Positions 1-64,000 of a stretch of DNA of 64,000 nt are shown one piece after another. The notes below the pieces were generated by a model. That model made no database searches. It was given only the letters and a program-made list of their open reading frames with translations, and was not told the DNA's origin. The DNA is from an uncultured Bacteroidota bacterium (GTDB lineage Bacteria; Bacteroidota; Bacteroidia; Bacteroidales; 4484-276), in the NCBI GenBank assembly GCA_903944895.1, contig CAJATL010000052.1, positions 1 through 64,000 on the forward strand, given 5' to 3'. The position numbers were made by a program, and so were the translations under genes. How positions within the stretch are numbered: position 1 is the stretch's first letter; each line of letters opens with the position of its first letter.

Positions 1-4
1 CATT

Positions 5-736
5 TTGGTAGCCGACGGTATTGTGAGCGCCTCAGGCTATGAGCCTAACAAACCTTTCGACATTGCCGTTTATCCGATGGGTCGCGAAACAGCAAATATG
101 TCCGATAAAACCGATGTTCTCGTGCATCATGGTTCAACCGACGCGCCAACTGTAGATGTTGTTGAAGTTTTGGAAGGTGCGGGCACCATTGTAAACGACA
201 TCGCTTACGGGCAATTTGCAGGTTATCTTGAACTCACAACCAGCAACTATCAACTCGAAATTCGTGATGAAACCGGCGAGATTACCGTAGCAACGTTTAA
301 TGCCCAATTAGCCGACCTTGCACTTCAGGGCAAAGCATTGGCAGTGATTGCTTCAGGATTCCTCAACCCTGCAAATAACAGTAACGGAGCGGCATTCGGA
401 CTTTATGCAGTTCTCCCTACAGGAGGTCCGTTTATCGAACTTGGCAACACATCTTCCGTGGAAGAAAACATAATTATCACCGAAAGTATCTCAACCTATC
501 CCAACCCGGCAACTGACCAGCTTAATGTTGCATTTTCGCTCAAAAAAGCGGCTGAAGTAAATTACAGTGTATTTACAGCAAGCGGAAAAATGGTAAGGAG
601 CGGAAATTCAGGATTTCTTAACGAGACCAATCAGAATCTCAGCATCAATGTTGCTGACCTTCCAACAGGACTGTATATCGTAACATTAAATTCAGAAAAC
701 TCGCAGGCTGCCGCAAAAGTGCAGATTATTAAATAG
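5..736 (+). CDS. DUF4397-like protein with T9SS type A sorting domain (5' end outside window)
   Basis: ORF open at window start; 'VLVHHGSTDAPTVDVVE' DUF4397-like motif; C-terminal 'STYPNPATDQLNV...GLYIVTLNSENSQAAAKVQIIK' typical of T9SS CTD. Confidence 0.8.
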   Translation: MVADGIVSASGYEPNKPFDIAVYPMGRETANMSDKTDVLVHHGSTDAPTVDVVEVLEGAGTIVNDIAYGQFAGYLELTTSNYQLEIRDETGEITVATFNAQLADLALQGKALAVIASGFLNPANNSNGAAFGLYAVLPTGGPFIELGNTSSVEENIIITESISTYPNPATDQLNVAFSLKKAAEVNYSVFTASGKMVRSGNSGFLNETNQNLSINVADLPTGLYIVTLNSENSQAAAKVQIIK

Positions 737-762
737 ATTTAGTTGGTTTTTATTATTTTATT

Positions 763-796
763 GGGGCTGCTCTTCGGGGCAGCCTCTGCTTTTTTT
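763..796 (+). terminator. Rho-independent terminator
   Basis: ggggctgc-tcttcggg-gcagcctc hairpin followed by a T-rich tract, downstream of ORF 5-736. Confidence 0.65.
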
Positions 797-889
797 AACC
801 CTATGCTTCTGTCATTGATATAAAAGCAACAGCTTTTTTCATATCCCCTGGAGAATATGTTGTTCAAATTCATTATCATACAATTTTTT

Positions 890-1200
890 TAAGCTCCGTG
901 GCTCATGAATTTATTATTATTAAACCTAACAACGTTTCAATTAAGGTCAGGTCAGGAAGTCTGAAGTTTTGTTCTGCCTTATTAAGGATTGTGCTGCAAT
1001 TAGCGGCAAAGGCATCAATCCGGCTGTTCTTTCTTTTATAAAAAGAGGCCATGGCAATGTTGCCGAACCAAAACCGTCTGCCTGAAAGCGGACTTATTCT
1101 TTTGCAAGACCGGCTACAAAAGGGCCTGCAAAACAACCAATATTAAGGATTGAAAATGACCAGTCAGAGATTATCCCTGCGACCTTTGCAGTTTTATGCC
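890..1200 (-). pseudogene. Possible decayed MFS transporter fragment
   Basis: Minus-strand reading 'HKTAKVAGIISDWSFSILNIGCFAGPFVAGLAKE*' resembles an MFS helix-loop region, interrupted by stop codons. Confidence 0.3.
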
Positions 1201-1244
1201 GGTTCCATCAGCTTCAGATTTCATGCTTCCTGGCTGCAACAACA

Positions 1245-1643
1245 TCATAATTTCCCGGAGTTATGATGTTGTGGAAAAACTTCCTGTTCTGACTTTTTTG
1301 CATCTTTACGCTGTTTCACAAAGAAAGCAACTGTGAGAATTATTCCAAGACTATACGCCAAAAAAACATATTTTAAGTACCATGGCGCATATTCAAGGGT
1401 GATGGTTCCACTCATTCCAGCCGTCTTTACAGTTATTAATCCATCACGGCCGAAAACTTCGGCATCACCCTGTTTTACTTTCCAGCCTGCCAGGAAATTT
1501 GAGTTTATCTGGAAAGTCGATGGGTTTGATAAATCGCAGCAAACGACTATTTCACCGGGAATGTAACTCATCATTCCGACATTTCCTGAGCCATCCAAAA
1601 CATATACTTCACCTTTATAGCCAGGGTCATCCGTGCATTTCAC
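1245..1643 (-). pseudogene. C-terminal fragment of a multipass membrane protein (YfhO/glycosyltransferase-like tail)
   Basis: 'CCDLSNPSTFQINSNFLAGWKV...GTITLEYAPWYLKYVFLAYSLGIILTVAFF' resembles the periplasmic tail plus last TM of such proteins; no N-terminal part. Confidence 0.45.
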
Positions 1644-1710
1644 CGATGTGTTAAAGTAGAATTAGAAAATATGTTACTGATTTCTGGAATTGTCAAAACT
1701 CAAGCAGCCG

Positions 1711-1922
1711 ATAAAAACAATGTCATCAAAAATATGCTGCATACCTTGTGCCAGCTTACTGCCGAAGAATGGGACAAACCTTACAGCCGCGCGAAGGCTG
1801 CCTTCCCGCAGCCATGCAGCAAAGCTGATAAATACTGGCCTCCCGTTACCAAAATTGACGATGCCTTCGGCGACAGGAACCTGGTTTGCACCTGCCAGAG
1901 CTGGCAGCCTGACGCTGTTTAA
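1711..1922 (+). pseudogene. Glycine dehydrogenase (GcvP) C-terminal remnant, copy 1
   Basis: 'NNVIKNMLHTLCQLTAEEWDKPYSRAKAAFPQPCSKADKYWPPVTKIDDAFGDRNLVCTC' matches the conserved GcvP C-terminus (PYSRE.A.FP...KYWP.V..DD.YGDRNL.C.C); rest of gene absent. Confidence 0.85.
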
Positions 1923-1946
1923 AGAATTATATAATCTGAAAAGAAG

Positions 1947-1977
1947 GCCTCATGAAAAGTAATCATGGGGCTTTTTT
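1947..1977 (+). terminator. Rho-independent terminator after gcvP remnant 1
   Basis: gcctcatga/tcatggggc 9-bp stem followed by TTTTTT. Confidence 0.75.
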
Positions 1978-2175
1978 CATTTAGTGGGAATTTTCAGGAG
2001 AAATGACTAATTTCAGGTTGGAAGCTTACTGATATCTTGCATAATCAACAAATTCCCCAAAACCATTCAGTGATAAAAAACCATCCTTGGGTGAAAGAAT
2101 CGTGCCATTGGGTGAATACATTTTTTGAAGATTAACTTGAGAGGTTCTTTTGTTTTCAAATTAAACTATCAAAGA

Positions 2176-4533
2176 ATGAATAAATTTTTTTTGCTTTTCC
2201 TGCTTTTCATAGCCCAAATCACTTTTGCCCAAAACAACAGGCAAAATATCAGAGGTGTTGTTACTGATAAGCTTTCCCAAACTACCCTTCCCGGCGCCAC
2301 GGTTCAAATCTTCAATAAAAACATCATTAAAGGAACAGCAACCGATGAAAAAGGAAATTATGTGCTTTCTGAGGTTTCGCCCGACAGGTATGAAATAAAA
2401 GTTTCATTTATCGGCTACAAAGATGTGCTTGTTCCCAACGTGGTAGTCACTTCCGGAAAAGAAACAATTCTGGATATCGGAATGGAAGAAGATTTTAAAC
2501 TGCTGAATGAAGTAGTGATAACTGCCAACAGCAAAGCCGGAACCATCAATAATTTAGCTCCGGTAAGCGCACGCACCTTTTCGATGGAAGAAGTCAACCG
2601 TTATGCAGGAGGGCGAAGCGACCCGGCACGCCTTGCTGCAAATTTCGCAGGAGTAAGTGCTCCCGACGATTCCAGGAATGATATCGTAATCCGTGGTAAT
2701 TCGCCAGTTGGCGTATTGTGGCGTATTGATGGAATGAATGTTACAAACCCTAACCATTTTGCAACTGTGGGAACTACCGGCGGTGCAGTAAGCGCATTAA
2801 ACACCAATTTGCTGAAAAGTTCCGATTTTCTCACTTCGGCTTTCCCTGCCGAATATGGCAATGCTACAGCCGGAGTTTTCGACCTGGGTTTCAGGAACGG
2901 GAATACGCAAAAACGGGAAACCACCTTGCAGGCAGGCCTGATTACCGGTCTGGAAGCTACTACCGAAGGGCCAATCAGTAAGACAAATGGTTCATCTTAT
3001 CTTGTAGGTTACCGTTATGCACTGGCTGGTGTTGCCCAGGCTGCAGGTATTGATATCGGCACCACAGCTTTACCTTCGTACCAGGATTTGTCGTTTAATG
3101 TGAACAGCGGCAATACAAAAGCAGGCGGGTTTACTTTGTTTGGCATTCTGGCAACAAGCAGCATCAATATCGAAGGGGGAAACTCAGGTTCCTTGTATGG
3201 AGGTGAAGGAGGTGGACATGATTTGAGCAGTCAGATTGGCATTATCGGGTTGAAGCATTTCAAACAGATTAACAGAAAATCTTATTTTAGCTCTAATATA
3301 GGATTAAACTATTCAAATTCAGGGCAAACGGATTATGACGTTGACCGGATGAGCGATTCTGCGTACACAAAATCAGAAACTAAGGTTACCAAAACAGGCT
3401 ATAATTTTGCTACAAGTTATAATTCAAAAATAAGTTCAAGACTGTTTATAAAAGTGGGTATTCAGGATGAACTGATTGGGTTGAACCTTTATTACCAGAC
3501 AAAAGATCAAATCCAGTCGGATTGGAAGCAGATTTGGGATTATGATAGTTACACCAACCTGGCACAGGCTTACGCTCATGCCAAATATAGTTTTAACGAG
3601 AAACTTACCCTCAATGCAGGTGTACATTCCCAACTGTTTTTCCTGAATAATTCTCTATCTGTTGAACCTCGGTTGGGGCTGAAATATGAAATTGATAACA
3701 AAAGCAGCCTTTCGCTGGGCTATGGGCTTCATTCGCAAATGCAACCCATAAATGTTTACTTTTTACAAACACAGCTTGCTGATGGTTCTTACGTTTATAA
3801 CAATGAAAACCTTGATTTTACTAAAAGTCATCATTTCGTTTTAGGGTACGATTTACAACCTTTTGAAAATTGGCGCTTAAAAGCCGAAGTTTATTACCAA
3901 AATCTTTACAATGTGCCGGTAAATACTTTTTTGAGCAGCTACTCCATGCTGAATACAGGTGCTGGTTTTATGACCGATCTGGAAGACAGCCTGGTAAATA
4001 ACGGAACCGGAAGAAATTATGGATTGGAACTGACAATCGAGAAATTTTTCAGCCATGGATATTATGGGTTGTTTACGTCGTCCATTTACAGTTCCAAATA
4101 CATAGGAAGCGATGGAGTGGAACGGAACACGGCATTTAACGGGAAGTATGTTTTCAACATTCTGGGAGGAAAAGAATGGAACGTGGGAAGTGAAAAACGA
4201 AATAAAATCTCAGCCGATATTAAATGTACCAACGCCGGTGGAAGGGCTTACACACCCATTGATCTGGAAGCTTCCAACGCAACTGGCCACGAACAATTAT
4301 CTTCGGACGCCTATTCGGCTTTTTATCCCAATTACTTTCGTTTAGATTTCAAGGTTGGATATACTTTAAACAGCCGGACGAAAAAACTTTCGCAGTCATT
4401 TTCCATTGACCTCCAAAACATCACGAACAACGATAACGTTTTCTCCGAAAGCTATGACGAGAAAAGCCAGTCAATAAGTACAACCTACCAGCTTGGGTTT
4501 TTCCCTAATTTTATTTATAAAATTCAGTTTTAG
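2176..4533 (+). CDS. TonB-dependent receptor with N-terminal carboxypeptidase-regulatory-like domain
   Basis: Signal peptide from internal Met (MNKFFLLFLLFIAQITFAQ), 'GVVTDKLSQTTLPGATVQI', plug motif 'IVIRGNSPVGVLWRIDGMNV', beta-barrel ending in F; the 2125 start adds an unlikely N-terminal extension. Confidence 0.88.
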   Translation: MNKFFLLFLLFIAQITFAQNNRQNIRGVVTDKLSQTTLPGATVQIFNKNIIKGTATDEKGNYVLSEVSPDRYEIKVSFIGYKDVLVPNVVVTSGKETILDIGMEEDFKLLNEVVITANSKAGTINNLAPVSARTFSMEEVNRYAGGRSDPARLAANFAGVSAPDDSRNDIVIRGNSPVGVLWRIDGMNVTNPNHFATVGTTGGAVSALNTNLLKSSDFLTSAFPAEYGNATAGVFDLGFRNGNTQKRETTLQAGLITGLEATTEGPISKTNGSSYLVGYRYALAGVAQAAGIDIGTTALPSYQDLSFNVNSGNTKAGGFTLFGILATSSINIEGGNSGSLYGGEGGGHDLSSQIGIIGLKHFKQINRKSYFSSNIGLNYSNSGQTDYDVDRMSDSAYTKSETKVTKTGYNFATSYNSKISSRLFIKVGIQDELIGLNLYYQTKDQIQSDWKQIWDYDSYTNLAQAYAHAKYSFNEKLTLNAGVHSQLFFLNNSLSVEPRLGLKYEIDNKSSLSLGYGLHSQMQPINVYFLQTQLADGSYVYNNENLDFTKSHHFVLGYDLQPFENWRLKAEVYYQNLYNVPVNTFLSSYSMLNTGAGFMTDLEDSLVNNGTGRNYGLELTIEKFFSHGYYGLFTSSIYSSKYIGSDGVERNTAFNGKYVFNILGGKEWNVGSEKRNKISADIKCTNAGGRAYTPIDLEASNATGHEQLSSDAYSAFYPNYFRLDFKVGYTLNSRTKKLSQSFSIDLQNITNNDNVFSESYDEKSQSISTTYQLGFFPNFIYKIQF

Positions 4534-4558
4534 GTTGCTATGTTTATAATTTTGCCTT

Positions 4559-5629
4559 ATGAAATCACTTTCGTTAGATAATCGGAAAATAGAGGTTTTG
4601 CTTTACGTTGTGGTGTGGGCGCTGGTTTTTTCGGTGCCTTACTTTGGCGAACGCAGTTCCGGGCACATCAACTGGCATGAAGTGACGAAAAACTGGATGC
4701 ATATTCTTGGTTATCTCGCCATTTTTCTCATCAATGTTTATGTTTTTGTGCCGCGCCTGCTCTTAAAAAAGCGCTATTGGTCGTACTTTGCTTTGGTATC
4801 GCTTTTTATTTTCGTTGTGATTTTTCTCAATATTTTCAACGCGCCACCACAAGGCGATTCCGGTGGGGATTTTCCCTCAATCGAAAAAAGAGAAAAGGAC
4901 AGGCCTTCATTTTCGGGAAAACCTCCTTTAATGGCTTTTGCTGATAATCTCATTATTTGCATTCTGATTATTGGCGCGGGTACAACCTTTAAACTGATGG
5001 CGAAATGGCTGAACGAGGAAAAATTGAGAAAAGATATCGAGAAGGAACATCTCAAAACCAACCTGGCATTGCTTCGGCATCAGGTAAGCCCGCATTTTTT
5101 TATGAATACGCTCAACAACATCCATTCGCTCATTGAGATAGATACCGAAAAGGCTCAGGATGCGATTGTCCGGCTTTCGACGCTGATGCGGTATTTGCTG
5201 TATGATGCAGCCCAAAACACCATTGAACTGAAGAAAGAAATCGAATTCATACGCAGTTTTATTTCGTTGATGCAACTCCGTCATTCGGATGAAGTTGTTG
5301 TTACCACGGTTATTCCCGATCAAATTCCGGACCTCAGAATCCCGCCGATGCTTTTTATTTCGTTGCTCGAAAATGCCTTTAAACATGGTGTGAGCTATCC
5401 TTTGGAATCGTATATTCATTTTGAACTCCGGTTTGAGAAAACAGCGCTCCTCTGCATCATCAGAAACAGCAAACATAAAATTGCAGCCGGCTACCAGGGC
5501 GAATATTCGGGCATAGGCCTCGATAACATTAAGGAAAGCCTGAAGTTATTGTATGAAAACGATTTTACGCTGGATATCCGTGATAAAGAAAATGAATTTG
5601 AAGTAAACCTAAAAATTCCGCTTGTATGA
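4559..5629 (+). CDS. LytS/YehU-family sensor histidine kinase
   Basis: N-terminal TM segments, 'LRHQVSPHFFMNTLNNIHSLI' H-box, C-terminal HATPase-like region; overlaps the next regulator. Confidence 0.92.
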   Translation: MKSLSLDNRKIEVLLYVVVWALVFSVPYFGERSSGHINWHEVTKNWMHILGYLAIFLINVYVFVPRLLLKKRYWSYFALVSLFIFVVIFLNIFNAPPQGDSGGDFPSIEKREKDRPSFSGKPPLMAFADNLIICILIIGAGTTFKLMAKWLNEEKLRKDIEKEHLKTNLALLRHQVSPHFFMNTLNNIHSLIEIDTEKAQDAIVRLSTLMRYLLYDAAQNTIELKKEIEFIRSFISLMQLRHSDEVVVTTVIPDQIPDLRIPPMLFISLLENAFKHGVSYPLESYIHFELRFEKTALLCIIRNSKHKIAAGYQGEYSGIGLDNIKESLKLLYENDFTLDIRDKENEFEVNLKIPLV

Positions 5630-6342
5630 TAAAATGTGTTGCCATTGATGATGAGCCGCTGGCGGTAAAAAAGATTGCAGGTTATATTGGCAAAATTCCT
5701 TTCCTGGAGCTGGTGGCTGAATGTCGGAGCGCTTCTGAGGCGATGAGTGTGCTCAGCGAAAACGATGTTCAACTCCTGTTTATTGATATTAATATGCCTG
5801 ATATTAGTGGGATGGATTTTGTAAAATCGTTGGCAAACAAGCCATACATCGTTTTTACAACCGCTTATAGCGAATATGCTGTGGAGGGTTTCCAGGTTGA
5901 AGCCGTTGATTATTTGTTAAAGCCCATCAGTTTCAGCAATTTCCTGAAGGCCGCAAACAAAGTTAAGAATCTTATTGATTTATCTTCAACTAGCCAAAAG
6001 GAAAGCCTCAGGGCAACAGCAAATCATTTGTTCGTAAAATCGGAATATAAACTTATCCGCATCGAACTCGACGACATCAAATACATCGAGAGCCAGCACG
6101 AATACATCAAAATTCATTTGATTAACAGTAATCCGGTGATGACACAGGTCAGCCTGAAAAGCATCGGAGAACAACTTCCATCCGACCGGTTTATGCAGGT
6201 TCATCGTTCGTTTATCGTCAATCTTGCCAGGGTTTCGGTTGTCGAACGCAACCGGATTGTATTCGACAACAAAATTTACATCCCGATCAGCGAGCAATAC
6301 AAAGAAAAATTCCAGGAATATATTGATAAGAATTTTGTTTGA
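5626..6342 (+). CDS. LytTR-family response regulator
   Basis: 'CVAIDDEPLAVKKI', 'LLFIDINMPDISGMDF', C-terminal LytTR 'YIESQHEYIKIHL...FMQVHRSFIVNL'. Confidence 0.94.
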   Translation: MIKCVAIDDEPLAVKKIAGYIGKIPFLELVAECRSASEAMSVLSENDVQLLFIDINMPDISGMDFVKSLANKPYIVFTTAYSEYAVEGFQVEAVDYLLKPISFSNFLKAANKVKNLIDLSSTSQKESLRATANHLFVKSEYKLIRIELDDIKYIESQHEYIKIHLINSNPVMTQVSLKSIGEQLPSDRFMQVHRSFIVNLARVSVVERNRIVFDNKIYIPISEQYKEKFQEYIDKNFV

Positions 6343-6404
6343 AGTCATCCCAAGGTTATTCCTGCTTTTGATGTTCATTAACGATTCGGAATTTTTCAGA
6401 TAAC

Positions 6405-6483
6405 TAACAAAATTGATGATGCCTTTGGCGACAGAAACCTGGTTTGTATCAGCCAGAGTTGTCAGACCGAAAGCCTGGAATAA
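6405..6483 (+). pseudogene. GcvP C-terminal remnant, copy 2 (short)
   Basis: Reads 'KIDDAFGDRNLVCISQSCQTESLE*', same motif as copy 1 with diverged tail. Confidence 0.75.
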
Positions 6484-6491
6484 AAAGATTA

Positions 6492-6533
6492 AAAAAAAGA
6501 GGCTGTCTCAAAATCGGGACAGCCTCTTTTTTT
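6492..6533. terminator. Bidirectional terminator between convergent lytTR and LruC genes
   Basis: A-tract + gaggctgtc...gacagcctc + T-tract. Confidence 0.85.
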
Positions 6534-6547
6534 AGAGTAATATTGCT

Positions 6548-8056
6548 TTAGTATATTTTGGAATCGTCGCGAAAGCCTGGTTCGTTTGAATACCAATTCG
6601 GATATAAAATACCAGAACTTTCAGCCCACTCGATAAAATGCAGGTAGGCCTCGTTTACCAATGCTTTTTCGATTGGGTAATCAAATCCTTGTAAAATGTT
6701 TATTCCCCAGGGCAAATTATTTGATGTTTTATAATATCTTCCTGCTCCCGGATTGGAATCATCGCTGCCGGTTCCAAAAAGAGCGTCATTAGCCAGGCTT
6801 GTTGGGGCTTTGTCGGCCAGGTGTATTTCTCTTCCACGCTCCTGATTTGATATTATATAAAAATTAAATGAAGAAGAAGGCAATTGGTTGATGGTCACCG
6901 TTCCTCCGGGTGCAGGGTTTCCATCACTGATAAAAACCAAATTCACATCGAGTGTATCATAAGGAACTGTTGGAGCTGATTTGTCAGTATTTATTCCGGT
7001 TCCTGACCCAGGATGAGGCATCACATTAAAAAAATTGTCGAAAACTATACAGTTTGCAAATTGCTGGTTCGACTCAAGTCCGTTGGATTCAAAACCAAAT
7101 ATCGGGGAAACTCCAGTTGAATTACCTGAAGTACTGATTATTTTATCCGGTGTGATATCGTCAAGCTGGAAGGCGAAAGCATTCTGAAAACTTGCTCCTG
7201 AAGCCCTCAAAACAAACTTTCCTAATATCTCAACAACATTATTTTGCGCATTGGTTATGGTATTCAACCTGTAATTTACTACAATATCATTAAAATCATA
7301 ATCCGCCTTGTTTGGCCAGTTATCTTCAAAAGCAAGTGTACCATACTGGCTTACACCAGGATAGTAATTGTTGTAAGCCCGGTAAGGATCATTTGGGTAA
7401 TTATCTTCACTATCGGCAACACCATCATTATCGGCATCCTGAAAAAATGCCAGCGGAGTACAAGCCGGAGGTGATGCCCAGTAAGTTCCCGGAAAAATAA
7501 AATTATCTGAATATGCTCTTTGATTTCCACCGGTACCAATATAACTTACCCAGATTTTGTAGGGTGTTGTCGAATTTTGAATTTCGACAGGTATTGGTGC
7601 TGAAATATCCCTGATGGTTGTAACATTAAATGCCGGGAAATTGTAAGTGTAAAACTGAACTGCAGTACCTTCGCCATACGAAGCACCTGCATCATACGGA
7701 ATGTAGGAAAGAATTATTCCTTTTGCAGAAACTCCATTTCCATTTCCATCGAGACGCGTTTGAAAAGTAATATTTCCGTTTCCGACCAACAACCATGGTG
7801 TTTTTATCCAGCAAGCTGAAAGTGAAAGATTTGTTAACGAATTACTTCTGGTGGAATACGAACCTGTAATTACTAACGATGGATATGAAGCAATACTGGC
7901 ATAACCTGTTGCCCCAAAACCCCAGCAATTTCCTACTTCGATCTCTTTGATTCCTGATTCACAGTCGAGTGTAACCTGAGCCTTTATGTTTGTACCTGCC
8001 ATCATTAAAAATGATATTACTAAAGGCAGGATAAGTGATTTTTTAAAATTTTTCAT
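6548..8056 (-). CDS. LruC domain-containing protein
   Basis: Signal peptide; 'YGTLAFEDNWPNKADYDFNDIVVNYRLN' LruC hallmark. Confidence 0.85.
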   Translation of the reverse strand: MKNFKKSLILPLVISFLMMAGTNIKAQVTLDCESGIKEIEVGNCWGFGATGYASIASYPSLVITGSYSTRSNSLTNLSLSACWIKTPWLLVGNGNITFQTRLDGNGNGVSAKGIILSYIPYDAGASYGEGTAVQFYTYNFPAFNVTTIRDISAPIPVEIQNSTTPYKIWVSYIGTGGNQRAYSDNFIFPGTYWASPPACTPLAFFQDADNDGVADSEDNYPNDPYRAYNNYYPGVSQYGTLAFEDNWPNKADYDFNDIVVNYRLNTITNAQNNVVEILGKFVLRASGASFQNAFAFQLDDITPDKIISTSGNSTGVSPIFGFESNGLESNQQFANCIVFDNFFNVMPHPGSGTGINTDKSAPTVPYDTLDVNLVFISDGNPAPGGTVTINQLPSSSFNFYIISNQERGREIHLADKAPTSLANDALFGTGSDDSNPGAGRYYKTSNNLPWGINILQGFDYPIEKALVNEAYLHFIEWAESSGILYPNWYSNEPGFRDDSKIY

Positions 8057-8082
8057 TTTTCCTGGTGGTTATTGATGATAAA

Positions 8083-8475
8083 TTATTCCTGAATTTGTGG
8101 GATAAAAGAAAAAGTTACCTGATTATTAACTATCGCTACCTGGTATTCCGCGGTTCCATATTTGAGAAGAAGTTGCGTTTCAGTTTTTGGAATGATAACT
8201 TCGATTGTTGCATCAAGATCCATTGCATGAAAACGCTGATGCAAAACTGTACCATCTATTAAACTGATGGATAGTGTAGATTTAATCGGAATGGTGGTTG
8301 GAAGACCTTGAATAGAAATAATTACGTTCTGGCCGGTACTCCAGTTAAAAGTTGAAGGCACCTGAATGTTCTCCAAATTATCATTATCAGGATAAACAGG
8401 GTCGGTGAGGTCCTTTTTACAAGATGCAAAAAAAATCATCAGCGATAAAAGGAAGAATAAATTATATTTTTTCAT
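8083..8475 (-). CDS. Small lipoprotein, probably co-transcribed with LruC gene
   Basis: 'MKKYNLFFLLSLMIFFASCKKD' lipobox; 26-nt gap to downstream LruC ORF. Confidence 0.7.
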   Translation of the reverse strand: MKKYNLFFLLSLMIFFASCKKDLTDPVYPDNDNLENIQVPSTFNWSTGQNVIISIQGLPTTIPIKSTLSISLIDGTVLHQRFHAMDLDATIEVIIPKTETQLLLKYGTAEYQVAIVNNQVTFSFIPQIQE

Positions 8476-8870
8476 ATTTTTAATTTTGTAGATATTTTAC
8501 GAAAATCATGCCAAGGAATTATTAGTGTCGTATTTCATTCAATATCAGATACCTAAGAAATGCTTACAGTTACAGGTTCATGCATTATTGGGAAATAATG
8601 CTCCAGATTGGTAAATATTTCGAAAAATTGAATTCCATTTCGATGAGAAGATAAATCGACATGAAAATCGGAACTTAAGTGTTAATGGACGTCTTTATTT
8701 TCTGAGCCGTAAAGAATACCCAGGTTTGCCTTATTGATATGAACTTCAAAGTGTTCAAGCCAAACCGAAGGACCTTGTGTAAATGAATTTGGAATAAATA
8801 GTTGGATAAAAGTCAATAGAAGAAATTTCTTTCGAATGGTCTTGTAATAAATGACGATTCAACAAATCTC

Positions 8871-9000
8871 GCCAAAGCTGCCTTCACGCAACTACAGCAA
8901 AGCTGATAAATACAGACATACCGTTACCAAAATTGACGATGCCTTTGGCAACAGGAATCCGGTTTGCACTTGTCAGAGCTGGCAGCCTGACGCTGTTTAA
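8871..9000 (+). pseudogene. GcvP C-terminal remnant, copy 3 (frameshifted)
   Basis: DNA collinear with copy 1 (roughly 90% identical by eye over the distal ~130 bp) but with a 2-nt deletion near 8895. Confidence 0.8.
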
Positions 9001-9023
9001 AGAATTGAACAATCTGAAATGAA

Positions 9024-9056
9024 GGCCTCATGAAAAGTATTCGTGGGGCCTTTTTT
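9024..9056 (+). terminator. Rho-independent terminator after gcvP remnant 3
   Basis: ggcctcatga/tcgtggggcc stem + TTTTTT; homologous to the copy 1 terminator. Confidence 0.75.
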
Positions 9057-9304
9057 GTAGTTGGAATTTTGCGAAAACAAAAAAGAGCTTATTCTAAAAA
9101 GGTGTTTTTTGTTTTTATCAAACCGTAACTCATTGAATTGAAGCCGATGAGGTTTTTTGTTTCTGTTAGGTTTCTGACAAATCCAATCTTCCATTATTCC
9201 AATCTTCCACCATTCCATTTTTCACCCGCCGAAGCGGGATTTCTGCTAACGCCTCAACATTCCCCCCGATAGCTATCTGGGTTCCAATCCTCCAATCTTC
9301 CACC

Positions 9305-11713
9305 CTAAAAAATCTTCGGATACTTAAATGGATTCACGCTGTGCATCAGGTTGTAAACAGTATCAAAAACATCTTCGGCATTTGGGTTTGAAAAATAATC
9401 ACCATCGGTCGAATAAGCCGGACGGTGCGCCTGGGCTGTGATCGTTTTTGGTTCAGCATCCAGATAAAAGAATCCTTTTTGTTCTTCCAGAACCTGCTGC
9501 ATCATAAAAGAGGTGGCGCCTCCCGGAACATCCTCATCAAAAAACACAATCTTGTTTGTCTTCTTGAGCGATTCCAGAATGATGTGGTTAATATCAAAAG
9601 GCAGTAAGGATTGAACGTCGATTAATTCGATATCAATACCAAAATCGGACAACTGTTTTGCGGCATCGGCGGCAATATGAACGCATGAACCGTAAGTTAC
9701 AAGCGTGAGGTCGGTGCCGGTTTTTAAGACTTCCGGAACACCGATTGGAATCCGGAATTCGCCGATATTTGAAGGCCGTGGCTCCCGAAGCCTGTAGCCG
9801 TTTAATGGTTCAATGATCAAAGCAGGGTCGTCGGAGGCAAGGATCGTGTTATAAAAACCTGCCGCCTGTGTTAAGTTACGTGGGACCAACACATGAACGC
9901 CGCGAACCGAATTTATCACCATACTCAGCGGCGAGCCGGAATGCCAGATTCCTTCGAGGCGATGGCCGCGGGTACAAACGATGAGCGGGGCTTTCTGTCC
10001 GCCTTTGGTACGATAGGTTAAGGTGGCAAGATCATCGCTCATTACCTGCAAAGCGTAAAGCAGGTAATCGAAATACTGGACCTCGGCGATGGGCCGCAGG
10101 CCGCGCATGGCCAGACCAAGACCCTGGCCAACGATGGTGGCTTCGCGGATTCCGGTATCAAAAATCCGGATTTCGCCATATTTTTCCTGCAAACCTTCGT
10201 ACGTCTGATTTACACCGCCAATCTTTCCAACGTCTTCACCAAAAGCAATTACACGGCTGTTATGTTCGAAAATATAGTCAAAATTATCTCTCAGAATTTC
10301 GCGCCCGGGGACCGATTTGGTGTTGCTGTCAAATTTTGGAGGAACCGGAACGACCTTGAGTGCCGAAAACTGATCTTCGCAATGAAGATGCGAACTGAAG
10401 CGTTCGCGGCTATCTTCCATATCTTTATCAAACCATTTGGTAACATTGGTTTTGAGCGAATTTTCGGGATTGCTGCACGAATTACAAATGAGCCGCAAAA
10501 TCCGTTTTGCCTGCGACATGGTGTCTTTCCGGATGGGTTCGGCAACTTTGGCGAGATCTTCTTTGATGGCTCCAATCCTGTCGGTTTTTGAACAGTTGCA
10601 GGTGCTGATATCTACTATTTTCAGGAAATCGTCGCGTTTTTTCCGGAGCGGAAGCGTAAAATTATCCCAGGCTTTTTTACGCGCATCCTTGGCGCGTTTT
10701 GCGGATGAACTTTCGATCGAATCTAATTCTTCGGCTGATGCAATTCCGGCAGAAATAATCCATTCACGCATTTTCCTGATGCCGTCGAATTCTTCTTCCC
10801 ACCTGAGCCTTTCAGCAGTTTTATAACGTTCGTGCGAGCCGGAAGTTGAATGTCCCTGCGGTTGCGTGACTTCGGTAACATGAAACAAAACCGGAATATG
10901 CTGCTCCCGGCAGATTTTAACGCCTTCGGCATAAACACGGCATAATTCGGGATAATCCCAACCTTTGACTTTATAAATCAGGAAGCCGGGTTTTTCATCC
11001 GTTCTTTCAAAGCCGCTTAAGGCTTCCGAAATGCTGCTTTTGATAGTTTGGAAATCTCTCGAAACCGAAATCCCAAAACCATCGTCCCAAACCGACATGG
11101 CCATCGGAACCTGCAAAACACCGGCAGAATTCATGGTTTCCCAGAAAACACCTTCAGACGTACTCGAATCGCCGATGGTTCCAAAAGCAACTTCATTGCC
11201 GTTTACCGAAAACTGATCGGATGTTTTTAATGCAGGATTATTACGATAAAATTTTGAGGCAAAAGCCAGACCAAGCAAGCGTGGCATTTGTCCTGCTGTT
11301 GGAGAAACATCGGCCGAACTGTTTTTAATTTTTGATTGCGACATCCAGGTCCCGTCCCTGTTGATGTATCGCGTGGCAAAGTGATTGTTCATCAGCCTTC
11401 CGGCAGTTCCCGGATTAAAATCTTCATCGGTATCGCCGTAAAGCTGGGCAAAAAATTCTTCCAAAGTCATTATCCCGGCTGCCAGCATAAAAGTCTGGTC
11501 GCGGTAATAGCCCGAACGCCAGTCGCCATGTCTGAAAACCTTGGCCATGGCCAGTTGCGGTATTTCTTTGCCATCGCCAAAAATTCCGAATTTTGCTTTG
11601 CCGGTGAGCACTTCTTTGCGCCCCAGAATACTGGCCTGGCGGCTCTCGCAGGCAATACGGTAATCATCGAGAACCTCGGTTTTATAATTTTCGGCAGCTT
11701 TATTATTCGACAT
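9305..11713 (-). CDS. Fused alpha+beta E1 component of a 2-oxoacid (branched-chain) dehydrogenase
   Basis: N-terminal E1-alpha ThDP region ('FGTIGDSSTSEGVFWETMNSAG') and C-terminal E1-beta ('FGEDVGKIGGVNQTYEGLQEKYG', 'GIREATIVGQGLGLAMRGLRPIAEVQ') in one ORF. Confidence 0.93.
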   Translation of the reverse strand: MSNNKAAENYKTEVLDDYRIACESRQASILGRKEVLTGKAKFGIFGDGKEIPQLAMAKVFRHGDWRSGYYRDQTFMLAAGIMTLEEFFAQLYGDTDEDFNPGTAGRLMNNHFATRYINRDGTWMSQSKIKNSSADVSPTAGQMPRLLGLAFASKFYRNNPALKTSDQFSVNGNEVAFGTIGDSSTSEGVFWETMNSAGVLQVPMAMSVWDDGFGISVSRDFQTIKSSISEALSGFERTDEKPGFLIYKVKGWDYPELCRVYAEGVKICREQHIPVLFHVTEVTQPQGHSTSGSHERYKTAERLRWEEEFDGIRKMREWIISAGIASAEELDSIESSSAKRAKDARKKAWDNFTLPLRKKRDDFLKIVDISTCNCSKTDRIGAIKEDLAKVAEPIRKDTMSQAKRILRLICNSCSNPENSLKTNVTKWFDKDMEDSRERFSSHLHCEDQFSALKVVPVPPKFDSNTKSVPGREILRDNFDYIFEHNSRVIAFGEDVGKIGGVNQTYEGLQEKYGEIRIFDTGIREATIVGQGLGLAMRGLRPIAEVQYFDYLLYALQVMSDDLATLTYRTKGGQKAPLIVCTRGHRLEGIWHSGSPLSMVINSVRGVHVLVPRNLTQAAGFYNTILASDDPALIIEPLNGYRLREPRPSNIGEFRIPIGVPEVLKTGTDLTLVTYGSCVHIAADAAKQLSDFGIDIELIDVQSLLPFDINHIILESLKKTNKIVFFDEDVPGGATSFMMQQVLEEQKGFFYLDAEPKTITAQAHRPAYSTDGDYFSNPNAEDVFDTVYNLMHSVNPFKYPKIF

Positions 11714-11863
11714 GATTATTTGTTTTTATGAATGTTGAGTGTGGTCAAAAAACACTTTTGCGCTATTTAAAAAAAACCGACATCCGTCAAATGGCGGACT
11801 GATATGTTTTTGAGACCAAACTATTTGTTAGCAAGCAAAAGTAATAAAATAGAAACCGGAAAT

Positions 11864-11894
11864 AAAAATCCCGCTTTGTCGAAGCGGGATTTTT
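11864..11894 (-). terminator. Terminator downstream of PspC gene
   Basis: aaaaatcccgctt/aagcgggattttt perfect stem with flanking A/T tracts. Confidence 0.8.
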
Positions 11895-11976
11895 ACATTT
11901 AAATACTTGAAAATTAAAAAATTATTAGTCGTTTGGGCTTGTTAAATTATCTTAATGGCCCATAAAATCAGGAAGA

Positions 11977-13698
11977 TTAAATGCCGTTTGCATTTATTGA
12001 AAGGGTGCTGAGATTTTCGAAAATCACCATTTCAGGTAAATCGTTTTCAGGCATAACAAAATTTTGAGTTTTGCTTTGATCATCCTTTTTCTCGGCGCCT
12101 TCAACGTAGGGCATCAAACCATTTTCGGTCATAATATAAGTTTTGCCCGGATAATCGATGTTTTCAAAATTGCCGTAAGGATTATCAAAAAACAAATTTT
12201 CCATGTTCTGATTAAATTTAACAATCTGTCCTTCCGGAATTTCGATTACCATTTTAATTTGCTGTGCCCTGATAATTTCGTTTTTTGGCAGCTTAAAATA
12301 GTTTGGCAAAATGAAGGTGGAATCGTTTGAATTTACCGGATAAAGGCACGCTTCCGCCCGACGCTCGGCTTCTTCCCGGTCGGAGCCTTTGGCATAACTC
12401 GTTACACCAATCTTTACCGCGTTTGTTTTCGATTTTGCAAATCTTATCTTTGGAAGACCATAAATCTGATAATCATTTTCTTTAAAAATCACCTTCCATT
12501 CTTTATCAAAAATCTGGAAATGCGGCTCTTCTTCGCTGAAGGTGCTTTCGGGCAAACAATCAATATATAGCACTTTGGCGGGTTTCAACGGCAATTCGTA
12601 ATCTTTTGTCAGCCTTCCGGTGTGTCTGAAATCTCTTCCGGTGAAAACACCCACATATGCAGCTAATATCAGCCCGACCAGCCAAAAAGCAAGTGCCGTT
12701 CTGCCGAAATATTTAACCTTTGCCCTATTTCCAAGCATCAGCCTGAATCCTAGATAAATCATCAGAATAATAGGGATGCCCAAAAGCAAGGCTACCGAAA
12801 CGATAGCGAGGAAAGTCATAAAATGGCTCGAAAAGATCATCTCTAAAAAAACAGGTATCGAAAAACCAATCATTTCACCATTTTCAAAAAACGAGAAATC
12901 ATATAAACCGGTGATTGTAGCCAGAAGTATAATCACAAAGGCAAAACCCGAAAGCATCAGAACAATTCCAGCCATCACCACAACAAATTTGAAGAAATAC
13001 CCGATTATTGTCCCAATCAGGTTTATCAGGTTGTTGATGAATGTTTTAACGACCGGTCTCTTTTTGGTGACGATTTCACCCGCTTCCTCGGCAAAATTAT
13101 TTACCCTGCCTTTGATACCATCAAATTCATCCCGGATAGACCGCTCGATATTCGAGATGTTAACCTGCTCCCCCCGCATTTCGAGTTTTTCGGCGGTAGT
13201 GCGGGCTTCAGGAACTGCAATCCATAAAATGATATAAACGATAATCCCCGGGCCGTAAGATATAGCTGTGATGAGGAACAATATTTTTATCCAAACCGGA
13301 TCAATGTTAAAATATGCTGCAAGCCCGGTAGCAACACCGGCAATAGTTTTGTTGTCGGGATCGCGGTAAAGCCGTTTTGGGCGAGTTGGCTGATAATTTT
13401 TATCCATCGTTTCACGGCTGGTTTCGGTGTCGCCACTTTCATCAAAATCGGCAGGCTCGCCCATGTTTGCGATTACCTCGTTGATATCTTCGATGGTGAT
13501 TACCTGTTTACTTTCGTTTATTTTTCCCTGCAAAATCTCGGCAATACGCCCTTCGATGTCACCAATAATTTCATCACGGCCATCAGATTTTGTAAAGTAT
13601 CTTTTAATTCGGTCCATGTAGCGGCCAAGTCTTTCATACGCGTCGTCATCAATATGAAATATTATTCCGCTAATGTTTACTGTTACTGTCTTTTTCAT
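11977..13698 (-). CDS. PspC domain-containing membrane protein
   Basis: 'RLYRDPDNKTIAGVATGLAAYFNIDPVWIKILFLI' PspC motif, several TM segments. Confidence 0.9.
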   Translation of the reverse strand: MKKTVTVNISGIIFHIDDDAYERLGRYMDRIKRYFTKSDGRDEIIGDIEGRIAEILQGKINESKQVITIEDINEVIANMGEPADFDESGDTETSRETMDKNYQPTRPKRLYRDPDNKTIAGVATGLAAYFNIDPVWIKILFLITAISYGPGIIVYIILWIAVPEARTTAEKLEMRGEQVNISNIERSIRDEFDGIKGRVNNFAEEAGEIVTKKRPVVKTFINNLINLIGTIIGYFFKFVVVMAGIVLMLSGFAFVIILLATITGLYDFSFFENGEMIGFSIPVFLEMIFSSHFMTFLAIVSVALLLGIPIILMIYLGFRLMLGNRAKVKYFGRTALAFWLVGLILAAYVGVFTGRDFRHTGRLTKDYELPLKPAKVLYIDCLPESTFSEEEPHFQIFDKEWKVIFKENDYQIYGLPKIRFAKSKTNAVKIGVTSYAKGSDREEAERRAEACLYPVNSNDSTFILPNYFKLPKNEIIRAQQIKMVIEIPEGQIVKFNQNMENLFFDNPYGNFENIDYPGKTYIMTENGLMPYVEGAEKKDDQSKTQNFVMPENDLPEMVIFENLSTLSINANGI

Positions 13699-13725
13699 TT
13701 TTGAATGATTAAATTGATTTTCAAA

Positions 13726-14082
13726 TTAAGATTTAACAACTGTACTGATATTATCCACGGCATCAACCAGTTCGCGCCAGCCGACAACCATTTCCGTAAG
13801 CATGTTCTCACCAATTTCGGTGATCTTGTAGTATTTCCTGGGAGGGCCTGATTTTGACTCTTCCCACCGGTAACTGAGGAGGCCTTCATTTTTGAGGCGC
13901 GTCAGCAAAGGGTACAGTGTTCCTTCGACCACAATCAGCTTCGATTCTTTGAGTTTCTCCAGAATATCCGACGCATAAGCATCGTCAGTTTTGGAGATTA
14001 TCGCCAGAATACAAAGCTCGAGTACTCCTTTCCGCATCTGTGATATGTTTTTTTCAGTATTCATGCTGCAAACATACAACAA
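13726..14082 (-). CDS. PadR-family transcriptional regulator
   Basis: 'GVLELCILAIISKTDDAYASDILEKL...VVEGTLYPLLTRLKNEGLLSYRWEES..GPPRKYYKITEIG'; upstream of PspC gene. Confidence 0.95.
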   Translation of the reverse strand: MLYVCSMNTEKNISQMRKGVLELCILAIISKTDDAYASDILEKLKESKLIVVEGTLYPLLTRLKNEGLLSYRWEESKSGPPRKYYKITEIGENMLTEMVVGWRELVDAVDNISTVVKS

Positions 14083-14364
14083 TTTTTAATACTATGCAAT
14101 ACATAGAACTAAAATTATTTACTTCCTATCCAATACATGATACTAAATTGGATTGTAAATAGCAGATAATAAATTAATTACCATTTAATTTAGAACGAAA
14201 AAAAATTATGATGGATCCTGATAATATTTTATTCGACAAAATGATAAATTCTGCAATGAATTTCAAAAAGGAATGTTTTAATCGGCTCAACTAACTGATT
14301 ATAATTAGGATAGTGGCGAAATGAATTGGGTTTTGTCCATAAATGAGGTTAGTCTTAAAAGGCA

Positions 14365-14600
14365 TCATAAATTTACTAGAATGTGGCTAAAGCCCAAAGC
14401 TGTCAGGTTAAGTCCAGAATTCAGATTTTCCATAGCCCAAACCTTCAGGTTTGGGGTTTTAGGAATCTCCAATACAACAAAGCCAAGGCGTTTACGCCTT
14501 TTTGCCCTTCATGCGATCCTTTTCAGATGAAGGTCGTAAACGACCTGATGTTTTTGGTTACTCAACTCCTAACCCGGTGCTGAAGCACCGGGCTATGGAA
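14365..14600 (-). repeat. Composite dispersed hairpin element, copy A
   Basis: Series of short palindromes (cccaaacc..ggtttggg, ggcgtttacgcc, ggtcgtaaacgacc, cccggtgcttcagcaccggg) collinear with the reverse complement of 51340-51660. Confidence 0.7.
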
Positions 14601-14775
14601 ACTTTTCCATGGCAAACGTCAAAATCATATCTTAAACTGACCTCATAAATCATAATTTGAATGAATTCTCCCAACCAAATTTCAACTGATCCACCAACAG
14701 GTTGACGAAATCCGGCAAAGTGAAATTACAACTCCTGGTTTTTTAAAAATCATACCTTCGCTATCATTTTCAATA

Positions 14776-15903
14776 TTGGAGATTAGCATGAAAGCAAGAT
14801 ATTTTTTCGTTTGCCTGATATTGCAACTTTTTACTGCCGGTAGCCAGGCCCAGGATAACAAAACCTGGCCATCGTTTCGGGGCAATCGAGCACTTACGGG
14901 AACCACCGAAGTTACGCTTCCCAATTCGATGAAGTTGTTGTGGTTGTTCCAGGCTGGTGATGCCATCAAATCATCGCCAGTGATCAGCGATCAAAAAGTT
15001 TACATCGGTTGCGATGATGGACTGGTTTATTGTATTTCAAATGAAGGCGAGTTCCTCTGGAAATCCGGCACCGAAAGCTCTATCGAAGCGCCGCTGTTAT
15101 TTCTCGACAACACCATTTTTGCCGGTAACCTCGAAGGAAAATTGCTCGCTTTTGAAGCCGGAAACGGGAAAAAGAAATGGGAATATCTCACCGACGGCCA
15201 GATTTCGGGGGCTTCAAACTGGGCATTTTCGGCTGATCGTAAAACGAAATACATCCTGACCGGCAGTTACGATTATTTTCTCCACTGCGTGGATGCATCA
15301 ACCGGAAAACTCATCTGGAAATACGAATCGAACAATTATGTCAACGGGTCAGCGGCCATCAATGACAAAACCGCCATCTTTGGCGGTTGCGATGGCTATC
15401 TTCACCTGGTGGATATTTTTAAAGGTGATACCATTTCAAAAATCAATATCGGAACTTACATTGCATCTTCGGTAGCGCTCGATGGCGGAAAAGCATATTT
15501 TGGCAACTATGATGGTGAGTTTTTTTGTGTTAATCTTTCGACCAAAGAAATTCTGTGGAAACACGAAAATGCCGGAGTTTTTGTGGCTTCGCCCTCTGTT
15601 TCGGCAGATGCTGTTGTGATTGGCTCACAGAATAAAAATTGCTATTGTTTTGATAAGAAGAATGGGAAATTAAGATGGACATTCAAGACCCTCGGTAAAA
15701 TTAATGGTTCGCCTGTAATAGCCGGTAACCGCGTAATTTTTGGCTCAGTTGATGGCCGGGTTTATGTTTTGGATTTGAAAACCGGTGAAAAAGTGTGGTC
15801 GTACGAAATTGGCAGCCCGATAAGCGGAACCCCGGCAGTAACAAAAGGATTAATTGTGATTGGCGCTGAGGATGGTTCGGTTCATGCTTTTGGAGAAAAG
15901 TAG
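14776..15903 (+). CDS. PQQ-like beta-propeller repeat protein, secreted
   Basis: Signal peptide; repeated 'G.VYCI...G..LWK', 'YVLDLKTGEKVWSYEIG' blades. Confidence 0.88.
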   Translation: MEISMKARYFFVCLILQLFTAGSQAQDNKTWPSFRGNRALTGTTEVTLPNSMKLLWLFQAGDAIKSSPVISDQKVYIGCDDGLVYCISNEGEFLWKSGTESSIEAPLLFLDNTIFAGNLEGKLLAFEAGNGKKKWEYLTDGQISGASNWAFSADRKTKYILTGSYDYFLHCVDASTGKLIWKYESNNYVNGSAAINDKTAIFGGCDGYLHLVDIFKGDTISKINIGTYIASSVALDGGKAYFGNYDGEFFCVNLSTKEILWKHENAGVFVASPSVSADAVVIGSQNKNCYCFDKKNGKLRWTFKTLGKINGSPVIAGNRVIFGSVDGRVYVLDLKTGEKVWSYEIGSPISGTPAVTKGLIVIGAEDGSVHAFGEK

Positions 15904-15905
15904 TG

Positions 15906-16110
15906 ATGAAGTGGAATTCGACAATGGAAGAATGGAATGATGGAAGAAAGGAGGAATATGATAATTCGACAATTCGACAATTCGACAATGGAAGAATGGA
16001 ATGATGGAAGAAAGGAAGAATATGATAATTCGACAATTCGACAATGAGAAGAAAGGAAATTTGGAAGATTGGAATGTTGGAAAATTGGAAGATGGAAGAT
16101 TGGAGACCCG
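15906..16110. repeat. Degenerate short tandem repeat tract (aattcgac / tggaagaatggaa)
   Basis: Two similar ~65-75-nt blocks each made of 8-mers 'aattcgac' and 'ggaagaatggaatgatggaagaaagga'. Confidence 0.7.
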
Positions 16111-16214
16111 ATTGTTATGGGCGTTGCGCTCTAAACCTGGCTTCTGGCGCTTTACTCTACGCTCTTTGCGTTCTGCTCTCTGCTCTTTGCGCTATGCCTT
16201 AATTTATTATACAT

Positions 16215-17063
16215 ATGATCAAGTCACTTGGTAAAACGGATTTTGACACGCTATTTACTGCTTTTAATGCGGCTTTTCGGGATTATGAAATGCAGGTTAA
16301 CAAGCACGAATTAAGCGTCATGCTCCAACGGCGGGGATTTAATGCTGAGTTGTCGTTTGGTGCTTTTGAAGATGAAAAGCTGGTGTCGTTCACTTTTAAT
16401 GGTACCGGCTTTTTTAACGGAATAAAAACAGCCTATGACACCGGTACCGGCACTTTGGAAGAATACAGAGGCAGAGGGCTGGCAACGCAGATTTTCGAAT
16501 ATTCGTTGCCATTTCTTAAACAAAACGGCATCCGGCAATACCTTCTCGAAGTTTTGCAGCACAACACCAAAGCCATTAATGTTTATAAAAAACTTGAATT
16601 CAAAGTCAGCCGGGAATTCAGCTATTTTGTGCAGGATGCTGATAAAGTGCTTGTAAACGCACACGTTTTACCTTCAAAATATGTAATTCAGGAAATTGAT
16701 CTAAACCGAAAAGTTGAGATGGAGATGTGTCATGATTTTTTTCCTTCATGGCAAAACAGCTTTGAGGCAATTTTGCGGCGACCTGATGATTTTATTATCC
16801 TGGGTGTTTTTGATGACACCAGACTTGCAGGTTACGGAATCCCGGATCCCAATTCCGGCGACATCACCCAAATTGCTGTAAGCAAAGATTACCGTCGGCA
16901 AGGTATTGGCTCAGGAATTTTTAATGAATTGCTAAAAGTCAACAAATTCAAAACTGTAAAAGCCGTAAATGCCGAAATTTCATGCGTCTCCATGAAACTG
17001 TTTTTCGAATCGAAAAACCTCCCCGAAAAAGGAAAACAGTTCGAGATGATCAGAGCATTATAA
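16215..17063 (+). CDS. GNAT-family N-acetyltransferase (two GNAT-like halves)
   Basis: 'EEYRGRGLATQIFEYSLPFLKQNGIRQYLLEVLQHNTKAINVYKKLEFKVSR' and 'VSKDYRRQGIGSGIFNELL'. Confidence 0.9.
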   Translation: MIKSLGKTDFDTLFTAFNAAFRDYEMQVNKHELSVMLQRRGFNAELSFGAFEDEKLVSFTFNGTGFFNGIKTAYDTGTGTLEEYRGRGLATQIFEYSLPFLKQNGIRQYLLEVLQHNTKAINVYKKLEFKVSREFSYFVQDADKVLVNAHVLPSKYVIQEIDLNRKVEMEMCHDFFPSWQNSFEAILRRPDDFIILGVFDDTRLAGYGIPDPNSGDITQIAVSKDYRRQGIGSGIFNELLKVNKFKTVKAVNAEISCVSMKLFFESKNLPEKGKQFEMIRAL

Positions 17064-17252
17064 TTTCCCGAAATTTGGGCCGGGTTTTATTCGGCTACTC
17101 AAAAAAACATCCGCCACCTTTATGCTTTAAAAGCTTAAAGATGGCGGATATTGTTTTTATCTTTTTGGAAAGATAGTTTTCAACTTAGCGGAAAAGAACA
17201 TAAGCACCGGTTTCAGGATACTTTTAAAATCCTCAATTCCGGTATTTTGCTT

Positions 17253-17987
17253 TTAAGCTAAAGCTTTTTTCAGGTCTTCAAATCTTTTTGAAACATCATT
17301 CCAGTTGATGACATTAAAAAATGCATCCACGTAATCGCCACGTTTGCTTTGATATTTCAGATAATAAGCGTGTTCCCATACGTCCAGAACAAGGACAGGA
17401 TAAGTGATCCATTGCGACTGGTTCTGATGCTTTTCGGCTGACAAAACTACCAGTTTATCGGCGTGTGGCTGATATCCCAGGATTCCCCAGCCTGAAGCTT
17501 CGACTGATTTTGAAGCTGCTTTAAAAAGTTTTTCAAAACCTTCATAAGAACCAAAATCTTTGCTGAGTTGGGCATCAAGGGCTGCGCTTCGTTTTCCCTG
17601 ATCAGGGCTCATGTTGTTCCAGAAAATGGTGTGCAGAAAATGGCCGCTGCCATGAAATGCCAGTTCGCGCTCCCAATGTTTTACCATCCCGAAATCACTT
17701 TTTTCGATGGCTTCTTTAATCATTTTTGTGGCGGTATTCAATCCTTTTACATAACCGAGGTGATGAACGTCGTGGTGAAGTTTCATGGTTGCCTCATCAA
17801 TATGAGGTTCCAGTGCATTGTAAGCGTACGGAAGTGGTGCCAGAACGTATTCACCGCTGGCATCGGTTAAAACATCCATTTTATTGAAATCACCTGCAGC
17901 CGGAGGGGTTTTTCCAAATGAGGGTATTCCCATCAATCCTGCGGCACCAAGCGCAGCGCCTGTTTTTAAAAATTCTCTTTTATTCAT
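17253..17987 (-). CDS. Fe/Mn superoxide dismutase with N-terminal export signal
   Basis: 'LPYAYNALEPHIDEATMKLHHDVHHLGYVKGLN', 'PVLVLDVWEHAYYLKYQSKRGDYVDAFFNVINW'; N-term 'MNKREFLKTGAALGAAGLMGIPSFG'. Confidence 0.94.
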   Translation of the reverse strand: MNKREFLKTGAALGAAGLMGIPSFGKTPPAAGDFNKMDVLTDASGEYVLAPLPYAYNALEPHIDEATMKLHHDVHHLGYVKGLNTATKMIKEAIEKSDFGMVKHWERELAFHGSGHFLHTIFWNNMSPDQGKRSAALDAQLSKDFGSYEGFEKLFKAASKSVEASGWGILGYQPHADKLVVLSAEKHQNQSQWITYPVLVLDVWEHAYYLKYQSKRGDYVDAFFNVINWNDVSKRFEDLKKALA

Positions 17988-18186
17988 TTTTTAGCAATTT
18001 TAAATTTGTTTTGTCATTTAAACAGCAAAGGCCGGGTATTGTTTAAGGAGTCGGAAGAAAAACCGTATTTGAAATTGTGGCGCTTTCAGGGTTGAAAGTG
18101 GATTGAAAAGTGGTTTTAGTTTTACATCATAATAATTTTATCTTTGATGTTTAATTTTTGTAATAGGATGATAACATAAAAAATAG

Positions 18187-20097
18187 ATGGAAGCGTATTT
18201 TTTACACAGGTTAGAGACGATATTTAAAACTGTAAACGATAGGATTAATCCATTGTTCCTTTTTGGTTTTGTTCTCTGCATTTTCATCTCCGAAAACTCC
18301 TACGGTCAGCAATTTGAGAAGGGGTTTGAATTCGACAGCATTTACAGTAAAGGGATCGAAGTCCTTATTTCCAATCCCGATTTATCAAAACAATGCCTGA
18401 AAAAATTAGAAGATCATAAAAAGGAATTATCGCTTATTCAACAGGCACAAACCAATTATTTAAGGCTAAAGGTAATTTATGCCGATACCAATGCCGTAAA
18501 GGCGCTCGACAAGCGAATGTTTACAGCACCCGATTCGCTTGATCATACCGATGCCCTGATTTATTCTGCCCGGAAATTTCTCGAAAAATCGATGCCTGAT
18601 AAAGCAATTCATTTACTGATGGAAGCCCTTGATACCTTACAACCAGGCTCCGAAAAAGCTGACTATTGCAGTATAAATTTATGTGAAGCCTACCGGCAAA
18701 AGCAGGAGTACGCCAAAGGAATCGAAATGCTGAATGAGCTGTTGAACGGCAAAAAACCTGTAACCGATATTAACAGGGCTTATGCTTACAACCGCCTTGC
18801 CGCCATTTACGACGAATGGGGAAGTAATAAATATAACATTGCCGATTCTGTCGAAAAATATTCTGTTCTTTGCATGGCACTATCCGAAAAAATAGGTAGT
18901 AAAGCAAACCTGGCATTGTCTCAAAACGAACTTTGCTATCGGTTATCGTTGGCAAAAAAATATGATAAAGCCCTTGAATTATCTTTGAAAGCCGTAAAGA
19001 ATTTCGATGAGGCAGGGATGTTTTACAGTGAGATGAATGCATTGATTAATCTAAGTAATATTTATGTCGGGTTAAAGGATTATAAACTGGCTCTGCAGGC
19101 TGTTGTTGATGCCACAAATCTTTGTAATATCGAAGAAAACAGAAATCTTTTCATGCGATTGTACTTACAAATGGCAATCATTTATAGTTATACCGGAAAT
19201 TATAAAGATGCTTACGATTTTATGGCCTTAAGCCGCTCGCTTCTGGAAAATTTTTATCGGGACCGGATAAGCACACAGATCAACGAACAATCGGCCAAAT
19301 ACGACCTGTTTACCAAGGAGCAGAAAATAAGGGAGGGAGAGCAAATAAATGAATTTCATAAAAAACAGTTGATATTTCTTGTCATAATCCTGATTATCCT
19401 GTCCGTGGCATTTGTACTTAGCTTTTTTTATTTCAGGTTAAAGCGAAAAGATTTTATTAAGCAAAAACTCATCGAAGCCGTTATTCAAACCGAAGAAAAA
19501 GAGCGCAAACGGATAGCCTCTGATTTACACGATGGGCTTGGGCCATTATTATCGGCAGCAAAACTCTATTTTCAGGCCTATATTGATGCCGAGGATAAAG
19601 CAGACATCGAATCGAGACTTATCAGCATTATTGATAGTGCCATCGACGACTCATCAAGGATTTCGCATAATATCAGCCCCCATATTCTCGAAAAATACGG
19701 ACTTAAGATTGCGCTCGAAAATTTTGTGAGCGAGATGAACATCGGTAAAAACACCAGGTTTGATATGTCGTTCGAAAAGATCAACCGTTTCGATCTGAAA
19801 GTGGAACTTACCATTTACCGGACAATCCTGGAACTCATCCATAACACGGTAAAACATGCAAAAGCAGCGCATATTTCGTTAAAGATTTTTGTATCCGAAG
19901 GCTTGCTAAATGTGCTTTACGCAGATGATGGCATTGGTTTTTTGGCAGAAGAGAAAATTGATGAAAAACAAGGGATGGGACTAAAAAATATCAAAAACCG
20001 GATTCAATCTTTAGAAGGAACTGTTATTTTTGATAACCGGCAAAGCGAGGGGATGAAAGCTTACATAAAAATACCTTATAAAGAAATTAATGGCTAA
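18187..20097 (+). CDS. TPR-containing NarL-type sensor histidine kinase
   Basis: TPR-like N-terminal region, one TM, 'EEKERKRIASDLHDGLGPLLSAAK' HisKA_3 motif, HATPase 'GMGLKNIKNRIQSLEG'. Confidence 0.93.
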   Translation: MEAYFLHRLETIFKTVNDRINPLFLFGFVLCIFISENSYGQQFEKGFEFDSIYSKGIEVLISNPDLSKQCLKKLEDHKKELSLIQQAQTNYLRLKVIYADTNAVKALDKRMFTAPDSLDHTDALIYSARKFLEKSMPDKAIHLLMEALDTLQPGSEKADYCSINLCEAYRQKQEYAKGIEMLNELLNGKKPVTDINRAYAYNRLAAIYDEWGSNKYNIADSVEKYSVLCMALSEKIGSKANLALSQNELCYRLSLAKKYDKALELSLKAVKNFDEAGMFYSEMNALINLSNIYVGLKDYKLALQAVVDATNLCNIEENRNLFMRLYLQMAIIYSYTGNYKDAYDFMALSRSLLENFYRDRISTQINEQSAKYDLFTKEQKIREGEQINEFHKKQLIFLVIILIILSVAFVLSFFYFRLKRKDFIKQKLIEAVIQTEEKERKRIASDLHDGLGPLLSAAKLYFQAYIDAEDKADIESRLISIIDSAIDDSSRISHNISPHILEKYGLKIALENFVSEMNIGKNTRFDMSFEKINRFDLKVELTIYRTILELIHNTVKHAKAAHISLKIFVSEGLLNVLYADDGIGFLAEEKIDEKQGMGLKNIKNRIQSLEGTVIFDNRQSEGMKAYIKIPYKEING

Positions 20098-20734
20098 GGG
20101 ACAAATTAAAATTGCGATAATTGACGATCATGACCTTTTCAGGGAAGGCATTAAACTTGTGGTTGGACAGATCGAGAATTTTGAAGTAATTTTTGATACT
20201 TCAAACGGAAATTTATTCCTCGAATTCCTTAAAAATTCTATGCCCGACGTTGTTTTGATGGATATCAGCATGCCCATTATTGATGGCGTTGAAACAACGC
20301 AGAAAGCCGTTGAACTTCGCCCAAACCTGAATGTTATTGCTCTTACCATGTTCTCGGATATGACCCATTATACGCAAATGATCAATGCGGGGGTTAAAGG
20401 TTTTATTTTAAAAAAGTCGAATAAATTTGAACTTCAGCAAGCCATTCATGCTGTGTTTTTGGGGGGTAATTATTTCAGTCAGGAAATTTTGCAAAAAATG
20501 GCTTTTCAATCCGTACAATTCAATACAGGCTGCAATCAGTTGACACATCGCGAACTCGATATTATCAATCTGGTTTGCAAAGGTCTTACTTCACAGGAAA
20601 TTGCCGACAAGCTGTTCATCAGCCAAAAAACAGTGGAAGTGCACCGCACCAAAATTTTTCGCAAAACGGAGGTCAGGAATATCGGCGAATTAATCGTCTG
20701 GGCCATTAAGAACAACTATTTTACGATTGAGTAA
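20090..20734 (+). CDS. NarL/LuxR-family response regulator
   Basis: 'IIDDHDLFREGIK', 'VVLMDISMPIIDGVETT', C-terminal LuxR HTH 'LTHRELDIINLVCKGLTSQEIADKLFISQKTVEVHRTKIF'. Confidence 0.95.
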   Translation: MAKGQIKIAIIDDHDLFREGIKLVVGQIENFEVIFDTSNGNLFLEFLKNSMPDVVLMDISMPIIDGVETTQKAVELRPNLNVIALTMFSDMTHYTQMINAGVKGFILKKSNKFELQQAIHAVFLGGNYFSQEILQKMAFQSVQFNTGCNQLTHRELDIINLVCKGLTSQEIADKLFISQKTVEVHRTKIFRKTEVRNIGELIVWAIKNNYFTIE

Positions 20735-20745
20735 TTTCAAACGAT

Positions 20746-20865
20746 CATCCCATCGGGATGAAATGTTTATCGAAAATAGCTAAATCGGGCGGATATGCGA
20801 CCCCAGCCGGGGTCGAACATCTTTCAAATCAAATCTTTTTATAAACATGCGACCTCTCTGAGGTC
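20746..20865. repeat. Triple-hairpin intergenic element
   Basis: catcccatcgggatg, cgaccccagccggggtcg, gacctctctgaggtc within 120 bp. Confidence 0.75.
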
Positions 20866-21064
20866 AGAATGAACCCAAATGAGTTTTTCAGCGCCACAGA
20901 GCAGCCTCAACAGTAACGTCCGTTCCCCTTTTCCATAACTCTTTCTAAGTGTTTACCCTTACTGCAAATACGGGTTTACCATTAGCCAAATTACAGGATT
21001 ACCCGCATCTGCTTACCACCAGTGCCTTGTATCTTTGTAAAGGTTATTTTTCACCAGAAATAAA

Positions 21065-21445
21065 ATGAACATTGTAATTATCGAGCAAAACAAAATATTT
21101 CGCGAAAGCCTGAAAACTGCTTTAAGCCAGGTGAGTGATTTTAAGGTGGTTTTTGATGCCGATAACAGCGTTTTCCCCGAAAATATCAGCCATGTTCAGG
21201 TAAACCTGCTTCTGATTGATTACGGCCTCGGCGAAGCTACGTGTAACGAAACCATTACCAAAGCCCTTTCGATATGGCCTGCTGTGCGGTTTTTGTTTCT
21301 GACAAATTACAAAGAGGAGTTCACTTTTAATAGTATGAAAACCACCGGTGCCATTCTAAAAAACTCTTCTAAAAAGGAATTTGAAGATAAAATAAGGGAG
21401 CAACAATCAAAATTAAATTGGCAAAACGATATGATAATAATTTAA
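21065..21445 (+). CDS. Orphan receiver-like protein, no output domain
   Basis: Aligns by eye with the receiver of ORF 20090-20734 ('FRESLKTALSQVSDFKVVFDADNS', 'LLLIDYGLGE'), lacks HTH. Confidence 0.75.
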   Translation: MNIVIIEQNKIFRESLKTALSQVSDFKVVFDADNSVFPENISHVQVNLLLIDYGLGEATCNETITKALSIWPAVRFLFLTNYKEEFTFNSMKTTGAILKNSSKKEFEDKIREQQSKLNWQNDMIII

Positions 21446-21655
21446 AAATCATGATGCAATTAAGTAAAAACTTCGTAACAATTCCTGACAGCACGCACTT
21501 TACCAGTTGCAGTAAACCAATAAAATATCTCAACGATAGACACATCAGCAGTCCTTTTGTGGCATGAGCAGCCCAAAAAACAGCCTTCGCAGCCTCGTTA
21601 GTAAAATTTGTTTAAGGCATTGCCTGAAAAATATTAACACATAAAAAATTTAAGT

Positions 21656-24600
21656 ATGAAAGTCAAATACAGCGTTTCGCTTTTCTTAGTCATAATTCTA
21701 TCTCTGTCCGGCACTTTTGAGGCATATTCCCAAAACCTGACCGACACAGTTAACATCCCTCAAATAACCATCGAATCGCTTAACGGCTTTGGGCCTTACA
21801 CCATCGGCACTTCGCGCGATAATTATTTTATGGCTTACGACTTGCCGACAAATACATCAAGTGTCACTTTCAGGATGATTGACGAAAATGGCGACCAGAT
21901 AAACAGTTCCTCAACCACCGGGGGCGACAACCTGGAGTCGGCTTTCTGGGAATTTGAATCCGACACAATGAATTTTCCGCTATCGCCGCAGTTAAACGTC
22001 GAAGTGCATTATCAAACCGACAGTGTGGCCAATTATTACATTCCATACATTGTTTACTGCGACACTGTATTTTTTGAAGCTACCAAAGGCTGGGGGCCTT
22101 TTATTACGAACAATTACACACGGACCGATACTTCGTGGCATAACGTTGCCCAAATGCCAAATACTTTTAGTGTAAGAAACCTGCCACCGAGAACCGAAAA
22201 GGTAAAATTTACCATTTTTTCGGCAGATTCGGTTGCGATTGATTCATCTTTTACCATGGCGCCAACCGGCCAATATCTCGATTCGGCAAAATTTCTTGAA
22301 GTCAGGATGGATTTGCTGCCACTAAAAACCAGGTTTATCGAGGCAGCTTCGTTTTGCGCTGGCGGCCCTTCGGACGGCGTAATTCAAAATAAAGAGCTTA
22401 TTATCCTTCCTCAAACGCCAAAATTAGTATGCAAAACCGACCTGAACATTTACCACGATTCGATCCCACAATTTACACAAAACCAAACCGGTGGCCAGGC
22501 AATCCTGGTTGACACCAATAAATACGCTCAGATTCAGAATGGACCCGGTCTGATGCACGAAACCCTCTCGGGTACAAAATATGCCGGACCATATAGTTTT
22601 GATATTATCCAGGGACAATTTACCATTGAAGCCTGGGTACAATACAATGCCAAACTCTCCACACTTCCGCAGGGCGAAATGAATATAATGTCGGTTGATT
22701 CGCTCTGGAAAATTGGCCTGATAAAAGATGGATATGGAAATAACCTCTATTTTTATTCGCTGGCCGGTGGCATAGAAAACACCCTGGTAATGGCCGGCTT
22801 ACCTTCGATAACAAACAATAGCTGGCATCATATGGCCTACACCTTTAAATATATTCAGGATAAAGCGACATTTTCGGTTCATGTATTTTGGGATGGGAAC
22901 CTAATCAATCCTTCCCAGGTTTCGGTGGATGTTGAGGAATTCGATTACATTTTTCAGCATATTCCGTATCGCGATAATATGAAAACCAAACCTCTGATAC
23001 TTGGTAGTATTCAAAATGATGCGCCATCGGTTCGTATTATTCAGGCTATGGATGAAGTAAGAATCTGGAATTATGCCCGAAGCGCCCAGGAAATTAAAAG
23101 CAATTTCAAAAAACCTGTTCTTCAGGATTTAAGTCTGACAGGCTATTGGAACTTTGACGACCTCCGGAATCGCCTGAAAATTGTATCCGACGACAGCTAC
23201 ACCAACAACACCGGGACAATCGAGAATGGCGCCTGCTTTATTCCCGAGGCTATAGATATTCAGGATTTAAACGATACGATAATTTTTACATCAAGCAACA
23301 AACTCACCGATTCGATCAAATTTAGCTTTTACGATTTTAACAACAATGTGCTTTATTCAAAATTGCTGCATCCCTCAAGCAGTAAATGCACTTTAGCTTA
23401 TGATTTATCAACACTTTCGTACAAAGTAAGCCATTTAAAAACGCGTGAGTATTTTCCCGGGGTTGCCGACAGCGGGTTTGTAACAACCTACAATGTTTCG
23501 GTAACGCCGCCAATCCCGATAGCCACGCCCAAATACAACTGGAGTGCTTTTTATCAGAGCGATTATGAATACGACGAAATAATCAATTCGATTGATGTGG
23601 CGGGCTTACCTTCCGGTTCGTTCAAAATAGTTTGTGGCCTCAAAAGTGGCAATTCGTATTACGATACTCAAACGTTTACCCAAAACAGCGTTCCTTACCA
23701 ATACTCGCTTAACCTCAACGGCGCTGACAATTTTATACAGACGTCCCAAAAAATTTCCTGTCCCACCAGTGGCGAAATTTCCTTTTATTTCAACACTACT
23801 TCTAAAGATGGCGGGGTTTTATTATCATTTAGCCAAACAAAAAACGGTGTCGGCAGCACCCGTACAGAGCGGTTGTTCCTTTTGGAAAAAGATGGCTCTC
23901 TAAGATTTCAGGTCATGTCGGGATACGTTTTGTATGGCGAGCACGCTTACAACGACGGGCTATGGCACAATGTTACGGGGTCTTTTGGAGGCCTCTCAGC
24001 AGAGTTGTACATTGATGGCTCGTTGGTTGACCACAAAGCCATTCCCTATTTATCCGGCTACGATGGCTATTGGCTGGTTGGCAGGAATCACGCCAACAAA
24101 TCTGAAGAAATACGGGCACTGGCCGAATATTATAAAGGCTCACTGGCCGAAATTTATTTTTGGCGCTCCGACAAAAACCGGAGCGAAACATTGTACCGGC
24201 TTGATGACGGACAAGGTGTAACTGTTTTGGATTCGAAAGGGAGCAATCATGGAACTTTGAGCGGTAATTTGCAAAAATGGGTCAAGGTAAACCGAAACCT
24301 TTCGTACATCACCTGGAAAGGAAATATGATAAACAAACCTGCCGGTAATTACACTTTTTTTGTCGAGCTTTTTTATGAAGGCGGGCCGGCAAACGGGATT
24401 TATTATCCTGTTGGGAATTTTATTATCAAAGATCCTCTGCCTGGCTACACCTTTGACTATAATTTTAACCAGGGTATCGGTTATTTTAATGAAGGCGTTT
24501 TTCTTAATAATCTGATCAGTTTTAATACAGATTATACCCTGCAAGGAACAACAAATTGGAAGGAAGACTTCCTGCAGGGAGTTTTTCTGTCGCCTTCGCA

Positions 24601-27600
24601 CAATGTTATCAGTAAAAAGATTTTTACCTACACGCAAACAAACCAGTATTTTAACCTGCCTTTTGACATGGGTGATGCGGCTCCCGGCAGTTATTTCAGC
24701 TTCCAGAGTGGCTTTATTACCACCACTGGCGACACATCAGTTCAGCATACTTTTTCGGTGCCGGTTTATATCAACCAAATGATTGCGCCAACAGTTTCGG
24801 GTGATTATGGTCCGTTTTTACAGGCCATTGCCCCCGGTTGCATGGATCAGGAAAATACTTTTACCATCGCTACCGAAGAATTGAACGACATGAGCAAAGT
24901 GATTGGAAAGTTTTACGATAACACGGGGATTTTGGTGGCCCAACAAAACGCTGTAAAACTTAACGATACTACCTGGCACCTGACTTACGACATGGGGAAA
25001 CTCCCACCACCGCAGGTAAATCTGAAAATTGAATATTATCTCGGGCAAGACCCTGAACCGGCCCTCATCGAAGGCCCCTATCAGATTATCATACACAAAA
25101 CCCGCCCACGCTGGTTCGATTTTATGGCTGATACATGTTTTCACAATGTTCAGGAAAGTGGCGATGAGGTAACTTTTTCGTTATTAACTTATTTGAGCGA
25201 AGAAAACAGAACGGTTAAAACTTCGACATTTAAAGTCCCCAAAGGGGTGCCGATATTAGGCGAAACAAATATTACCACAGGCACTCCTACTGTTGAAGCT
25301 TATCTGAAATTCACCAAATCGGTAAATAAGCTCGAAATCGACGGACCCCCGGTATTCAGCAAAAGTTTATTTATTTTCGAATTTGGACCTCCCGAAATTG
25401 TTAATGCTGATTTTCAACTTGATGAAGAAAATTCGTACAATCTGGACGAAAACAACGACCTGTTTGCAACCCAAAACTTTGCTTCGGCACTCGACATGAC
25501 CTGGAGCATCAAAAGGCTTGTCGAAAATCCGGTTACAAAAATGATGGAACTCTACAAAGATTTGAAGATGAAAAACTGGAAGGATGCCAAACCCGTAGGT
25601 ATGACAGCCAATTTCACAGTAACACCTAATGTTGGCTATGCGTCACGGCTGCATTATTCGGTTGATACCATCAACGGTGGATGGGGTTCGGTGGGCAACC
25701 TTAAAATTGATGCAAATCCCGAACATGAGGAGGCCTACAAAAACAGCGCTTCATACCATTTTGTATATATGGGCATGGATTGCGAGTTATCGCTTGGTGT
25801 AACTTTTGGCGGTGGACTGGTTGATGTTTACGGCGCAGTAGCTCCCGGAATTTATGTTGGCATGGGTTCTTCATACATTGATATTCCTAAAAAAGACAAA
25901 CATTTTATTATTGCAGCCATGTTTCAGACCTATTACAGGGTATATTTAACGGCTTTGTGGAGCTGGTACGAGGTTAACCTCTTTGGGCCAAATCCAATTT
26001 GCCGGTTGAGCATTGGCGCCGATAATATGACCGACTGTTTTCCTCCTTTCGGGAAATCTGCAAATTTACCAATCGAAAATTTTAAGGGCGACCTTGCCTT
26101 GGGCAAAACTCTAAATCAAATGGCGCCGGTTGGTTGGTATCAGAAAATGCCGCTGCCGTTACCCCAACATTCGATCAGCATGAAAGATAAACACCGTTTG
26201 TTTACCTGGCTTGAGCCTGAAAAATCGTATGGCGAACGAAATCTTTGTTTAAGAACCATAAATCCGGCTACCGGCAAATTTGGTAAAACACAAGCTGTTT
26301 CGACCAATCAAAATGCCATTCAAAAGCCATCGGTTGAGATGATTAACGACAATATCGCCGTCAGCACCTGGATGCAAACCCGGCATACCCCCGAAACTTT
26401 TATGAATACAAAATCTGATGATGTTATCGAAACTTTAGCCCAATCGCAGGACATCTGGTATTCGGTTTTTGATGTTAACACCGGAACAACGCTTTTATCC
26501 GGCCCGATCGACGACAATACAAAATCAACAAACTCCGGAAGAGCCGAGGCAAACCCTGAAATCGTTGTACTTTCCGATAATCGCGCCCTGATTGTGTGGC
26601 AGGTTGCCGACTTCGCTCAAAACACTTCAGATATCTGGTATGCTTTTATCGAAAACGAAAACGGGCAATGGGCCGAAACTACTCCGCAGGTTCTGGCTGA
26701 GCCAGGCGGGGTTCAGACCAATTTAAAAGTGGCTTCACCCGCGGAAAATATTGCAGTAATTGTCTGGAAAAACTTCGACCAGTCGTCCTGGGAAGGCAAC
26801 CGGCTGATGACCTCGGTTTTTGCCAGCGAAACCTGGACAAGCCCGACCGAAATACTCGCTGCCGACACACTTCTTAATTATAATTATTTCGATCTGGATT
26901 TTGAAAATGGCCGTGGCGCAATGGTTTACACCACTTATACCAGCGACCAGTCCATCACCGAAAACGAAATTTTGTCCATCATAAAATGGGATTTCTCTTC
27001 AAATAGTTGGGATGTTGCATCCAACCGCCAGCTTTATTCCGAAACCGACGATCATATTCAGGTTCCGCGTTTGACCATCAGCAAAGATGGGAAAACTGCC
27101 GTTGGTTTTAAACTCGAAAACTTAGGTCTGCATACCGCCGATAAAAGGATTTCGCAGGTTGACCTGATGATTGGCGATATTTCGGATATTGGCGGCCAAT
27201 GGCAGCATTTTCCGGCTAATCCGCTGGTTTGCGATACCACCAAACAGGTTAACGATTTCGATCTTGCCTTTGCTGGTGGCGACACTTTGATGATTTTAAG
27301 CCACGAGTTTATCATGGCCGCCACCAATGTTCCGTACGAGCCTTTTAATGGGATAACTTTTGGCGATCCGGTGATGAATCTTGTTTTCAGGGCATTTAAA
27401 GTTTCGGAATCAGGCGAAGTTGAAGATGTGAACGAAAACCACTTTTTTGGGCTTACTGAAGTGCCGCATCCTTACAAAGACGTTGTACTTGAGCAGAATT
27501 ATCCAAACCCATGTTCGGATTTTACAAATCTCAAGTTTCATTTGCCCGATCAAAATCAGGTGCAGATTGAAATTTTTGACCTGATTGGCTCAAAAATCGG

Positions 27601-27739
27601 AACCATAGCCGAAGCACAACTCGATCCGGGAAGTTACGAACTGGCGTTGGATACTTCATCGCTGGAATCCGGGACTTACATCATCCGGCTTACTACCGAT
27701 CAAGTGGTAAAATCAATAAAAATGATGGTAAAAAAGTAG
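21656..27739 (+). CDS. Giant (2027 aa) secreted LamG-containing protein with T9SS type A sorting domain
   Basis: Signal peptide; LamG/concanavalin-like segments ('FTIEAWVQYN', 'GEISFYFNTTSKDGGVLLSF'); C-term 'VVLEQNYPNPCSDFTNLKFHLPDQNQVQIEIFDLIG...VKSIKMMVKK'. Confidence 0.88.
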   Translation: MKVKYSVSLFLVIILSLSGTFEAYSQNLTDTVNIPQITIESLNGFGPYTIGTSRDNYFMAYDLPTNTSSVTFRMIDENGDQINSSSTTGGDNLESAFWEFESDTMNFPLSPQLNVEVHYQTDSVANYYIPYIVYCDTVFFEATKGWGPFITNNYTRTDTSWHNVAQMPNTFSVRNLPPRTEKVKFTIFSADSVAIDSSFTMAPTGQYLDSAKFLEVRMDLLPLKTRFIEAASFCAGGPSDGVIQNKELIILPQTPKLVCKTDLNIYHDSIPQFTQNQTGGQAILVDTNKYAQIQNGPGLMHETLSGTKYAGPYSFDIIQGQFTIEAWVQYNAKLSTLPQGEMNIMSVDSLWKIGLIKDGYGNNLYFYSLAGGIENTLVMAGLPSITNNSWHHMAYTFKYIQDKATFSVHVFWDGNLINPSQVSVDVEEFDYIFQHIPYRDNMKTKPLILGSIQNDAPSVRIIQAMDEVRIWNYARSAQEIKSNFKKPVLQDLSLTGYWNFDDLRNRLKIVSDDSYTNNTGTIENGACFIPEAIDIQDLNDTIIFTSSNKLTDSIKFSFYDFNNNVLYSKLLHPSSSKCTLAYDLSTLSYKVSHLKTREYFPGVADSGFVTTYNVSVTPPIPIATPKYNWSAFYQSDYEYDEIINSIDVAGLPSGSFKIVCGLKSGNSYYDTQTFTQNSVPYQYSLNLNGADNFIQTSQKISCPTSGEISFYFNTTSKDGGVLLSFSQTKNGVGSTRTERLFLLEKDGSLRFQVMSGYVLYGEHAYNDGLWHNVTGSFGGLSAELYIDGSLVDHKAIPYLSGYDGYWLVGRNHANKSEEIRALAEYYKGSLAEIYFWRSDKNRSETLYRLDDGQGVTVLDSKGSNHGTLSGNLQKWVKVNRNLSYITWKGNMINKPAGNYTFFVELFYEGGPANGIYYPVGNFIIKDPLPGYTFDYNFNQGIGYFNEGVFLNNLISFNTDYTLQGTTNWKEDFLQGVFLSPSHNVISKKIFTYTQTNQYFNLPFDMGDAAPGSYFSFQSGFITTTGDTSVQHTFSVPVYINQMIAPTVSGDYGPFLQAIAPGCMDQENTFTIATEELNDMSKVIGKFYDNTGILVAQQNAVKLNDTTWHLTYDMGKLPPPQVNLKIEYYLGQDPEPALIEGPYQIIIHKTRPRWFDFMADTCFHNVQESGDEVTFSLLTYLSEENRTVKTSTFKVPKGVPILGETNITTGTPTVEAYLKFTKSVNKLEIDGPPVFSKSLFIFEFGPPEIVNADFQLDEENSYNLDENNDLFATQNFASALDMTWSIKRLVENPVTKMMELYKDLKMKNWKDAKPVGMTANFTVTPNVGYASRLHYSVDTINGGWGSVGNLKIDANPEHEEAYKNSASYHFVYMGMDCELSLGVTFGGGLVDVYGAVAPGIYVGMGSSYIDIPKKDKHFIIAAMFQTYYRVYLTALWSWYEVNLFGPNPICRLSIGADNMTDCFPPFGKSANLPIENFKGDLALGKTLNQMAPVGWYQKMPLPLPQHSISMKDKHRLFTWLEPEKSYGERNLCLRTINPATGKFGKTQAVSTNQNAIQKPSVEMINDNIAVSTWMQTRHTPETFMNTKSDDVIETLAQSQDIWYSVFDVNTGTTLLSGPIDDNTKSTNSGRAEANPEIVVLSDNRALIVWQVADFAQNTSDIWYAFIENENGQWAETTPQVLAEPGGVQTNLKVASPAENIAVIVWKNFDQSSWEGNRLMTSVFASETWTSPTEILAADTLLNYNYFDLDFENGRGAMVYTTYTSDQSITENEILSIIKWDFSSNSWDVASNRQLYSETDDHIQVPRLTISKDGKTAVGFKLENLGLHTADKRISQVDLMIGDISDIGGQWQHFPANPLVCDTTKQVNDFDLAFAGGDTLMILSHEFIMAATNVPYEPFNGITFGDPVMNLVFRAFKVSESGEVEDVNENHFFGLTEVPHPYKDVVLEQNYPNPCSDFTNLKFHLPDQNQVQIEIFDLIGSKIGTIAEAQLDPGSYELALDTSSLESGTYIIRLTTDQVVKSIKMMVKK

Positions 27740-27769
27740 GCAGCATTTAACAAGTAAAAAACATTACCG

Positions 27770-30700
27770 ATGAAAAATATTTACACTTTGCCTCTGATAT
27801 TTCTTTTGGTTTTGGGATTTTTCCCAATAAAAAGCCTGGCCCAAACCAGCAATTTGCCGGGAAAAGCACTTCAATTCCAGGTAGCCGGCCAATATGTTTC
27901 CGGTACCGGGATAAACTCTGCCATCACAGCAATTACACTGGAATGTTGGGTTTATCACAATTCGATGCCCGGCCAGGTAGAAAGATACCTCACCATTGGC
28001 CCGGAGGTAGCCGTGTTGCGCCATGATGGTTCAATTTATGGCGGCCCCGGGCGGTTGCAATTTTATATCAAAAAAACAAATGGTAGTCTGGTTGGTGTGT
28101 GGGCTGATAATGTTCTTTCCGCAGGAGTTTGGATGAACGTTGCCGGAACTTATGACGGGACAAACTTTAAACTTTACCTCAACGGGGTTTTGGTTGCAAG
28201 TTCTTCGGCTGGCAGTGGATTGTACCCGCCAGATGGAGGTTTTAGTTTTAACAGCCCTGGAAGCGAAAATTTGGTTGGAAAATTAGATGAATTGCGCGTT
28301 TGGAATTATGCCCGCAGCGAGCAACAAATCCGGGAAAACATGCATTTAACCTTGTCAGGAGATGAACCCGGTTTGCTCAATTACTGGCAGTTAAACGAAG
28401 GTTCGGGACCCACGGCACACGATTATACCGGAAATTGCAACGGAACACTTTATAATTTGGGAAACGGAAACTGGACAAATTCCACAATCCCGTTGGGTGG
28501 TGGATTCAGCAATTCGCAAACTGTGAATACCACCGGAAATGTAACTTTTACCGGCACCGGATTTTCATCCGATTTTACGGCCTTATCTGCAACCGAAAAT
28601 ATCACGGTTTCACGGATAAATCTATCCCCAAACACCAAACCTTCTGATCCGTTTTATGCCGCCTGTTCGCAATATTGGGTTGTAAAAAACTTCGATAACC
28701 AGCCTTTTACCGCTGACCTTACATTTAATTTGAACGATGATTTGAACAGTTACAACGGCCTGAATCCGGGAAGCGTAAGACTTTTTACCCGATCTGAAAA
28801 TTCCGACGGTGACTGGACTTATGTTGAAAAAGCCGCCATCGTTGACACGGTCGCTAACACGGCTACTTTTACCGATCTGAGCACATTTGGCCAGTTTCTG
28901 GTTTTGCGGACCTATCCCGAAAATTATGCCGGCAATGCCCTCGAATTTGACGGAGTTGACGATTACACCGAGCTTTCGGATGCATCGGGATTTCAATACA
29001 ACGGCTCGTTTACCGTGGAAGCCTGGGTAAAAGCCGAAGTTATGGGAAGCGGGTTTCATTCCATCGCCGCCAAGGGCACCGAATGGGAATTGAAAATGTA
29101 TGAAGGAAGTTCGTTTATCATCATCGAATTTGGGGCAAACAACAACGCCATTTTTTCATTTAAAAATCTGAACACCAGTTTGGTTGTTGGGAAATGGCTG
29201 CACCTGTGCGGCGTGGTGAATCAAACTGCCGGACAAAAACACCTGATACTTTATGTTAACGGCGAGGCCGGCTCCTCGGTAAACCCGCCAGCTATAACGC
29301 CAACAGCCTCATTTATCCGGATAGGGTCGGGATTTAAAGGTAAAATTGATGAGGTACGTATTTGGCGTGAAGCCCGGACGCAGCAGCAAATCCGCGAAAA
29401 GATGCACCTCACCCCAACAGGCGCCGATAAAAACCTGGATGTCTGCCTTCAGTTTAACGAACCTTACGGAACCACCGCAAATGATGTGGCGGGAGGAAAC
29501 AATGGAACACTCACAAATATGAGTATCGGATGCTGGGTTTTATCCGGCGTTCCGGCCGGTGGCGGAGTCAGCCACACACAAACCGAAACCGGCGGCACTG
29601 TCAATTTCACCGGGACTGGTCTTTCGATGTTTTTCAATTCCCACGCCAGCGCATCCATCACCGTTTCGCGGATTGATGTAGCCCCAAATATCAACACTTC
29701 ATTGTTCGATTCGCAATATTGGATCATCAACCGTTTTGGCACCGGCACATTTAACGCAAATCTTACATTTACCGTTGCCGAAGATATTACTGCCGATGAT
29801 CAGGCTTCATCATCCGGAATTAAATTATACACCCGTCCAACCAACGACGACGCCAGTTGGATTTATGCGATTAATGCAGCTTCGGCGGATGCTTCCGGCA
29901 ATACTGCCACATTTAACAACCTTACCGGATTTAGCCAGTTAGCCGTTTGCAGAAGACTTCCGGCTGATAATTTTGCAGGAAATGCTTTGGATTTTCATCC
30001 TACAAATGATTACATTTCCGGCACTGGATTAAAAAGTTCGATGATTCAATTCACCCTCGAAGCCTGGGTTTATCATAATAATTTAACAACTGACGTACAG
30101 CAATATATTACGCTTGGACCGGATGTAGCGGGCATTAAATACAACGGCCAATCATCAGGTGGTGATACCTGGCTGAATTTTTTCATTAACACGAATAATT
30201 ATTCCGGTTATGCGGTCACTGCCGTAAATGTACTTTCCACCGGAAACTGGATGCACGTTGCCGGAAGCTACGATGGCGCCACAATGAATCTTTATCTTAA
30301 TGGTGAATTGGTAAAAACCATGGCGGCTTCGGAAAGGATAGACACGCTTGATGGTACTTTTATAATTAGCGGCACCGAAGCAATGGATGGGAAACTGGAT
30401 GAAATCCGCATCTGGAATTATGCCCGCGATATTGCTGATATCCGGGCCGATATGTATCGCACATTAGCAGGAACCGAAACGGGTCTGGTTTCTTACTGGC
30501 AGTTTAACGAGGGCAGCGGAATTGAGCCTAAAGATATTGTAGGTGGAAATAGTGGTACTTTTTATAATATGGATGCCTCCAACTGGACTATTTCAACAAT
30601 TCCGACACCTTACCAGAGCATCGCCGGGGGCAACTGGAGCAGCTCCTCAACCTGGGATGCCGGGCAGGGTGCGCCGGTTAAAAATTGGTCGAGGGTTCAG

Positions 30701-32149
30701 ATTGAAAATGATGTTGTTTTAGATGCCGGTAAAACCATGATTGATCTAACTGTTGATGCAGCGGCAAGCCTGGTTGTTGCTTCATCGACGCAACTCACAG
30801 TTACCGGAAATTTGCTGAATAATGCCGGCACCGGCGGTTTGGTGCTCCAATCGGATGCCACCGGAACAGCATCTCTTCTCCACGTTACAGCAAATGTAAA
30901 TGCGACCATACAAAGGTATATTACCGGTAATCCGTCCCTTACCGCCAATACTTATCATCTTGTTTCGGTTCCGCTTACGCCAGCCACCAATTCGACTTCA
31001 AACCTTTTTTTGGGAGCGTACCTTTACGATTTTGACGTGGCCGGTAATTCCTGGCATAGTCTGGGAACATCAACCACCACGGTACTCGACGAAACCAAAG
31101 GTTACATGATTTACGCACCAGAAAATAACCATACGTACACTTTTGCTGGACCTATGAATGTCGGGACTTTCGATCCGTTGGTAGTTTTTACAGGCGCAGG
31201 AAATAATCTGGTTCCAAACCCTTACCCAAGCGCCATTGATTGGGATGCCGGTGGCTGGACAAAAACCGGAATCGCCAACTCGGTTTATTTGTGGCCTTCG
31301 GGAGGTACCGGATATGTAACTTATGTTGACGGCGTGGTAATTCCCGAAGGTACGACCAATCCAAACATAATTCCTGCAGGCCAGTCGTTTATTGTAAAAG
31401 CCGTCAGCAGCCCTACATTCCGAATGACTGACGCGGTAAGGGTTCATAGTGGCAAGCCTTTCCTGAAATCCGGTGAAAACACTACCGACCTGCTCAGGAT
31501 AAAAGCCACTGCAAACGAAATGACCGACGAGGCTGTCATCCGCTTTAAAGATGCAGCCACTCCTTTCGCCGACCCAGATTATGATGCCTGGAAACTTTAT
31601 GGCACCGATGGCGCACCACAACTTTACACCTTGTCCGGCAACGGTGAAATGCTGGCCATCAACAGCCTGCCTTACCCGGAAACAATTTATACAGTTCCGC
31701 TTAATTTTGAGATGAATGCGGAGGCAACAGTTACTTTCACTTTTGAAAACATCAGCAGTTTTGAACCATCGCTCGGTATTTTTCTTAAAGATGAACTCAC
31801 TGGCCAAACCGTCAATCTCCGAAATAATCCTGCTTATACTTTTATTCACAAAACGGAAAATTCGCCAGATCGGTTTAAACTGGTTTTCGGTGGCATCATC
31901 GGAATTAACGAACCAACGTCAGATGCCGGAAAAATGTGGATTACAGGAAACACGCTTTTTATCAACACCACCGAAATGGCCGGACAGCAAGCTGTGATTG
32001 AAGTTTACAACTCCTCCGGCCAAAAGCTGCTGGCAAAAACGCTGGTTTTGGATGAAATCACAACTTTGGAGTTGAGTTTAAAAGGATTTGTGATTGTGAA
32101 ACTTACTTCGGGACAAAAGGTAATAACAACAAAAGGGATTTTAAACTAA
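27770..32149 (+). CDS. Secreted protein with three LamG domains, shared C-terminal module and T9SS-like tail
   Basis: Signal peptide; LamG motifs 'ITLECWVYHN', 'FTVEAWVKAE', 'FTLEAWVYHN'; C-terminal 'LVPNPYPSAIDWDAGGW ... VIVKLTSGQKVITTKGILN'. Confidence 0.87.
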   Translation: MKNIYTLPLIFLLVLGFFPIKSLAQTSNLPGKALQFQVAGQYVSGTGINSAITAITLECWVYHNSMPGQVERYLTIGPEVAVLRHDGSIYGGPGRLQFYIKKTNGSLVGVWADNVLSAGVWMNVAGTYDGTNFKLYLNGVLVASSSAGSGLYPPDGGFSFNSPGSENLVGKLDELRVWNYARSEQQIRENMHLTLSGDEPGLLNYWQLNEGSGPTAHDYTGNCNGTLYNLGNGNWTNSTIPLGGGFSNSQTVNTTGNVTFTGTGFSSDFTALSATENITVSRINLSPNTKPSDPFYAACSQYWVVKNFDNQPFTADLTFNLNDDLNSYNGLNPGSVRLFTRSENSDGDWTYVEKAAIVDTVANTATFTDLSTFGQFLVLRTYPENYAGNALEFDGVDDYTELSDASGFQYNGSFTVEAWVKAEVMGSGFHSIAAKGTEWELKMYEGSSFIIIEFGANNNAIFSFKNLNTSLVVGKWLHLCGVVNQTAGQKHLILYVNGEAGSSVNPPAITPTASFIRIGSGFKGKIDEVRIWREARTQQQIREKMHLTPTGADKNLDVCLQFNEPYGTTANDVAGGNNGTLTNMSIGCWVLSGVPAGGGVSHTQTETGGTVNFTGTGLSMFFNSHASASITVSRIDVAPNINTSLFDSQYWIINRFGTGTFNANLTFTVAEDITADDQASSSGIKLYTRPTNDDASWIYAINAASADASGNTATFNNLTGFSQLAVCRRLPADNFAGNALDFHPTNDYISGTGLKSSMIQFTLEAWVYHNNLTTDVQQYITLGPDVAGIKYNGQSSGGDTWLNFFINTNNYSGYAVTAVNVLSTGNWMHVAGSYDGATMNLYLNGELVKTMAASERIDTLDGTFIISGTEAMDGKLDEIRIWNYARDIADIRADMYRTLAGTETGLVSYWQFNEGSGIEPKDIVGGNSGTFYNMDASNWTISTIPTPYQSIAGGNWSSSSTWDAGQGAPVKNWSRVQIENDVVLDAGKTMIDLTVDAAASLVVASSTQLTVTGNLLNNAGTGGLVLQSDATGTASLLHVTANVNATIQRYITGNPSLTANTYHLVSVPLTPATNSTSNLFLGAYLYDFDVAGNSWHSLGTSTTTVLDETKGYMIYAPENNHTYTFAGPMNVGTFDPLVVFTGAGNNLVPNPYPSAIDWDAGGWTKTGIANSVYLWPSGGTGYVTYVDGVVIPEGTTNPNIIPAGQSFIVKAVSSPTFRMTDAVRVHSGKPFLKSGENTTDLLRIKATANEMTDEAVIRFKDAATPFADPDYDAWKLYGTDGAPQLYTLSGNGEMLAINSLPYPETIYTVPLNFEMNAEATVTFTFENISSFEPSLGIFLKDELTGQTVNLRNNPAYTFIHKTENSPDRFKLVFGGIIGINEPTSDAGKMWITGNTLFINTTEMAGQQAVIEVYNSSGQKLLAKTLVLDEITTLELSLKGFVIVKLTSGQKVITTKGILN

Positions 32150-32163
32150 GACCCCATCCCCGG

Positions 32164-32200
32164 CCCTTCCCCATCCCGATAGCTATCGGGAGGGGAAGGG
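32164..32200. other. Long imperfect hairpin between large ORF and microprotein ORF
   Basis: cccttccccatcccgatagctatcgggaggggaaggg. Confidence 0.75.
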
Positions 32201-32283
32201 AGCGAAAGTTCGTGGGATTTGGTCGGTTAATTTGAATCGAAGAATTTTTCACAAAACAAACCCAAATCCCAGGAGCGTTCCCT

Positions 32284-32307
32284 CCCCCTCTCTTTTTGGA
32301 GAGGGGG
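32284..32307. other. Second C-rich hairpin upstream of microprotein 1
   Basis: ccccctctc-ttttt-g-gagaggggg-type stem. Confidence 0.7.
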
Positions 32308-32350
32308 CCGGGGGGTGAGGCAGAAAAAATAAACAGACACCATTCAAACG

Positions 32351-32569
32351 ATGAAGAAAATTTTAATGCTTTCGATTGTACTGACGATTTCGGGGTTTTC
32401 ACTTTTGGCTCAAGCACCACCAAATCCTCCCGGTGATGCAGGTGGTAGCGGCGGCCCTGTGGGAGGCGGCGGCGCACCCATCGGCAGCGGGATAGTTTTG
32501 CTAATCACGCTGGCAGCGGGTTATGGCGGGAAGAAGGTTTTTGATGCAAGGAAGAAACTTGCCGAATAG
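32351..32569 (+). CDS. PIGSG-tail microprotein 1 (secreted Pro/Gly-rich with C-terminal TM and basic tail)
   Basis: 'MKKILMLSIVLTISGFSLLAQAPPNPPGDAGGSGGPVGGGGAPIGSGIVLLITLAAGYGGKKVFDARKKLAE'; paralog of 36851-37090. Confidence 0.85.
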   Translation: MKKILMLSIVLTISGFSLLAQAPPNPPGDAGGSGGPVGGGGAPIGSGIVLLITLAAGYGGKKVFDARKKLAE

Positions 32570-32624
32570 ACGTTTTTGCCAGGCTATGAAATTCGTTTGT
32601 ATTCCGAGTTATTACCAGGTCAAT

Positions 32625-32647
32625 GGGCGGCATTACAAATGCCGCCC
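32625..32647. terminator. Hairpin between microprotein 1 and convergent HU gene
   Basis: gggcggcatt-aca-aatgccgccc perfect 10-bp stem; no clear T-tract. Confidence 0.5.
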
Positions 32648-32697
32648 AGCCGGGGGCCGGCGCAGCACCTGACAGCGTCAATAAAAGCGTACCATTT

Positions 32698-33078
32698 TCA
32701 CCCCTTTCTCACCTCCACATTCTTAAGCTTCCTGGTAATATCCTTGTCAGCTCTGAACTGCATCTTTACCTTTTTTACACTGCGGAAGTTTACATCTTCT
32801 TCGTTTTCGTAAGAATCGCTGCCAAACGAAAGCGAAAATATCCCCAAAGGAGGCAGGTGAACCGTGTAATTCTCGGCAAGCAGGTTAGGTACTATTTCGG
32901 CAAGACTGTTCAGCGCCGACAACGCATCGCCGCTGCTCAGGCTCGAGCGTTCGGCAATCATCCGGGCAATCATTCTAACATCGGCTTTTTGCCGTTTGCA
33001 CGGAAAAGCAATGTACCTTGTTTTCTTTTCAGGATTCAGTCCGCCTTTTACAGGCGTAATTTTATAAAGTACAGGCAT
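32698..33078 (-). CDS. HU-like DNA-binding protein (Bacteroidota type)
   Basis: 'MPVLYKITPVKGGLNPEKKTRYIAFPCKRQKADVRMIARMIAERSSLSSGDALSALNSLAEIVPNLLAENYTVHLPPLGIFSLSF'. Confidence 0.88.
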   Translation of the reverse strand: MPVLYKITPVKGGLNPEKKTRYIAFPCKRQKADVRMIARMIAERSSLSSGDALSALNSLAEIVPNLLAENYTVHLPPLGIFSLSFGSDSYENEEDVNFRSVKKVKMQFRADKDITRKLKNVEVRKG

Positions 33079-33174
33079 AAGTTTATGTTTTTATTGTTAA
33101 AGCACTACAATTGTCATTACCTGTTAACCCATTCGTATGGAGAAACCAGTAATTACTACTTGCAAAGTTAGCTA

Positions 33175-33240
33175 TTTAATATATAGTAAACTAATGTTTA
33201 ATTTATAGTAAAAATAATTTAAACATATAGTAAAATAGAT
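33175..33240. repeat. Three ~22-bp direct repeats (TTTAAnnTATAGTAAA)
   Basis: tttaatatatagtaaactaatg / tttaatttatagtaaaaataa / tttaaacatatagtaaaataga. Confidence 0.8.
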
Positions 33241-33258
33241 TTTACCTTAAGGTAAAAT
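33239..33258. promoter_or_regulatory. 20-bp perfect palindrome ATTTTACCTTAAGGTAAAAT
   Basis: Read directly; abuts the TATAGTAAA repeat array upstream of the HU gene. Confidence 0.75.
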
Positions 33259-33478
33259 TACAACATTACTTGAGAGATTCGCCCAACTATAAAGTCGAAA
33301 AACCTGGAAGGTTTAAACGTTGACAGCGTCAAAATAAATTGAACAGTAAATGCCGCCCAGCCCGAGGCAAAGCCGGGAATTTTATTTACCACAATTAGTG
33401 TTGGTAAGTAAAAGAATTACATACATTTGTTAACTATTTTTATGAAATGAACAGTTACTACATTTAAAAACTCTAACA

Positions 33479-36400
33479 ATGAAAAAGATTCTAGCAATTA
33501 CATCAACGAAGCGAACCAGAATAATCAGCATCGCTGTGCTTTTTGTTTTAATGTCGGGTAGCGGGCTTTTTGCTGCCAACCAGGTAGTTACAACCAACAG
33601 CGATGCCGGTGCCGGTTCGCTTCGCCAGGCCATTGCCGATGTGAGCGATGGCGGAACCATCACCTTCAATCTCTCTGCCGGGAATGAAACCATTGTTATT
33701 CTGACCGAACTGCTGATTACCGGCAAAGGCGTTACCATCGACGGCTCCAATTCATGGGGAAGTCCCAATCAGGTTACCGTACAGGTTACAACACCGGGAA
33801 CTTCTCCCTACCGCGTATTTCATGAAATTGCAGATGGAAAAACCTCCTACATCAGCAATATGACTATTAAAGGAGGATACATTACGGGATCGGGCGGTTA
33901 CGGTGGTGGAATCTACCTCGAACAAGGAACCTTAAACCTCTCTCATGTAACAGTTTCCGATGCGCAGGCATATCAAGGCGGGGGCATTGCAATGGTTGCG
34001 CCGACAAGCTGCACCTTTGACTGGGTTACCGTCAGCAACTGTACGGGCACACTGGGTGGAGGGCTTTATTGTGGATCCGATAATAATCTTACCCTAAATA
34101 ACTGCCTGTTCACAGGAAATACCACCAGCGACCCGGTTCCTTCAAAATCGCCCAAATCATCCGGTGCTTACGGAGGCGGAATTTGCAATATAGGAACCAT
34201 GACAATTAATCAATGTGAAATCAGTGAAAATGTCGGTGCCGGCGCTTACTCGGTATATGGTATTGGTATCGCAAACCTGGGTGCAATAACGATTTCCGGT
34301 TCTGTGATTAAAAATAATAGTTATTCAGGTGACAAGGGTGCTATCGGGGGAGGTATTGTTGTTTACTCTGAGGATGCCAACGTGACATGCATCATCGAAA
34401 ATTCTACGATTAGCGGGAATAGTATAAATTCAACAACTAGTGCAGGAGTAATGGGTGCAGGCATTGGTTTTTTTAATGTAGATGTTACCGGGGCTATCAT
34501 TAATTGTACTGTTTCGGAAAATACTGCAACGGCGCCCTCCATGGCATTAGGGGGAGGCGTTTGTGTCTTGTTGGCCTCTGTCGCCATCTCAAACAGTACC
34601 ATCGCAAATAATGTTGCCTCGGAGGCCGGAGCAGGCATTTGCCAGGTTGCCGGAACCCTGTCGATAAAAAACACCATTATAGCCCAAAATTCAGATAACT
34701 CCACAAAGTTCGATTATAATGCCTATACCGCTTACGGACCTTGGACGCTGAACGACAATGGCAACAACATCGTGCAATACCAGAATGTGTCTGCTGATGC
34801 AGGAAACAGCTTCAACGCCACCACTGATTTTTTGTATAACACCAAATACAACGCTTCAGGAACAGCCTTTACCAATTGGACCAAAGGAGGCGATGCCAAC
34901 GGCGGAAGCCTGAACCTTGCCTACGCTGTGGCTTCCAATGGCGGCCCTACGCAAACGCTGGCCATCACCCCCGGCAGTATTGCCATCCATTCAGGCGCAT
35001 GGGATGATGCCGTTACCAAGGATCAGCGTGGCACGAACCGGCACGAGGGGACACCAGCCATCGGAGCCTTTGAACTCCGACCGGCGCCGGGCTACTTTTA
35101 TTCAATTGATCCTCCTCCAACCTGGGACTATGAAGGTAACTGGGAAGATGGAATTGTGCCGGGCGCCACGGATAATGTGTCAATATCGCCGAATGCTGCT
35201 TTTAATCCAAGGATTTACACCAATGTCGTTTGCAACGATCTGAACATTCCAGCCGGCATGAATGTTACTGTGTATCCCGGCTACAGCCTCACAGTGAATG
35301 GAACCTTGCAAAACAACGCCGGAATTTACGGGGTTAGAATTTACAGCACTGCATCAGGAACAGGCTCGTTGATCCACCATACCGCCAATGTGCAGGGTTT
35401 TGTAGCACGGTACCTCCCGGGAGCATCCCAATCCTGGCATTTTCTATCTTCGCCGGTGGCAGCGCAGGCCATCAGTCCTGATTTCGTGCAAGATCCCCCG
35501 ACCGATTACGATTTCTTTACCTGGTACGAGGCAGGAGACACCTGGGTAAATTTTAAAAATACAACTATAGCCCCGACCTGGGAAACGGCAAACTATGACA
35601 ATAACTTTGCAGCCGGCAAAGGTTACCTTGTTGAATATACCGGTACCGACCTTATCAAAACATTCTCCGGCAACCTGAATAGCGGACCGATAGCTTTCAA
35701 CCTTTCAAGAACAGGAACAGGCGCTTATGCAAGATATAATCTGGCAGGAAATCCCTATCCGTCGGCCATTGACTGGAAAGCTGCCAGCGGCTGGGACAGA
35801 ACAAATCTGGAACTGAATGGTGGTGGTTACGACATGAGCATCTGGAATGATGCCTTAAGCACCGGCAATTATGGCACTTTTAACAGCGCATCACTCAGCG
35901 GAACCGGAACAAACGGTGTGTCGCAATATATACAGGTTGGCCAGGGCTTTATGGTAAAAGCAATAGCGCCGGGAAAAGCTCCATTGTTACTTGGCATCCA
36001 AATGGATGATAGAGTAAGAGTACACAATACGCAGGCTTATCTCAAATCAACCGATGAAGTTGCCAACGTACTTCGCATGAAAGTTTCGGGGAATGTTAAT
36101 TCTTATTCCGATGAAATTGTCATTGAATTTGGCCATCCAACCGCCGATGGCGGTGCCGAAAAGATGTTCAGCTTTTATGAAACCGCGCCCAGTCTTTATA
36201 CCGTGAAGCCAGATGGAAATTATTCCATTGATTTCCGTGGAGAACCCGGTGCCGTTACCATCCCGCTTAGTTTTAAAGCAGGTGCTGATGGTGATTATAC
36301 GCTTACGGCCAGCCAGCTCGAATCGTTTGCATCATCCACCGATATTATGTTGGAAGATGTAAAACTGAATACCACACAAAACCTCATGCAAAACCCGGTT

Positions 36401-36721
36401 TACACCTTTTCCTCAACCAAAACCGACGATGGCGCACGTTTCCTGCTGCATTTTGGAGGCGCTTTCAGCATCAACGAAAATGCAAACGAACAACCGATTA
36501 ATGTTTATGCTTCGGGAAATACGGTTTACATTTCCAATACATCAGGAAGTGAGATGAAAGGTGAAGTGTTTATTTTCAATACCATCGGTCAAACCCTCAT
36601 GTACAAAAAACTCAGCGGTGAAAACCAGACCAGCATAAGCCTTCATTCCAATACCGGTTACTACCTTGTAAAAGTTGTAACCAACGATAATACTTATTCT
36701 ACAAAAGTTTTTGTAAAATAA
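33479..36721 (+). CDS. Secreted right-handed beta-helix protein with shared C-terminal module and T9SS-like tail
   Basis: 'GAGSLRQAIADVSDGGTITFNLS', repeated 'GGGIYLEQGTLNLSHVTVSDAQAYQGGGIAM' rungs; C-terminal 'LAGNPYPSAIDWKAASGW ... GYYLVKVVTNDNTYSTKVFVK'. Confidence 0.9.
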   Translation: MKKILAITSTKRTRIISIAVLFVLMSGSGLFAANQVVTTNSDAGAGSLRQAIADVSDGGTITFNLSAGNETIVILTELLITGKGVTIDGSNSWGSPNQVTVQVTTPGTSPYRVFHEIADGKTSYISNMTIKGGYITGSGGYGGGIYLEQGTLNLSHVTVSDAQAYQGGGIAMVAPTSCTFDWVTVSNCTGTLGGGLYCGSDNNLTLNNCLFTGNTTSDPVPSKSPKSSGAYGGGICNIGTMTINQCEISENVGAGAYSVYGIGIANLGAITISGSVIKNNSYSGDKGAIGGGIVVYSEDANVTCIIENSTISGNSINSTTSAGVMGAGIGFFNVDVTGAIINCTVSENTATAPSMALGGGVCVLLASVAISNSTIANNVASEAGAGICQVAGTLSIKNTIIAQNSDNSTKFDYNAYTAYGPWTLNDNGNNIVQYQNVSADAGNSFNATTDFLYNTKYNASGTAFTNWTKGGDANGGSLNLAYAVASNGGPTQTLAITPGSIAIHSGAWDDAVTKDQRGTNRHEGTPAIGAFELRPAPGYFYSIDPPPTWDYEGNWEDGIVPGATDNVSISPNAAFNPRIYTNVVCNDLNIPAGMNVTVYPGYSLTVNGTLQNNAGIYGVRIYSTASGTGSLIHHTANVQGFVARYLPGASQSWHFLSSPVAAQAISPDFVQDPPTDYDFFTWYEAGDTWVNFKNTTIAPTWETANYDNNFAAGKGYLVEYTGTDLIKTFSGNLNSGPIAFNLSRTGTGAYARYNLAGNPYPSAIDWKAASGWDRTNLELNGGGYDMSIWNDALSTGNYGTFNSASLSGTGTNGVSQYIQVGQGFMVKAIAPGKAPLLLGIQMDDRVRVHNTQAYLKSTDEVANVLRMKVSGNVNSYSDEIVIEFGHPTADGGAEKMFSFYETAPSLYTVKPDGNYSIDFRGEPGAVTIPLSFKAGADGDYTLTASQLESFASSTDIMLEDVKLNTTQNLMQNPVYTFSSTKTDDGARFLLHFGGAFSINENANEQPINVYASGNTVYISNTSGSEMKGEVFIFNTIGQTLMYKKLSGENQTSISLHSNTGYYLVKVVTNDNTYSTKVFVK

Positions 36722-36734
36722 AACCCGCCCCACC

Positions 36735-36792
36735 CCCAACCCCTCCCCCAAAAAGGGAGGGGCGCAAGTTCCTTCTTTGTGGAGGGGTTGGG
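36735..36792. other. Nested C-rich hairpin between beta-helix ORF and microprotein 2
   Basis: Outer arms cccaacccct / aggggttggg, inner cccctccc / gggagggg. Confidence 0.65.
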
Positions 36793-36850
36793 TAGGGAAA
36801 TTAAAATCAACAAAATTTTGAAATTCAGAAATCATTAAATATTCAGAAAT

Positions 36851-37090
36851 ATGAAAAATGTACTTAAAAAACAGATGTTTGCCTTGATTTTACTCGGTTT
36901 CATGGCCATTATCCAAATCAGCCAGGCACAGGCGCCACCTCCACCACCAGGCACTAAAGGTGGCGAAACCAACGGTGTTCCCGGTGGCGGCGGCGCACCC
37001 ATTGGCAGCGGGATAGTTTTGTTAATCACGCTGGCGGCAGGATATGGCGGGAAGAAGGTTTTTGATGCAAGGAAAAGGCTGGCGGTGTAG
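36851..37090 (+). CDS. PIGSG-tail microprotein 2
   Basis: '...AQAPPPPPGTKGGETNGVPGGGGAPIGSGIVLLITLAAGYGGKKVFDARKRLAV'; 3' ~85 nt near-identical to 32351-32569. Confidence 0.85.
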   Translation: MKNVLKKQMFALILLGFMAIIQISQAQAPPPPPGTKGGETNGVPGGGGAPIGSGIVLLITLAAGYGGKKVFDARKRLAV

Positions 37091-37196
37091 CCCAGGCAAA
37101 GTTTCAGCAGAAACCTCAGAGATAATAATTAAGCTTCGGGGTTTTTGCTGTTTCCTGGAGGCTTTAAAAAAAATGAATGAGTTCGGTTAAAAAACT

Positions 37197-37337
37197 GAAA
37201 ACTACCAGGCTTTCAATCTGTCAGGTTTAACTCCTGGCCAACCCATCCAAATTGATTTTACAGGACACACAGGATTTTATCTGGTGAAAGTAAAAACCGA
37301 AAACATCACAAAGTCTGAAAAAATTTACATCAGATAA
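37197..37337 (+). pseudogene. Orphan T9SS C-terminal sorting-domain remnant
   Basis: Start-less frame 'ENYQAFNLSGLTPGQPIQIDFTGHTGFYLVKVKTENITKSEKIYIR*'. Confidence 0.65.
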
Positions 37338-37394
37338 GTCTTCACTAACGCTAAAAGAAAAGCGAAAACCGTAACAATTTAAAATTCCGGAAAG

Positions 37395-39152
37395 ATGAAC
37401 GCAAAAATGTTAACCTTTCTCTTCCTTCTGCAAGGAGCGATGCTTCCGGCAAATGGCACTTCTCCACAAAAACCTGAGGACAGATCAGAAAAAACCGGGC
37501 CGGAAATCTCAAACTTGACCTACGATAACATCACAACAACCAGTGTTACCGTGTATTGGAAAACAGACTTACCGGCTGATTCGAAGATACGCTGGATGGC
37601 TCCGGATTCCAATTATCAGGCGCTCATTTTTATCGATTCGTTGTATATTTCTGCTTTGGTAACAAATCATGCAATTCCGGTCAGCAATCTCCAGCCGGCA
37701 ACGATTTACAAATACCAGGTTATTTCGCAAAATGCAGATGCCGCTGCGGTGGATTCGGGTTATTTTGTTACCCAATCGGCCTCATCGGGGAAAGTGAATG
37801 TTTATTTTAACCATACTGTTGATATTTCGGTGAGCACAGGAGAACATGCAAACGGGAGCCAGAATTTTGAAAATCTTTTTATTAGCCGGATTGACAGCGC
37901 AAAATACAGTATTGACATCACTTTGTGGGGATTTTCGTATTATACTTCAATTACAAACGCATTGATCAACGCAAAAAATCGCGGCGTTAAAATCAGGTTT
38001 GTTTATAATCACACGGCCTTTACGCCCTGGATAGATTCGCTGATTGCCCACGAAATTCCGGTCATAAAAAGAGAGTTTGATACCATCTTTTCGATGCATA
38101 ATAAATTCCTGATTTTTGATTACCGGTACAACGACAACCCCAAAACCAAATATTTGTGGACCGGCTCCACAAACGTTTCCCATCCTCAGTTTCACTCCGA
38201 CAAAAACAACATTATTGTCATTCAGGACGAAGCGCTTTGTGCCGTTTATACCAGGGAATTTGAGGAGATGTGGGGTTCGCACACCGACCTGCCTGATCCG
38301 TCAAAGGCAAGGTTTGGAACCCAAAAAACCGATAATGTTCCACACATTCTTAATGTCGCAGGCACCAGGATGGAGGTCTATTTTTCGCCTTCCGACAGCG
38401 TTTCAGCTTTTTTAAGCAATCTTATCCTGACCAAAACTACCGAAAGCCTGTTTTTTTGCATGTTGAAATTTGAGCTACCTGAAATCGAAAATGCTTTGCA
38501 TACGATATTTATTGATGAGATAAAAATCAAAGGTGTGTTCGACCTGTCCAATATTTTTCTGCCAAACAGCGCTTATCCCCGGATGAAAGGAATGGCTGTG
38601 CCAAATGCCTGGAATCCTCATGCCGACGTATTTCCTGATACCTTGTCGGGATTAATTCACCATAAATATTTCATCACTGATGCAAATTCATCAGGAGGGA
38701 ATAAAATTACTGCCACAGGTTCGTTTAATTGGGAAACCCCCGCCAACATTGGAAACGACGAAAATTCGCTCATCATTTTCGATGCAAGAGTAAATAATCT
38801 TTATTACCAGGAATTTCATAGCCGCTATCGCGAATCAGGTGGAGAATTAATCGGGCTGGGCATCGGAAATCCAGACATAGAAATAAATTCTGGTTTTTCG
38901 TTAAGTCAAAATTATCCGAACCCGTTTAATGCCTCGACAAACATAAAATTTACCATTGCCAATTCGGGCGACGTAAAAATTATAGTGTATGATATGATAG
39001 GGCGCCAGGTTAAAACGCTGGCAAACGAAAAATTAAAACCTGGCACTTACGAAATATCTTTCGATGGCTCTTCGCTGCCGAACGGAATTTATTTGTACCG
39101 GTTTTCTGTTGCCGATTTTACCCAAACCAGACGAATGATCCTCGATAAATAG
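37395..39152 (+). CDS. T9SS-secreted PLD-like protein with fibronectin III-like domain
   Basis: 'ISNLTYDNITTTSVTVYWKTD' FN3-like; HKD motifs 'HNKFLIFD' and 'HHKYFITD'; CTD 'LSQNYPNPFNASTNIKFTI...YRFSVADFTQTRRMILDK'. Confidence 0.9.
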   Translation: MNAKMLTFLFLLQGAMLPANGTSPQKPEDRSEKTGPEISNLTYDNITTTSVTVYWKTDLPADSKIRWMAPDSNYQALIFIDSLYISALVTNHAIPVSNLQPATIYKYQVISQNADAAAVDSGYFVTQSASSGKVNVYFNHTVDISVSTGEHANGSQNFENLFISRIDSAKYSIDITLWGFSYYTSITNALINAKNRGVKIRFVYNHTAFTPWIDSLIAHEIPVIKREFDTIFSMHNKFLIFDYRYNDNPKTKYLWTGSTNVSHPQFHSDKNNIIVIQDEALCAVYTREFEEMWGSHTDLPDPSKARFGTQKTDNVPHILNVAGTRMEVYFSPSDSVSAFLSNLILTKTTESLFFCMLKFELPEIENALHTIFIDEIKIKGVFDLSNIFLPNSAYPRMKGMAVPNAWNPHADVFPDTLSGLIHHKYFITDANSSGGNKITATGSFNWETPANIGNDENSLIIFDARVNNLYYQEFHSRYRESGGELIGLGIGNPDIEINSGFSLSQNYPNPFNASTNIKFTIANSGDVKIIVYDMIGRQVKTLANEKLKPGTYEISFDGSSLPNGIYLYRFSVADFTQTRRMILDK

Positions 39153-39223
39153 CTGATTGAAAAGCCTTAAAATGGAGCAAAGCATAAAATTATTTAATTT
39201 TATAACCTTAAGTTTTAAAAGTA

Positions 39224-40174
39224 ATGACAGTAACGCTACAAGTTTTTGAAACAGTTTTTGCCTTTACCATCGTGGTCATGTTTTGTTTGCTGCTGCGCAA
39301 ATATTCAATTATCAAAGCCGAAGATGGGAAGATTTTTGCCAGATTGCTTACTCAGGCGGTATTGCCGGCGGTTATTTTTCTTCAGTTATCGGCAACTCCC
39401 ATCAAAGCAGGGCAGTTTTTGCTGGTACTTTCCATTTTTGTGGCTGGAATTTTATCAATGATTGCAGCCTGGCTTGCAGGACGTGCGCTTAAATTATCCA
39501 AAGCAAAAACCGGTGCCTTGATGCTGACTTCATCGTTTGGAGCTTCGGCACTTCTGGGTTATCCGTTTATCGCCTTTTCATTTCCAAATAACCCCGAAGC
39601 CATTGCCGATGCTGTGCTTTTAAGCGAATTAGGAGTTGGCTTGCCATTGTTTATTCTGGGTCCGGCCATTGCCATTTATTTTGGTGAAAAACAGGAAAAT
39701 GCGGATATGAAAAAAGCATTTTCTTTATCTTATTTCAGTTCTCCGATTTTCATTTCGGTTGTTTTAGGGATAGCGGTTTCGTTTATTCCCATCAATCGTG
39801 AAAACGGTTTTGTTGCTCCTTTTTTTGAAGCGCTGAAAATGATAAACGGGGCATTGTCAATGTTGGCGTGTCTCATTTTATCATTGCAATTAAAGCTAAC
39901 ATCCTTAAAAGGAATAGTCCCGCTTTTTATTATTTCGGCAATCATCCAGATGTGGTTTCAACCCATGGTAGCTCATGTCCAGGCTACTTTGTATCATTTA
40001 TCAACCATACAAACGCAGGTTTTGGTTTTGGTAAGCTCGATGCCTTCGGCGGTACTCGGCCCCGTATTTGCCAGCCGTTACAACTGCGCCCCCGATACTG
40101 CTTCGGCATTGGTTATTGCGCATATTGTGCTGAGTATCGCCATGATACCTGCTGTTTTTTATATGATTGGATAA
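39224..40174 (+). CDS. AEC-family (auxin efflux carrier-like) transporter
   Basis: ~10 TM segments; 'LLTQAVLPAVIFLQLSATPI' and overall AEC organisation. Confidence 0.8.
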   Translation: MTVTLQVFETVFAFTIVVMFCLLLRKYSIIKAEDGKIFARLLTQAVLPAVIFLQLSATPIKAGQFLLVLSIFVAGILSMIAAWLAGRALKLSKAKTGALMLTSSFGASALLGYPFIAFSFPNNPEAIADAVLLSELGVGLPLFILGPAIAIYFGEKQENADMKKAFSLSYFSSPIFISVVLGIAVSFIPINRENGFVAPFFEALKMINGALSMLACLILSLQLKLTSLKGIVPLFIISAIIQMWFQPMVAHVQATLYHLSTIQTQVLVLVSSMPSAVLGPVFASRYNCAPDTASALVIAHIVLSIAMIPAVFYMIG

Positions 40175-40219
40175 GAAGTTTCAGATAATTCACAGATAAA
40201 TACAAAACAATTAAATCAA

Positions 40220-43042
40220 ATGAAAAAATTAGTAATCGTTTTATTGTGGAGTTCAGTACTGCTCCTCATCGGAGTTGCAATTTTTGTGATCCGAAAAACA
40301 AAGTCTCATGAAACAGTTGCGGGTATGGAAAAAGAAAAGGGTTTAACCCGCACCGAATTTGCCTTTTACAATGCGGAGCACGAATTTATGAAAACCAGGA
40401 ATCCGCAAACGGGAAAAATTCCTGAAAACATCAAAACAAAACAACTTGCTTTTGCCAAAACGCTGCCAAAAAAAGACGAGTCCGGGCGAAACCAGGATTG
40501 GACTTCCCGTGGACCATTTAATGTTGGGGGAAGGATGTTGTGTATCGCGGTTGACATTACCGACGAAACACACCTGCTGGCCGGAAGTGCATCGGGCGGA
40601 ATGTGGCAGTCACTGAATAGCGGCCAAATCTGGACGAAAGTAACAAATGCCATCGGCGAGCAAAGCGCCACCTGCATTGTGCAGGATAAGCGACCCGGCA
40701 AAACCAACATCTGGTATTATGGAACCGGCGAATTACTCAGCACCACCGACCGGAATGTAAGCACCAATGTAAGAACCGTTGGTATAGGTGATGGGATTTT
40801 TAAATCGACTGATAATGGCGCAACCTGGCAGCCGCTGCCGTTTACGCAGGGAGGTTCCCCGGCTTTCCTTAACGGGATATTCCAGGGCATCTGGCGAATT
40901 GTAACCGACCCGGTAAATCTGGATCAGGATATCGTTTATGCGGCCTGTTATGGTGCAATTATGCGATCGGCCAATGGCGGCGAAAGCTGGGAGATGGTGC
41001 TGGGCGACCTGGAGAATAAATCGTTTGGCACCGATGTGGCCATTACTTCCGATGGAGTTTTGTACGCCATCCTTGGAAGTTACGGTTGGGGTGTTGAACC
41101 ACCTGAAAAAGCCGGCGTTTGGCGTTCGGCTGATGGTTTTGAATGGGAAGAAATTACTCCGCAAGGTTTTCCCGACGACAATCGCACCAGCCGTTTAGCA
41201 CTGGCCTCATCCAACGAAAATGTATTATACGTTTTTACCGAATCCCAATCACCAAACCTGAATCCCTTCAACGGCTACACCAACTCGTTAAATACACTTT
41301 GGAAAATGACCTGGAATCCGGCAACAAATGAACCGGTCTGGAGTGATCGGACTCTTGGAACACCCGGCGGCGGAAGTGGAGATATCAATGATTTCCCTTA
41401 CAGTTTGGTGGTTTATGGCGGATATTGCATGACACTTGCCGTAAAACCAGACAACGAAAATGTCGTGCTTATCGGCGGGATGAACCTTTACCGGTCGGAA
41501 AATGGTTTTGCCGACAGCTCACAAACGTTCTACATGGGCGGCTACCCTTACGATATGGACTCCATTCACATGCTCCATCCCGATATGCACAGCACGGCGT
41601 TTCTTCCGTCAAATCCGGATGTGCTGTTTATGGCTTGTGACGGAGGCGTGCAAATCACCGAAAACTGTATGGCTGCCAGCGAAGATATGTACTGGAGCCG
41701 CCTGAACAACAATCTGACGACCAGCCAGTTTTATTCCGTCACCATCGATCACGGTTCTTCAGGAGACGACTGGATTCTTGGTGGTCTTCAGGATAATAAC
41801 TGGTATTACACCGTAACGGATGATCCTTCAGAACTTTGGTTGAGTATAGATATTTGCTACGATGGTTTTGCAACAGCAGTGGCCCCCGACTGGGAATACT
41901 GCGTCATTTCGGCATACAGCGGAAACATCTGGACTACACGGTTCGATGAAACGATGCACACAAAAAATATATATCCACAACTGCCCGACACGCTCCTGGC
42001 TTTTTACGATCCCGTGATGGGTTCAAATGCACTTTTCCCGTTTTATCAGAATTTCGCCATTGATCCCAATAACTTTGAAACATTTTATTTGCCGACGATT
42101 ACCAGCATCTGGCGCAAGGACAATCTGAAAGCCTCAGCCTATGATTCCAGTCTGAGGAATACAGGCTGGAGCCACCTGAGCAATGTTGATGTTGGCGATG
42201 CTTCGGAAATCAGTTTTATCACCGTTTCAAAAAGTCCGGCGAATAAGGTTTTTTACGGGACCAACCTGGGAAAAGTTTACCGTCTTGACGGTGCAAATGC
42301 AGGAAACCCGGTCCCGGTTGACATTACAGGCGATGAATTTCCCTTTAATGCTTTTGTTGCCTGCATTGATATTAATCCCGAAGATGCCGATCACCTGATG
42401 GTGACATTTTCAAATTATGGTGTTCAAAGCCTGTTCCATTCCTCCAATGGCGGCTCCACCTGGACTGCTGTTGGTGGCAATCTTGAAGAATTTCCTGATG
42501 GTTCAGGTGATGGCCCGTCCATCCGCTGCACAAAGTTGTTATCGTATCAGGACAAAAAAATAATTTTTGCAGGAACAACCCTTGGTTTGTATTCCACAAC
42601 CTCGCTTGAAGGCGAGAATACCGTCTGGACCCAGGAAGGCCCCGAAAGCATAGGCACAATCATGGTTGACATGATTGATGCCCGAAGCATGGATGGTTTT
42701 ACAGCAATTGCCACCCACGGAAACGGCATTTACAGCACTTTCTTCGATCCTGCTGCATCAGTTGGTGAAACAGCTCAAAACAGGAAATCAGCAATTACAA
42801 ATTTCCCAAATCCGTTTAAAAACCAAACCACCGTGAATTATGAGATCAACCAGCCGGGAATGGTTAATCTTTTGCTTTATGATTTAAACGGCCGACTGGT
42901 TAAAAACCTGTTCACCGGATTTCAGCAGGAAGGTTTCCATTCATTTAATCTCGTTGTACCGGAATTACCGGCTGGGACTTATACTTTGAATCTTCAGGCC
43001 GGTGGGATGGCCACCTCAGCTAAGATGATGAAAACCGATTAG
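40220..43042 (+). CDS. BNR/VPS10-like beta-propeller protein with T9SS type A sorting domain
   Basis: Asp-box-like repeats 'GIFKSTDNGATWQPL', 'SLFHSSNGGSTWTAVGG'; CTD 'AITNFPNPFKNQTTVNYEI...TYTLNLQAGGMATSAKMMKTD'. Confidence 0.9.
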   Translation: MKKLVIVLLWSSVLLLIGVAIFVIRKTKSHETVAGMEKEKGLTRTEFAFYNAEHEFMKTRNPQTGKIPENIKTKQLAFAKTLPKKDESGRNQDWTSRGPFNVGGRMLCIAVDITDETHLLAGSASGGMWQSLNSGQIWTKVTNAIGEQSATCIVQDKRPGKTNIWYYGTGELLSTTDRNVSTNVRTVGIGDGIFKSTDNGATWQPLPFTQGGSPAFLNGIFQGIWRIVTDPVNLDQDIVYAACYGAIMRSANGGESWEMVLGDLENKSFGTDVAITSDGVLYAILGSYGWGVEPPEKAGVWRSADGFEWEEITPQGFPDDNRTSRLALASSNENVLYVFTESQSPNLNPFNGYTNSLNTLWKMTWNPATNEPVWSDRTLGTPGGGSGDINDFPYSLVVYGGYCMTLAVKPDNENVVLIGGMNLYRSENGFADSSQTFYMGGYPYDMDSIHMLHPDMHSTAFLPSNPDVLFMACDGGVQITENCMAASEDMYWSRLNNNLTTSQFYSVTIDHGSSGDDWILGGLQDNNWYYTVTDDPSELWLSIDICYDGFATAVAPDWEYCVISAYSGNIWTTRFDETMHTKNIYPQLPDTLLAFYDPVMGSNALFPFYQNFAIDPNNFETFYLPTITSIWRKDNLKASAYDSSLRNTGWSHLSNVDVGDASEISFITVSKSPANKVFYGTNLGKVYRLDGANAGNPVPVDITGDEFPFNAFVACIDINPEDADHLMVTFSNYGVQSLFHSSNGGSTWTAVGGNLEEFPDGSGDGPSIRCTKLLSYQDKKIIFAGTTLGLYSTTSLEGENTVWTQEGPESIGTIMVDMIDARSMDGFTAIATHGNGIYSTFFDPAASVGETAQNRKSAITNFPNPFKNQTTVNYEINQPGMVNLLLYDLNGRLVKNLFTGFQQEGFHSFNLVVPELPAGTYTLNLQAGGMATSAKMMKTD

Positions 43043-43087
43043 TGAGATTTTTCAAAAAAAAGGTTATTTTTTTACGTCCCAAAAGCA

Positions 43088-43123
43088 AACCCAACAGTCC
43101 GTCAGATGGCGGACTGTTGGGTT
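43088..43123. terminator. Strong hairpin downstream of BNR gene
   Basis: aacccaacagtccg-tcagatgg-cggactgttgggtt perfect 14-bp stem. Confidence 0.6.
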
Positions 43124-43211
43124 TCGGTTAATTAAAGCAGATGCATTTTCCGATTCGCAAACTCCGCATTCCTGACCCTTTCGCCAAACAGATTGATTGT
43201 ATGCTGTGTAT

Positions 43212-43345
43212 GAAATATTACGTCGCAGGCTAATTTGTCGCTCATCTTGTAAATAGGTAAGAATTTGTTTCAGGCTTACAGCCTGAATAAAGGGTTTCTG
43301 TTTTTTCTGCCCGGTGCGATGCCCCAGGTTAGGTTGTTGCTGCCC
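43212..43345. repeat. Dispersed intergenic element, partner of 51178-51310
   Basis: Shared 'g(c/g)(t/g)aattTg(t/c)cgctca..t.gtaaa', 'ttcaggcttacagcctga', 'caggttag'. Confidence 0.6.
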
Positions 43346-43480
43346 TTCAGGCAAATTGTCATTCAACATTCCTGAGTATTGGTAACCGGTTAAATTGTTT
43401 ACCTCCGCCAGCTGGCGGGGAATTCGCCGTAGGCGATAAAGTATTGTAGAAAAAGTACATCCTCAGTTTAATAATACCAG

Positions 43481-43517
43481 CCAGACTTCGGCGTGAGCTC
43501 AGACGAACGCTGGCGGA
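43481..43517 (-). repeat. GAGCTC-centred dispersed repeat, copy 1
   Basis: rc: ccgccagcgttcgtctgagctcacgccgaagtctgg. Confidence 0.8.
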
Positions 43518-43930
43518 TTAAAGAAATCAAGGGGGCTCAAGACTTTTAAATGTACAAATCAATGTCGTTTAGTTAACAAATATAAAATGGAACGCGGATC
43601 AAACGGATCTGCCAGTTGGCGGACGCGGATTAAAACTGTTTATGATTCAAGAAATCCGCGAAAATCAGCGCTGCTTGCATCAGCGTTATCAGCGTTCAAA
43701 TCCTTAACTTAATGACATTGATGTACAAATGTAAAACAACAAAAATCCAACGAAATTTCTGCGATGTTTTGGTTTGGTTGGAATTTATTTCAAATACTAA
43801 AGCATTATCTTTCAACATCATAAAAAATATTTTCCCTCCAATCACATTTTTTTCTTGCATGGTTTGGAATATTTTATGCTACATTTGCCGCCACATTATC
43901 GAATTTCCTTTCGGTTGAAAGGTGTTTGAT

Positions 43931-44033
43931 TTATAAAGAAGAGTGGAGAGATTAGGCTCGGTGAAACTCTAGCAACCTACAGGCTAACGCAAGGTGCTAA
44001 TACCTAACCCCGCAAGTTGCGGGGGAATTATAA
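43931..44033 (+). ncRNA. SAM-I (S-box) riboswitch aptamer
   Basis: 'aagaagagtggagagattaggctcggtgaaactctagcaacct...gcaaggtgctaatacct' S-box core; upstream of methionine operon. Confidence 0.85.
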
Positions 44034-44167
44034 ACTAAACACATAAATAACATGACAACAGTTTTTTTTAGGTTTCTTACGTTTCGCGGGCTTTGGGCCA
44101 ACGCGATGGTTTATTCTTTCCTGTCCCCGGGTCTTTCCTGCTCAACTTTTCACATGGCTATGCGAAT

Positions 44168-44220
44168 GCGTGGCTAATTCCTGAATTTTAGCCACGCTAA
44201 CCGGACAACATCCGGCTTTT
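44168..44220 (+). promoter_or_regulatory. Tandem hairpins in riboswitch leader (candidate expression platform)
   Basis: gcgtggctaa-N10-ttagccacgc (10-bp perfect stem), then ccgga-caaca-tccgg + ctttt. Confidence 0.6.
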
Positions 44221-44306
44221 CATGCTGTTTCAGACCTTCGATGCAAGGTCATGAACCGGACAATTCCATTCATTTTTCAAATTTTCACAACATCATCGTA
44301 CATTGT

Positions 44307-47004
<2,698 letters not shown>

Positions 47005-47016
47005 CAAGCTGCAGTC

Positions 47017-48060
47017 ATGGGAAACAAACCTCAAGTCTATCATTTTCAAAACCCGTTTCCGCTTGAACTTGGCGGCAGTTTGCCGGGTATCGAAATCGCT
47101 TACCATACTTTTGGAAAGCTAAATGCCGATGCCGATAATGTTGTCTGGATTTGTCATGCCTTAACCGCCAACTCCGACCCCAGCGAATGGTGGCCGGGGC
47201 TGGTGGGCGAAGGCCGCTTATTCGATCCGGAAAATCATTTTATCGTTTGCGCCAATATTTTAGGCTCGTGTTACGGAACCACCGGCCCTTTGTCGGTTAA
47301 TCCGGAAACCGGGCGGCCGTGGTACCATCAGTTTCCGAAAATCACCATCCGCGATATAGTCTCGGCACACGAAATTCTGAGGAAGCATCTCAAAATCCAG
47401 AAAATTAATACCCTCATTGGCGGCTCAATGGGCGGGCACCAGGCTTTGGAATGGGCCATTGAGAAACCTTTCCTTTTCGAAAACATCATTTTGCTTGCAA
47501 CGAGCGCCAGTATTTCACCCTGGGCTATCGCTTTCAACCAATCGCAGCGGCTTGCCATCGAGGCCGACAGTACCTACTTTGAAGGCTGGGCAAAAGGTGG
47601 CATGGCCGGACTAAAGGCCGCACGCGCAATTGCACTCCTGAGCTATCGTAACAACGAAGCCTATAATTTAACCCAGGCTGACGATGATGTGAACAAAACG
47701 GCATTTTTCAGGGCGGTTACTTACCAAAACTACCAGGGAGATAAGTTACTGAAAAGGTTCAATGCCTATTCTTACCACCTCTTAACACGCGTCATGGACA
47801 CCCACAACGCAGGCCGGAACCGGAACAGCATTGCCGAAGCCTTGCGGCGGGTAAGGGCTAAAACCCTTGTTGTGGCTATCACTTCCGACATTTTATTCCC
47901 GCCGGCAGATATGCGCGTTATTCATCAGAACATCCCCGGAAGTAGCTTTTATGAAATTAATTCGCCATACGGGCATGATGGTTTTCTTATCGAACATGAA
48001 CAGTTAACAAGCGTTATTCAAAAATTTTATCAAATACAAAAACATGAAACAGCAGCTTAA
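47017..48060 (+). CDS. metX: Homoserine O-acetyltransferase
   Basis: 'LIGGSMGGHQALEWAI', 'LVVAITSDILFPP', 'YGHDGFLIE'. Confidence 0.94.
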   Translation: MGNKPQVYHFQNPFPLELGGSLPGIEIAYHTFGKLNADADNVVWICHALTANSDPSEWWPGLVGEGRLFDPENHFIVCANILGSCYGTTGPLSVNPETGRPWYHQFPKITIRDIVSAHEILRKHLKIQKINTLIGGSMGGHQALEWAIEKPFLFENIILLATSASISPWAIAFNQSQRLAIEADSTYFEGWAKGGMAGLKAARAIALLSYRNNEAYNLTQADDDVNKTAFFRAVTYQNYQGDKLLKRFNAYSYHLLTRVMDTHNAGRNRNSIAEALRRVRAKTLVVAITSDILFPPADMRVIHQNIPGSSFYEINSPYGHDGFLIEHEQLTSVIQKFYQIQKHETAA

Positions 48061-49228
48061 CATTGGGTTATTTGGGTTTGGTGTTGTGGGAAACGGGCTT
48101 TATGAAGTTTTACAGAAAAGCCAGACCGCACACGCCGAAATCAGGAAAATATGTGTAAAAAACCGCACAAAGCGCAGGCAGGCGCCTGAATCTCTTTTTT
48201 GTTTCGAACCATCGGAGATTTTAGATGATCCGGAAATTAACCTCGTCGTCGAACTGATTGATGATGCCGATGCAGCTTATGAAATCGTAAAATCTGCGCT
48301 TCTAAAAGGGAAAAGTGTGGTGTCGGGCAATAAAAAAATGCTTGCCGTTCATTTGCCCGAGTTAATCGACATACAGAACAAATACGGGGTGGGCCTGCTT
48401 TATGATGCTTCCGCCTGTGGCAGCATCCCGGTTATCCGCAACCTGGAGGAATATTACGACAACGATTTGCTGCAGAGCGTCACCGGAATCTTAAACGGAA
48501 GTTCCAACTATATTTTATCCAGGATGTTCAGCCAGAACCTCGATTACCGGGAAGCACTTTTCGGTGCCCAGGAACTGGGTTTTGCCGAAAGCGACCCTTT
48601 TTACGATGTCGAAGGGCTTGATGCGCTTTACAAACTGGTGATTATCACGGTTCATGCTTTTGGGGTTTACATTGCTCCCGAACGGATTTTTCATTCAGGA
48701 ATCTCTAAAATTTCCGAAAACGACATTGGCTTCGCGAAAGAAAAGGGCAGCAAAATAAAACTTGTGGCAAGGGTCCTCAAAACCGGGCCTGGCAAAATAA
48801 GCCTGTCGGTGTTGCCGATGTTTGTTAAACCCGAAAAATACATTTTTAATGTCGAAGACGAGTTTAACGGGGTGGTGATCAAAGGTGCATTTTACGATAA
48901 ACAGTTTATGTTCGGGAAAGGTGCAGGCGGTTTTCCCACGGGTTCTGCCGTACTTTCCGACATCACGGCGCGGGGTTACAATTATCGGTATGAATATAAA
49001 AAGATGAAACAGCAACCTGATCTTAAGCTTGATAACGATCATGCTGTAAAAATTTATCTGCGTTTTACGGATAAAAAGGACCTGGATATTTTTGGTTTCG
49101 AGAGCATCCTTGAACAGCACTATGCCGAAGGATTTAATTATGTAATTGGGAAAATCAGTCTTGAGGCGTTGTTCAAGGCCCGGCCTGAAATGAGCACGAA
49201 GGATATTTTTCTTGCGGAGATTTCCTAA
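48044..49228 (+). CDS. hom: Homoserine dehydrogenase
   Basis: 'IGLFGFGVVGNGLYEVL', 'SVVSGNKKMLA', 'GILNGSSNYILSRM'; overlaps metX by 17 nt. Confidence 0.92.
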   Translation: MKQQLNIGLFGFGVVGNGLYEVLQKSQTAHAEIRKICVKNRTKRRQAPESLFCFEPSEILDDPEINLVVELIDDADAAYEIVKSALLKGKSVVSGNKKMLAVHLPELIDIQNKYGVGLLYDASACGSIPVIRNLEEYYDNDLLQSVTGILNGSSNYILSRMFSQNLDYREALFGAQELGFAESDPFYDVEGLDALYKLVIITVHAFGVYIAPERIFHSGISKISENDIGFAKEKGSKIKLVARVLKTGPGKISLSVLPMFVKPEKYIFNVEDEFNGVVIKGAFYDKQFMFGKGAGGFPTGSAVLSDITARGYNYRYEYKKMKQQPDLKLDNDHAVKIYLRFTDKKDLDIFGFESILEQHYAEGFNYVIGKISLEALFKARPEMSTKDIFLAEIS

Positions 49229-49232
49229 AAAG

Positions 49233-49266
49233 TTTGGCGTTTAAATGCCGAAAAAATCTATTTTTG
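49233..49266 (+). promoter_or_regulatory. Candidate Bacteroidota promoter for tRNA-Thr
   Basis: TTTG (49233) - ~22 nt - TATTTTTG (TAnnTTTG-like, 49259-49266). Confidence 0.45.
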
Positions 49267-49283
49267 CAACCTGAATAAGGAAT

Positions 49284-49356
49284 GCCACCTTAGCTCAGTT
49301 GGTAGAGCAGCGCATTCGTAATGCGCGGGTCGTGGGTTCAAGTCCCATGGGTGGCT
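49284..49356 (+). tRNA. tRNA-Thr (CGT anticodon)
   Basis: gccacct/gggtggc acceptor stem, D-loop agctcagttggtagag, anticodon loop ttCGTaa closed by gcgca/tgcgc, T-loop ggttcaagtcc. Confidence 0.95.
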
Positions 49357-49470
49357 CAGGAAGAGGAGATCGGAAGGTCTCCTTTTTTTTATTGGAGAAT
49401 CAAATTGTATGATAGTCCATAATCTTGAATTGATAAATAGAATAATTCGTAATTTTGAATAAAAGTAAAA

Positions 49471-49686
49471 ATGCAAACTGTAATCGTTACACCAAGAGAC
49501 GCTGAAGCCGCATTATTTATCAAGAAAATCCTTGAAGACATGAATAGTGTGCAAAGTGTAAGAATTATCGAGGACTATCGGGAAATCCCCTTTGAAAGAC
49601 TGTCTGAAAGCAGTCTGATGAAAGAATGGGGCAGCGAGGAAGATAATGTTTATGATGATTGGGCAAATAATCTATCAGAGAAATAA
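49471..49686 (+). CDS. Small acidic protein, probable antitoxin of MazF-like locus
   Basis: 71 aa acidic ORF ending 3 nt before the MazF-like ORF. Confidence 0.6.
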   Translation: MQTVIVTPRDAEAALFIKKILEDMNSVQSVRIIEDYREIPFERLSESSLMKEWGSEEDNVYDDWANNLSEK

Positions 49687-49688
49687 TT

Positions 49689-50021
49689 ATGGAAATTCAA
49701 AAAGGTGACATAATTGTTATTCCTGTTCCTTTTACCGACAATGTTGGATACCGGATACGACCGGCAGTAGTAATCTCAAATGATGCCGTTCATTCAACCG
49801 GCGATGCTATCATAGTTCAAATTACAAGCAAACAAAAAAATGACGGACTTAGCTTAGAAATATTTCCCGGTGATCTTAGTTTAAGTTTACCGGTAAAAAG
49901 CTACATCCGCTTTCACAAAATCTTTGTTTAAGAAAAGACGCTAATCAAAAACGTCGTGTCAAAACTTTCCCCGGAAGCCTACAACAAGTTAATCGAAAAA
50001 ATTATGGATACAATACGTTAA
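49689..50021 (+). pseudogene. MazF/PemK-like toxin interrupted by an in-frame ochre codon
   Basis: 'MEIQKGDIIVIPVPFTDNVGYRIRPAVVISNDA...KSYIRFHKIFV*' (stop 49929-49931); same frame continues 'EKTLIKNVVSKLSPEAYNKLIEKIMDTIR*'. Confidence 0.75.
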
Positions 50022-50204
50022 CCTGTTGAATAATAGTGTTAATTGATCGATAAAATAATCAAATAGAAAAAATTTCCCTTTTCATCATTTCAATAGTAAG
50101 AGCCGGACGGTTATTGGAAAATATAACACTACTTATCCGTTGAAATTATTCTCTATGTCAAATGGCTTTATTCCTTTATTAACCTACCAGCGTTGGGTTG
50201 ATCC

Positions 50205-50236
50205 GCCATCGTTCTACTGAGCTCACGCCGAAGTCT
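50205..50236 (+). repeat. GAGCTC-centred dispersed repeat, copy 2
   Basis: gccatcgttctactgagctcacgccgaagtct. Confidence 0.8.
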
Positions 50237-50387
50237 GACTTATTATAAAATTCAAAAACTTCAGTGCCAGTGAGTGGTTTTACCCGATTTTTATTAATAG
50301 CAGAAGCCTGTTTATGGTTTAATCATGTATTGGTTGTAAACAATTTTCAAAAGACATCACCTCATTTGCGAAATTTTAATAATCTAT

Positions 50388-50411
50388 AAAGTAATAAATA
50401 TATTACTTTTG
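50388..50411 (+). promoter_or_regulatory. hicAB operator/promoter
   Basis: aaagtaata-aata-tattacttt (9-bp arms) overlapping TActTTTG -7 element, ATG at 50428. Confidence 0.65.
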
Positions 50412-50427
50412 TCTGGAACAAAGAATC

Positions 50428-50640
50428 ATGAAAAGCAGCGAATTGATAAGATTTTTGCAAAGCGATGGCTGGTTGATTGAACGGCAGGCAGGAAGCCACG
50501 TTATCATGAAACATCCTTCAAAAGACGGGAGTTTATCAATTCCGTTTCATGGCTCGGCTGAAGTAAAAAAAGGATTGCTTCAGGCCATACTTAAAAAAGC
50601 AAACCTAAAACGCCAAAAAGATGAAAAAGCCTTCAATTAA
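50428..50640 (+). CDS. hicA: HicA-family mRNA interferase toxin
   Basis: 'SSELIRFLQSDGWLIERQAGSHVIMKHPSKDGSLSIPFHGSAEVKKGLLQAILKKANL'. Confidence 0.94.
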   Translation: MKSSELIRFLQSDGWLIERQAGSHVIMKHPSKDGSLSIPFHGSAEVKKGLLQAILKKANLKRQKDEKAFN

Positions 50641-51013
50641 AATGAATGTCATAAAAGAAGATTCCGGGTATAGCGCGCATGTTGAAATTGGCAGCGATTT
50701 TATTGCCACGCAGGGCGAAACATTCCAGGAACTTAAGGACAATATTCTGGAGGCTGTAAATTTAGCTTTTGAGACAAAAGGTATAATTTACGCCATAGAT
50801 GAAATTAAGTTTCAATACGATTTGGAGAGTTTTTTTGCTTTTTACAAGGTGATTAATGCAAAGGCTTTAAGCCAGCGCATCGGAATGAACCAAAGTTTGT
50901 TGAGCCAGTACATCAAAGGGATTAAAAAACCTTCCGCAATGCAAACAAAACGAATCCTTCAAGGCGTTCAGCAAATTGGGAGGGAGCTTTCAGAAGTTTC
51001 GTTTTTGCTGTAA
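50621..51013 (+). CDS. hicB: HicB-family antitoxin with C-terminal HTH
   Basis: 'KEDSGYSAHVEIGSDFIATQGETFQELKDNILEAVNLAF' + 'LSQRIGMNQSLLSQYIKGIKKPS'; overlaps hicA by 20 nt. Confidence 0.9.
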   Translation: MKKPSIKMNVIKEDSGYSAHVEIGSDFIATQGETFQELKDNILEAVNLAFETKGIIYAIDEIKFQYDLESFFAFYKVINAKALSQRIGMNQSLLSQYIKGIKKPSAMQTKRILQGVQQIGRELSEVSFLL

Positions 51014-51177
51014 TGTTTTAACTTCATCAAAATCCTTGATTTCAGAGTAATTCCCAACATTTTTATGGGGTGATCGGATTTTGCCCGTTACGAGGATCCC
51101 TGCTCAAATTTCTTGATTGGCAGTCTTTGACTTACTGACCCATTTCATAAAGCAGCATCATTTTATGTGGTCTATAA

Positions 51178-51310
51178 AATCATAGTCAAGGCGAATTTGC
51201 CGCTCACTTCGTAAATTCGCAATAATTTAATTCAGGCTTACAGCCTGATTGGATTTTTCGGGATTTTTATTCCGGGGCGTTGCCCATAGCCGTCAGGTTA
51301 GGAGGTGAGA
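51178..51310. repeat. Dispersed intergenic element, partner of 43212-43345
   Basis: gcgaatttgccgctcacttcgtaaa ... ttcaggcttacagcctgatt ... ggggcgttgccc ... caggttag. Confidence 0.6.
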
Positions 51311-51339
51311 TCTAAGTTTGTTTTGTAAAAGAATCCATA

Positions 51340-51660
51340 GCCCAGGGCTTCAGCCCAAAGCAGTCAGGTTAAGAAATCATAACAATGCTTGTTTTGGAAA
51401 AGAATCAATAGCCCAGGGCTGAAGCCCTGGGTTACATGAGATGAGCGGCCATGAACCACCAGGTTGTTTACGACCTTCAAAGGACAGGAATCGGCTGATG
51501 AAAAGAGGTGTAAACGCCTTGGTTTTTTGCGTTGGAGATTCCAACAATCCCAATCTGCCATCGTTCGACTGAGCTCACGCCGAAGTCTGGCGGACCGGGC
51601 TATTGAAAATAGCAGGATTTTGGGCTTAACCTGACGGCTATGGGCAAAGCCCAATGTAAA
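51340..51660 (+). repeat. Composite dispersed hairpin element, copy B
   Basis: Collinear with reverse complement of 14365-14600 (atagccc.gg..., ggt.gtttacgaccttca, gtaaacgccttgg, ttggagattcc, cttaacctgac.gct). Confidence 0.7.
51557..51594 (+). repeat. GAGCTC-centred dispersed repeat, copy 3, nested in composite element B
   Basis: gccatcgttcgactgagctcacgccgaagtctggcgga. Confidence 0.8.
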
Positions 51661-51921
51661 AATCAAACCAGATAAAGCAATCTGAAGTGCCACAACATTC
51701 CGGCGTTAAAAATTCCTGAAATGGGCTTAAAACTTCATAATTCCGATTGCGCCCTTAAATATTGCGATTTTCCATTTTTCGGGAGGTGAGTAAACCTGAA
51801 GTTTCATGCTGACTTTTTGAGGATTTGCCAGGCAAAAATTATTTTAATTATCCGGTAGGGTAAAACCAACCTCATGCGGTTTAACTTTGTAAACAATTTT
51901 ATTTATCAAAAAGATTTAATC

Positions 51922-52833
51922 ATGAAAAAGACAATGTTTTTAAGTGCGCTCATCGTTCTGGCAGTCACCTTTTTTGCCTGTAACAAAAATGACGACAACA
52001 ACGATCCTGCAAATACCGACACAACTACCGAAGCAACAATGGTAATGAAAGATGCTGCTGTGGATGATGTTTCTGATGCTTCGGAATATGAAGTCGATTT
52101 TTTTACCACTGCCGTGGATTCGCTTGCTCCAGCCGAAAATAATCCTAACTGGCATCAGTGGCACATCAATCACAATGCTTTCGGCGGACGTTTCAGGTGG
52201 GGACATTGCCCCAACATTACCATTGTTTCAGGCCCAAATAATGGATATCCCAAAACCATCACACTCGATTATGGCGATTCCACAGTTTTAAATAATGGCC
52301 GCGTCCTGAGCGGGATCATCATCATCAATATGTCGGCTCCACCGCGCACCAATGGCGCTACACGCCTTATTACCTTCGACGATTTCGCAATCGATTCGAT
52401 AAATATTGCCGGAAATACCTCCATGGTTTTTACCGGTGACAACCTTACCCAGCGCATTTTTACTGTTACCGGCGAACTTACCTATACTTTTGCCGACAGC
52501 ATTTCGCTCACACGCACCGAAGAGAGGCAGCGGGAATGGGTTGCCGGCCTCGAAACCCAGTTTGATCCCTCGGATGACGTGATCGAAATTACAGGTTTTG
52601 TTCAAGGTATTGGCAGCGAAGGTATCACCTATCTGAAGGAAATTACTGAACCTCTTGTCAGACATGGCAACTGCAGGTTTATCGTCCAGGGTCTTGTTAC
52701 GATGAGCAAAAACGGTGAAGTTTTCGGAACGCTGGATTATGGCGATGGCGAATGCGACCGGTTTGCAACGCTTACCATCAACGGCGTTTCAAAAATTATC
52801 ATCATTGGCCGCAGAAAACCAGGCGGACAATAA
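51922..52833 (+). CDS. Lipoprotein of unknown function
   Basis: 'MKKTMFLSALIVLAVTFFACNKND' lipobox; start 51922 preferred over 51874. Confidence 0.8.
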   Translation: MKKTMFLSALIVLAVTFFACNKNDDNNDPANTDTTTEATMVMKDAAVDDVSDASEYEVDFFTTAVDSLAPAENNPNWHQWHINHNAFGGRFRWGHCPNITIVSGPNNGYPKTITLDYGDSTVLNNGRVLSGIIIINMSAPPRTNGATRLITFDDFAIDSINIAGNTSMVFTGDNLTQRIFTVTGELTYTFADSISLTRTEERQREWVAGLETQFDPSDDVIEITGFVQGIGSEGITYLKEITEPLVRHGNCRFIVQGLVTMSKNGEVFGTLDYGDGECDRFATLTINGVSKIIIIGRRKPGGQ

Positions 52834-52844
52834 TATTCGAAACA

Positions 52845-52878
52845 AAAACCTAATCCCGCCCAAATGGGATTAGGTTTT
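52845..52878. terminator. Terminator between lipoprotein gene and sigma factor
   Basis: aaaacctaatccc-gcccaaat-gggattaggtttt perfect 13-bp stem. Confidence 0.8.
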
Positions 52879-52926
52879 ACCTCAACCTAACTCTCAATCT
52901 TAACCTCAACCTTAACCTGTTTTTGT

Positions 52927-53412
52927 TTGACAAAGGAAATTTTTAAAGCGTTGTTTGATACACATTTTGATGCGGTTCGCAGCTATGTTTATTATCGCTC
53001 CGGCGATACCGAACTGGCTACTGATGTTGCGCAGGAAACGTTCTTAAAAATCTGGGAAAAGCAATTGCAGCCCGACGTGAAAAACATCAAAGGCTTGTTG
53101 CTTAAAATTGCAGGGGATATTTTTATCAGCCGTTATCGCAGGGAAAAGCTGGCACTCGATTTTTCGATGACCTTTAAACCCGGCATCCTGGATGATTCGC
53201 CGGAAGATCAGATGCAGTTTAAAGAGCTTAAAAGCCGGTACGAACAGGCCTTAAAAATCTTACCTGAAAATCAGCGGACCGTTTTTTTAATGAGCAGGAT
53301 GGACGGGCTTAAATATCTCGAAATTGCCGGCCAGCTTGGTTTAAGCGTAAAAGCTGTCGAAAAGCGGATGAATCTTGCGCTCACTTTTTTAAAGAAGTTT
53401 ATCGAAAATTAA
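52927..53412 (+). CDS. ECF-type RNA polymerase sigma factor (TTG start)
   Basis: 'YYRSGDTELATDVAQETFLKIWEK', 'LPENQRTVFLMSRMDGLKYLEIAGQLGLSVKAVEKRM'. Confidence 0.93.
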   Translation: MTKEIFKALFDTHFDAVRSYVYYRSGDTELATDVAQETFLKIWEKQLQPDVKNIKGLLLKIAGDIFISRYRREKLALDFSMTFKPGILDDSPEDQMQFKELKSRYEQALKILPENQRTVFLMSRMDGLKYLEIAGQLGLSVKAVEKRMNLALTFLKKFIEN

Positions 53413-54282
53413 ATGAATGAAATAAAATTACATATCAATCCATCAGATCAACCCGAGGACGATTCGATCATGCTTTTTGCAAAGATGGAAATTCCCTGGG
53501 AGAAGTCTAAAAATCAGGCCTGGGAAGCGCTTTCTGCAAAGATCGACGAAATGCCCGAAGCCAGGAACAGACGCTTGATTCCGATGATTTACAAGCTGAG
53601 TGCAGCAGCCGTAATTATCATTCTGGTTGGGATAAGTTTGTTTTTGAGATTATACTCAACCACGATTTCTTCCCTTAACGGAGAAAACATGGCCGCTCTG
53701 CTTCCCGACGGTTCCACCGTTGAAATCAATGCCGGCAGCACATTGACTTATCACCCGTATTGGTGGCAATTTTCACGAAAAGTTAGTTTTGAAGGCGAAG
53801 GTTTTTTCAAGGTCGAAAAAGGACGGAAATTCGATGTTACTTCGAAGTTGGGAAACACCATAGTCCTGGGCACAAGTTTTACTGTTTATTCGCGCAACGA
53901 CCAATACCGCGTTTCCTGCTTTACAGGAAGGGTAAAGGTAGTTTCGAAAAATGACGGATACGTTTTTCTCGATCCCAACGAACGTGCCGTTGTCGGGCCT
54001 GATGGTTCGATTGTAAAGAAAATAAACCACCCAAACGAGCCTTCAAACGAAAACGACAATGAGTTTTTGTTCACCGGTACACCACTCACCCAGGTTTTTG
54101 CGGTAATCAGCCGGGCTTATCAGGTTCCCGTTTTCTTCAAAACCGAAAAGGAATTTTTCTACACCGGGAATTTTACAAACGAAAAGCCGCTTAACGACGT
54201 TTTGGATCTGGTGTGCAAACCTTTTGGGCTAAGCTTTACGAAGCAGACCGACGGTTCATATCTGGTTTTCCAAAACAAATAA
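53413..54282 (+). CDS. FecR-family anti-sigma factor
   Basis: TM segment, 'LLPDGSTVEINAGSTLTYHPYW', 'VSFEGEGFFKVEKGRKFDV', C-term DUF4974-like. Confidence 0.93.
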   Translation: MNEIKLHINPSDQPEDDSIMLFAKMEIPWEKSKNQAWEALSAKIDEMPEARNRRLIPMIYKLSAAAVIIILVGISLFLRLYSTTISSLNGENMAALLPDGSTVEINAGSTLTYHPYWWQFSRKVSFEGEGFFKVEKGRKFDVTSKLGNTIVLGTSFTVYSRNDQYRVSCFTGRVKVVSKNDGYVFLDPNERAVVGPDGSIVKKINHPNEPSNENDNEFLFTGTPLTQVFAVISRAYQVPVFFKTEKEFFYTGNFTNEKPLNDVLDLVCKPFGLSFTKQTDGSYLVFQNK

Positions 54283-54285
54283 CAG

Positions 54286-56790
54286 GTGAAGCGGACATTT
54301 CTTTTTTGCTTATTCATACTTTCACTTTTGGCTACGACGGCATTTTCGCAAAGTATCGGAATTGTCTCCGCCAATAAGCCTTTAAACGCCGTTTTGATTG
54401 ATCTCCGCAATGATTACAACCTCCGGTTTTCGTTTGATGATGAGCTTTTATCTGCCTTTAAAGTGACGATCAGCGGAAGCTTCATTACACCTGAAAAGGC
54501 AGTTGAGGCATTGCTTTCAGGGCTACCTTTGGCTTTTGAAAAAAAAGATGACGTTTTCCTGATATTTCCAAAACCTCAACAGCCTTCTCCCAAAAAATTT
54601 CTTATCGCCGGCAAGGTTGTCGAAACCGGCTCCTCCGAACCCCTGCCTTATGCCCAACTATTGATAAACAATTATAAAGTTGCCGCCGATTTCGGTGGCA
54701 GTTTTTCGTTTATCAGTGAGGCCGACAGCATTTTTAATCTGAAGATTTCCTACCTTGGATTTTATGTGCTGGACACTATCGTGGGCGCCGGAGTGAATCA
54801 TATATTTGAGTTATCATCAGCCAGCCTTCCGCTTTCCGAAATCGAAATTACAGCTAAGGTCATCGAAAAAGCAACACAAACCGGCGATGAGCCCGGTTTG
54901 ACGAAACTCAATCACAAGGTTGCTACTTTTCTTCCGGGAAGCAGCGACAACTCGGTGTATAACCTGCTGCGCCTGCAACCGGGGATTCTGGCCTCCGGCG
55001 AAAGCACCAACGACCTCATCATCTGGGGAAGCTACGAAGGCCACAGCCAGGTTTTGTTTGATGGTTTTACCGTTTACGGACTTAAAAATTTTAACGACAA
55101 CATTGGTCCCATCAACGCTTTTGTTGCCAAAGACATCGAAATTTACAAAGGTGGTTTTGATGCAGGATTTGGCGGCCGTGTTGGCGGCATCGTAAATATC
55201 ACCGGCAAAAACGGCAATATGCTCAAACCTTCGGTTAATCTGAGCATCAGCAACCTTATCTTCAACGGAAGTGTTGAAACGCCGGTATTTAAAAACAGCT
55301 CACTGTTGGTTGCTTTCCGGCAGACCTTTTACAACCTCTACGATCCTTATCAATTGAATGTTTACGGTAAGCGAAATCCGGAAAATGATACCGCAAACGA
55401 GACCGAATTAAAAGTTGTCCCGGATTATGCGTTTCGCGATTTTAACGTTAAATTTTCGAACCGCAACGATAACGGCGACCTGTTTTTTATCAGTCTGTAC
55501 GGCGGAAACGATACCTATACCTACACCATCAATCAGCCATTTGGCCGGCGAACATTGATCAAGAACACTGCGGAGGAAAATACGCAAATGGGTGCATCGG
55601 TATTTTTTGGGAAAAACTGGCAAAACGGCAACACTACGAAGTTTACACTCGGATATTCAGGCATATTTCCCCGGTTTTCGGATAACCTTCACCTCTTAAC
55701 ACCGAATAACCAGGATCTTCTACGCAAAGACGATCAAACCAGGAACAGCCTTGAGGAAATTACTGCCCAGGCAGAAAATCTGATTTTGATAAACGAAAAT
55801 CACAGGTTCGAAACCGGAGTGGGCTTTGTGCATAATGCTGCTTCGCTGATCGAAGATTCGCTGAATGTCCGTCAGGTTGACATCAGCAACAGCGCCGACC
55901 GGCTTTATTTGTTTTTTCAGGATATCATTTCATCCCAAAAGAATTATGAAGTCAAAGCTGGATTCAGGATGAATTATGCCACAAATCTCAACAGGATTTA
56001 TGTTGAACCACGGCTTTCGGCTTCCTTTTTTATCGATGATTTCTGGAAGCTCAACACAGCGTGGGGATTATATAATCAGTTTATTTCGAAAAGCTCGGTG
56101 GTTGACGAAAACGGGAATTTCCGCTACATCTGGACAACCTGCGACAACGTGGAAGTGCCGGTGTTGCGGGCTTCGCATTTTGTGCTGGGCAGCTCCTATC
56201 ACCAAAATGGTTTTACTTTTAGCCTCGAAGGATATTACAAAACTACCGAAGGCATCACGCGTTATGTAAACCGTTACTGGAAAAAGGAAAAAGACATTTA
56301 CGAAGGAAACGGTCAGAGCTACGGCGTCGATTTTTATGTTCAAAAAGACCTGGGTGGAAACTCATTTTGGATGTCGTACTCGCTGGGGAGAACCGAAGAA
56401 AAATTTTCATACTTCGCTCAGGATGATTACCGGCGGGCGCCGCAGGATCAGCAACACGAGCTGAAATGTGCCGCACTGATCGATTTGAACCCTTTTTATG
56501 TTTCGGCCGATTATGTTTTTGGTTCCGGTTTTCCAGGAAATCCCTACTCGGTTATGAATCCTACACCTGAAAACTACACCTACAGCCGCCTCGATGCCTC
56601 GGTCATCTATAAATTTGTTGTTAAGAAAATGGCTGTCGAAACCGGCATTTCGGTTTTGAATGTTTTAGATACCGAAAACATCAAATATTCCAATTTTACA
56701 CGGATTCCGCTCACGCAACTAAACTCCATAAATATTCAGGAAGAGGCCTTGCCATTTACGCCGAGTTTGTTTTTAAAGCTTTCTTTGTAA
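54286..56790 (+). CDS. TonB-dependent receptor with N-terminal STN domain (GTG start)
   Basis: STN 'PLNAVLIDLRNDYNLRFSFDDELL', plug 'RLQPGILASGESTNDLIIWGSYEGHSQVLFDGFTVY', barrel end 'LFLKLSL'. Confidence 0.92.
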   Translation: MKRTFLFCLFILSLLATTAFSQSIGIVSANKPLNAVLIDLRNDYNLRFSFDDELLSAFKVTISGSFITPEKAVEALLSGLPLAFEKKDDVFLIFPKPQQPSPKKFLIAGKVVETGSSEPLPYAQLLINNYKVAADFGGSFSFISEADSIFNLKISYLGFYVLDTIVGAGVNHIFELSSASLPLSEIEITAKVIEKATQTGDEPGLTKLNHKVATFLPGSSDNSVYNLLRLQPGILASGESTNDLIIWGSYEGHSQVLFDGFTVYGLKNFNDNIGPINAFVAKDIEIYKGGFDAGFGGRVGGIVNITGKNGNMLKPSVNLSISNLIFNGSVETPVFKNSSLLVAFRQTFYNLYDPYQLNVYGKRNPENDTANETELKVVPDYAFRDFNVKFSNRNDNGDLFFISLYGGNDTYTYTINQPFGRRTLIKNTAEENTQMGASVFFGKNWQNGNTTKFTLGYSGIFPRFSDNLHLLTPNNQDLLRKDDQTRNSLEEITAQAENLILINENHRFETGVGFVHNAASLIEDSLNVRQVDISNSADRLYLFFQDIISSQKNYEVKAGFRMNYATNLNRIYVEPRLSASFFIDDFWKLNTAWGLYNQFISKSSVVDENGNFRYIWTTCDNVEVPVLRASHFVLGSSYHQNGFTFSLEGYYKTTEGITRYVNRYWKKEKDIYEGNGQSYGVDFYVQKDLGGNSFWMSYSLGRTEEKFSYFAQDDYRRAPQDQQHELKCAALIDLNPFYVSADYVFGSGFPGNPYSVMNPTPENYTYSRLDASVIYKFVVKKMAVETGISVLNVLDTENIKYSNFTRIPLTQLNSINIQEEALPFTPSLFLKLSL

Positions 56791-56792
56791 GA

Positions 56793-57113
56793 TCAGAAAG
56801 TTACAACCTTATCGGCCCAGATTACCAGATTCACACAATCGATCATCGTCGAAAGGGGGCAATTATCAGTTTCGTTCAACTGCCTTGATTTCAGACAAGT
56901 CCCACATGCCAGAATTTTGCCACCTGCCGCGACAAAAAGTTTTAACTGCTCGTCAACATTGTACTTTTCGTGAGTCAGCCCTTCACATTCCACGGCTTCT
57001 CCCATCAGGAAAACTTTAACATCATTCCCCATTTTTTTTGAAGTCACGGCATTTCTGAAAACATTCCATGCTTTTTCAAACTCTTTTGTTTCGATGATGA
57101 TCCCGATTTTCAT
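56793..57113 (-). CDS. DsrE-family protein
   Basis: 'GIIIETKEFEKAWNVFRNAVTSKKMGNDVKVFLMGEAVE...KILACGTCLKSRQL'. Confidence 0.82.
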   Translation of the reverse strand: MKIGIIIETKEFEKAWNVFRNAVTSKKMGNDVKVFLMGEAVECEGLTHEKYNVDEQLKLFVAAGGKILACGTCLKSRQLNETDNCPLSTMIDCVNLVIWADKVVTF

Positions 57114-57121
57114 AGCTTAAA

Positions 57122-58120
57122 TTACTTGTAATTTTGTGGAGGTGCAGCCTGTCGTTCCATCAATTTTGAATGGCTTAAAGTAAGATCAAGCGGTATTTTT
57201 ATTGAATATTCCTTTCCGGAGGCGTTTGGCAGTTGGTTTTCGCGTAGCCAGGGATTGAAATATTTGAGCGTTTTGTAGGTTATGCCCATGCTTTTGGAAT
57301 AGTCAACCAGGTTTGTGATAGGGGTAGTAACTGTAACTGTTGTTGAAGGAATCGGAGGATATAAATCTTCGTTTTTCAGGTAAAAGCCAAATTTCTCAGG
57401 TTGGAGGAAAATTGTTTTAATGGCATAAATCCTGAATAAATACCTGGTAGTTTCGACCGAGAGCATGAGATCGTAATAATTGTTTACTTTTTGCTTTTTC
57501 AGTTCTTCCGAAATCCTTGCCATTCCTGTATTGTAAGACGCTGCCACCAGTGTCCAGTTACCAAATTTCGAATAGGCTTCTTTAAAATATTTACACGCCG
57601 CCAAAGTGGATTTTTCAACATTATAACGCTCATCAACAAAGTCGTTAACCTCGAGGCCACGCTCTTTTGCGGTAGTTTTTAAAATTTGCCAAAAACCCGT
57701 TGCACCTGCAGGTGATGTTACATTTTCGAGTCCACTTTCGATAAGTGCCAGGTATTTAAAATCGTTGGGAATGCCCTGTTTTTCCAGAATGGGTTCAATT
57801 ACTGGGAGCCAGCGATGGGCGCGTTTTAGAATCATGATTGTTGCCGAATGCCAGTAGGTGTTTACATTTAGCTCACGGTCGAGATATTCGCGCACATAAA
57901 AAACATCAAGTGGTGCAGGTTCGCCGCAAAAACTAACCGAATCAGGGATTGTGACGCTATAAACGGGATGTTGTATGCCTGGCATCAATGGAGGAAAGAT
58001 GGATTGCCCCTGTTGAAATGATTCATCTGATGGCTTTTGTTGGCCCGATGCAAGGTAGAAAAACAGTATGGCAACTGCCAAAAGCGAAAAACCGACAGAG
58101 AAATACAGATTTTTCTTCAT
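57122..58120 (-). CDS. Membrane-bound lytic murein transglycosylase (MltD-like)
   Basis: 'LALIESGLENVTSPAGATGFWQILKTTAKERGLEVN...AASYNTGMARI' lytic transglycosylase motif. Confidence 0.92.
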   Translation of the reverse strand: MKKNLYFSVGFSLLAVAILFFYLASGQQKPSDESFQQGQSIFPPLMPGIQHPVYSVTIPDSVSFCGEPAPLDVFYVREYLDRELNVNTYWHSATIMILKRAHRWLPVIEPILEKQGIPNDFKYLALIESGLENVTSPAGATGFWQILKTTAKERGLEVNDFVDERYNVEKSTLAACKYFKEAYSKFGNWTLVAASYNTGMARISEELKKQKVNNYYDLMLSVETTRYLFRIYAIKTIFLQPEKFGFYLKNEDLYPPIPSTTVTVTTPITNLVDYSKSMGITYKTLKYFNPWLRENQLPNASGKEYSIKIPLDLTLSHSKLMERQAAPPQNYK

Positions 58121-58146
58121 TGGATTAAATTTAGGGTTTCGGAAAG

Positions 58147-58713
58147 CTAAAACGGGCTGATAAAATCTTTAAACAAAGGCGATATTTTATCTTTTTCAGA
58201 TAAAACCGGATGAATGTCCTTTCCCCAGTCAATGCCAAGGTCAGGATCATCCCATCTGATGCTGCCTTCGGAGGCTTTATCGTAAACGTTGGTGCATTTA
58301 TAAAAAAACACAGTATGATCTTCGAGGGTCAGGAAACCATGGGCAAAGCCTGCCGGAACCCAGTACATCCATTTGTTTTTGTCGCTGAGTACGATGGACG
58401 CCCATTTTCCATAAGTTGGCGATTCCTGCCTCAGATCAACAGCTACATCGAGCACAGAGCCGTGCATTACCCGTACTAATTTTCCCTGTGAAAATGGCGG
58501 TCGTTGAAAGTGCAGGCCGCGGAGCACATTTTTCATCGAACGCGATTCGTTGTCCTGAATAAAAGTTACATCAATGCCGTGTGCCAGGAATTTATCACGA
58601 TTGTACGATTCAAAAAAGTATCCCCTTTCGTCTTCAAAAACGGCAGGTTTTATAATCAGCAGGTCGTTAATTTCAGTTTTTTCGATTTTCATGTGAAATG
58701 TTTTTTTGGTCAA
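58147..58713 (-). CDS. rfbC: dTDP-4-dehydrorhamnose 3,5-epimerase
   Basis: 'FIQDNESRSMKNVLRGLHFQRPPFSQGKLVRVMHGSVLDVAVDLRQESPTYGKW'. Confidence 0.96.
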   Translation of the reverse strand: MTKKTFHMKIEKTEINDLLIIKPAVFEDERGYFFESYNRDKFLAHGIDVTFIQDNESRSMKNVLRGLHFQRPPFSQGKLVRVMHGSVLDVAVDLRQESPTYGKWASIVLSDKNKWMYWVPAGFAHGFLTLEDHTVFFYKCTNVYDKASEGSIRWDDPDLGIDWGKDIHPVLSEKDKISPLFKDFISPF

Positions 58714-58742
58714 AAATAGGAAAAATGCGACAACACAAAATA

Positions 58743-60233
58743 TTATTCTTTCCTGATAAAATCCCTGGCATCTGAAGCTGCATTATTTAAATAAGCTACA
58801 TCAAGTTTGTTATTACGAATCCGATAAAGCCATAAAAAGAAAAATAAGGAAGCTATTAAAGAAATGCTGATTCCAATAATTGTTCCTGTAAAAACAGCCA
58901 TATTAAGTCCTTCCGGAGCGACAAACAGGTAGGTAGTAACCACTGAGGTCATAAAAATGGCAGGGATCAGCATAATCCAGTAAAATTTCCGGTTTAGCGC
59001 AAGGTAAACAGTAATCGACCATAAAACAATGGTGGCGAGGGTTTGGTTGGACCATGCCATGTATCGCCAGATTATGGCGAAATCCATCTGGGTAAGCACA
59101 AAACCAGCAACAAACAGCGGAACAGTAATATAAAGCCGGTTTTTTATGGGTCCCTGTTTAAGTTTGAGAAAATCAGCAACGATGAGTCGTGCACTTCTGA
59201 AAGCCGTATCACCGGAAGTGATGGGCGCAGCTACAACACCGATGATCGCCAGAATAGCCCCAAACCTTCCAAGCAGCGAATTTGAAATTTCATTCACGAT
59301 CCAGGCTGCATTGCCCTTATGTTCGGCCATTACGGTATTTAATTCGTTCACACCACCAAAAAAACTCATCGCAACGGCAGCCCAGATCATGGCTACAAGG
59401 CCTTCGGTAATCATTGCCCCATAAAACACGCGCCGGCCATAGCGTTCCTGAGTGATGCATCGCGCCATTAACGGAGATTGTGTAGAGTGAAATCCTGAAA
59501 TTGCCCCGCAGGCAATGGTAACAAACAACATGGGGAAAACCGGGAATTTATCGGCTTCAGCATTCATATTTGTAAAATTTGCCGGTGTAAGTTCAGGGAT
59601 TGGCAATCCATTATAAATCATCATTCCGCCAATACCCACAGCCATAAAAAGAATTGCAAAGCCAAAAAACGGATAAATGCGGCCAATGAGTTTATCAATG
59701 GGCAACAAGGTAGCAAGCACGTAATAAATAAAGATAATCACAGCCCAGGTAGTTACATCAAGAAGTCCGGGAGTAAGTCCTGACAAAATTTTTGCCGGCC
59801 CCATAATAAAAACGGCTCCGACCAAAATCATCATAGCCACTGTAAAAACCCGCATAAACTGCTTGGTGCCGATTCCCATGATGCTTCCAACAATCTCCGG
59901 AATGCTTTTTCCACCCATTCTTAGCGACATCATACCCGAAAAATAGTCGTGAGCAGCACCTGCAAAAATACATCCCAGCACAATCCACAAAAAAGCCACT
60001 GGTCCCCACATTGCCCCGGCAATTGCGCCGAAAATAGGACCTAAACCAGCTATGTTCAGGAATTGTATCAGGAAAATTTTTGGCCATTTCAACGGGACAA
60101 AATCAACACCATCGGCCATCGTCATAGCCGGAGTGGGGCGGTTATTATCAATTACAAATACTTTTTCGACTACTTTGCCATAAAGGAGGTAACCCAGAAT
60201 AAGCGCCGCTACTGAAATAAAAAAGGTAATCAT
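58743..60233 (-). CDS. cstA: CstA-family carbon starvation/peptide transporter
   Basis: 'FLNIAGLGPIFGAIAGAMWGPVAFLWIVLGCIFAGAAHDYFSGMMSLR', 'SGFHSTQSPLMARC'. Confidence 0.94.
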   Translation of the reverse strand: MITFFISVAALILGYLLYGKVVEKVFVIDNNRPTPAMTMADGVDFVPLKWPKIFLIQFLNIAGLGPIFGAIAGAMWGPVAFLWIVLGCIFAGAAHDYFSGMMSLRMGGKSIPEIVGSIMGIGTKQFMRVFTVAMMILVGAVFIMGPAKILSGLTPGLLDVTTWAVIIFIYYVLATLLPIDKLIGRIYPFFGFAILFMAVGIGGMMIYNGLPIPELTPANFTNMNAEADKFPVFPMLFVTIACGAISGFHSTQSPLMARCITQERYGRRVFYGAMITEGLVAMIWAAVAMSFFGGVNELNTVMAEHKGNAAWIVNEISNSLLGRFGAILAIIGVVAAPITSGDTAFRSARLIVADFLKLKQGPIKNRLYITVPLFVAGFVLTQMDFAIIWRYMAWSNQTLATIVLWSITVYLALNRKFYWIMLIPAIFMTSVVTTYLFVAPEGLNMAVFTGTIIGISISLIASLFFFLWLYRIRNNKLDVAYLNNAASDARDFIRKE

Positions 60234-60358
60234 ACTTCAATTTTTTACAAAAATAGAAAAGCTTACGCAACTTCTCGTAAAAATTCAACGATCGAAAGTA
60301 CTATGTGACGCTTTGGTCAAAAATACTGGAAGTTTAAAGAAGCGTTAAAAGGAAACGT

Positions 60359-60403
60359 CTTGCTCTTAAAAACAAAGAGCAACCTTTAAGTAAAGTTGCT
60401 CTT
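60359..60403 (-). promoter_or_regulatory. Candidate terminator/attenuator in cstA upstream region
   Basis: Minus strand: agagcaac...gttgctct followed by ttgttttt, then a third complementary segment aagagcaag. Confidence 0.5.
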
Positions 60404-60865
60404 CGCAAAAACCAAATGAAAGATGGAACCAGGTTGATGATGTGATTTTTTGATGCTCAATAAAAATTTATAAAACGCTTAAAAAGGATCAGTAAATGAG
60501 CTGATGAGTAAAATGAAGTTTGGGGGAATCCTCCCGGATTCAATTGCTGATGTTGAGTTAAAAAACCATATGAAAAAAGCAATTTGAGCGTAAAAACAAA
60601 AATGGTTTCCTGCAAATGCTGAGAGGTGACCCCGCAAAAAAAATTAAATCTTTTGCATCAAAAAAACCAAGTGCTAAAGGATATCAGCAGTTGTTTGATA
60701 ATTTTAGCAGTTATTAAAATTTAAATATTTGAAAGAACGATTTGAAATGGAATTTAAATACATCGTAATTCAACCAGTCTCCATTTCTTAGACAGGCTAA
60801 TAATAAATGGTTGCCTGATGGATTTTTTTATCAGCAAAGTTTGTTTCTAAAGCCTGGTTATTAAT

Positions 60866-60905
60866 AAAAAACCGCCTTTAATTCCTTGAAGACGGTTAAT
60901 TCATT
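60866..60905 (-). terminator. Terminator downstream of PKD gene
   Basis: Minus strand aaccgtcttcaa-ggaa-tt.aaggcggtt + TTTTTT. Confidence 0.8.
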
Positions 60906-60927
60906 AAAGAATTCGGGGAGGGGACAA

Positions 60928-63816
60928 TCACCTGATAATAAACTTTTTGGACAACTTTTGATTCCCGCCGTAAATCATCAAACTATAAATTCCCTGAGGC
61001 AATTCGGGAAGTGATATTTTAAGATTGTTGTTGCCGGCCATCATGTTTTCGGTTCGTGAACAGACTTCCTGACCCAGATAATTGATTACCGACATAGTCA
61101 ATTCAATGTTGGAGGTCACACCAACATTTAATTCAAAGCTTCCATTGTTGGGGTTTGGAAAAATTTCTCCTGACGAAAACAAAGTCTCGGGTGTTGAAAT
61201 ATTCAAAGGTCCGGCAGACATTTCGAACCCAGCACAATAGTTGTCGGTCAAACCTTGCCCGGCTACGGTAAGGCATACCTCGTACCAGCCAGGTACAGTG
61301 TATTCGTGAGTTGGGTTCTGGTAAGTCGAAATCGTACCATCACCAAAATTCCACATCCAAAAAACCGGATTACCTGTTGAAGTATCATAAAAATGATAGG
61401 CCATTCCATTTAAACTGTCGGGTTGCATGACAAAGCCAGCCTGCATCAAACCATTTCCATTCCCGGCATTGACACCTTTGCAGCTCGTAAAAAAACAACT
61501 GTCGCCGGTATCCGGATAAAAGGTAGTAAGGCAAACCGCGTATGAACCCGGCGCTGCAAATGTATGTGTAACCGATTGCCCCATTCCTGAAGCGCCATCA
61601 CCAAAATCCCAGAAAAAATCAGCCAGGCTCGAATTGGGTAAAAATCCTTCAAAGGCAAAGGTGAGATCGGCTTGTGCAATCATCGTAAAATCGTTGAAAC
61701 ATTCAGGCGGAATTGTGCCACCAATAGTAACTCCACCGCAAAACTGGCTGTAGCAGCCGCTTTCGGGCGAAGAAACGGTTAGGCAAACCTGATACGTGAT
61801 TTCCTGAGAAAAAGTGTGAACGGGATTTTGTTCGTTGGATGAATTTCCATCGCCAAAATCCCAAAACCAACTTACCTGGCCATTGTAAACCGACATATCA
61901 TAAAACGCGATGGTGAGCGGTAATTCGAAGTCTGGAATCCAGTAATAACCGGCCTCACATGCAATATTCCCGCCAACCGGCACATCATAACAACGGCTAT
62001 CGGTACAAATCAATTCATCATCTGTTATGGTGAGGCAAACCAGGTAAATCCCGGTATCGCCGAACTGATGTTCGGGATTTTGTTCTTCGGAAGTGGTGCC
62101 ATCGCCAAAATCCCAAAAAAAGGCCGCATTTGACGGGTATGAAATATTCTGAAACTGAACTGCCGAAGTACCGGTCTGATACCAGTAAAAGTCGGCAAAA
62201 CAGCTGTATGGAAAGTTTTCCACTTCTACAAGACCGGTGTGCTGGTCGATGCAAGTCGAATCAGCATTATTGATGGTGAGTGTAACTTCGTAGGTTCCTG
62301 GTGCGGGGTAAACGTGCACCGGATTTTGCTCAACAGAAGAATTTCCATCGCCAAAATCCCAACTCCAGGCTCCGGGCGTAAACATCGACAAATCAAAAAA
62401 TCCGACAGCATTTGGCTCAATGTAGGATTGGTTCCAAAAATACAGGGCATGGCAATCGAAGTTCAGGTTTTCGACCAAAACTTCAGAGGTTGTGGTTGTT
62501 GTGCATCCGGTTTCGGCAACATAAACGGTCAGCGAAACGGAGTAAGTCCCCGGCTCAAGATATTGATGAACAGGGTTTGGGTCAGATGAGGTCTGGAAGT
62601 CCCCAAAATTCCATGCCCAGGACGAGGGATTTGGCCAGGAATAATCCTGAAACAGGATGGACAAATCGTCCGTTTGCCACCAGTAAAAATCAGCAGTGCA
62701 ATTCAGGTAAAGCGCGGTATCAACCAAAACTTCATCGTAGCGAATATCCTGGCAGCCAAAAGCTGGATTGCCAATGATGAGGTATACCTGAAAAGTCCCG
62801 GAACCCTCAAAAACATGCGCCGGATTTTGCTCAGATGAAGTGGTTCCATCCCCAAAATCCCAGGTGGAAATTACATTTGGCGGGTAGGAAATATTCTGAA
62901 ACTGCATGGTCGAAATGCCGGTTTGATAATACCAAAAGTCGGCGTTACATCCGTTCAGGAAATTATCGACAAAAATTACTTCGGTGTAAAAATCATAACA
63001 GGTCGAATCGTCGCTGTAAATAGTGAGTTTAACTTCGTGAGCACCTGGTTCGCTAAAAGTGTGAACCGGATTCTGTTCTGAAGAAGACTGGCCATCACCA
63101 AAATCCCAGTTCCAGGTTCCCGGAATAAACCAGGAGTAATCATAAAATTCGACCATTAAAGGATTTTCCAAAGTTTGATTCCAGAAAAAATCTGCCTGGC
63201 AACCGAAGTTGTAACTCTCAACAAAAACCGACCAGTTTGTTGTAGATGCACAGCCGGTTTCCTGTTCATAAATCGTAAGCGAAACATTATAAAATCCGGT
63301 TTCCGGATATTGATGAGCCGGGTTTTGTTCAGTCGAAGATTGTCCGTCGCCAAAATTCCATAACCAGGTTGTTGGGGCAGGCCATGAATAATCTTCAAAC
63401 TGCACCATTAAATTGGTGTTTTGCCACCAGCCAAAATCCGAATAACAATCGTAAGGCACAATGTTCACGGTACAAATCTGGAAATCGGCAATGAGGTTAA
63501 AATTTCCATTTCCAAAAGGAAGTTGCTGAGATTGTAAAAGTCCGGAACAGTCGATGATAAAAACATTTACAACACCAGCCGGCGCATTGCCCGATATTTC
63601 GAAAACATCGTTGTAAATTCCGTCAATGCCTGTATTCACAATATTAAAATAATCCGGGTTGTTGGGAATATTGTCGGCGTTAATAAAAATCATTTGTCCG
63701 GCCATCGGCAAACCGGTGTTCAGGTCTGTCACCGTCCCGCCTACTGTGATGGTTTGACTGGCTGCCGCAAACAACGAAACACAAATTAACACGAAGGAAG
63801 AAATTACATTTTTCAT
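60928..63816 (-). CDS. Secreted protein with nine PKD repeats and T9SS type A sorting domain
   Basis: Signal peptide, nine 'W(D/N)FGDG.S..QNP.H.F' units, CTD 'GEIFPNPNNGSFELNV...IYSLMIYGGNQKLSKKFIIR'. Confidence 0.93.
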   Translation of the reverse strand: MKNVISSFVLICVSLFAAASQTITVGGTVTDLNTGLPMAGQMIFINADNIPNNPDYFNIVNTGIDGIYNDVFEISGNAPAGVVNVFIIDCSGLLQSQQLPFGNGNFNLIADFQICTVNIVPYDCYSDFGWWQNTNLMVQFEDYSWPAPTTWLWNFGDGQSSTEQNPAHQYPETGFYNVSLTIYEQETGCASTTNWSVFVESYNFGCQADFFWNQTLENPLMVEFYDYSWFIPGTWNWDFGDGQSSSEQNPVHTFSEPGAHEVKLTIYSDDSTCYDFYTEVIFVDNFLNGCNADFWYYQTGISTMQFQNISYPPNVISTWDFGDGTTSSEQNPAHVFEGSGTFQVYLIIGNPAFGCQDIRYDEVLVDTALYLNCTADFYWWQTDDLSILFQDYSWPNPSSWAWNFGDFQTSSDPNPVHQYLEPGTYSVSLTVYVAETGCTTTTTSEVLVENLNFDCHALYFWNQSYIEPNAVGFFDLSMFTPGAWSWDFGDGNSSVEQNPVHVYPAPGTYEVTLTINNADSTCIDQHTGLVEVENFPYSCFADFYWYQTGTSAVQFQNISYPSNAAFFWDFGDGTTSEEQNPEHQFGDTGIYLVCLTITDDELICTDSRCYDVPVGGNIACEAGYYWIPDFELPLTIAFYDMSVYNGQVSWFWDFGDGNSSNEQNPVHTFSQEITYQVCLTVSSPESGCYSQFCGGVTIGGTIPPECFNDFTMIAQADLTFAFEGFLPNSSLADFFWDFGDGASGMGQSVTHTFAAPGSYAVCLTTFYPDTGDSCFFTSCKGVNAGNGNGLMQAGFVMQPDSLNGMAYHFYDTSTGNPVFWMWNFGDGTISTYQNPTHEYTVPGWYEVCLTVAGQGLTDNYCAGFEMSAGPLNISTPETLFSSGEIFPNPNNGSFELNVGVTSNIELTMSVINYLGQEVCSRTENMMAGNNNLKISLPELPQGIYSLMIYGGNQKLSKKFIIR

Positions 63817-63960
63817 AATTCAGAATTTAACAAGTCATCGCTTTACAATAATTTGCGTAGTCGACAGCAGAACCATAATGTTTACAAATTTAAGCCAAAA
63901 AGTGTGCATCCGGTTAACGGATTGCAGAAAAGGTTAAATCTTACGCTGGTTTTGGAAAAT

Positions 63961-64000
63961 AAAAAACCGCCTTCAATTCCTTGAAGACGGTTAATTCATT
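63961..64000 (-). terminator. Second copy of the PKD-gene terminator at window edge
   Basis: 40 nt differing from 60866-60905 at one position by eye. Confidence 0.75.

Follow-up and report, generated by a model that had tools for sequence, protein, structure and literature searches.

The window analysed here, a stretch of 64,000 nucleotides from an uncultured Bacteroidota bacterium, holds two adhesin–microprotein gene pairs. In each, the gene of a large secreted protein is followed by that of a membrane-tailed microprotein of fewer than 80 residues.

Two surface proteins with a common C-terminal module

A sequence-only reading of this DNA had described two large ORFs with unrelated passengers, and both were present at the coordinates it gave. 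Cargo a (27770..32149, forward strand) encodes a secreted, adhesin-like protein of 1459 aa with three LamG domains according to Pfam. Cargo b (33479..36721, forward strand) encodes 1080 aa and matched the NCBIfam choice-of-anchor Q model, which fits a passenger that is probably a β-helix. The C-terminal module attributed to both proteins was recovered by direct comparison: their final ∼460 aa are homologous (35% identity, E = 7.7e-49), and this common region includes the motif NPYPSAIDW and the T9SS tail. Both tails passed TIGR04183, the model of the T9SS type A C-terminal domain (cut-off 23 bits), with 23.4 bits in cargo a and 27.3 bits in cargo b.

We characterized the module (module a, 30761..32146; its homologue module b, 35306..36718; both forward strand) using a profile built from 24 sequences. 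This profile matched the C-termini of RemZ (E = 4e-31) and RemA (E = 1.2e-29) of Flavobacterium johnsoniae over 457 positions, nearly its whole length. The AlphaFold model of module a, of ∼460 aa, had a mean pLDDT of 86. In this model, the final ∼75 residues, corresponding to the type A C-terminal domain (CTD; approximate limits 31922..32146, forward strand), superposed on the RemZ CTD (8gl8_D), which has been seen in the translocon (PMC10994853), with a TM-score of 0.71 (target length) and an RMSD of 2.5. When the whole model was searched against PDB folds, only the terminal CTD found a good match; the remaining matches were poor. Based on the profile match to RemZ and RemA and the superposition of the CTD, cargos a and b are T9SS type A surface proteins whose C-terminal region is of the RemA/RemZ type and whose passengers are exchangeable.

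The microproteins and their pairing with the module

The small ORFs of 72–79 aa had been predicted to carry a signal peptide, a Pro/Gly linker and a PIGSG tail, and both do. Microprotein a (72 aa; 32351..32569, forward strand) has its signal peptide at 32351–32410 and a cleavage site A|Q; in microprotein b (79 aa; 36851..37090, forward strand), the signal peptide spans 36851–36928. These signal peptides were read from the sequences, and the A|Q site agrees with the Q-rule, by which cleavage by signal peptidase I in Bacteroidetes leaves a glutamine exposed (PMC5837995). DNA comparison bore out the claim that the 3′ halves of the two genes are almost identical and the 5′ halves dissimilar. A Pfam search of the two microproteins gave no match.

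The proposed resemblance of the tails to PID-CTERM sorting signals was supported by NF046080, the PID_CTERM model, at scores under its curated cut-off of 26 bits: 19.5 bits (E = 6e-4) for residues 43–62 of microprotein a (32477..32536, forward strand) and 19.1 bits (E = 9e-4) for residues 50–69 of microprotein b (36998..37057, forward strand). Both window tails have G where the PID motif has D. Since three paralogues in the same genome (C329, C413 and C250) pass the cut-off that these two miss, we filed the window microproteins as divergent relatives of PID-CTERM and not as members. By architecture they are of the PID-CTERM kind: each is a short protein with a signal peptide and a C-terminal tail composed of a motif, a hydrophobic stretch and a basic end. 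The tail motif in this genome is mostly P-[IV]-G-x-G and not the P-E-P of PEP-CTERM.

Genome-wide, there were 17 microprotein matches, two of which are fragments or decayed copies (contigs C48 and C32). The other 15 form an alignment in which a GGGA...G.G core is invariant and YG.K is conserved; signal peptide and tail are conserved, and the linker is variable. Silent changes outnumber amino-acid changes (e.g., 0.49 vs 0.06 in the N-terminal half of the pair L163/L164), so the microproteins look like translated, constrained genes.

In 13 of the 17 cases, the microprotein comes immediately after a module gene of the same strand, at a distance of 23–222 nt from the module match. Because the genome has 18 module matches, and 13 of these form adjacent pairs with a microprotein in the same order, the two-gene cassette is not a product of chance. 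The adjacency extends beyond this genome. In 12 relatives, 30 of 43 microproteins follow a module gene, and several of the remaining ones are at contig ends. When loci titled Lentimicrobium or uncultured Bacteroidales/Bacteroidetes were picked by the module alone, using four close rows of the alignment (a diverse module alignment gave no usable pattern), a microprotein came next in 20 of 23 independent loci. In other classes, 34 genes were immediately upstream of a PID microprotein on the same strand; 30 have a T9SS type A tail and 25 match the module profile. The adjacency that the sequence-only reading had put up for testing is found in the genome itself, in its relatives and in other classes; the check it had named as refuting, microproteins of other genomes lying mostly apart from module proteins, turned out to favour the pairing.

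The pairing is selective without being obligate. Of the 150 highest-scoring T9SS tails in the window's genome, not one belongs to a cargo that precedes a microprotein. Roughly half of the relatives' module genes lack a microprotein, as do the RemA-like genes of several Flavobacterium genomes. Solitary PID microproteins exist (L105 and several Flavobacterium loci), and at one locus (L145) an opposite-strand gene lies between the upstream T9SS gene and the microprotein. In the window's genome and its relatives, it is the module, not the passenger, with which the microprotein pairs. In genomes that we label Flavobacterium from family resemblance, PID-like microproteins are mostly solitary, several of them near genes that we read as riboflavin synthase-like and pdxA-like. 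In one of these genomes, the gene of an 84-aa protein ending GLPIDDHIWILLMLALSLGVYKVKLEKK comes right after a RemA-like gene, at a distance of zero (L190/L195), and a second T9SS-tailed gene is followed by another PID protein (L208).

Exosortases in the same genomes

A dedicated processing gene, suggested by the sequence-only reading as something to look for, was found in the window's own genome and, in other genomes, within the operon. In 198 genomes from across the phylum, an EpsH-type protein occurred in 34 of the 38 with PID_CTERM vs 36 of the 160 without (p = 1.5e-14, uncorrected for phylogeny). Half of the latter 36 come from a single family, whose exosortase is mostly longer. In the window's order, an XrtX-like protein was present in 16 of 17 genomes with a microprotein vs 5 of 23 without (Fisher p = 4.7e-6; p = 0.011 when the window's family is counted as one).

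The two genes are also linked, with an exosortase gene beside the microprotein in four genera. The gene order is microprotein, XrtX and XrtX-associated protein at L145; cargo, microprotein and exosortase, with a 4-nt overlap, at L146; cargo, microprotein and XrtY-like at L144; and microprotein and XrtX-like at L106, which is from the window's own order. Given this linkage, exosortases were taken up as the candidate processing enzymes in preference to rhombosortase. The window's genome encodes two short exosortases that are not adjacent to the cassettes; one (L143) lies amid genes resembling those of polysaccharide synthesis. They passed TIGR04178 (64.7 and 51.6 bits; cut-off 23) with conserved Cys, Arg and His, but did not reach the cut-off of 170 bits for the XrtX model NF046081 (92.7 and 75.5 bits). 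In an alignment of 11 exosortases, including both of these, Cys, Asn, Arg and His are invariant. The four NCBI models PID_CTERM, XrtX, XrtX-associated protein and XrtY have consecutive accessions (NF046080–NF046083), which suggests that curators had already grouped them.

A proposed exosortase-substrate partner, its alternatives and known counterparts

We propose, with a probability of about 0.6, that each cassette encodes a RemA/RemZ-type T9SS adhesin and a dedicated exosortase-substrate microprotein that is delivered to the envelope as the partner of the adhesin. With its type A tail, the adhesin would use the T9SS to cross the outer membrane. The microprotein would be exported by Sec, trimmed by signal peptidase I at A|Q and held in the inner membrane by its PID/PIG tail. 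A short XrtX/XrtY-like exosortase would then cut near the P-I-D/G motif, and the Pro/Gly-rich peptide would be passed to a lipid or glycan carrier that could bring it to the envelope or to a surface polysaccharide. After cleavage, roughly 10–30 residues rich in Pro and Gly would remain as the mature product, acting with the adhesin. Cleavage, conjugation, surface delivery and physical partnership are the steps that we infer. Exosortases have been proposed to cut near the motif, so that the helix stays behind in the inner membrane and the new C-terminus is joined to a compound; a possible similarity of this compound to the linking sugar of the T9SS is a speculation by the authors who summarise the proposal (PMC7468200). 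More tentatively, the short exosortases of Bacteroidota (XrtX, XrtY and probably XrtF) might have their missing substrates in the PID/PIG microproteins. Inner-membrane exosortase and surface T9SS processing might then act on one adhesin complex, a two-sortase assembly encoded by a two-gene cassette.

Other explanations of the pairing were weighed against this proposal. The microprotein peptide may itself be a surface anchor, or a structural subunit, bound to the module of the adhesin; this narrows the exosortase-substrate reading and could hold with or without exosortase processing. That the pairing tracks the module and not the passenger in the window's genome and its relatives, and the module in 25 of 34 cases phylum-wide, argues for such binding. 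By contrast, some paired cargos of other classes lack a detectable module, the RemA/RemZ-like proteins of several Flavobacterium genomes lack such a neighbour, and co-folding lent no support: a tethered model of module and microprotein, in which the stop codons of the gap were read as Q as a modelling device only, was of low confidence (pLDDT 55). We therefore consider this version doubtful, if worth keeping in view. It is also unlikely that the microprotein remains unprocessed, as a small inner-membrane assembly factor, chaperone or docking helix for the T9SS cargo, with the exosortase co-occurring through common lineage. A variable linker between a conserved signal peptide and tail would suit that role, a CxxC/CxxC segment ahead of the first hydrophobic stretch in some variants (L125–L127) would suit a two-helix hairpin, and type B T9SS cargos provide a precedent in their dedicated PorP/SprF shuttle partner genes (PMC12618676). 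However, exosortase genes that adjoin the microprotein in four genera, the strength of the co-occurrence and the PEP-CTERM-type tail architecture point to processing. Mere duplication of a two-gene unit with no functional link was already disfavoured and seems very improbable: it would account for the many paralogous cassettes in one genome and for the repeat-rich intergenic DNA common to three module genes, but not for the same gene order across many families and other classes, where silent sites are near-saturated and the protein is constrained.

The sequence-only reading had also seen GC-rich hairpins in the intergenic DNA and suggested that they set the adhesin-to-microprotein ratio. Three stem-loops are present (32164..32200, 32284..32307 and 36735..36792; no strand assigned). 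In comparison with 200 shuffles, the strong predicted stems of the first and third folded better than all, and the second was unremarkable (z = −1.6). No terminator-like T run follows any of the three. Moreover, hairpins are not common to the cassettes, most of which have a hairpin-free gap of about 4–130 nt. The core palindrome of the first, CCCGATAGCTATCGGG, occurs 108 times in the genome and was not found in the control; the whole element is behind three module genes only. The hairpin is a dispersed repeat, and we rejected it as a functional part of the cassette, judging the second and third also to be outside the system. The strong stems of the first and third speak for a role in setting stoichiometry, but we consider it very improbable and the least likely of these explanations.

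The pairing of adhesin and microprotein genes across Bacteroidota suggests that two surface-attachment systems work together. PID-CTERM and XrtX are existing NCBI models; in our literature search, we found no paper that names either or links them to T9SS adhesins. The cassettes offer a concrete link between two sorting systems that have been studied apart, as well as a recognisable genetic signature for surface adhesins of uncultured Bacteroidota. The microproteins behind RemA-type adhesins are also concrete candidate substrates for exosortases such as XrtF. In F. johnsoniae, surface colonisation and biofilm depend on XrtF (Fjoh_1448) and Fjoh_1449, and likewise on porU, porV and porZ; the adhesion and biofilm defects of the xrtF deletion resemble those of these T9SS attachment mutants, and its substrates are, according to the authors, yet to be found (PMC10936215). 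PID-like microproteins would be plausible candidates. Like the exosortases considered here, XrtF is short, but it belongs to another exosortase family, and the PID-like microproteins of related genomes are mostly solitary.

Among known systems, the closest is PID-CTERM with exosortases X and Y (NF046081 and NF046083) and the XrtX-associated protein (NF046082). Its proteins are built alike, from a signal peptide, a short linker, a P-I-x-G-G tail, a short hydrophobic stretch and a basic end, and its exosortase likewise occurs in the genomes that have them, at times within one gene cluster; the window differs in that its PIGSG tails and its genome's exosortases score below the respective cut-offs. 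PEP-CTERM/EpsH likewise pairs many substrates with one exosortase and has the same tail architecture, whereas the present substrates lack the PEP motif and are microproteins with almost no mature domain. Type B T9SS cargo genes are, like the cassettes, linked to a dedicated cognate partner gene (PMC12618676), but that partner is an outer-membrane shuttle, PorP/SprF, for type B tails, and here a microprotein stands behind type A cargos. Finally, the T9SS type A gliding adhesins RemA and RemZ of F. johnsoniae are homologous to the window cargos end to end over the C-terminal ∼460 aa. The window cargos differ from these gliding adhesins in their LamG and β-helix passengers and in the microprotein with which each is paired.

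Genes flanking the two cassettes

The gene at 21656-27739 encodes a LamG protein of 2027 aa that bears a canonical T9SS tail. It ends 30 nt upstream of the gene for cargo a, the first adhesin-like protein (27770-32149), and the two may constitute one operon. The LamG protein lacks a microprotein of its own. Cassettes a and b are separated by a gene for an HU-family DNA-binding protein (Pfam HU-HIG; 32698-33078, minus strand), oriented opposite to both. Directly 3' of cassette b, a decayed T9SS-like tail, ending in ...FTGHTGFYLVKVKTENITKSEKIYIR and a stop (37188-37338), is probably the leftover of a further cargo gene. The palindrome at the core of the first GC-rich hairpin behind cargo a, CCCGATAGCTATCGGG, is a dispersed repeat that occurs at 108 sites across the genome.

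Microproteins at other loci

In locus L043 (positions 1-560), the contig opens with the 3' end of another microprotein tail, KVFDFRKRKLAE and a stop. Because this second tail end lies ~300 nt ahead of the complete microprotein, the arrangement suggests that microproteins occur there in tandem. At four other loci (L122, L125, L126 and L127), the PID microprotein ORFs, read from putative starts, have an N-terminal extension, a CxxC/CxxC segment that precedes the first hydrophobic stretch. In Flavobacterium-like genomes, a PID-like microprotein is solitary and adjoins putative riboflavin synthase and pdxA genes, a neighbourhood kept in three genomes (L197, L204 and L206).
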